DNA of 33,271 nt from Patescibacteria group bacterium (GTDB lineage: Bacteria; Patescibacteriota; Patescibacteriia; UBA9934; GWF2-40-263): the NCBI GenBank assembly GCA_004298405.1, contig SCSL01000037.1:1-33271 (forward strand), read 5' to 3'. Within the stretch, counting starts at the first letter, position 1. The number at the start of each line of letters is the position of its first letter. The translations under genes were made by a program, and so were the position numbers. Of the stretch, positions 1 to 33,271 are shown in pieces. The notes beneath the pieces are model-generated. The model did no database searches. It was not told the DNA's origin and saw only the letters and a program-made list of their open reading frames with translations.

Positions 1-63
1 GTCCTTGAGTTGCCCAACCGTATCGTGAGCAACCATGGACAGGGGTCTGCCTATGTTTTTCAT
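1..63 (-). CDS. possible N-terminus of a CDS running off the left edge (MKNIGRPLSMVAHDTVGQLKD...)
   Basis: Open reverse frame from ATG at 63 to window edge; TATACT-like -10 about 30 nt upstream. Too short to classify; transposase-like N-terminus is only a guess. Confidence 0.25.
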   Translation of the reverse strand, partial: MKNIGRPLSMVAHDTVGQLKD

Positions 64-110
64 GAGAATAGTATCTCATGGAATACAGTTTTAGTATAGA
101 TTAGTGAGGG

Positions 111-1013
111 ATGGTATTAGTTGGGGAGTATCTTCTGGAAGAGGTCGCGGGGATTCCAGTCGAGGTCGAGCTCGCGAGCGAGTTTCGGTACCGCAAACCC
201 TTGTTAACGACGCGCACGGCTGTGCTTGCTATTTCGCAATCCGGGGAGACAGCCGATACGCTGGAGGCAGTGCGGGAAGCCAAGCGGAAGAATGTGTTGG
301 CATTGGGACTTGTGAATGTCGTTGGTTCCTCGATTGCCCGGGAGACCGATGCGGGCGTCTACAACCACGCTGGTCCAGAAGTGGGAGTTGCATCGACCAA
401 AGCGTTTGTGAGTCAACTCACGGTGCTCTCGCTCATTGCCGTGTATCTTGGGCAACTTCGAGGGATAGGCATACGCGGTCATGAGATTCTTGCGGGACTT
501 GCCGAACTTCCAGATCAAGTTCGAGAAATTTTTGGTCAGCGTGAACAGATCACAACCATCGCCTCGACGCTGAAAGATGCCCAACATTGTTTATTCCTGG
601 GCCGAACGTTCCATGCGCCGATTGCCTATGAAGGGGCACTCAAACTCAAAGAGGTGAGTTACCTTCACGCAGAAGGATACTCGAGTGGGGAGATGAAACA
701 TGGTCCGATTGCGCTGATCAACGAAGGGTTTCCCTGCGTGGTGCTGTGCCCGCAAGACGAGATGTTTGAAAAGAATTGGTCAAATATTCAAGAGCTTCGA
801 GCACGGGGAGCAAACATCATCGCCATCACCACCGTGTATTCAAGGGAACCGTTACTGGTTCAGAGTCAATTTGCCGTGCCTCAAACTCACAAGATTCTCC
901 AGCCGATTCTTTCCACGATTCCGCTTCAACTTCTCGCGTATGAAGTCGCTGTTGCTCGAGAGATAGATCCAGACAAACCTCGAAATCTCGCCAAGAGTGT
1001 GACGGTTGAGTAA
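111..1013 (+). pseudogene. glmS: 5'-truncated glutamine-fructose-6-phosphate aminotransferase (isomerase SIS domains only)
   Basis: IPVEVELASEFRYR, SQSGETADTL, GVASTKAF, EGALKLKEVSYLHAEGYSSGEMKHGP, DKPRNLAKSVTVE are GlmS signatures. In-frame stops at 102-107 just upstream; glutaminase domain and the first strand of SIS1 are absent. Confidence 0.85.
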
Positions 1014-1036
1014 GTGTCTAGGTGAGGATAACCAGA

Positions 1037-1065
1037 TTGACAAAAAGGGGTTTTTGTGATAGCAT
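1037..1065 (+). promoter_or_regulatory. sigma70-like promoter TTGACA-N17-TAGCAT
   Basis: TTGACA 1037-1042, 17-nt spacer, TAGCAT 1060-1065. Confidence 0.5.
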
Positions 1066-1069
1066 GAAG

Positions 1070-1100
1070 GCGCTTCCTAGCAAGGGAGCGCTTTTGTTTT
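1070..1100 (+). terminator. intrinsic terminator or leader hairpin
   Basis: GCGCTTCCT-AGCA-AGGGAGCGC followed by TTTTGTTTT. Confidence 0.65.
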
Positions 1101-1156
1101 CTGGCCTTTTAGCTTATTTCATGCCCAGTGCCGACTTTAGGAGGAAGGCGCTGGGT

Positions 1157-1780
1157 ATGAAGAATAAGACCACCAAACAATTGAAACGACTTTGGGAAGA
1201 AGATGTTGCGTATTCCCGCACCGTTACGACGGCCTTGTATCAGGTATGGGTTCGTATTGAGAAGATGTTTGCCCCGGTTCGTCGCCAAGCACCAAGCTTC
1301 TCATTGGTTGCCTTTGCTCTGGTCGTAGCCACGTATGTCTTTTTTCCCAAGCTCGCGAATGCGGACATGGAGTTTGAGGACATGGGACTTGGTTCAGAAA
1401 CGGTTTCGATGATTATTGGTTCAATGCAAAATGAAACGAAGGAGTACGGACGTTTGCCTGTTTCCCATGATGCTCCAGCTCGCCGTCATTACACGATTCC
1501 TTTGACGGCCTATACTTCAGAGGTGGGTCAGACGGACGATACGCCTTGTATTACCGCCTCAGGACTCGACGTGTGTGAGCGCGACATGGAAAACATTGTG
1601 GCGGCGAACTTCTTGCCACTTGGAACTCGCGTGAAGATTCCGGAACTGTATGGAGATCGCGTCTTCTATGTGGAGGATCGTATGAATGCACGATATAACT
1701 ACAAAATGGACATCTGGATGAAAAATCTCACCGACGCCAAAACGTTCGGTGTGAAGTACGTCACCATCGAGGCGTTCTAA
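1157..1780 (+). CDS. 3D-domain (double-psi beta-barrel) exported cell-wall protein
   Basis: N-terminal TM segment; C-terminal LPLGTRVKIPELYGDRVFYVEDRMNARYNYKMDIWM typical of 3D domains. AGGAGG 12 nt before ATG 1157; ORF opens at 1022. Confidence 0.75.
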   Translation: MKNKTTKQLKRLWEEDVAYSRTVTTALYQVWVRIEKMFAPVRRQAPSFSLVAFALVVATYVFFPKLANADMEFEDMGLGSETVSMIIGSMQNETKEYGRLPVSHDAPARRHYTIPLTAYTSEVGQTDDTPCITASGLDVCERDMENIVAANFLPLGTRVKIPELYGDRVFYVEDRMNARYNYKMDIWMKNLTDAKTFGVKYVTIEAF

Positions 1781-1821
1781 ATTGATAAAACCCGCAAGCT
1801 TTGCTATTCTCGTGCCGTAGT

Positions 1822-1896
1822 GGCCACGTGGCGAAGTGGGAACGCAGGGGTCTGCAAAACCTCGATGAGCCGGTTCAATCCCGGCCGTGGCCTCCA
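1822..1896 (+). tRNA. tRNA-Cys(GCA), CCA encoded
   Basis: Acceptor GGCCACG/CGTGGCC, anticodon loop CTGCAAA, T arm GCCGG-TTCAATC-CCGGC, U73, CCA. Confidence 0.95.
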
Positions 1897-1915
1897 CAAT
1901 TTTTTATCAACTTTC

Positions 1916-1939
1916 AAAAAACAGCTTAAGCTGTTTTTT
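1916..1939. terminator. bidirectional terminator
   Basis: Perfect palindrome AAAAAACAGCTTAAGCTGTTTTTT between convergent tRNA-Cys and the 1926..2366 CDS. Confidence 0.85.
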
Positions 1940-2366
1940 GGATTCGCTCGAGAACTTCGAGGAGGGGTTCTTTTGTGAGGGTCTTGCCAACAGTGAGAAC
2001 GAGTCGAGCACGGACGTCGTTGTGTAATCCCTCGATGAAATCGTTGATGCGTGGTTCCGGGACGGTTAGAATAAGTTCCTCGAATTCTTGTTTTTGGAGT
2101 CGTCGGTGGAGTTCCTCAGCTAAGAGCTTGGCAAAGCGGCGTTCAGATTGGTCTTCGAGCTTTTCGTCCATTTCTGCAAAGTGACCTCCACCAGAGTTTA
2201 CACCCGAGGTCCGGTCGTTTCCGTCCTTTGATGCATGGTCGACGTGGATTTCTCCTGCCTCAGTCGATTTTCGATCCTGGAGAAGAAAGAATCGAGCATG
2301 TTCATTATCGCACACAGCCAGGAGGGTAGATTTTTCGTAAGCATGGAGCGGTTCGGGGATTTGCAT
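1926..2366 (-). CDS. host attachment protein / baeRF-family-like protein
   Basis: LLAVCDNEHARFFLLQD start, central charged region, LAEELHRRLQ...LILTVPEPRINDFIEGL...; similar to the host-attachment (PF10116-like) family. Confidence 0.6.
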   Translation of the reverse strand: MQIPEPLHAYEKSTLLAVCDNEHARFFLLQDRKSTEAGEIHVDHASKDGNDRTSGVNSGGGHFAEMDEKLEDQSERRFAKLLAEELHRRLQKQEFEELILTVPEPRINDFIEGLHNDVRARLVLTVGKTLTKEPLLEVLERIQKTA

Positions 2367-2376
2367 AGGGCGGAAG

Positions 2377-2394
2377 GGTTAGAAGGACTAGAAG
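2377..2394. repeat. 9-bp repeat units GGTTAGAAG-GACTAGAAG
   Basis: Two consecutive 9-mers, same units as the 17914-17949 array. Confidence 0.6.
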
Positions 2395-2436
2395 AAGAGA
2401 GGGGAATTTGAACGTTTGTATTATAATGGTTCTTGT

Positions 2437-2988
2437 ATGGAAGAGAAAACATGGCAACATGAAATTGTTGATTCAATGCGCGAGATTGTTTTTGGTCTTG
2501 AAGATTCACTTGTCTCCACACTGGGAGCTATCACAGGGATCGCTGTGGGAACGGGAAGTCAGTATATCGTGATTCTTTCTGGTCTCGTGCTGATCGCCGC
2601 AGAAGCGACTTCGATGTCCGCCGGAAGTTATCTTTCCACAAAGCACGCACGCGAGGCAGAGATTTTATTCCACCAACGCAAAGGACTCGAGATTCATGTG
2701 GAAGCGTCTCATCCTATTCGTGCGGCTATTGTGATGGGCGTTTTTTATCTACTTGGCGGAATTGTCCCGCTTGTACCATATTTTTTACTTCCTGTTGGTC
2801 AAGCGGTTATTCCAGCGATCGTGGTTACCGCTGTTACCCTATTCTTGGTTGGTGCATGGGCGGCATCATTTACCAAAACATCAAAAATAAAAAGTGGCAT
2901 TGAGATGACTCTTGTTTCACTTGCGGCCGCCACCATCGGATATGTGATTGGTCGGGCAGTTGCTGTCTCTTTCGGAGTGGAGGTATAG
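2437..2988 (+). CDS. VIT1/CCC1-family (iron/manganese transporter-like) membrane protein
   Basis: REIVFGLEDSLVSTLGAITGIAVG...EATSMSAGSYLSTK typical of VIT1/CCC1; five predicted TM segments. ORF opens at 2416. Confidence 0.8.
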   Translation: MEEKTWQHEIVDSMREIVFGLEDSLVSTLGAITGIAVGTGSQYIVILSGLVLIAAEATSMSAGSYLSTKHAREAEILFHQRKGLEIHVEASHPIRAAIVMGVFYLLGGIVPLVPYFLLPVGQAVIPAIVVTAVTLFLVGAWAASFTKTSKIKSGIEMTLVSLAAATIGYVIGRAVAVSFGVEV

Positions 2989-3200
2989 TGGAGCATATGG
3001 ATGGGGTCAAGCAATTACATCTTGGCGAGCACTATGATGAGTGCGATGTATGCTCGTCTCCTATCACTGATTTGAGTCTGGCGTTCACGACCGAATATGG
3101 TGGCAAGGTTTTGACGTTTTGTACGGAAAAGTGTTTCAAGAGATATCTCGAAGATCCAGCGCTGTACGCCGAGTTCGAAGGGGATGAGGGGCTTGAATAG
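2988..3200 (+). CDS. small YHS/TRASH-like metal-binding protein
   Basis: 70 aa with CDVC...FCTEKCFKRYLEDPALY; GTG start overlaps the upstream stop (alternative ATG 2997). Confidence 0.6.
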   Translation: MEHMDGVKQLHLGEHYDECDVCSSPITDLSLAFTTEYGGKVLTFCTEKCFKRYLEDPALYAEFEGDEGLE

Positions 3201-3214
3201 CCCCTCATTTTTTG
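3184..3214 (+). terminator. intrinsic terminator overlapping the stop codon
   Basis: ATGAGGGGCT-TGAAT-AGCCCCTCAT then TTTTTT. Confidence 0.8.
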
Positions 3215-3232
3215 TTATCCTCGCAGGACGCT

Positions 3233-4435
3233 ATGAATCGTGAAGTGTACCTGGATCATGCCGCCACAACTCCAACCCATCCTGCTGTACGCGAGGCCAT
3301 GTTGCCGTATCTGGGAGAGAAGTTTGGAAATCCATCAAGCTTCCATGGAGTTGGCAAAACCGTAAAGGACGATGTGGATCATGCGCGTGAGCGTATCGCT
3401 CGGGTGTTGAATGTGCGAGCCGATGAGATCCTTTTTACTTCTGGTGGGACAGAGTCCGACAATCTGGCGATTCTTGGGTACGCGCGCATGAACCAGATGC
3501 AAGGGAAGCATTTGATTACCACATCGATTGAACATCATGCGGTTCTTGAGACCATGATGCATCTCCAAAAAAAGGAGAATTTTGAAGTAACGTACTTGGA
3601 GCCTGATCGCGACGGCCTTGTGACAGTTGCGCAAGTAGAAGGCACCCTGCGAGAGGACACGATTCTCGTCTCGATCATGTATGCCAACAATGAAATCGGC
3701 ACGATCGAACCCATCGCACAGATTGGCAACATGATCCAGAAGTGGCGCGACGTTCACAAACGTCCCGTACTCAAATTCCATACCGATGCCTGCCAAGCGT
3801 CAGAGTATCTGGATCTCAACGTGGAAAAATTGCATGTGGACATGATGACGCTTAATGGATCCAAGATGTATGGACCAAAAGGCATAGGACTCTTGTATGT
3901 GAAGCGGGGAATGAAACTTGAGCCGCTCCAGTTTGGGGGCTCACAGGAAAGATCGTTGCGTCCTGGAACCGAGAATGTGGCGGGGATCATTGGCATGGCA
4001 ACCGCTCTTGAGCTTGCTCAAACGGATCGCGAGAACGAAACGCAACGCCTGGTTCCATTACGCGATCGACTCATCAAAGGCATTCACTCGTCGATTTCAA
4101 AAACGCGTCTCAACGGTCACCCAACGATTCGCCTTCCTAACAACGTGAACATTTCGATCATGGACATCGAGGGCGAGGCGCTCATCTTGTATCTTGATGC
4201 ACAAGGCGTGTCTGCCTCCACCGGAAGTGCGTGCACGAGTGCATCATTAGACCCGAGTCATGTGATCTTGGCACTGGGTTTGCCCTACGAAGTCGCGCAT
4301 GGATCCCTGCGACTCACCCTCGGTCGGTCGACCACCCAAGAAGACATCGATTACGTTATTCAGATCCTCCCGCCCATCGTCGAGAAACTCCGCTCTATTA
4401 GTCCTGTGAGGGTGGATGAGAAATACTTCGCTTGA
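3233..4435 (+). CDS. cysteine desulfurase (NifS/IscS family)
   Basis: YLDHAATTPTHPAVREAM, GGTESDNLAILG, TTSIEHHAVLET, NGSKMYGPKGIGLLY, STGSACTSASLDPSHV. ORF opens at 3212. Confidence 0.93.
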   Translation: MNREVYLDHAATTPTHPAVREAMLPYLGEKFGNPSSFHGVGKTVKDDVDHARERIARVLNVRADEILFTSGGTESDNLAILGYARMNQMQGKHLITTSIEHHAVLETMMHLQKKENFEVTYLEPDRDGLVTVAQVEGTLREDTILVSIMYANNEIGTIEPIAQIGNMIQKWRDVHKRPVLKFHTDACQASEYLDLNVEKLHVDMMTLNGSKMYGPKGIGLLYVKRGMKLEPLQFGGSQERSLRPGTENVAGIIGMATALELAQTDRENETQRLVPLRDRLIKGIHSSISKTRLNGHPTIRLPNNVNISIMDIEGEALILYLDAQGVSASTGSACTSASLDPSHVILALGLPYEVAHGSLRLTLGRSTTQEDIDYVIQILPPIVEKLRSISPVRVDEKYFA

Positions 4436-4441
4436 AAATAT

Positions 4442-4488
4442 TTTCTTAGGGGCTTTAGCCCCGTCACGCCGCTAAAGCGGCTAGGAAG
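4442..4488. repeat. two-arm palindromic element copy A1 (X-Y)
   Basis: TTTCTTA-[GGGGCTTTAGCCCC]-GTCAC-[GCCGCTAAAGCGGC]-TAGGAAG. Confidence 0.85.
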
Positions 4489-4515
4489 ATAAAACAAGAA
4501 AAGAATCAAAATTGT

Positions 4516-5187
4516 ATGACCCACAAGCAAGAACCCGTAAAAGGAACTCAGGGCGACGTGACGACCGCAGACCATGCGAAGTCTTGGTTTTATACCGATG
4601 TCGTAAAGGATCATTTTTTTCATCCCCGTAATTTCATGCACGACGACGCACAAGAGGGGGAGTATAATGCCATCGGAAAGGTTGGCTCTCCAGCGTGCGG
4701 CGATGAACTGCGAGTTTGGATGAAGGTTGACCCAACAACGGAAAAGATCACCGACTTTCGTTGGAAGACGTTTGGATGCGGCTCTGCCATTGCCAGCACG
4801 TCCATGGCCAGTCTGATGGTAACAGAGAATGGAGGTATGACTCTGGAATCAGCACGCAAGCTAAAACCACAGGACATCATGGAACGCTTAGGCGGACTTC
4901 CTCAGCGAAAATTTCATTGCTCCGTGTTGTGTGATAAAGCCTTGCGCGACGCGATCAACGACTACTACCGCCGCTCAGAACAGTTCGATAAGATCATCGT
5001 CGAGGCCTCTCGTATCATTGATCCGATCTCAAAAGTCACAGATCACGATATTGAGGAAGCAGTACTCGAGGGCGCACACACCCTTGAACTCGTCCAACAA
5101 AAGACCAAGGTTGGTATCGGAAATCCCGGCTGTCTCCCTGCCGTCGAAGAACTCATTCGATTCTACAAAGAAAAATATTTTGGATAA
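4516..5187 (+). CDS. IscU/NifU-like Fe-S scaffold with degenerate C-terminal BFD-like domain
   Basis: HPRNFMHDDAQEGEYNAIGKVGSPACGDELRVWMKV, KTFGCGSAIASTSM, KFHCSVLCDKALRDAINDY; tail VTDHDIEEAVLEGAHTLELVQQKTKVGIGNPGCLPAVEELI resembles BFD. Confidence 0.88.
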   Translation: MTHKQEPVKGTQGDVTTADHAKSWFYTDVVKDHFFHPRNFMHDDAQEGEYNAIGKVGSPACGDELRVWMKVDPTTEKITDFRWKTFGCGSAIASTSMASLMVTENGGMTLESARKLKPQDIMERLGGLPQRKFHCSVLCDKALRDAINDYYRRSEQFDKIIVEASRIIDPISKVTDHDIEEAVLEGAHTLELVQQKTKVGIGNPGCLPAVEELIRFYKEKYFG

Positions 5188-5191
5188 TGCT

Positions 5192-5461
5192 ATGCCAAGA
5201 ATTCGCGTGATGGTCGATCCAGACCTTTGCATCGGTGCCGCGTCCTGCGTCACCATCGCTCCGGAAACATTCCAGCTTAATGAAGAAAATAAGGCGTGGG
5301 TATTTGATCACGGACAAGAACCTGAGGGTCATACCTATGAGCGTTGGCTGGAGGTTACAGATGACGAGAAAGAAAATGTCATTCTCGCCGCGCAATCTTG
5401 TCCCACGCTCGCCATCTTCATTTTCGACGAGGAAGGAAAACAGTTGTTCCCAGAAGTTTAG
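5192..5461 (+). CDS. small ferredoxin (C-x5-C...CP type)
   Basis: MPRIRVMVDPDLCIGAASCVTIAPETF...AAQSCPTLAIFIFD; ATG 4 nt after the IscU stop. Confidence 0.85.
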   Translation: MPRIRVMVDPDLCIGAASCVTIAPETFQLNEENKAWVFDHGQEPEGHTYERWLEVTDDEKENVILAAQSCPTLAIFIFDEEGKQLFPEV

Positions 5462-5532
5462 ACGGGGCTGAAGCCCCTAAGAAGATTTTAAAGTCTCAAA
5501 GAAGACTTTTTCACAGCCGCTTTAGCGGCGTC
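5461..5532. repeat. two-arm palindromic element copy A2 (permuted X...Y) with internal hairpin
   Basis: GAC-[GGGGCTGAAGCCCC]-TAAGAAG...AAAGTCTCAAAGAAGACTTTTT...-[GCCGCTTTAGCGGC]-GTC. Confidence 0.8.
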
Positions 5533-5537
5533 GAGTC

Positions 5538-6722
5538 ATGAAATATTTTATTATCGGTGGAGGCGTTGCGGGAACCACCGCAGCTGAAGAGCTACGCAAG
5601 CGCGATGCCTCTTCCGAGATCACCATTCTTTCAGAAGAACACCACCCACTTTACTCGCGGGTGCTTTTGCCTCACTACATTAAAGGCAAGATTCCGCGTG
5701 AGCGTGTGTTTTTGAAACGTGATACCTGGTATGCGCAACAGAACATTGAGTGGATTGATGGGGTTCTTGCGACTCATCTCGATGGGAGAAATAAATTTGT
5801 CGGCGGAAGTGACGGACGAGAGTATTCTTACGACAAACTTCTCATTGCAACCGGAGGAGAGACGCGTTCCATCGAAGAAGACCTTCGAGGGGTTTCTTAC
5901 TGCCGCACGCTTAACGACGCCGATCAGTTCCTCCAGCTCCTAACCGAACAAGGGAAAACAACACGTGGTGCTGTGTATGGTGGTGGTTTCATTGCTTGCG
6001 AGTACATCAATTTTTTCGCACACTTCCAGATTCCCATCACGCTTGCGCATCGCGGTGAACATTTTTGGACGCGCAACCTCTTACCTGAGACCGGAAAATT
6101 GATTGCCAAACATCTCATTAAGAACAACGTGGATCTTCATCCGAATTCAATACTCGAGCGGCTTGAGGGCGACAAAGAATTAGAAGGCTTCGTGACGAGC
6201 ACGGGTCGATACGCGGCGACGATTTTAGGCATTGGGATCGGCATCGAGCCGGATTTTTCCTGGATACGTGAGGCGGGTGTTGAGGTTGGAACAGGCGTGA
6301 AGGCAAATGAGTTTCTTGAGACGAATATTCCAGACGTGTACACCGCGGGCGATATTGCGGAGTTTGATGATCCAATCACTGGTCGACAACTTCAAATCGG
6401 CAACTGGATGAACGCCATGACCCAAGGTCGCATTGTTGCCAAGTCCATGAGCGGGGAGCGAACCAGTTTTCAAATAGTAAGTTCTTACGCAACAAACGTG
6501 CTGGGTCTAGAGATCATTTTTGTGGGTGACGTTGAGCGGGCGGCGGCTGAGGAGATTCAGGTGATCGGTTCGATTGAAGAGGGGGGAATCACGCAAGTGT
6601 TTGAACGAGATGGTCGAGTTGTAGGCGGTGTGCTTATTGGTCGAAACACTGATCGAACCCCGATCACAAAGGCGATTCAAGAGAGGAGATCTTTTCGTGA
6701 GATTTCTTCATCTTTTTCATAG
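5538..6722 (+). CDS. FAD-dependent pyridine nucleotide-disulfide oxidoreductase (ferredoxin/rubredoxin/nitrite reductase-like)
   Basis: MKYFIIGGGVAGTTAAEELRKRD, ATGGETR, GAVYGGGFIACEYI, VYTAGDIAEFDDP, NWMNAMTQGRIVAKSMSG. Confidence 0.9.
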   Translation: MKYFIIGGGVAGTTAAEELRKRDASSEITILSEEHHPLYSRVLLPHYIKGKIPRERVFLKRDTWYAQQNIEWIDGVLATHLDGRNKFVGGSDGREYSYDKLLIATGGETRSIEEDLRGVSYCRTLNDADQFLQLLTEQGKTTRGAVYGGGFIACEYINFFAHFQIPITLAHRGEHFWTRNLLPETGKLIAKHLIKNNVDLHPNSILERLEGDKELEGFVTSTGRYAATILGIGIGIEPDFSWIREAGVEVGTGVKANEFLETNIPDVYTAGDIAEFDDPITGRQLQIGNWMNAMTQGRIVAKSMSGERTSFQIVSSYATNVLGLEIIFVGDVERAAAEEIQVIGSIEEGGITQVFERDGRVVGGVLIGRNTDRTPITKAIQERRSFREISSSFS

Positions 6723-6758
6723 CCGCTTTAGCGGCGTCCCGGACGGGGCTAAAGCCCC
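6722..6758. repeat. two-arm palindromic element copy A3 (Y-X)
   Basis: [GCCGCTTTAGCGGC]-GTCCCGGAC-[GGGGCTAAAGCCCC]; flanks TTTTTCATA / TTAGAAAAG. Confidence 0.85.
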
Positions 6759-6787
6759 TTAGAAAAGAAGAATACAGCAGGACAAGA

Positions 6788-6816
6788 TTGACAAAATCAA
6801 GAAAATCGAGTAAACA
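6788..6816 (+). promoter_or_regulatory. putative promoter TTGACA-N17-TAAACA
   Basis: TTGACA 6788-6793; weak -10 at 6811-6816. Confidence 0.35.
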
Positions 6817-6901
6817 AAGACCTTCTTCTATGTGCGGCATACGCCAATCAAAGATGAAGGTCTTTTCGTACCTTTCACCTCAACCTGCGGCCGTGTCCGC
6901 A
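6816..6901 (+). promoter_or_regulatory. structured 5' leader
   Basis: Inverted repeat AAAGACCTTC (6816-6825)/GAAGGTCTTT (6856-6865), then TGCGG (6886-6890)/CCGCA (6897-6901). Confidence 0.45.
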
Positions 6902-6917
6902 CATGGGAGACCAAGTC

Positions 6918-9218
6918 ATGGCTTCGTCACTTTATCGACGACTGACCGATCCTGTCGTCCGTCGTGTTGTCGAGGAAATCGCCGAGAGGGCGATCCGCGA
7001 AGAAGCGGCGTCAGGTAGCGGTGGTAATGAGAATGCGATCGCCAAGCGGTTTTTCCGTTTGGTCTTTGGCAACGATTCGCCTGTCCGACAGGTGATCAAC
7101 GCGCTTCCCGGCGGACGTTACACTCCTCATGTTGGTCTCACGCTCGTGGCGGAGTATCTGCGCGAGCGTGCCGACCAGCTCCTTCCAGGTGACACCAGAC
7201 CGGTTGTTCGTAGTCTCCGCGAAGTGCTCCGTCATGTCGCTCCCACCCTGGAAGGGGTTGGCGACGCGGCGGCGGACGTCCTGGAAACGCGGATCGATGC
7301 GAGCATCGACGCCGCGAAGGCTCCCTCAGGTGTGGCCGGTGCCCCCAAGGGAGTTCTGGACAGATGCCGTATCTGGTACGTGGACGGCAGAACCGTCCTC
7401 ATCATCCCCCTGATCCAGAATGATGTCGCCAAGCCCGACGCGTTTGGTGACCCGATTCCGCAGGGCTTGGCTCCTGACCTCATGGCTCGCTGGCTGAGCG
7501 AGGAGTTCACCAAGCAAAGGACCAAGCAGGTTCCTAATCCCAACGGAAAGGGCACTCGCGAGGTACCGATCCCTCCGACCAAGCGACAGCTTACCGGGGA
7601 GGTCGGCCTCAAGGTCTGCATGAGCCTCATCGGAGGTCCGGCGGGCATCACGCGCGAGCAGTTCGAGCTCCTCCAGAAGCTTCTCACTCCAGAGGGTTCC
7701 TGGGAGTCCCAGATCAGCCCACGGGTTCACGTTGTTCTCTCGTGGCTGATCGATGTCCTGTCCTTCGTTCCTCTGACCCTCACTCCTCTTCAGCGGCAGG
7801 AGATCGAGGATCTCGTCCAAACGCTGAGGGCTCGCAGGACGGATCCTGAATGGGTCAACCAGCGGCTGGGGCGTTTCGAGGATGAGGTGAAGAAGTTCCC
7901 GCTCAACCGGGGCCGCTCCTACAACGATGCGGACATTGCCCGCATCCGCGTTCTCGTCGCCCGCATCCGCGACGAGATCGACGTTACGCTGGGAGGAGAG
8001 CAGTCGGTTACCACCCAGGTCCGCAAGGGTCTGGCCATGGTGCCCGAGGTTCTCACCCGCGTGCGGGAGGTTCTGCGCGATTCGGCGCCGTGGCTTTCCA
8101 CGGGCGCCTGGGTGTGGTTGGCCGCGCTCATCGCGGCAGTCATCCTCCTGCTCATCGGCATCCTCGCGCCAGTGGGCGGAAAGGTGGAGGTTGACTCCCT
8201 CGTCCCTGTGGGCGTGATGTTCGGCTCACTGTTGAGCGCGCTTCTGGTTCTTGGTGTATCTTGGCGGCCGCTTCTGGCGACCGGCATCATCACTGGCTTC
8301 CTGATCTACGCATCAGCAGGTGAGTCTTCCACTGCTGTCGTTGCCCTGTGCGCGGTCGCGGGTGGAATCCTCGGATTTATCATCACCTGGCCGGTTCCAT
8401 TCCTCCAGGTGTTCATGAACATCATCCGCGGGATTTTCCCCGGTCAGGCCTCCGGTCTCACGGAAGAATCCCTCAAGAGTGTCGGGCGAAGGATTGCCGC
8501 CTTCTCCCTGTGTGTGGGCGCGGGCATACTGCCGCTTGCAGTCTGGCTCGAGTTCTCGTTCTTCTTCCGGATTCTGATTGTGTCCCTGGGGGGTCTGCTC
8601 CCCATCGGGATCATGTTCGGCCTCAAGGAGACGGGAGCAGAAGGTACCTACGCCGCCGAGACGCTGGCGCGCAAGGCGCTCCTGCGGGTGAACACGGTCT
8701 TCGGAACCCTGGTGATTCCGGTGGTCGTCGCGGCCGGGCTCTGGACCGTCTATAGTGGGTCTCACAAGTCGGACAAGACCACTCCCATCACCGGACCGGC
8801 ATTCATGAGTAAGGTGGTCGACGAGTCCATCGCTGGAGCCAAGGCAGGTGCACAGGCAACGGGTCCCTGGTTCTCGGGGCTTGAGGTGTGGCACTACGCG
8901 CTTGCCGCGGGCGTACTCCTCGTCCTCCTCTTCCTCCTGTTTGGAGGATCCAAGCAGAGTGGAAGCAGTGACCGTTTCTCGGCACTTTCCTCCGTGCTCC
9001 TGGGCGCCCTCTTCGTTGGGCTTCTGGTGGGCGGAGGCATGATGGTCCTTGAAGGGCTGGACAAGATCGGGAGCTGGTTCGAAGATGATCCAGCGCCGGT
9101 CTCGGCTCCCGTGCAGGTTCAACAGTCCCCTCCCAAGGTCAAGAAGCCCACCCGTAGGGAGCTTTGCGACCAGGGGAGGATCGACTTCCAGACCTGTCAG
9201 GAATGGGGCTATAAGTAG
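6918..9218 (+). CDS. large polytopic membrane protein of unknown function
   Basis: Long GC-rich ORF with soluble N-terminal ~400 aa, multiple TM segments and Cys-containing C-terminus; GGGAG upstream of ATG 6918 (ORF opens 6903). Confidence 0.75.
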   Translation: MASSLYRRLTDPVVRRVVEEIAERAIREEAASGSGGNENAIAKRFFRLVFGNDSPVRQVINALPGGRYTPHVGLTLVAEYLRERADQLLPGDTRPVVRSLREVLRHVAPTLEGVGDAAADVLETRIDASIDAAKAPSGVAGAPKGVLDRCRIWYVDGRTVLIIPLIQNDVAKPDAFGDPIPQGLAPDLMARWLSEEFTKQRTKQVPNPNGKGTREVPIPPTKRQLTGEVGLKVCMSLIGGPAGITREQFELLQKLLTPEGSWESQISPRVHVVLSWLIDVLSFVPLTLTPLQRQEIEDLVQTLRARRTDPEWVNQRLGRFEDEVKKFPLNRGRSYNDADIARIRVLVARIRDEIDVTLGGEQSVTTQVRKGLAMVPEVLTRVREVLRDSAPWLSTGAWVWLAALIAAVILLLIGILAPVGGKVEVDSLVPVGVMFGSLLSALLVLGVSWRPLLATGIITGFLIYASAGESSTAVVALCAVAGGILGFIITWPVPFLQVFMNIIRGIFPGQASGLTEESLKSVGRRIAAFSLCVGAGILPLAVWLEFSFFFRILIVSLGGLLPIGIMFGLKETGAEGTYAAETLARKALLRVNTVFGTLVIPVVVAAGLWTVYSGSHKSDKTTPITGPAFMSKVVDESIAGAKAGAQATGPWFSGLEVWHYALAAGVLLVLLFLLFGGSKQSGSSDRFSALSSVLLGALFVGLLVGGGMMVLEGLDKIGSWFEDDPAPVSAPVQVQQSPPKVKKPTRRELCDQGRIDFQTCQEWGYK

Positions 9219-9228
9219 AACAAACTCG

Positions 9229-9254
9229 CGGCTATCTTCAGAGATAGCCGTTTT
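9229..9254 (+). terminator. intrinsic terminator
   Basis: CGGCTATCT-TCAG-AGATAGCCG-TTTT. Confidence 0.85.
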
Positions 9255-9257
9255 CTA

Positions 9258-9286
9258 TTGACGAAATGGGCAAAATATGCTATTTT
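9258..9286 (+). promoter_or_regulatory. sigma70-like promoter TTGACG-N17-TATTTT
   Basis: Near-consensus hexamers at 17-nt spacing between a terminator and the next ORF. Confidence 0.6.
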
Positions 9287-9322
9287 GTCCCGTTCTTTCA
9301 AAACTAAATCTCGGAGGAAGCA

Positions 9323-9838
9323 ATGAGATACAGCATCCCGTTCCTGTTCATGGTCGCGGTCGTTGCCCTTGCGGGTTGTACGACCCTTCACCACCAGGAC
9401 CCGAAGACGGGTCTGGAAGTCACCTACACCGGCCCTGCCAGCGACGCGGTCGAGCTGGTGCACGCGACCGACCCCCGTCCTTTCGAGATGGCCCAGCAGG
9501 CCATGGAAGAGGGGATGGTGACGAGCCTGGCACGTGACGCGGACGGCGATGTTCGCTTCCAGGCCGGGTACCCCTACTCCGGCTACTCGCTCGGCGGCAA
9601 CGTCGGCGGGTATGCCCAGGGGAATGTGGGGTTCGTTCCCGGTCAGGGATTCGTGGTCGGCCCCCCGATCTCGACCCTGCCCCCGCTCTCTACCCAAGTG
9701 GTGGTGGGCGTTTCCGCTCAGACTGGTGACGGGGCGATCGTGCCCTGTCCCAAGGATCGCAAACCAAGAACCGTTGCCGAGCAGGCCGCATGCGCCCTGC
9801 TTAGCGCCAAGACGGCTCTTGAGCGGTCAGACGATTGA
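9323..9838 (+). CDS. predicted lipoprotein of unknown function
   Basis: Signal peptide with lipobox VVALAGC; GGAGG upstream. Confidence 0.75.
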   Translation: MRYSIPFLFMVAVVALAGCTTLHHQDPKTGLEVTYTGPASDAVELVHATDPRPFEMAQQAMEEGMVTSLARDADGDVRFQAGYPYSGYSLGGNVGGYAQGNVGFVPGQGFVVGPPISTLPPLSTQVVVGVSAQTGDGAIVPCPKDRKPRTVAEQAACALLSAKTALERSDD

Positions 9839-9880
9839 GGTCGGACGGGGGAATAGGCTCTCGTTCGACTAAAGGTCTCG

Positions 9881-9934
9881 CTTCACAGCCACTTTAGTGG
9901 CGTTGTACTAGACGGGACTGAAGTCCCTGTGAAG
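9881..9934. repeat. two-arm palindromic element copy A4 (Y-X)
   Basis: CTTCACA-[GCCACTTTAGTGGC]-GTTGTACTAGAC-[GGGACTGAAGTCCC]-TGTGAAG; perfect 7-bp outer stem. Confidence 0.9.
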
Positions 9935-10006
9935 TCCGGGACTGAGTTAACGAGTTCCATTCCCAAAATAGGCGGGGTCCCTTGACCTCGCTAAACCAGG
10001 AGTCCG

Positions 10007-10894
10007 ATGATGAAGTTCTTCCCCATTTTCCTCTCCCTCCTCTTCCCCCTCCCCACCGTGGCGCAAGACGCGCAGGTCCTGACCGTCCAGCAGATACTGG
10101 ATCAGTGTCGGGATCAGTGGGGGGACCGCACCTCCGCCGTGGCGCAGTGCGTCACGAGCCTCCGCCTCGCCGCGGGTGAGTCGCGGGACAGGCAGATCGT
10201 CGCCCGCTTGGGCGAAGGCGAAGAGCGCGACGGGGAAATCCTCGAGCGCATCGACGCCCTCGACAAGAAGGTCGACAAGCTCGCTTCTCGACCGACCCAG
10301 GCCACCCAGCCTGCCCCAACCGCTCCGGTGGTGCAGACCGCACCGACCACCTCGGTCGGCGGCGTGATCTACGGCCGCACCGCCGTTGTAAACTGGACGC
10401 CCGTGGTCCAGCCGACTGTGGTGTCGATCCACTCCCTCACAGGGATGGTTCCCGACACGCTTCATCTCACTGACCTCGACCACCCCACCGCCCGTAGGGA
10501 TTGCGGCGGCGTGGGCGCTCCCCTGGTGGTCTTCTTCGACCACGGCGTGCCGGTGGGCAACATCTTTGCCCCAGCGGGAGCTCCCACAGGTTTCGTCGAG
10601 GTCTACTGGGACCGTCAGAACGACGGAACCCCAGACGGCACCGTCTGGGCGCTGGATCTCGCGAGCCAGAGCGATGTCTGGATCACGTGGGGTCTGAAAA
10701 ACGACCTCACAATCCGGTACCTCCGACCCGGAGGTCAGATCGCGGTGCAGGGTCTCCCTCTGCAAACGGTCTACCACCCAACCGTTCGCGCCGAGGCCTC
10801 CGCCTCCGGTTCGATCGGGTGCAAGAGGTGGGACGGAGCCCGTCGTGGTGGTCACCAGACCATCTCGGCCGGGAGTCTCGAACAGATATGGTGA
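10007..10894 (+). CDS. secreted protein of unknown function with short coiled-coil
   Basis: Signal peptide MMKFFPIFLSLLFPLPTVAQ; AGGAG upstream; ILERIDALDKKVDKLASR; Pro/Thr-rich linker then C-terminal domain. Confidence 0.7.
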   Translation: MMKFFPIFLSLLFPLPTVAQDAQVLTVQQILDQCRDQWGDRTSAVAQCVTSLRLAAGESRDRQIVARLGEGEERDGEILERIDALDKKVDKLASRPTQATQPAPTAPVVQTAPTTSVGGVIYGRTAVVNWTPVVQPTVVSIHSLTGMVPDTLHLTDLDHPTARRDCGGVGAPLVVFFDHGVPVGNIFAPAGAPTGFVEVYWDRQNDGTPDGTVWALDLASQSDVWITWGLKNDLTIRYLRPGGQIAVQGLPLQTVYHPTVRAEASASGSIGCKRWDGARRGGHQTISAGSLEQIW

Positions 10895-10909
10895 CCCTAT
10901 ACGAAAACG

Positions 10910-10964
10910 GACCCTGGTCCTCGTCGAAACGCAACGCGCGTTCCGTCGAGAGGCCAGGGTCTTT
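10910..10964 (+). terminator. long hairpin terminator
   Basis: GACCCTGG...CCAGGGTC-TTTC with extended complementary interior (CCTCGTCG/CGTCGAG). Confidence 0.65.
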
Positions 10965-10982
10965 CGATTTGCATAACAAAAA

Positions 10983-11012
10983 ACTCGACCCTTTTGGACC
11001 GAGCTTTTTATT
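10983..11012 (-). terminator. terminator of the pilin gene cluster
   Basis: On the minus strand: CTCGGTCC-AAAA-GGGTCGAG-TTTTTT. Confidence 0.6.
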
Positions 11013-11018
11013 TTGTAA

Positions 11019-11405
11019 CTACGAACCAGAAACTTCGGTAAGAGCCTCGATGACGAAGGCGGCAATCGCGTAGGCGGCGACAATGATCACCAGCCCAATG
11101 ACCGATTGGGAAAGAAGTTTTTTGGCTTTTTTCACTTTGTCATCCTCTCCTGCTGATGTGAGGTAAAGGAAACCGGCATAGACAACCAGAACAACGAAGA
11201 TGATACCCAGAACCGAGAGCAGGACTTTAATGATGTTTCCGATAAGCTCGGGCAGGTCATTCGTGGTTGCGTCTGTTCCGATGGCTGCTCCAACACTTTC
11301 AAGATCTGTTTTTGCATCAGAGAGCTGGGCAAGAGCTGTTGCTGGGAGTAAAAGCACGGGAAGGGTCGCGAGCCATGCGCTGGCTTTGAGAAAAAGTTTT
11401 TTCAT
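11019..11405 (-). CDS. VirB2/TrbC-like (T4SS_pilin-type) small membrane protein, paralog A
   Basis: Signal peptide ending ATALAQ, two TM segments, DDKVKKAKKLLSQSVIGLVIIVAAYAI. Confidence 0.75.
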   Translation of the reverse strand: MKKLFLKASAWLATLPVLLLPATALAQLSDAKTDLESVGAAIGTDATTNDLPELIGNIIKVLLSVLGIIFVVLVVYAGFLYLTSAGEDDKVKKAKKLLSQSVIGLVIIVAAYAIAAFVIEALTEVSGS

Positions 11406-11435
11406 AGATTGGGAGTGAATAAAAAGTGGGTTTGA

Positions 11436-11864
11436 TTAAGGGGTGGGTACAGCGGCCTCTGAGAGGGCAGTCACGACGTAACTTGTTATGGCATAAGCAC
11501 CAACAATGATGATGAGACCAATGATGGAACTCGTGAGCATCCCCTTTGCTTTTTTGATTTTGTCCGTATCACCTGTCGCAGTCATGTACAGAATACCTGC
11601 GTAGACTGTGATAATGAGAAAGACGATGCCTGTAGCCGCCAGCAATGTGCGGATCATGTTTCCAACGAAGTTGGGTAGTCTGAGCTCTGTTGAGTAGGTA
11701 GTTCCGGCGGCTGCGTTGAGTCCTTGCGTAATTGTGCCAGTAGCACTCGCATCTTCCGTTGTTCCTGTTGTTTGTGCAAAGCTCTGCTGTGGAGCAAGAA
11801 GAAACAGCGCGCTAACCATCACTGCTGTGAGGATCCCAAAGAACATCGGTCGAGATAAAGTCAT
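11436..11864 (-). CDS. VirB2/TrbC-like pilin paralog B
   Basis: Same architecture; TDKIKKAKGMLTSSIIGLIIIVGAYAI. ORF opens at 11891; ATG 11864 fits the signal peptide. Confidence 0.75.
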   Translation of the reverse strand: MTLSRPMFFGILTAVMVSALFLLAPQQSFAQTTGTTEDASATGTITQGLNAAAGTTYSTELRLPNFVGNMIRTLLAATGIVFLIITVYAGILYMTATGDTDKIKKAKGMLTSSIIGLIIIVGAYAITSYVVTALSEAAVPTP

Positions 11865-11944
11865 AGAGTATTTGGGTTCACATAAAGGCACGAAGCTCGT
11901 ACCCTTATGCGAACCCCCATCGATAGCGATGGGGGTTAACGGTT

Positions 11945-12400
11945 CTATCCCCCTGCCGGTGTTGATGATCCAGATGTTGCAGTGATGATTGATTCGACGA
12001 CGAAACTGGCAATCGCATATGCCGCAATGACGATTACTAGACCAATGACTCCAGAAAAGATATATTGCTTTGCTTTCTTTGTCCTTTCTTCATTTCCACC
12101 AGAAGTGATCCATTTGAATCCACCCAAGAGAGTGATGACAACCGCAACGACCCCAAGGAATCCCAGGGCGATACGGATGATCCGTGCAATGGTATCGACC
12201 AGATTCGCCTCACCTAATCCTGCGGTCGCCGCAAACTCCTCTCCCGTGTTCTCACCACCGAATAGTTCGTCGGCTGTGAGCGCTTGCGCGGAGACACCAT
12301 GTACTCCCATCAGAGCAATGGCACAAAATGAGAGAGCCATCACCGCTCCAAGGAAATATCCCAGGTGCTTTTTAGTAAGAATGTTTGTCATAGACTTCAC
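11945..12400 (-). CDS. VirB2/TrbC-like pilin paralog C
   Basis: EERTKKAKQYIFSGVIGLVIVIAAYAI; strong SD GGGAGGTGA upstream. Confidence 0.75.
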   Translation of the reverse strand: MKSMTNILTKKHLGYFLGAVMALSFCAIALMGVHGVSAQALTADELFGGENTGEEFAATAGLGEANLVDTIARIIRIALGFLGVVAVVITLLGGFKWITSGGNEERTKKAKQYIFSGVIGLVIVIAAYAIASFVVESIITATSGSSTPAGG

Positions 12401-12590
12401 CTCCCTTCGTAATAATCCTCCCGCCTATCTTGGCAAGGAAGAGCAAAGAGTTAGGAAATTTATTGAGTTAAAAATATGTTCTTAGCTATTTTACCGACTT
12501 TTTTGGGTTTCGGACATGGAGATATCCACAAATAGGTGGTTAGAGCATTAGAGCGTTAGGGGATTAGGTTTTTTCTAACCACCTAGTACT

Positions 12591-12923
12591 CTAACCAACG
12601 GTTCCGCTTTCAAGCGCGGACACGATCGCTTTGACAATTGCGTAGGCTCCAACAATGACGACCAGACCCAATGACGCCCACTTCATAACCTCCTTTCCTT
12701 TTTTTACATTGTCCGGCACTCCAGCGGAGATGAGCCAGAGGAATCCACCGTAAACGAACATCAAAAGCGCAACCGAACCGGTAATGCCTAGGACGGTTTG
12801 GATAAGACGACCAATGACCTCATTGATGTTCGTTGTCTCCAAAGGATTTGTGAGCACCGCGGCAGAAGCGAGAGATGGAAGAAGAACCAAGAATGCAATG
12901 AGGGAGAAAAAGATGTGAGGCAT
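12591..12923 (-). CDS. VirB2/TrbC-like pilin paralog D
   Basis: MPHIFFSLIAFLVLLPSLASA signal; PDNVKKGKEVMKWASLGLVVIVGAYAI. ATG at 12923 directly follows the upstream stop. Confidence 0.75.
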   Translation of the reverse strand: MPHIFFSLIAFLVLLPSLASAAVLTNPLETTNINEVIGRLIQTVLGITGSVALLMFVYGGFLWLISAGVPDNVKKGKEVMKWASLGLVVIVGAYAIVKAIVSALESGTVG

Positions 12924-12924
12924 A

Positions 12925-13647
12925 CTAGTCTGCATAAAAATATTCAAGTTGGCAGCATTGGACGCTTTCGTCTCCAGGGCAGAGATTTTTTGAGCATAAT
13001 CCATATTGGTACGGATTTCCTTTATCACTACTTTCCGGAAAAGTGTCTGTGTCAATGCAGTCGTAATAATGAAGTGTTGTAAAGATTTCATCCTCACCTT
13101 TCACAGCGTCTGGATAAGTTTGTCGACATTTGCTCTCGCATCCGTGCTCTGTACAGGTTGAGTTCAGATCACATTCGACTCCGAGGGTATCCGTTCCTGT
13201 GCAGGCCTTGTAATTGCTTTCGACAGCCACTGTCCCATATCGCAAGGCTCCTTTGAGCGCGTAAATTCCCAGATAGGAAAACATAACGATGAGGAGACCA
13301 ACCGTGGAGACGGTCATGAATTTTTTCCCTTTGCTGACCATGTCTTTGTTTCCAGCAGAGGCAAGCCAAAAGAATCCTCCGATAATGTACATAAGCAAAA
13401 CGACTCCTCCGATAATTCCAACTACGTAGTTTCCTACGTTTACAATGACAGTGAGAATATCATTGAGCGTACAGTCACCTAAGTTTCCACAGCCTTCAGA
13501 AATTCCTTTCATAAACGGTCCTACTTCTGACTCCGAGCAAGTGGAAGCTCCTCCAGACGGACAGATGTTGGAATTATAGGCGGCAAAGCTTGCCTTTGGG
13601 AGAAGGATGATCGTCAATAAGAGACAAAAGAGCGCGAGGCGTTTCAT
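12925..13647 (-). CDS. VirB2/TrbC-like pilin paralog E with Cys-rich C-terminal extension
   Basis: Signal peptide, two TM segments with KDMVSKGKKFMTVSTVGLLIVMFSYLGIYALKG, then ~95-aa Cys-rich tail. Confidence 0.7.
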   Translation of the reverse strand: MKRLALFCLLLTIILLPKASFAAYNSNICPSGGASTCSESEVGPFMKGISEGCGNLGDCTLNDILTVIVNVGNYVVGIIGGVVLLMYIIGGFFWLASAGNKDMVSKGKKFMTVSTVGLLIVMFSYLGIYALKGALRYGTVAVESNYKACTGTDTLGVECDLNSTCTEHGCESKCRQTYPDAVKGEDEIFTTLHYYDCIDTDTFPESSDKGNPYQYGLCSKNLCPGDESVQCCQLEYFYAD

Positions 13648-15017
13648 AGACTTTGGTTCACTTTGTTTTGTGCGTCTTTGAGAGCTCGCTCCTGATCTGC
13701 CCCTGCAATGAAGTCATCGATCAAATCCAAGAGCGCTTCTTCTGCTACGGATGCGTTTGAGCCCTTATACCAAGATTCAGCGGTAAGGGTTTGTCCTGCA
13801 AAGATGGAAAGGACTTCATCCTCCAGTTGTGAATTGATGAGACTGCGTAAAGCGGCAGGTTTGTTTGCTTCCTCCAGGTAGCTTGTGACTTGCTCTTCGC
13901 TTGCCGCAAATTGCACGAAGTCCCATGCCCAATCGCCCGCATCGGTGGACTTAGCAACAGTTTCTACCCAGTAGTTGGCATAATTAACCGTCTTGCCTCC
14001 ATCAATTTGCGGGAGAGGAGAAACAGCGAAATTCAATTTAGAATTGCCCGCACGAATCAGGTCGTAGTGGTACGAGTAGCCAAAGAAAAACGCTGTGTTA
14101 CCAGATGTGAACGCATCAAATGAGGCTGGCATATCCTCGTTCCAGGTGTAGACCGCTTTGAGGGGATTGGCGAAGTCTGTGTAAAACCGAACGGCTTCTC
14201 CTCCCAAAAATCCTGCATCTGTCTCTTGGGCAAACGCTACGCGACCTCGCGAGTCCGTCATCTGTGTGCCATTTTGCATCATGAGGATCGAGAGAAGATC
14301 AAAAGCGCGTTCGACATTTCTGCTCGTTCCAATCGCGGCTCCAGCCTGGACAATGGTATCGCTCGTGTTGATCTGCGTGAGTTGTGTGACTTGGTCTTGA
14401 AATTGGGTCCAGGTGGTTGGAGGCTCAGGGATTCCTGCGGCGTTCAAAAGGTCTTTGTTGTAAAAAAGAGCCAGTGAATCCATTCCTAAAGGTAGGCCAA
14501 AAATACGATCCTCAGCCTCTGCCTTGCTGTTTGCTTTGTAGGAGCGCAGGACATCCTCTACAACAACATCCACATAATCACTCTTGAGGGCGCGTTCAGA
14601 CATAGTCGGTTCCTCTTGAACTGTGTACACGGTTTCCTTTTTGATCGTACCGCGTGTTTCTGAGTAGGGAATCGTGAGCGAATCTGGTATGGGCTGGATC
14701 AAACTTTCGTATTTTCCAAGCCAGGTATTATGCAGGGAAAAAATGTCCGGTCCTTCTCCTTCGGCAAAGGCGCGGATAAGTTCGTCTTCGTACTCGTCAT
14801 ATCGCAGTTCACGATAGGAGAAGGAGATATTAGGATGGAGGGCTTTGTACGCACTCATGATTCCGCTCAACGTGCTGTCATCATCAAATACACGCCAGAT
14901 GGTGAGGGTCACTGGGGTGGTCGCGAGTTTTTCTGCCGTACTTGATCCACCACAACCGGCCCCCAATAGGATGATTGGGAGAAGCAGGATCGCGATAGAT
15001 CGACGAAAAGACGTCAT
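13644..15017 (-). CDS. ABC-type sugar solute-binding lipoprotein (family 1)
   Basis: Lipobox LLGAGC; LTIWRVFDDDSTLSGIMSAYKALHPNISFSY, EGPDIFSLHNTWLGKYESLIQPI, GLPLGMDSLALFYNKDLLNAAGIPEPPTTW. Confidence 0.85.
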   Translation of the reverse strand: MTSFRRSIAILLLPIILLGAGCGGSSTAEKLATTPVTLTIWRVFDDDSTLSGIMSAYKALHPNISFSYRELRYDEYEDELIRAFAEGEGPDIFSLHNTWLGKYESLIQPIPDSLTIPYSETRGTIKKETVYTVQEEPTMSERALKSDYVDVVVEDVLRSYKANSKAEAEDRIFGLPLGMDSLALFYNKDLLNAAGIPEPPTTWTQFQDQVTQLTQINTSDTIVQAGAAIGTSRNVERAFDLLSILMMQNGTQMTDSRGRVAFAQETDAGFLGGEAVRFYTDFANPLKAVYTWNEDMPASFDAFTSGNTAFFFGYSYHYDLIRAGNSKLNFAVSPLPQIDGGKTVNYANYWVETVAKSTDAGDWAWDFVQFAASEEQVTSYLEEANKPAALRSLINSQLEDEVLSIFAGQTLTAESWYKGSNASVAEEALLDLIDDFIAGADQERALKDAQNKVNQSL

Positions 15018-15892
15018 AGCGTTTTACACGTTTGTTTCAAATAGCGTTTGAAGTCATTTCCTGTCTCATCATGTTTGAGACCAAGTTCGACTTGGGCCTT
15101 GAGAAATCCGAGTTTGTTTCCGCAGTCGTAGCGCGTACCTGCGAATTTACATCCGTAGAGGGCCTTTCCCTGGTTGATTCGAGTGATAAACGCGTCAGCG
15201 AGTCGGATTTCCCCATCTTTTCCTGCGGCTTGCTTGGGTAAGATATGAAAAATTTCTGGGGTCAGGATGTATCGGCCGATCACAATGAGGTCTGAAGGAG
15301 CCTCTTTTTCGGCTGGTTTTTCGACGAAGCGATCAATCTGCCAAACGGAAGGCTCCACCCGCTTTCCTCCGATCACACCGAATCGTGAGACTTCACTTTT
15401 AGGAACTTTTTGCAGAGCCATCACGGGGTCGCCATACGTTTCGTACACGTCCATAAGTTGACGCAAGGCTGGACGATGGTCGTTGTCGATGATGTCGTCA
15501 CCAAACAGCACGGCAACAGGTTCATGTTTATCAATGAAGGGGAGAGCCGCGAGTACGGCGTGGCCATCTCCAAGCGGTTTGGTCTGGCGCACAAAGGCGA
15601 AGTGGGCGAGCCTTGCGATTTTTTTCACGACATCAAGTTCGCGATTTTTCTTTTTCTGCTCAAGTCGGTACTCAAGCTCGAAGTTGCGATCAAAGTGATC
15701 CTCGATGGCGCGCTTTCCGATGGCAGTGACGAAGATAATTTCTTCGATCCCGCTTGCAACCGCCTCCTCGACGATGTACTGGATGACGGGTTTGTCGACA
15801 ACGGCGAGCATTTCTTTTGGTTGGGCTTTGGCCGCGGGAAGAAATCGAGTCCCCATGCCAGCGACGGGGATAATGGCTTTGCGAATTTTCAT
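15014..15892 (-). CDS. galU: UTP-glucose-1-phosphate uridylyltransferase
   Basis: KAIIPVAGMGTRFLPAAKAQPKEMLAVVDKPVIQYIVEEAVASGIEEIIFVT, LFGDDII, KFAGTRYDCGNKLGFLKAQVELGL. Confidence 0.93.
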   Translation of the reverse strand: MKIRKAIIPVAGMGTRFLPAAKAQPKEMLAVVDKPVIQYIVEEAVASGIEEIIFVTAIGKRAIEDHFDRNFELEYRLEQKKKNRELDVVKKIARLAHFAFVRQTKPLGDGHAVLAALPFIDKHEPVAVLFGDDIIDNDHRPALRQLMDVYETYGDPVMALQKVPKSEVSRFGVIGGKRVEPSVWQIDRFVEKPAEKEAPSDLIVIGRYILTPEIFHILPKQAAGKDGEIRLADAFITRINQGKALYGCKFAGTRYDCGNKLGFLKAQVELGLKHDETGNDFKRYLKQTCKTL

Positions 15893-15949
15893 AGTTCGAT
15901 AGACTCACTACTTCAGTACGTGACCCATTGTAGCGCAAAAACAGGAAGA

Positions 15950-15976
15950 AAAAAACGCTCCGGTGTGGAGCGTTCA
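15950..15976 (-). terminator. intrinsic terminator
   Basis: Minus strand: AACGCTCC...GGAGCGTT followed by T run; boundaries approximate. Confidence 0.7.
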
Positions 15977-16057
15977 ATCACGAGACAAGAAGTAGGTCAC
16001 GATCAGGATCATGAGCAGGATTCCTCCCACAAGGATCCACGTGCGAGGATCAAGCAT
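15974..16057 (-). CDS. candidate 27-aa single-TM small protein MLDPRTWILVGGILLMILIVTYFLSRD
   Basis: Short ORF starting 4 nt after the MgtE-like stop and ending at the terminator; strongly hydrophobic. No clear SD. Confidence 0.4.
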   Translation of the reverse strand: MLDPRTWILVGGILLMILIVTYFLSRD

Positions 16058-16060
16058 AGA

Positions 16061-16624
16061 TCAGGAGAGAAAGAAGAAGCTCGAGACAATTCCGTAGATA
16101 GCAATGCTTACCGCATCTTGGATGACGGTCGTGATGGGACCTGCTCCTACCGCAGGATCTGTTTTGAGATCAGAGAGGAATTTCGTCGTGCACAAAGCGA
16201 TGATGGGCGCCAGGAGGATCGCAAAGAACGTGGAAACACCGACACTCCATGTCAGTCGAGAATCATCGAACCACCATGAGATGACTCCTGCGGAAGTAAG
16301 ACCAAAAAGTGCTCCGGCGATAATTCCAACGGCGCCTTCCTTTATCAAGTAGCGGTGAAAGGAAGCTTTCCCAGATTTGAGGTCGCGTGAATAGATGGTT
16401 TCTGTTTGGGTACCGATGGCGTCTGCCAAGTAAACAATGAACGGAATAAAAAAAGCGACATGGACATTCGCCGTAAGAACTTCTTCAAATCGTGACGTGA
16501 GAAACGAGATTCCGATTCCCAGAAAAAGACCAATGACCAGAGTTGGAAGTCGTAATCGAAGCAAGAGCGAGACAGACTCTGTATCATCGTCGGCGTACAG
16601 GGTTTTGGGTTTGTGGTTGAACAT
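16061..16624 (-). CDS. stand-alone MgtE-type magnesium transporter membrane domain
   Basis: PFIVYLADAIGTQTETIYSRDL and TDPAVGAGPITTVIQDAVSIAIYG; lacks N and CBS domains. ORF opens at 16648. Confidence 0.8.
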   Translation of the reverse strand: MFNHKPKTLYADDDTESVSLLLRLRLPTLVIGLFLGIGISFLTSRFEEVLTANVHVAFFIPFIVYLADAIGTQTETIYSRDLKSGKASFHRYLIKEGAVGIIAGALFGLTSAGVISWWFDDSRLTWSVGVSTFFAILLAPIIALCTTKFLSDLKTDPAVGAGPITTVIQDAVSIAIYGIVSSFFFLS

Positions 16625-16672
16625 AGATTGAAGGATCACTCTTCTCATGATACATTCTGCGCGGCAATCTTA

Positions 16673-16799
<127 letters not shown>

Positions 16800-16800
16800 G

Positions 16801-16819
16801 CCCTGAGCCTGTTGAAGGG
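16801..16819. repeat. CCCTGAGCCTGTTGAAGGG dispersed-type repeat
   Basis: Resembles the CCCTGAGCCTGTCGAAGGG intergenic repeat seen in many bacterial genomes (from memory). Confidence 0.45.
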
Positions 16820-16847
16820 AAGACGTATCCTCTTATTAGACAACTGT

Positions 16848-17528
16848 TCATGATCTTTGATAAATGATCGACCTCGCCATTTCGATAAGCTCGCCGTCCG
16901 TTGGATGGTCGCCGTCGGCGGCGATGAGTAGGAGATGGTTTTCCAGTTGCGCGATGAGGTGGCGTGAGATTTCACAGCGGTTTGGGAGATCGTCCTCGTA
17001 GTCGATGCATCGTGTGCGGGTATCGACCGTTTGAATCCAGACAGATGTTTCTGGATCGAGCTTCACTTCTTGGGTTGGGTAGATGTGGGTGGCGAGGTAC
17101 TGGGTCGAGTTCATCCCGGGGAAGTAATCGATCTCTACAAATCGCCAACCATCTTTTACAAAGACTGCCACGACAGACCCTTCTGGAATCTCATTGTGCG
17201 CGGATGTATAGATTCCTGCGGCAAAAAGTTCTGCGCCGAATGTTTCTAGTGGAAGATCGACAACAGCATCAAGTGTTTCAAGATCGTCTAAGACTACGAG
17301 AGCCTGGGTTATTGGCAAGAGCGACCGCTGTGAGTCATCGATCCAGTTTAAAAAACGCATGAACACAAATACGACGAGGATCGCCACAGCGAGCCATGTG
17401 AGGTATTTGAGGTTTACAGGTTTAGCTTCGCGATGTCTTCGAAGTAGACGCAGGCCGAGCATAAGCAAAGATGATAGCGAGAAGAATCCACGTAAGGATT
17501 GCGAGATCGTTTTTGAAATAAGGGACAT
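16848..17528 (-). CDS. hypothetical membrane-anchored protein
   Basis: N-terminal TM segment, extracytoplasmic domain; overlaps the 3' end of the upstream O-antigen ligase-like gene. Start uncertain (17462 possible). Confidence 0.55.
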   Translation of the reverse strand: MSLISKTISQSLRGFFSLSSLLMLGLRLLRRHREAKPVNLKYLTWLAVAILVVFVFMRFLNWIDDSQRSLLPITQALVVLDDLETLDAVVDLPLETFGAELFAAGIYTSAHNEIPEGSVVAVFVKDGWRFVEIDYFPGMNSTQYLATHIYPTQEVKLDPETSVWIQTVDTRTRCIDYEDDLPNRCEISRHLIAQLENHLLLIAADGDHPTDGELIEMARSIIYQRS

Positions 17529-18831
17529 CGACTAGACCGTGGATGGTCATCTGGAGGAGGGCGAGAAAAGCAATGGTTGATGAGAAGGTAGCCCCAGGCT
17601 TTCCTGCCCCCCGAAGCTTTAGCGAAGGGGGGAGCTTGGGCGCGACTCGCCGAACGATAATCAACGCAAGAAGTACAAACGCGATGACCCCGAGCAGTCC
17701 CAGCTCGACCCAGATGTTCAGGATGATGTTGTGTGGGTACTGAAAGATCTCAAAGTGAGTTGCCTTGTGATATGGCTCCATGACGATGGGATAGCCAGAA
17801 AGGCCTGCTCCCAAGAACCAGTGATCACGCAATAAGTCGACGGTTTCACTCCACTGGGATAGACGGACTTCACCGGAATAGTCTTGAAGGGTGAGTTTGG
17901 AGAGGAGGGGAGGGGTTAGGAGGGTTAGAAGGGTTAGGAGGACTAGAAGGATAAGACTGATGGATCTCGTCCGACGGTGTACAAGACTGGCAACAAGGAG
18001 AGTTGCGATGATCGATACGATGGCGGCTTCGGACTGGGCAAGGATGATGGAGATGGAGGAGAGACCAGCGACTGCTATCCAGAAGAAATTCAAAGGGGCT
18101 TTAGCCCAGTCCGAAACGCCGCTAAAGCGGCTGAGAAGAGAGAAGAGGTGCTTCTCAGGGGCTTCAGCCCCGTCAGTGACGCCACTAAAGTGGCTAAGAA
18201 GAGTCGTGATGCCGATTATCACGATCGGTCCCAGGAAAAGTCCAAGGGCATTAGGATAATCGAAAACGCTTGTGACACGACGTTCGATATCCCAGGGGAT
18301 GGGAAGACCCATGCCAGTAAGCCATTGAAGGATGGCGACAAGGGAGAGGATCAGGGCACTAACCCCAAGAGCAACGAATAACTGTTCGGCGAGGGTCCCC
18401 CCCCTGCCCGAGGGTCGTTCGACTCTGAGCTCACGGTCGAAGAGGGGGTTAGGGGGGGTGGGAGCATGCTTAAGCTCGTATCGTACGACGAAGAACAACA
18501 GAATTGGTTCAAGGAAGTAGGCTTTCCAGACACCTAACGCGGCGGTCATGTCGGGAGCGACGAAGACTGAGATAGTTGCGACGAGAAAGACGAACACGAT
18601 TGTTGCGGCAACCCACTCCTTGGGAATGGGTGGAACCGGAGAACGTCGTACCATCCATACAATCAGAAACGTCACGACGAGAAGTTCGAGCAATGTCGTA
18701 GGGATTCCAAAGATTTCTGTTCGCAGGAGATAGCTCGGCAATACTGCCACAAGCACAAACAGCCCCTTATGCAGGTCACTCCATGTAAGAACAGCGAACG
18801 CGGCAGTGAGAATGAGGAGGATTGGAAGCAT
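17422..18831 (-). CDS. O-antigen ligase-like polytopic membrane protein
   Basis: Multiple TM segments; DYPNALGLFLGP, HWFLGAGLSGYP, YPHNIILNIWVELGLLGVIAF typical of Wzy/O-antigen ligase family. Confidence 0.85.
   Translation of the reverse strand: MLPILLILTAAFAVLTWSDLHKGLFVLVAVLPSYLLRTEIFGIPTTLLELLVVTFLIVWMVRRSPVPPIPKEWVAATIVFVFLVATISVFVAPDMTAALGVWKAYFLEPILLFFVVRYELKHAPTPPNPLFDRELRVERPSGRGGTLAEQLFVALGVSALILSLVAILQWLTGMGLPIPWDIERRVTSVFDYPNALGLFLGPIVIIGITTLLSHFSGVTDGAEAPEKHLFSLLSRFSGVSDWAKAPLNFFWIAVAGLSSISIILAQSEAAIVSIIATLLVASLVHRRTRSISLILLVLLTLLTLLTPPLLSKLTLQDYSGEVRLSQWSETVDLLRDHWFLGAGLSGYPIVMEPYHKATHFEIFQYPHNIILNIWVELGLLGVIAFVLLALIIVRRVAPKLPPSLKLRGAGKPGATFSSTIAFLALLQMTIHGLVDVPYFKNDLAILTWILLAIIFAYARPASTSKTSRS
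17607..17632. repeat. palindromic repeat CCCCCCGAAGCTTTAGCGAAGGGGGG inside CDS
   Basis: Imperfect palindrome translated in frame as LPPSLKLRG. Confidence 0.7.
17914..17949. repeat. 9-bp tandem repeat GGTTAGRAG x4 inside CDS
   Basis: GGTTAGGAG GGTTAGAAG GGTTAGGAG GACTAGAAG; encodes Leu/Thr-rich LLTLLT on the minus strand. Confidence 0.75.
18095..18201. repeat. tandem two-arm palindromic elements A5+A6 inside CDS (X-Y-X-Y)
   Basis: GGGGCTTTAGCCCA...GCCGCTAAAGCGGC-TGAGAAG-N12-CTTCTCA-GGGGCTTCAGCCCC-GTCAGTGAC-GCCACTAAAGTGGC-TAAGAAG; in frame in the O-antigen ligase-like gene. Confidence 0.92.
18397..18463. repeat. C-run/G-run-flanked palindrome inside CDS
   Basis: CCCCCCCC...TTCGACTCTGAGCTCACGGTCGAA (18418-18441)...GGGGGTTAGGGGGGGTGGG. 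Confidence 0.65.
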
Positions 18832-18836
18832 AGTTT

Positions 18837-18896
18837 GACGCCACTAAAGTGGCTTTGAATTTCTTATATGAAATTCATAGGGGCTTTAGCCCCGTC
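18837..18896. repeat. two-arm palindromic element copy A7 (permuted Y...X)
   Basis: GAC-[GCCACTAAAGTGGC]-TTTGAATTTCTTATATGAAATTCATA-[GGGGCTTTAGCCCC]-GTC. Confidence 0.88.
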
Positions 18897-20304
18897 CGGG
18901 AAGAAGCACTTGTAGGTCTTTCATCGTGACTGCCTTAAGGGCGAACAATACGACCGTGTAGACACCACCACCAACAAGCAAATCAACGAGAACGTGAGCG
19001 TCGAGCTTTACCAGTACAAGGTACATGATCGTCGAGGCGATGAGAGCTTTGAATAGCACTGTAAGGTTGGGGAGAGCGTGAGATGTTTTGAAGACAACGA
19101 AAAATGTCAGCAGAGCGATGAGGGCTTCCGAAAGAAGAGTCACGCCTACGGCTCCCCACATTCCGTACGGCGGAATGTAGAGGAGATATCCAACAATCGC
19201 GACGATAGCGACGGACACATACCCCCATGTCATGACACGCTGTTTGTTGAGTGCAACCACAAGATGACCATAAAGAGTTCCGAGGAATACCCAGATCAAG
19301 GCAACGATGAGCCAGGTCAGAATCGGACCTGAAGCTGTAAAATCCGGACCGGCAATGAGAGCCATGAGTTCAGATGAAACAAGTTGTGCGCCCACGACGA
19401 CTGGGAGAACAACCAGAACAAAGAGATCAAAGATTCGTGCAACGCGAATCCGGAATTCTTGTACCTGCCCTGAACTCCACATGGCCACCAACGACGGGAG
19501 GACAATCCCCATCAGCATCGTTGGTAGAACCGTCATGACATCCAAGATGCGATACGCGGCGCCGTACAACCCTACTTCCGTCTGGTCACGGAAATACGCT
19601 AGGAACAAAATGTCACCTTTGAGGTACAGCAGGTTAAAGATAATAGACACCGCGATCGGCCAAGAATGGGTAAGGATCAACGTCCACTGCGACCACTCAA
19701 ACAAGGGTCGAATTTTTACGAACGGACTGGCCAGTTGCACCATCAGGATGAGCCACACCGCATTGGCGATCACCATCGCAAACACCATTTCCACCACGCC
19801 TGGTGAGGTGAAAGCGAACAAGGCGACAAGACCCAAGAGCACGGCGCGATTTACCAGCTCAGCCAACGCCGCACGCCACATGGCTTCGTGGCGCTGAAAG
19901 ACACCGACTAACATCGACGCGCCTCCCATAAGGAAGTACGCAAGCGCGCCGACCAAGACAGCCGAGCGGATTATTGCGGACCAAGGAAATACCAGAACAA
20001 GCAGGGGAGCCAGTGAGAACAGGATAAATCCCGTGACGAGTCGGAGTCCGAAAAAATTTCCCACAATGCGTGCTTCGTCGATGCCGGGTTTAGAGATCAT
20101 CACGATGAGCGTCAGGGTGAGGCCAAAATCAACAACCACGCCAAACAGTTGAAGATAGGTGGTGGCCGTCGTGAATTCCCCGAAAGCGGAAATTCCAAGG
20201 GCTCGTGTCAAAATGGCAACAGAGACAAGCCCAATCAAGATCGAGACGATTTTTCCCAGAAGTTGCACGGAAAAATTAGAAGCAATAGAGCGCGCCGTGG
20301 TCAT
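18886..20304 (-). CDS. polysaccharide flippase (Wzx/MATE-like)
   Basis: ~12-14 TM segments; ALGISAFGEFTTATTYLQLFGVVVDFGLTLTLI, FLAYFRDQTEVGLYGAAYRILD. Confidence 0.87.
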   Translation of the reverse strand: MTTARSIASNFSVQLLGKIVSILIGLVSVAILTRALGISAFGEFTTATTYLQLFGVVVDFGLTLTLIVMISKPGIDEARIVGNFFGLRLVTGFILFSLAPLLVLVFPWSAIIRSAVLVGALAYFLMGGASMLVGVFQRHEAMWRAALAELVNRAVLLGLVALFAFTSPGVVEMVFAMVIANAVWLILMVQLASPFVKIRPLFEWSQWTLILTHSWPIAVSIIFNLLYLKGDILFLAYFRDQTEVGLYGAAYRILDVMTVLPTMLMGIVLPSLVAMWSSGQVQEFRIRVARIFDLFVLVVLPVVVGAQLVSSELMALIAGPDFTASGPILTWLIVALIWVFLGTLYGHLVVALNKQRVMTWGYVSVAIVAIVGYLLYIPPYGMWGAVGVTLLSEALIALLTFFVVFKTSHALPNLTVLFKALIASTIMYLVLVKLDAHVLVDLLVGGGVYTVVLFALKAVTMKDLQVLLPGRG

Positions 20305-20331
20305 AATAGAGAAAGTGTATCACAAATCCCG

Positions 20332-20360
20332 TTGACGAGACCCTAAAAAAATGATAATCT
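20332..20360 (+). promoter_or_regulatory. sigma70-like promoter TTGACG-N17-TAATCT
   Basis: Immediately upstream of the SpoIID-like gene. Confidence 0.5.
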
Positions 20361-20373
20361 GTAAGCAGAAAGT

Positions 20374-22278
20374 ATGCATACGTTCCTCTTGAAGGTCTCT
20401 CCTATCGCTCCCTCAAGAGCCGCGAGTAATTCGCTGGTTGGATTTGCCCTGCTCCTAGTTGTGGGGGGGCTTTTTTGTTTACCAATGGCGGCGCAGGCAG
20501 CTCCAAAGAATGGGTTTGAGGCGTTGCAGATTTCCGTCCCCCCATCTGGATTCGTGATGGAGCCGGGAGAAACTCAGGAAGTTCTTCTCACGTTTAAGAA
20601 CATCGGGACAAAGACTTGGACAAACTCTGGAAGTGCGTATGTTTCGATCTACACGTACGACCCCAAGTACCGTGTGAGCGATTTCAAGACCGACCATTGG
20701 ATCGATTACACACAAGCGGCTTTGTTGAAGGAATCGAGTGTTCCGGTTGGGTCTATCGGATCAATCTCTCTGGTACTGAAGGCTCCAAAGTCTGAAGGAA
20801 CGTATGAGGAGACGTTTCATCTCGCGGCAGAAGATGTTGCTTGGATTCCTGGCGGGGAATTTACCTTGACAATCAATGTCACGGACGAGGAAGAAGAGGA
20901 ACCGAGCATTGGTTCGCAAGATCTTTCGTTGGAAAATCCTCTGAGTGATGGGGAGGCATCACCGGAAAGCAATGGATTGTCTGCGACTGTGCTCTTGCGT
21001 TCCGAAAAGTCTGTCGAAGCGCAAGCGGGTGAAGTGATTCCCTACAAAGTCGGAGTCAAAAACACAGGAACCGTTACCTGGGGGACGCGCGAGATTGTGA
21101 CAACTGGCTACTCGATCGCGAGTGTGGACACAGCTCACGCGTCGTGGGTGAGTGATACACAACTCGTGATGAACACGGCGGGAAGCGTGAAACCAGGAGG
21201 CCTTGATCTTCTCGCCTTCACATTCACCGCCCCCACATCAAACGGATCGCATACTATCCGTTATCAAATGGCAGTCGACGATACCGTGATTCCAGATTTT
21301 TATATCGATATTCCTGTGGAAGTGACCGGTGGTTCCCCAGAGATCATCGACGATGAGGTAACAGTGGAAGAAGGGGATGTGAAATCAGACCGAATGATCG
21401 ACGAGCCGATCGTGCGAATCGGGTTGCTCACCATCGACGAGGAAACGGATTGGGTGACAGAGATTAGCTGTGACTCGACGTGGAAACTGGTCGACAGTGA
21501 AGGTGGGCTTCTTGGGGAGATGGAAGAGGACGAGATGGTACGAGCGTTTTACAAGAACCAACGCTATTACTTTAATCGAGGGAGGGGAATCGAGGAGACC
21601 TATAAGTATTTGCGATTCGAGCCCGACGACGAAGACGCCATCTGCACGATTGAAAATTTTGATCGTCGAGAAACGCGTGGAGCGTCCTATGCGCTCAACC
21701 AGTTTCGAGACACACTCGAACTCCAGTACATTCCTTACAAGGACGAAGTCTGGGTCATCAACGAACTGCCCATCGAAGAGTACTTGTATGGATTGGGAGA
21801 AACGTCCAATGCCTCACACGAAGAATTTAAGAAGTCGCTCATTACCGTGGCTCGCACCTATGCCCTGTACCACTGGGAACGAAACACCAAACACAATGGC
21901 TATTTTCACATGAACGCGTACGCGGATGATCAAGTCTACTTTGGCTACGAGTACGAAAAAAATAATCCGCTGATTCGGGAGGCCGTCGAAGATACACGCG
22001 GCGTAACAGTCAATTATGACGGGCGAACCGCACTTACTCCCTACTTTTCGCGCTCAGACGGTCGCACGCGATCCTGGAGTGAAGTCTGGGGTGGATCGGT
22101 TGCCTGGCTCATTGGAGTTGAGGCTCCGTGTGATAAAGAACGAGGATACACACTGTGGGGACATGGCGTCGGAATGGGCGCGACCGAGGCATTGTGCATG
22201 GCCAACAATGGCGATGATTGGGGAGAGATTTTGCACTATTTTTACACAGATATTGATTTAACAAAACGATGGGACTAA
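20374..22278 (+). CDS. SpoIID/LytB-domain protein with two N-terminal NBR1-like Ig domains
   Basis: VLLTFKNIGTKTWTNSG and YKVGVKNTGTVTWG Ig repeats; INELPIEEYLYGL, VARTYALYH, YFSRSDGRTRSWSEVWGG, GHGVGMGATEA. Confidence 0.85.
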   Translation: MHTFLLKVSPIAPSRAASNSLVGFALLLVVGGLFCLPMAAQAAPKNGFEALQISVPPSGFVMEPGETQEVLLTFKNIGTKTWTNSGSAYVSIYTYDPKYRVSDFKTDHWIDYTQAALLKESSVPVGSIGSISLVLKAPKSEGTYEETFHLAAEDVAWIPGGEFTLTINVTDEEEEEPSIGSQDLSLENPLSDGEASPESNGLSATVLLRSEKSVEAQAGEVIPYKVGVKNTGTVTWGTREIVTTGYSIASVDTAHASWVSDTQLVMNTAGSVKPGGLDLLAFTFTAPTSNGSHTIRYQMAVDDTVIPDFYIDIPVEVTGGSPEIIDDEVTVEEGDVKSDRMIDEPIVRIGLLTIDEETDWVTEISCDSTWKLVDSEGGLLGEMEEDEMVRAFYKNQRYYFNRGRGIEETYKYLRFEPDDEDAICTIENFDRRETRGASYALNQFRDTLELQYIPYKDEVWVINELPIEEYLYGLGETSNASHEEFKKSLITVARTYALYHWERNTKHNGYFHMNAYADDQVYFGYEYEKNNPLIREAVEDTRGVTVNYDGRTALTPYFSRSDGRTRSWSEVWGGSVAWLIGVEAPCDKERGYTLWGHGVGMGATEALCMANNGDDWGEILHYFYTDIDLTKRWD

Positions 22279-23333
22279 TTCGTCGAATAGGACTTCTGGG
22301 ACTGATAACCGCCGCAATCCCTGCGGCGGTTTTGGCACAGGAGGATCCGCTCGAACAGATTTATTTACAACGTTCTGATCTTCAAGTTGCTTTTGATCCA
22401 AAAACAAAGCAGGCGATTCCGGGGACGGCGGCGGGGTTCCTTCTTGACCTTGAAGACTGGGCAATCCAGTACGGCTGGATGGAACATGAGGAGCTTGTCT
22501 CGTATGGACCAGAGCAGGGAGATGGTGTGCCCGTGCGAGTCGATGCAAGTGAGATTGAGGCGTCGATCGAGTCAGTTGCCTATGTCGTCATGGATCGTTC
22601 GACAGGCAAGATCCTTACGGTTAAAAACGAGAATAAAGTCTGGCCGATTGCGAGTCTCACCAAGCTGGTGACCTCTGATGTTGTCTTAGATTATGAGATT
22701 TCCATGGATCAGGTTGCCGATGTTCGTACGACCGACGATGTGGGAGGAGCGAAGCTTTACGTTGAGGACGGCGACCTATTCTCTGTTCAAGATCTTTTCT
22801 ACGCGACGCTTGTTGCCAGTGCCAACAATGCCGCCAATGCGCTTTCGCGTACGACCGGTTTGTCACGCGCGGAGTTTCTTGAAGAGATGAATGCGCGTGC
22901 GCAAGCGCTCGGGCTCAATCAAACAGCCTTCGTCGATCCCACCGGTATTGAGCTTGGAAATGTTTCAACGGTGCGTGAAATGACGCGGCTCGCTTCGGAC
23001 ATTCTTCAACGCGATGAGATGAGGCGTTTCACGTCGACGTACACGAAGTACATTACGGATCTGACACAAGAGACTCAGAAGAAAATGACAAACACGAATT
23101 GGATGCTTTGGAAATCAGAATATGATGACCTGTATGTGACAGGGGGAAAAACGGGATACTTGGATGAGTCAGGCTGGAACCTTGTCGTTACGCTCAGACC
23201 CATGCAGGGAGATGCGGATACAGAGTTACTCATCGTCGTATTTGGTGCGCCATCTCGAGAAACTTCTTTTGAAGATGCCAATGCGCTTGCCGACTGGGCA
23301 TGGGAGGTTCATGAATGGCAAAAACAAAACTAG
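22269..23333 (+). CDS. D-alanyl-D-alanine carboxypeptidase family (peptidase S11)
   Basis: ASLTKL (SxxK), SAN (SxN), GGKTGYLDESGWNLV (KTG). Confidence 0.9.
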   Translation: MGLIRRIGLLGLITAAIPAAVLAQEDPLEQIYLQRSDLQVAFDPKTKQAIPGTAAGFLLDLEDWAIQYGWMEHEELVSYGPEQGDGVPVRVDASEIEASIESVAYVVMDRSTGKILTVKNENKVWPIASLTKLVTSDVVLDYEISMDQVADVRTTDDVGGAKLYVEDGDLFSVQDLFYATLVASANNAANALSRTTGLSRAEFLEEMNARAQALGLNQTAFVDPTGIELGNVSTVREMTRLASDILQRDEMRRFTSTYTKYITDLTQETQKKMTNTNWMLWKSEYDDLYVTGGKTGYLDESGWNLVVTLRPMQGDADTELLIVVFGAPSRETSFEDANALADWAWEVHEWQKQN

Positions 23334-23358
23334 AGATCATGGAAAAACTTAGGATGTT

Positions 23359-23994
23359 TTATGCGGCCAGGTTTTTACACCGGAAAAGTTTCGTCCGAAT
23401 CGGATAGAGGAAGAACACGCCCAGGAGACTCACGGTTACCACCACAACAATGAGCGATTTGTAGCCGATGGTTGTCGCAAAGATTCCTCCTAATGAGGCG
23501 GCAATGGCAGAACTGAAGTCGACGAGGGTGAAGTAGATGCCCCATTCTGTTCCCTCTCGAGTCTTATCAATGTGTCGGGTGAAGATAGCCATATAGGAAG
23601 GGAACGTGAAGGCAAGAGCCACGCCATAAAGAAATTGCACGGCGTACAGTTGGAGGGGCGTATGAATGAAGAGATAGAGGATAGGAATAATGGCGCCAGC
23701 AAGCGAACCAAAAAAAATGAACTGGAAATCGTCATCTTCGCCGCAGACGCGATCAATGATCGCCGCCGCGGGGATTTGTAAGACACTTTTGGTCACGAGA
23801 AAAATAGAAGCGGCCGCTCCTGCGACGGCTGCGTTCCCGCCTTCGATGAAGTCTACGATGAAGAGGGCAAAAATAGGTCCCAAAAGCCCGAGAGCGCCAA
23901 TCCAGATGACATCCGAAAGGATAAGGCATCGGATGACAAGATTCATGTTTTTCAGGAGGTATTCGCGGATATGCACTGAACGTTTTGCGGGCAT
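23359..23994 (-). CDS. half-size MFS-like membrane protein
   Basis: About six TM segments with MFS-like loops; 211 aa. Confidence 0.6.
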   Translation of the reverse strand: MPAKRSVHIREYLLKNMNLVIRCLILSDVIWIGALGLLGPIFALFIVDFIEGGNAAVAGAAASIFLVTKSVLQIPAAAIIDRVCGEDDDFQFIFFGSLAGAIIPILYLFIHTPLQLYAVQFLYGVALAFTFPSYMAIFTRHIDKTREGTEWGIYFTLVDFSSAIAASLGGIFATTIGYKSLIVVVVTVSLLGVFFLYPIRTKLFRCKNLAA

Positions 23995-23996
23995 AC

Positions 23997-24578
23997 CTAT
24001 TTGACCACACTTTTTACTTTTCCCTGCGCGACCGCTCCAAGGGAGCTGAGCCGCCGTTTATCCTCTTCCACAAGACGAGTAATAAGTTCTTTCACGTGTT
24101 CTGGATCGTCGATATTTTTAAAGTGAAATCGTCCCTTCTCTCCTGCTGTTTGTACGTATACTTGTCCATACGTAAAAATTGTTTGGAGAATACCGTGAAT
24201 TTCAGCCGTCGTATCCTGAACGGCCGCCAGGTCTAGTTCTGAGGCGGTGCGATTGAAAAGTCCTTCTTGTTCAATGTTGATGATTCGTTCGTTGGTGATG
24301 ATCCAGGTATCCAAGTAGTAATCGGTGAATTCAAGAAAAGCCACGAGCCAGATAGAGAGGAAGTAGATACTTCCGATGATGGCGAGGAATGGACCGATCA
24401 CGGGATGCGCAAGCCAATCCGCGACCGTCTTTTCAAAATAGAATCCAATCGCAAGGGGGATGCTCAGAAGCAAAAAGAATGCGCTTCCAATTGCCAAGAG
24501 GGCAAACCAATGCCGACGCAAAAAAAGGATAACATGTTCATCGGGTCGTTGGTTGGGGAGATGGTCAAGCCGCATCAT
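23997..24578 (-). CDS. bacterial PH-domain membrane protein
   Basis: Two TM segments followed by WIITNERIINIEQEGLFNRTASELDLAAVQDTTAE. Confidence 0.75.
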   Translation of the reverse strand: MMRLDHLPNQRPDEHVILFLRRHWFALLAIGSAFFLLLSIPLAIGFYFEKTVADWLAHPVIGPFLAIIGSIYFLSIWLVAFLEFTDYYLDTWIITNERIINIEQEGLFNRTASELDLAAVQDTTAEIHGILQTIFTYGQVYVQTAGEKGRFHFKNIDDPEHVKELITRLVEEDKRRLSSLGAVAQGKVKSVVK

Positions 24579-24859
24579 AGGGCGGGGAAAAGTGTTTCAT
24601 CGGAAAATGTTGCCGCGTCATTCAATGAGATGGGGAGCGTCCAGTCGTATTCCATCAGAAGCATGGTTGAACCTGCCACAAGAAGAATCGTTCCTCCGGT
24701 AAAAATTGTGATAATGAGGTAGAGACCAAAGCCATACACACCGTATCGAACCAAGTGGTAGATGTTGAAGAGGCTGTAAAGGAGATAAAACAACATATAT
24801 GCCCCAAACACAAAGAGAAATACATAGATCGGAATGTGGATGTTGGGAATGTCAAACAT
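24575..24859 (-). CDS. small membrane protein of unknown function
   Basis: 94 aa, two to three TM segments; 4-bp overlap with the PH-domain gene. Confidence 0.6.
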   Translation of the reverse strand: MFDIPNIHIPIYVFLFVFGAYMLFYLLYSLFNIYHLVRYGVYGFGLYLIITIFTGGTILLVAGSTMLLMEYDWTLPISLNDAATFSDETLFPAL

Positions 24860-24866
24860 ACTACTG

Positions 24867-25877
24867 TTATGTTATCACATGTTTGTATCCATGTTCGGTT
24901 ACCACACGTCCACGCGGTGTGCGGGCGAGGAACCCAATTTGGATAAGGAACGGTTCATGGACGTCCTCGATCGTTTGGACTTCTTCTTGGGTAGCCGCCG
25001 CAATGGTTGAGAGACCCACGGGGCCTCCGCCAAATTTTTCGATGATGGTGGTGAGGATACGCCGGTCCGTTTGGTCGAGCCCCATGTGGTCGACGGTAAG
25101 TTTCTTGAGAGCCTCCTCACAAAGAGATTCTGAAATCTGTCCGTCGCTTCGAACTTCTGCAAAGTCTCGCACACGTCGCAGGAGACGATTGGCAATGCGA
25201 GGCGTTTTGCGGGAACGTGTTGCGAGAATGTCGATGGCCTGTGGGTCGATGGCGGTTCCCAAGAGATAGGCACTTCGTTTTACAATTGAACCAATATGTT
25301 CATCCTCATAGAAGTTGAGATGGTGGGTCACACCGAATCGGTCGCGCAGAGGTCCTGTGAGTAGGGAGAGACGTGTCGTGGCGCCAATCAAGGTGAAGCG
25401 CTCAAGGTTGAGTCGCAGGGTGCGCGCGGTTGGACCCTTACCCACGATGATATCTAAGGCGTAATCCTCCATGGCTGGATACAGAATTTCCTCGATCGTT
25501 TTATTGAGGCGATGAATTTCGTCGATAAACAGAATGTCACCGCGACCAAGATTTGAGAGGATCGCGGCCAGATCACCGACACGCTCGAGTGCTGGTCCAG
25601 AGGTTACGCGTATCTGTGAGCCCATCTCATGGGCGATGATGTGAGCGAGAGTGGTCTTCCCAAGACCAGGGTTCCCGTAGAGCAGGACATGCTCGATCGG
25701 TTCCTGACGCTTTTTGGCGGCTTCGATGAAGATCGAAAGGTTTTCCTTGATGTCGTCTTGACCGACAAAATCCTGAAGGGTCTGTGGTCGCAACCCAACC
25801 TCAAACTCCCGCTCCTCATTTGGGGCCTCGGTTGCCACGATTCGCTCTGGGATCTCCATTTCTTCACGTTCGATCAT
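24867..25877 (-). CDS. ruvB: Holliday junction branch migration helicase RuvB
   Basis: [89 protein letters not shown]. Confidence 0.97.
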
Positions 25878-25886
25878 ACTCCGGTT

Positions 25887-25907
25887 CCCCTCCTTTTTAA
25901 GGAGGGG
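25887..25907. repeat. CCCCTCCTT-TTT-AAGGAGGGG palindromic repeat at ruvB 5' end
   Basis: Perfect 9-bp inverted repeat followed by CTAGGGGTGGTTA. Confidence 0.75.
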
Positions 25908-25957
25908 CTAGGGGTGGTTACGAGTCCATTATGCCTGCGACCGAGTTCGTGAGCAAA

Positions 25958-25990
25958 TAAAAACACTCTTGATCCCAAGAGCGTTTTTAT
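25958..25990 (-). terminator. terminator downstream of tRNA-Leu
   Basis: Minus strand AAAAACGCTCTTGGGATCAAGAGTGTTTTTATTT. Confidence 0.75.
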
Positions 25991-26076
25991 TGGTGGGCCG
26001 GGAGGGGATCGAACCCTCATGAGGTTTCCCTCACGACATTTTAAGTGTCGAGCGTATACCATTCCGCCACCGGCCC
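25991..26076 (-). tRNA. tRNA-Leu(UAA), CCA encoded
   Basis: Reverse complement GGGCCGGTGGCGGAATGGTATACGCTCGACACTTAAAATGTCG...CCGGCCCACCA; anticodon loop CTTAAAA. Confidence 0.95.
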
Positions 26077-26082
26077 ATTTGT

Positions 26083-26556
26083 TTATCCTCTTCGTTTGTT
26101 TCTGCCACGATGCGTTGGTTTTAAGCTATGGCAGTTTGGGCAGAGAATTCGTAAATTCACCAACCGGTTGTCATGCTTATCTCCATTGACGTGGTCTAGT
26201 TCCAATGGGATTCTCCCATCTTCTGATTTTTTTGCCCAGCCGCATTCTTCACACCTCACTTTTTTTAGACCTACTCGAAAAAGTCTTTTTTTGAGCTTGA
26301 AACTTTGATAGAGGCTTCCTTTGACCAAAACATCATCAAGCGACTGGACATACCTATTTGGATGTCTAAGTCCTCGAGACCAAGCCCTTCCTTTAAAGTG
26401 ACTAATATCAATCTTGAGTTCAGCAAGGTAACGTTTTATCTGATCGTAGTTTCCTCCTGCTGGAACCAAGCCAAGCTTTTCAATCACTTGTCTAAAACTG
26501 ATTGATTCCTTTGCAGCCTTTATTAGTGCGGGATTTGTCCACTTCTTTTTTCTCAT
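26083..26556 (-). CDS. HNH endonuclease
   Basis: VRCEECGWAKKSEDGRIPLELDHVNGDKHDNRLVNLRILCPNCHS; CxxC...HxxG...N...CxxCH. Confidence 0.88.
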   Translation of the reverse strand: MRKKKWTNPALIKAAKESISFRQVIEKLGLVPAGGNYDQIKRYLAELKIDISHFKGRAWSRGLRHPNRYVQSLDDVLVKGSLYQSFKLKKRLFRVGLKKVRCEECGWAKKSEDGRIPLELDHVNGDKHDNRLVNLRILCPNCHSLKPTHRGRNKRRG

Positions 26557-26592
26557 ATGGTACAGGCAATTGTATCATATAAATTAGGTTCC

Positions 26593-26615
26593 TATACCAT
26601 TCCGCCACTCGCCCA
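26593..26615 (-). repeat. partial tRNA-Leu 5' fragment
   Basis: TATACCATTCCGCCACTCGCCCA matches 26055-26077 of tRNA-Leu at 21/23 positions, same orientation. Confidence 0.8.
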
Positions 26616-26644
26616 CACGGGAAAAGGGTAGCAAAGAAGCGGCT

Positions 26645-27394
26645 TTACGCCAAGGTTCGGTGATGGGCTCGTTTCTGTTTTAGTCGTTTTTTGTCTGTAG
26701 GAGAGAGTTTCTCCGTCGCATACGAAAAGGTAATCGCCGGGAGCTCGAGGACATGAGATTCGAGGAACGTGAGGGTTTCGCGCGGCCAGAGTTTGTGCGC
26801 TTCACGCAATTGCCAGCCCACGCCTTTTTGGACATAGAGATCTTTGTCCTGGAGGAGCGGCTCGATGAGAGACAAGACGACTCTGCGTGAAGGAGGACTG
26901 CGTCGAGGACTTGCGTAGTAGATGGTCGAGACGACCGAAGCGCGACGCTTCCATGGGTTCGTTGAGCGATTCCATTGTTGAAGTATTGGTTCAATCAGCG
27001 TTCCGTGTTGTTCATAGAGAATCGACACCAACTGGCAGAGTTGGTCGGCATGCGCCCAGTTTTCGATGCGCTCCATCCATCCTCTGAAGATACGGAAATG
27101 TTTTTGGGTGAGCGTCGACGACTTCCATCGGTAGTAGATGAGCGGCAGGCTCATGACGTCATGGAGCTTTGTGTGGTTCCAGATCTGATTCCAAATTTCG
27201 AGAATCTCCTTATCTGTTTTGTCGTAGAAAGAAAATCCATCACGGACGAGCCGGTTGAGGTCAGGCATCCGCACGGCAAGAAACTTCAGATTCGTTCTGG
27301 TGATCGGCTGGAAGGACGCTTTGTAGGGCGCGTCGACCGGAAGTTTACGGACGCGCGCTTCGACCTCATGGAGGGGGTTTGCTTGACGAGGCAT
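26645..27394 (-). CDS. DNA alkylation repair (AlkD-like HEAT repeat) protein
   Basis: RMPDLNRLVRDG, IWNHTKLHDVMSLPLIYY, NWAHADQLCQLV, NPWKRRASVVS, DKDLYVQKGVGWQLREA. ORF opens at 27640. Confidence 0.8.
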   Translation of the reverse strand: MPRQANPLHEVEARVRKLPVDAPYKASFQPITRTNLKFLAVRMPDLNRLVRDGFSFYDKTDKEILEIWNQIWNHTKLHDVMSLPLIYYRWKSSTLTQKHFRIFRGWMERIENWAHADQLCQLVSILYEQHGTLIEPILQQWNRSTNPWKRRASVVSTIYYASPRRSPPSRRVVLSLIEPLLQDKDLYVQKGVGWQLREAHKLWPRETLTFLESHVLELPAITFSYATEKLSPTDKKRLKQKRAHHRTLA

Positions 27395-27419
27395 ATCGAT
27401 ATGCAAAAATGGGATCACT

Positions 27420-28250
27420 ATGTTATTTGAGACAGCCAAAGACGTTCTAGATTGGTACCAGAAAGGGGATCGCGTGATCACCAAGTCTTTTATCGATGGA
27501 GTTCCATGGGGAGAGATCAAGAGGCATCCCATCGACGAGAAATTTTTTCCGGTTCTTTTGTACATGCGTGATATCGAGACGATGACGACGCGGTATTTTG
27601 ATGAACTCATGAAGAGTGCGACAGGGAAGGAGCTGGTCATTCGTCAGTTCATGGAGCAGTGGGCGACAGAGGAACCAGTGCATGGCCAACTGCTCAGTCG
27701 ATTCTTGGAAGAGGCCGGTTGTCCTCAAGAAAAAGACTGGAAGCAAAAAGGGTTTGACGGACTCACACTCTCGTACCGATTACGGAGCAAGATTCAAGAA
27801 TGGATCACGCTTCCGTTTGGGAAGAACTTTACGAGCGTGCACATGAGCTGGGGCGCCATTCACGAGTACTCAACACTCACAGGATACAGACGGTTATGGG
27901 AGCTGGCGAAACACCCGATCCTTGAGTACATCCTCAAAGCCATTGCTCGAGAGGAGGCCAAGCACGCGATGTTTTACTGGAGTGTGGCTCACATCCAGTT
28001 AAAAGACTCACCATTTCGTCAACAACTTGCGCGATATCTCATCGAGAAGTTTTGGAAGCCCGTTGGGGAAGGAGTGAAGACCCAAGCCGAGAGTAATGTC
28101 GTTATCCGTACCCTGTTTTCTGGAAAGGATGGGGTCGAGCAGATTCGTACCTACGTGAATAATCGTATAGCTCAACTTCCAGGATTCGAGACGTTTACCC
28201 ATGTAACTGAGCGTATCGGGCGGACGTCCCTGAACCACTCAATGATTTAG
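27420..28250 (+). CDS. acyl-ACP desaturase-like / ferritin-like diiron protein
   Basis: MEQWATEEPVHGQLLSRFLEE, GAIHEYSTLTGYRRL, AIAREEAKHAMFY. Confidence 0.65.
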   Translation: MLFETAKDVLDWYQKGDRVITKSFIDGVPWGEIKRHPIDEKFFPVLLYMRDIETMTTRYFDELMKSATGKELVIRQFMEQWATEEPVHGQLLSRFLEEAGCPQEKDWKQKGFDGLTLSYRLRSKIQEWITLPFGKNFTSVHMSWGAIHEYSTLTGYRRLWELAKHPILEYILKAIAREEAKHAMFYWSVAHIQLKDSPFRQQLARYLIEKFWKPVGEGVKTQAESNVVIRTLFSGKDGVEQIRTYVNNRIAQLPGFETFTHVTERIGRTSLNHSMI

Positions 28251-29979
28251 TCACTTTTTTTAAAGCCGCCAAGAAACCCTTGAGCGGTTTTGTGTTGAGG
28301 ACATCCGCTTTAGTCGCCCATCCCCGCCGCGCTTGGGCAATGCCGTACTCGAGATTCTGGAAATGCGAGGGGTCGTGGGCGTCCGAGTTGATAACGAGTC
28401 TTACTCCTGCCTTGATTGCTTGGCGCACATGAGTTTCGTGAAGATCGAGTCTTGCTGAGCCATTCACTTCCAATGCCACATGGTACTCATGGCAGGCGCG
28501 GATCACGCGATCCATGTCCAGTTCATAGCCTTTGCGTTTTGCAACGATGCGGCCGGTTGGATGGAAGAAGATGTTCACGAGGGGGTGCTTGAGTGCCCGG
28601 ATGATGCGCTCGGTCATGTCTTCTTTGTTCATGGTTGTGTTGGAGTGAACCGAAATGGACACGATGTCGAGGGTTTTGAGGATTGTGTCGGAGAGATCCA
28701 GGCGTCCATCTTTGAGCACATCACACTCGGTGGACTTGAGGATGGTGAAGCCTCGGAGGTTTTTGTTCAGTCGGTCGATTTCGTGGCCTTGTTGACGCAG
28801 ACGTTTTTCGTCCAGCCCATGAGCGATGGTCAGTCCTTTTGTGTGATCCGTCACAGCCATGTACGAGAGGCCGCATTCGCGAGCGGCGTGTGCCATTTCT
28901 TCGATCGAACCGTTCCCATCAGACCAGTCTGTTTGCACCTGAAGATCACCTTTGAGGGAGCCGTAGGGGATAAGCGTCGGGATTTTTTTGTGGGCGGCGA
29001 CTTCGATCTCGTCGCCACCAACTCGAATTTCTGGCGGGATGAATTGGAGACCGAGGTGCTTGTAGACTTGTTCCTCCGTGCGGCTGGTCACTCGAGTTTT
29101 CCCTTTAAAGAGTCCGTGCTCAGAGAGCTTCATCCCTTTGCGCTTGGCTCGTTCTCGCAAAAGGATGTTGTGCTCACGTGATCCAGTGAAATGCACAAGG
29201 GCGGCGCCATACTCGTCGGGTTTCAAGATGAGCAGATCGCCTTGGAGGCCGTTCACGTAGCGCACCATCAATTTGTTTGGACCTTCCTCTAGCACTTCAT
29301 CGATTTTGCGCAGGGCTTTGAACACTCGCACAAGTTCTGTTGGTTTTGAGGTTGTTGCAAGTAGGTCGATGTCACCGATTGTTTCCTTACAACGACGAAG
29401 CGAACCAGCGATGTCGATGTGGGTGATACCAGAAGTTGTCTTGAGTTTGTCGATAAGACCACGCGCATATGGGAGGACATCATGGATAATGCGTCGTCCC
29501 TCGTCGTCCTTGAGGTAGGCAATCCCGCGCAGGATTTTGTCCTGACTTTTTTTGCCCATGCCGGGGATCGAGGCAATCTTGTTTTGTTTGGCTGCTCGTT
29601 CGACATCCGCAATCGTCTTGGTCTTGAGCGCACGATACAGTTTGAAAACCGTTTTGGGACCGACATCTTGAATACGTGAGATGCCGAGCATGTCGAAGGG
29701 GTACTTCTTTTTGAGTTTGTCGTAGACGTCGAGTTTACCGGTCGCGAGGAGTTCTTCGATCTTGGCTGAGAGGTCTCTACCGACGCCTGGAATGTCGTCG
29801 ATGCACTTCACCCCACACTGCTTGTAGAGGTCGGCAAGCTCACCACGGATGCCAGCGATTCCTTCCGCAGCGACCTCGTAGGCTTGTGGCTTAAAGGCAA
29901 CATCTTGTGCTCGAAGATAGAGCGCGATTTCGCGAAAAATGTTGATGACGTCACGATTCGTTACTTTTTTTCGTGGCAT
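28195..29979 (-). CDS. polX: DNA polymerase/3'-5' exonuclease PolX (PolX + PHP domains)
   Basis: DIPGVGRDLSAKIEELL, GSLRRCKETIGDIDLL, HFTGSREHNILLRERAKRKGMKLSEHGLF, KGDLQVQTDWSDG, INSDAHDPSHF. ORF opens at 30015. Confidence 0.92.
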   Translation of the reverse strand: MPRKKVTNRDVINIFREIALYLRAQDVAFKPQAYEVAAEGIAGIRGELADLYKQCGVKCIDDIPGVGRDLSAKIEELLATGKLDVYDKLKKKYPFDMLGISRIQDVGPKTVFKLYRALKTKTIADVERAAKQNKIASIPGMGKKSQDKILRGIAYLKDDEGRRIIHDVLPYARGLIDKLKTTSGITHIDIAGSLRRCKETIGDIDLLATTSKPTELVRVFKALRKIDEVLEEGPNKLMVRYVNGLQGDLLILKPDEYGAALVHFTGSREHNILLRERAKRKGMKLSEHGLFKGKTRVTSRTEEQVYKHLGLQFIPPEIRVGGDEIEVAAHKKIPTLIPYGSLKGDLQVQTDWSDGNGSIEEMAHAARECGLSYMAVTDHTKGLTIAHGLDEKRLRQQGHEIDRLNKNLRGFTILKSTECDVLKDGRLDLSDTILKTLDIVSISVHSNTTMNKEDMTERIIRALKHPLVNIFFHPTGRIVAKRKGYELDMDRVIRACHEYHVALEVNGSARLDLHETHVRQAIKAGVRLVINSDAHDPSHFQNLEYGIAQARRGWATKADVLNTKPLKGFLAALKKVTKSLSGSGTSARYAQLHG

Positions 29980-30055
29980 AGCATCTTTAGTATAGCAGTC
30001 GCGTGGTCTTGCCACGAGCGGGATCGGGTGCTAAACTTTTGTTCGAAATTCAACT

Positions 30056-30130
30056 GCGGGTATAGCTCAGTGGTAGAGCGTCTCCTTGCCAAGGAGAAGG
30101 TCGCGGGTTCGAACCCCGTTGCCCGCTCCA
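30056..30130 (+). tRNA. tRNA-Gly(GCC), CCA encoded
   Basis: GCGGGTA/TGCCCGC acceptor, anticodon GCC, GCGGG-TTCGAAC-CCCGT T arm, CCA. Confidence 0.95.
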
Positions 30131-30163
30131 ACAAAAAGATCTGACATGTTCAGGTCTTTTTGT
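30131..30163. terminator. bidirectional terminator between tRNA-Gly and integrase
   Basis: ACAAAAAGATCTGA-CATGT-TCAGGTCTTTTTGT. Confidence 0.75.
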
Positions 30164-30203
30164 TTGTGTTGAGCGGTGAAACGAGTCTCGAATACATGAC
30201 CTT

Positions 30204-31304
30204 CTAACCTGCTTGGAGCTGTCGAACTTTTTCAGTGCCCACAGAGTGCCCAAACATTGCATTTGGAGTGTCCAAAACGGCAACAGCATCGTGCAATGTA
30301 TGAGGGGCAAGGTGAGCGTATCGTTCGGTCATGACAATGCTTGAGTGACCAAGGAGTTGCTGGACGTGACGCATAGGAACATTCTTCATCACGAGTTGTG
30401 AGGCAAACGTGTGGCGCAAGCCGTGCCAACCGATCTTCTCGATTCCTGTTCGACTACACAGGCGCCACAAGCCGCCCTCTGCCTGCTTGGGAGTTACTGG
30501 CTTCCCGTCTTCTTGATGGAACACGAGACCTCTGGGTTCTCTCATCTGGAACAGGAGATCATCCAGGGAAGGGCTCATGGGGATCGACCGACTCTTGTGA
30601 CTCTTGGGAGATGTCACCTCGCCACGGACAATCGCACGCCGGACATGGACGAGGTGTTCTGCGAAGTCCACGTCCTCCCATTGAAGGCCTAATAATTCTC
30701 CCAAGCGCATACCAGTGAAGAGTCCCACAACAACCATGCTGCGCCAGTAGAGCTCTGTGAAGTCACCACAGAGCTTGTGGCATTCATCCTGTGACAGGAA
30801 ACGAATCTTGGAAGGAGGGACTCTGAGACATTTGATAACAGGGATGGTCTCAAGCTCTCCCCATTCAATCGCACTGTGCATGAGCTTCTTGAGAACCGTG
30901 AGTTGATTGTTGATCGTCTTTGGATGTGCACCTGTAGCCTGGTGCGAGCGTTTGTACTGTTCAATGCTGTGCGAGGTGATTTCGTCGAGGCTCATCGCTC
31001 CAAAGAAAGGAATCAGATGAAGACGCAGAATTGTCTCCTTGCTTTGTTGCTCTGAACACTTGTTGTTGGTCACGACGTACGTCTTGAACCATTCTTTGGA
31101 GAACTCCTTGAAGGTTCGTTTGGTCACCGCGGCTAGTTCGTCGATGGATTCTCCCGAGAGAAGCTTCTGTCTCAGGAGACGCTCAAACGCCTCTGCTCCA
31201 CGTCTGGAGTTTTCAGGGCTCTTGCGACGATACCGTTCACGCATGAAACGAAAGTCGGCATACCAAGCATCTCTAATTTTTCGTACCGCCATACTCATGC
31301 TCAT
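30204..31304 (-). CDS. tyrosine recombinase / phage-type integrase
   Basis: GLFTGMRLGELLGLQWEDVDF, GWHGLRHTFASQLVM, QQLLGHSSIVMTERYAHL (R..HxxR..H..Y). Confidence 0.95.
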   Translation of the reverse strand: MSMSMAVRKIRDAWYADFRFMRERYRRKSPENSRRGAEAFERLLRQKLLSGESIDELAAVTKRTFKEFSKEWFKTYVVTNNKCSEQQSKETILRLHLIPFFGAMSLDEITSHSIEQYKRSHQATGAHPKTINNQLTVLKKLMHSAIEWGELETIPVIKCLRVPPSKIRFLSQDECHKLCGDFTELYWRSMVVVGLFTGMRLGELLGLQWEDVDFAEHLVHVRRAIVRGEVTSPKSHKSRSIPMSPSLDDLLFQMREPRGLVFHQEDGKPVTPKQAEGGLWRLCSRTGIEKIGWHGLRHTFASQLVMKNVPMRHVQQLLGHSSIVMTERYAHLAPHTLHDAVAVLDTPNAMFGHSVGTEKVRQLQAG

Positions 31305-31560
31305 TTATGGCTTCGATGCGACAACTTTGGAGGTACTCGCAGATATCCGCTTGGTCGAACCGCAAACCGCTACGGGTCTTGTAAAACCGCACCAAACGTC
31401 TATCCACGAGCCTATAAACCGCACTCTGCGAGATCCCCAGCCATTCCATGACATCGGATACCCGCAAAAGCGGTTGAGGCCTCTGTTGTCCATGCGAAGC
31501 CGCCATATTTAGTTGTGAATGAGCATCTGTCCGAGAACGGTCTTTCAACCGCATGGGCAA
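31273..31560 (-). CDS. excisionase-like helix-turn-helix protein
   Basis: LLRVSDVMEWLGISQSAVYRLVDRRLVRFYKTRSGLRFDQADICEYLQ (HTH_17/MerR-like); overlaps integrase start. Confidence 0.75.
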   Translation of the reverse strand: MPMRLKDRSRTDAHSQLNMAASHGQQRPQPLLRVSDVMEWLGISQSAVYRLVDRRLVRFYKTRSGLRFDQADICEYLQSCRIEAINEHEYGGTKN

Positions 31561-31673
31561 TGCTCATTCTACGTGTTGTTGCTGTTTGAATCTACCGTTT
31601 AGGAATGAAGTTTCTAAAACAAGGTGAAGTTTCGGTTATGTTCAAAAATTTGTTTTCCCCATCATAGGAATTC

Positions 31674-32159
31674 CTAAAAAGGAAGATTTTTTATGTGCTC
31701 CACAATTTCATTCTGTTCTTTTAACTTTCTTTCTCTTTCGTTCCCTTCAACTTCACTAGCTTCAGTTAAGTTCGATTGAGACTGTAGAGACGCTGGGTTC
31801 CCAGGTTCTTTCCAAGAAGGAGGGGGTGGAAAATCGCTTGGTTTAGCAGAGCGAGTATCGAGCCTTTGATATTTGTTCCAGTTTGGATGTGAGATGTATT
31901 CACCATTTTCATTTGAGTAAAACTCGATCAAGCCAACTTCTGCGATCCGATCTCTCATCCTCGCAATCTTCACATGCCCGATCTTGTCGTCATAGAAGAG
32001 TTGACGGCGCAGATACTTAGCATCACCTCGTAATCGTCCCTCATAATCACCTAGAGTGATCATTCCGATATACAGCAAGCGTTCTAAGGGCTTCAGTTGG
32101 TTCAATTGATCGGAGACCCAAATCTTGGTATGGATCATCCGCTTGTTTGGCATGGACAT
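31674..32159 (-). CDS. phage replication-organizer-like protein
   Basis: MIHTKIWVSDQLNQLKPLERLLYIGMITLGDYEGRLRGDAKYLRRQLF. Confidence 0.5.
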   Translation of the reverse strand: MSMPNKRMIHTKIWVSDQLNQLKPLERLLYIGMITLGDYEGRLRGDAKYLRRQLFYDDKIGHVKIARMRDRIAEVGLIEFYSNENGEYISHPNWNKYQRLDTRSAKPSDFPPPPSWKEPGNPASLQSQSNLTEASEVEGNERERKLKEQNEIVEHIKNLPF

Positions 32160-32220
32160 ATTCGACTGAGGTGATTGTCGTTGGAGTGACTACTTTAATT
32201 CAACAATGGATGCAATCGTC

Positions 32221-32568
32221 TCAGCACACATCATACAAACCTGACTTCAACCTCTTTATTGCCGAGATGAAACTTCTCGCTCCGACTTGAGGATCGTTTT
32301 CTAAGCGAAACCGTTTGACGATTTCTGATAGATCCCCTGAACTTGTAAGAATGAAAAAACATCGGCGGCTGCCTTCACGTCTAGAAATATCAACAAGCCT
32401 TACGCCGTGTGCGATGGCGAAGGCTGCGAGGTAAAAGTCTGATATCTCAATCCTTTCATTCTGCATAATCAAAAATCTATGCCCATTAAGCATAGATCTG
32501 TTCGTCAGTCCGATACGATCGGATTGAGTCCGATTTATGTGGAGAAGTACATTGAGCTCAATTCCCAA
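32221..32568 (-). CDS. DUF5659-like small protein
   Basis: IEISDFYLAAFAIAHGVRLVDISRREGSRRCFFILTSSGDLSEIVKRF; start uncertain. Confidence 0.5.
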   Translation of the reverse strand: MGIELNVLLHINRTQSDRIGLTNRSMLNGHRFLIMQNERIEISDFYLAAFAIAHGVRLVDISRREGSRRCFFILTSSGDLSEIVKRFRLENDPQVGARSFISAIKRLKSGLYDVC

Positions 32569-33155
32569 GCCTTTTGCTTCGAGTGGAACTTGAACAACTC
32601 CCCTCGCTCAAACTTCGAAGTGTCCTCAATGGCATAAAAGGCTCTTCTAACCTGCGCTGGATTCCAGTTGAAACGTCGTATAACCTCGTCCAAAGAAATT
32701 ACCTTCTGTGATCGTTTTGACCAGATATATTCCATGAGCTGCCTAGGGTGCTTACCTATCGTGAGTGTCGCTCTGTTTGTACCATCAATATCAATGACAC
32801 CATTTCCCTCATCCCAAAAAATTCCTGTTTCAGACTGTCTGGGTTTGTATGAATCATCATTCTTCGCTCGACCGTACTCCTCGTCAATCTGCAAAGAGTA
32901 GTGCATCAACTTTGCGTTGTTTGGAATCGAAAACTCATATTGCCCACTCTTCTTGATTGGTCGTCTCTCAAAAACGATAAGACCATCCGCATCAAGTCGT
33001 TCCATAGCGCGTCTCTGGCGGTCTTTATCGAACCCTGACATTTTGATCGAGGTCTTCAAAGGTAGTTTGAAGTCATGCGTGTATGACTTCATGCGTGAGA
33101 GCACGGAATGCATCTCAATCACATCCTGCCTCTCATGCGGTATTTTCATTCTCAT
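32535..33155 (-). CDS. winged-helix replication/initiator-like protein
   Basis: MHSVLSRMKSYTHDFKLPLKTSIKMSGFDKDRQRRAMERLDADGLIVFER; GGGGATGG upstream of ATG 33155. Confidence 0.5.
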   Translation of the reverse strand: MRMKIPHERQDVIEMHSVLSRMKSYTHDFKLPLKTSIKMSGFDKDRQRRAMERLDADGLIVFERRPIKKSGQYEFSIPNNAKLMHYSLQIDEEYGRAKNDDSYKPRQSETGIFWDEGNGVIDIDGTNRATLTIGKHPRQLMEYIWSKRSQKVISLDEVIRRFNWNPAQVRRAFYAIEDTSKFERGELFKFHSKQKAWELSSMYFST

Positions 33156-33171
33156 ACCATCCCCAATTAAC

Positions 33172-33271
33172 CTATACACATTGTTCAACAATCCATTGGT
33201 AGCCAACGAGCCTCTGTAATGCGTCAGAATCGTTGATGAGCTCTTGGATGGTACGTTCTATCACCTCGTTT
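33172..33271 (-). CDS. 3' end of a CDS running off the right edge
   Basis: Open frame ...NEVIERTIQELINDSDALQRLVGYQWIVEQCV* ending at 33172. Confidence 0.5.
   Translation of the reverse strand, partial: NEVIERTIQELINDSDALQRLVGYQWIVEQCV

Follow-up and report, generated by a model that had tools for sequence, protein, structure and literature searches.

A chromosomal HNH gene with a replacement tRNA-Leu(UAA) copy in Patescibacteria: a probable freestanding homing-endonuclease cassette

Freestanding homing endonucleases encoded beside tRNA genes are known from phages, among them T4 SegB and T5 hegA/F-TflIV. SegB cuts within tRNA genes and drives the inheritance or amplification of tRNA segments (PMC2988022, PMC13096335), although it is a GIY-YIG and not an HNH enzyme. 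A different likeness is found in fungal mitochondria, where mobile ORFs in Allomyces atp6 and in Glomus atp6, atp9, cox2 and nad3 couple an endonuclease ORF to foreign sequence that substitutes for the native end of the gene, and the native end persists as a displaced remnant (PMC3630166). Those elements affect the C-terminal end of mitochondrial protein genes and encode LAGLIDADG or GIY-YIG enzymes. Group I introns of tRNA-Leu(UAA) reside in the very gene considered here, and phage members of the HNH family described below lie in its anticodon loop or next to introns.

We examined a window of 33,271 nucleotides, contig SCSL01000037.1 of a Patescibacteria genome (GCA_004298405.1), in which a 515-nucleotide segment and the intact tRNA that follows it probably form a freestanding homing-endonuclease cassette, whose HNH enzyme would cut tRNA-Leu(UAA) and whose replacement tRNA would be, at least in part, imported. 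Unlike the phage genes SegB and hegA/F-TflIV, the cassette is chromosomal and bound to one tRNA, splits the native gene and brings a replacement copy. With the fungal elements it shares an endonuclease that comes with a foreign replacement piece while the native piece is displaced, but the target is a bacterial tRNA gene, the enzyme is of the HNH type, and a phage relative (contig L283) has a complete extra gene. In contrast to the tRNA-Leu(UAA) introns, the bacterial cassette contains no intron and needs no splicing. The enzyme is thus of a known kind; no earlier description of an HNH gene arranged with a replacement tRNA in Patescibacteria was found in the open-access literature searched, which was not exhaustive, and within that literature the chromosomal cassette appears to be new.

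The features of the locus (Table 1) follow one another on the minus strand as left flank, tRNA-Leu fragment, HNH ORF, a gap of 6 nucleotides, complete tRNA-Leu(UAA), terminator-like hairpin and ruvB. As the initial annotation had noticed, two copies of a tRNA-Leu 5' end in the same orientation, TGGGCGAGTGGCGGAATGGTATA (26615-26593) and TGGGCCGGTGGCGGAATGGTATA (26077-26055), bracket a segment whose only ORF is the HNH gene; they are identical at 21 of 23 positions. Base 26615 belongs to the flank, and the fragment proper is GGGCGAGTGGCGGAATGGTATA. The 15-mer TGGCGGAATGGTATA has two exact matches in the 1.0-Mb genome, the fragment and the tRNA, the next best site carrying two mismatches. ARAGORN and Rfam call a single tRNA-Leu here, presumably functional, and neither calls a tRNA at the position of the fragment.

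Table 1. Features of the tRNA-Leu(UAA) locus, in the order in which they are read on the minus strand.
Feature	Coordinates	Strand	Basis
Native left flank of tRNA-Leu(UAA)	26615..26656	-	34/41 to G035, 30-31/41 to G002, G004 and G039; shuffles lower
Native tRNA-Leu(UAA) remnant, nucleotides 1-22, acceptor 5' strand to D-loop	26593..26614	-	22/22 to native relatives
Dyad ATGGTATAGG-N24-CCTGTACCAT, proposed operator	26557..26600	-	9/10 inverted repeat
HNH homing-endonuclease gene, 157 aa	26083..26556	-	Pfam, PHROG and PADLOC 'HEase' matches
Complete tRNA-Leu(UAA), anticodon UAA, C30-G40	25991..26076	-	ARAGORN/Rfam; anticodon-arm comparison
Native terminator-like hairpin directly 3' of the tRNA	25955..25990	-	Alignment with HNH-free G002 and G004, which share the hairpin
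ruvB, right-hand syntenic neighbour of tRNA-Leu(UAA)	24867..25877	-	Pfam RuvB

tRNA genes are common integration sites, and the usual att repeat is the 3' end of the tRNA. Ordinary site-specific integration, with the fragment as an att-site repeat, would account for a direct repeat that flanks an insert in such a target. Yet the insert contains no integrase, it is the 5' end of the tRNA that is repeated, and the copies differ at two acceptor positions while the anticodon arm has been replaced, unlike the outcome of exact att recombination, so that we give this explanation almost no credence. Elsewhere in the window, a tyrosine integrase and an HTH_17 (excisionase-like) protein adjoin tRNA-Gly(GCC) (30056-31560) and probably mark where an integrated element ends; a second att copy for this region is absent from the window.

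The uninterrupted gene that the initial annotation proposed to seek in relatives is present in two genomes of the same genus (G002, G004) and three of the same family (G035, G039, G009), all of which lack the HNH gene and have one tRNA-Leu(UAA) followed by ruvB. The 41 nucleotides before the native tRNA agree with those before the window fragment at 30-34 positions in G002, G004, G035 and G039, above the level of shuffles, and this flank is presumably the original promoter of the native gene. The left flank of G009 has no match to that of the window, though the tRNA-Leu(UAA)-ruvB order is there. The 5' end of the native tRNA equals the window fragment at all 22 positions in G003, G005, G009, G035 and G039; the acceptor of G002 and G004 starts with GGGCTGG, unlike the fragment. 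Since G035 combines the best flank match with the exact fragment sequence at the start of its native tRNA, the likeliest origin of the fragment is the 5' end of the old gene, still beside its old flank. Two histories had been suggested from the window alone. The first, entry of an HNH element into a tRNA gene with restoration of that gene, is backed by the four empty sites with matching flanks and ruvB; the second, replacement of the 3' part of a second tRNA-Leu with acceptor GGGCGAG, finds no support, because the relatives have one tRNA and GGGCGAG is a native acceptor of the family's tRNA-Leu(UAA). A second clean empty site was sought near G286, G094 and G427 without success, the available relatives being too distant.

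The 80 closest relatives of the HNH protein, collected by a protein-only search without any tRNA criterion, are 54-67% identical to it and come from many Patescibacteria lineages and from Elusimicrobiota. In every one of the 80, tRNA-Leu(UAA) follows directly on the same strand, and in all loci but one it starts 458-510 nucleotides after the start of the HNH match. The distribution of the HNH gene is patchy, with the profile present in 9 of 145 relatives and in 36 of 380 genomes of an even survey of the phylum. In the latter survey (window excluded), 25 of 28 long Leu-type matches precede tRNA-Leu(UAA); two others are flanked by tRNA-Leu(UAA) and tRNA-Leu(CAG), and in the remaining case tRNA-Leu(UAA) occurs only upstream. 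Decayed HNH copies occur in G032, G398 and G453. Similar HNH genes next to tRNA fragments, which the initial annotation had also proposed to look for, do recur: a tRNA 5' remnant scores above chance in 28 of the 80 loci (4 expected), 22 of these falling in the bin 70-80 nucleotides upstream of the HNH start codon, and in strong cases (L011, L032, L044, L064, G286, G427) the acceptor of the remnant differs from that of the functional tRNA. Convincing 3' remnants were sought in the bacterial loci and not found. The Elusimicrobiota copies form one clade nested within the Patescibacteria tree (support 99/99), as expected of horizontal spread; the tree is only partly resolved. A gene at its presumed target site, a sporadic distribution and empty sites, as expected of a homing endonuclease, are thus all in evidence. 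An assembly error was rejected, the same arrangement being present in dozens of independent assemblies.

Several loci depart from the common layout. A tRNA-Cys gene upstream is common to many of them. In L166 and L173, tRNA-Leu(UAA) and tRNA-Leu(CAG) enclose the HNH gene, which immediately precedes tRNA-Leu(CAG); here the element may have switched to a second leucine tRNA. In L086 (G061), unlike other loci, the HNH gene and tRNA-Leu(UAA) are on opposite strands and point towards each other, through an inversion or a different insertion. More distant HNH relatives in other Patescibacteria (L190-L193, L187, L189, L194, L087, L088) adjoin tRNA-Thr(CGU), tRNA-Thr(UGU) or tRNA-Ser(UGA) and are possibly parallel elements for other tRNAs; in those read (L187, L191, L194), a Cys-rich N-terminus replaces the helical one.

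Could the HNH gene instead have long stood beside tRNA-Leu(UAA), immobile and inherited vertically, with the fragment a decayed tandem tRNA-Leu copy? The nearly invariant order of HNH and tRNA-Leu would fit, as would the shared tRNA-Cys, but the five family members described above lack the HNH gene, presence is patchy, the HNH tree mixes phyla, and phage L283 keeps both tRNA halves around the insert. This view, which we consider very improbable, is largely refuted by the empty sites. Plain tandem duplication of the tRNA was rejected, and chance similarity of tRNA 5' ends is excluded most strongly by the empty sites and by the recurrence in other lineages.

The protein itself scores above the cut-offs of Pfam HNH_3 and HNH and matches phrog_10822 (E=3e-42). 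H122, N134 and H143 are invariant across 39 relatives, and the Cys pairs nearly so. In an AlphaFold2 model (pLDDT 86, pTM 0.53), three N-terminal helices (HTH-like) are connected by a linker to a C-terminal Zn/HNH domain, with two strands and a helix at the HNH (beta-beta-alpha metal) active site. Foldseek gave only weak matches, none with E<=0.001 and the best to HNH nucleases such as ScoMcrA, and no solved structure matched in sequence. At many loci (for example, L003, L010, L015, L047 and L072) the HNH frame reads on into the tRNA, whose 5' half encodes the last residues of the predicted protein. A defence or addiction module, in which tRNA-Leu genes or incoming phage DNA would be the target of the nuclease and the swapped tRNA its immunity gene, could explain why a resistant-looking tRNA travels with the enzyme, and there is weak similarity to the HNH domain of ZorE (Zorya). 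That similarity is confined to this domain, however, and is no full-length ZorE match, scoring 24 bits where the cut-off is 600. PADLOC ranks 'homing endonuclease' (HEase) as its best model, and the phage members occupy introns or tRNA arrays, as homing enzymes do. We regard a defence role as improbable.

The intact tRNA appears to be a composite. Its anticodon arm, GCTCGACACTTAAAATGTCG, agrees with those of most native family members at 13 of 20 positions and with those of HNH-linked tRNAs elsewhere at up to 19 of 20. The variable arm (12/13) and T arm (16/18) resemble those of native G039. Such short stretches are suggestive rather than proof that the tRNA is element-derived at least in the anticodon arm, and they suggest a chimera with an exchange point between the anticodon and variable arms. 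That the intact gene is, at least partly, an imported copy, and that the class of element is widespread, could not be seen by the initial annotation. One HNH-free genome, G008, has an anticodon arm identical to that of the window (20/20); a deletion between the two direct copies may have removed its HNH gene, although this is untested.

The imported arm has a recurrent signature: 68 of 81 HNH-linked tRNAs have C-G as the 30-40 pair, which adjoins the anticodon loop. The comparison around these 81 loci included HNH-free loci fetched for having the swap, and the unbiased counts are those of the genome surveys, in which C30-G40 was present in 7 of 9 genomes with the HNH gene versus 8 of 133 without (p=1e-6) and, in the other, in 5 of 5 versus 11 of 108 (p=3e-5). 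The loci are related, and counts and p-values overstate their independence. Because the anticodon loop is where several phage members are found, the swap could block cutting, and we propose, without cleavage data, that it makes the donor allele resistant to the HNH enzyme. It cannot be the only protection, as it is absent from 13 of the 81 tRNAs (about a sixth), those of Elusimicrobiota among them. The swapped pair also occurs in tRNA-Leu(UAA) at 16 HNH-free loci (L099, L100 and 14 others), which may be scars of past cassettes whose HNH gene was lost; this, too, is untested.

HNH relatives on phage contigs extend the picture, with a tRNA gene nearby in 68 of 80. Contig L283 encodes, in order, a tRNA 5' half, the HNH gene, a complete tRNA-Leu(UAA) and a 3' half. 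The two halves pair as GCCCGAG/CTCGGGC, the 3' half ending in CTCGGGCACCA; the HNH gene overlaps the complete tRNA, which has the acceptor GCGGGTG/CACCCGC. Of the loci that have an HNH gene and a complete tRNA, L283 is the only one in which the two halves of the split gene are both kept. A native remnant, a foreign anticodon arm and, in L283, both halves together make up what is expected of endonuclease-linked gene replacement. The HNH gene of Serratia phage Slocum, annotated as an F-TflIV homologue, is 45% identical over 75% of the length of the window protein and overlaps a tRNA-Leu gene by 10 nucleotides; the order HNH then tRNA-Leu also occurs in the named phages Slocum and Maleficent.

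In L270, L280, Dulem virus 42 and the huge phage LR756511, the HNH gene lies inside the anticodon loop of tRNA-Leu. Group I intron-like cores were recognized by eye in LR756511, which was not scanned with Rfam, and in L270, where Rfam scored no group I intron; Rfam did find group I introns near the HNH gene in L260 and L290. These links to introns in tRNA-Leu are what would favor reading the window gene as a remnant, once intron-encoded, of a group I intron that has degraded here. Against this, Rfam detected group I introns neither in the window nor in 20 bacterial loci, the tRNA is contiguous, and the downstream tRNA is complete and not a 3' exon. A degraded intron is hardly tenable for the bacterial loci, though a group I intron may be the distant ancestor.

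A further recurrent feature is a dyad upstream of the HNH gene, GGTANACG-N21-24-CGTNTACC, found in 57 of 81 loci versus 3.0 in shuffles (maximum 6), with a spacing mostly of 21-24 nucleotides and often located right before or across a TATAAT-like box. The arm is similar to the D-arm of the tRNA, GGTATACGC. The left arm of the window dyad consists largely of the remnant's D-loop, and its right arm abuts the start codon. As RNA the window dyad would also form a hairpin, but the leader does not fold with significant stability (z -1.3), favoring a DNA operator over an RNA switch. For I-TevI, a sequence resembling the homing site overlaps the enzyme's own promoter and acts as operator (PMC2988022). 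We propose by analogy that the D-arm-like dyad is an autoregulatory operator. The likeness lies in a target-like sequence overlapping the enzyme's own promoter; I-TevI is a GIY-YIG enzyme of a phage intron, and binding in the window is predicted from the dyad alone, with no binding data.

Insertion into the tRNA gene together with a replacement is well supported, whereas cutting, homing or mobility, resistance and autoregulation are inferred. In a cassette-free genome, the HNH enzyme would recognize the native tRNA-Leu(UAA) gene, of the type GGGGACTTAAAATCCCC, from the D-arm to the anticodon arm and cut it around the anticodon arm. The exact cut site is uncertain, since the window remnant stops in the D-loop, whereas the position of several phage members is at the anticodon. 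Repair of the break, by a route that we can only infer from the arrangement observed, would copy in the HNH gene along with the replacement tRNA, so that the essential tRNA is never lost, and would leave the native 5' end as the remnant seen upstream of the HNH gene. The imported tRNA, usually with the swapped 30-40 pair, would resist further cutting. As HNH gene and tRNA lie on one strand 6 nucleotides apart, co-transcription is probable: transcripts starting at the old tRNA promoter, or at a promoter of the element, would run through the HNH gene into the tRNA. The HNH protein would probably repress its own gene through the promoter-overlapping dyad.

Such cassettes may be hard to lose as the sole source of an essential tRNA that is co-transcribed with the enzyme and resists its cleavage; HNH clades may have been retargeted (Leu-CAG, Thr, Ser), and tRNA genes of reduced genomes may repeatedly be replaced by element-borne copies, a wider reading that we hold only tentatively. 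Homing endonucleases that carry a replacement were known from fungal mitochondria; here the target is an essential tRNA gene on bacterial chromosomes of a very large and little-studied group, and empty, occupied, decayed and possibly post-loss states are all seen. One protein family connects phage tRNA arrays, group I introns and freestanding enzymes. The finding accounts for odd tRNA-Leu sequences in Patescibacteria genomes and provides a natural system in which to study the persistence of selfish genes in minimal genomes.
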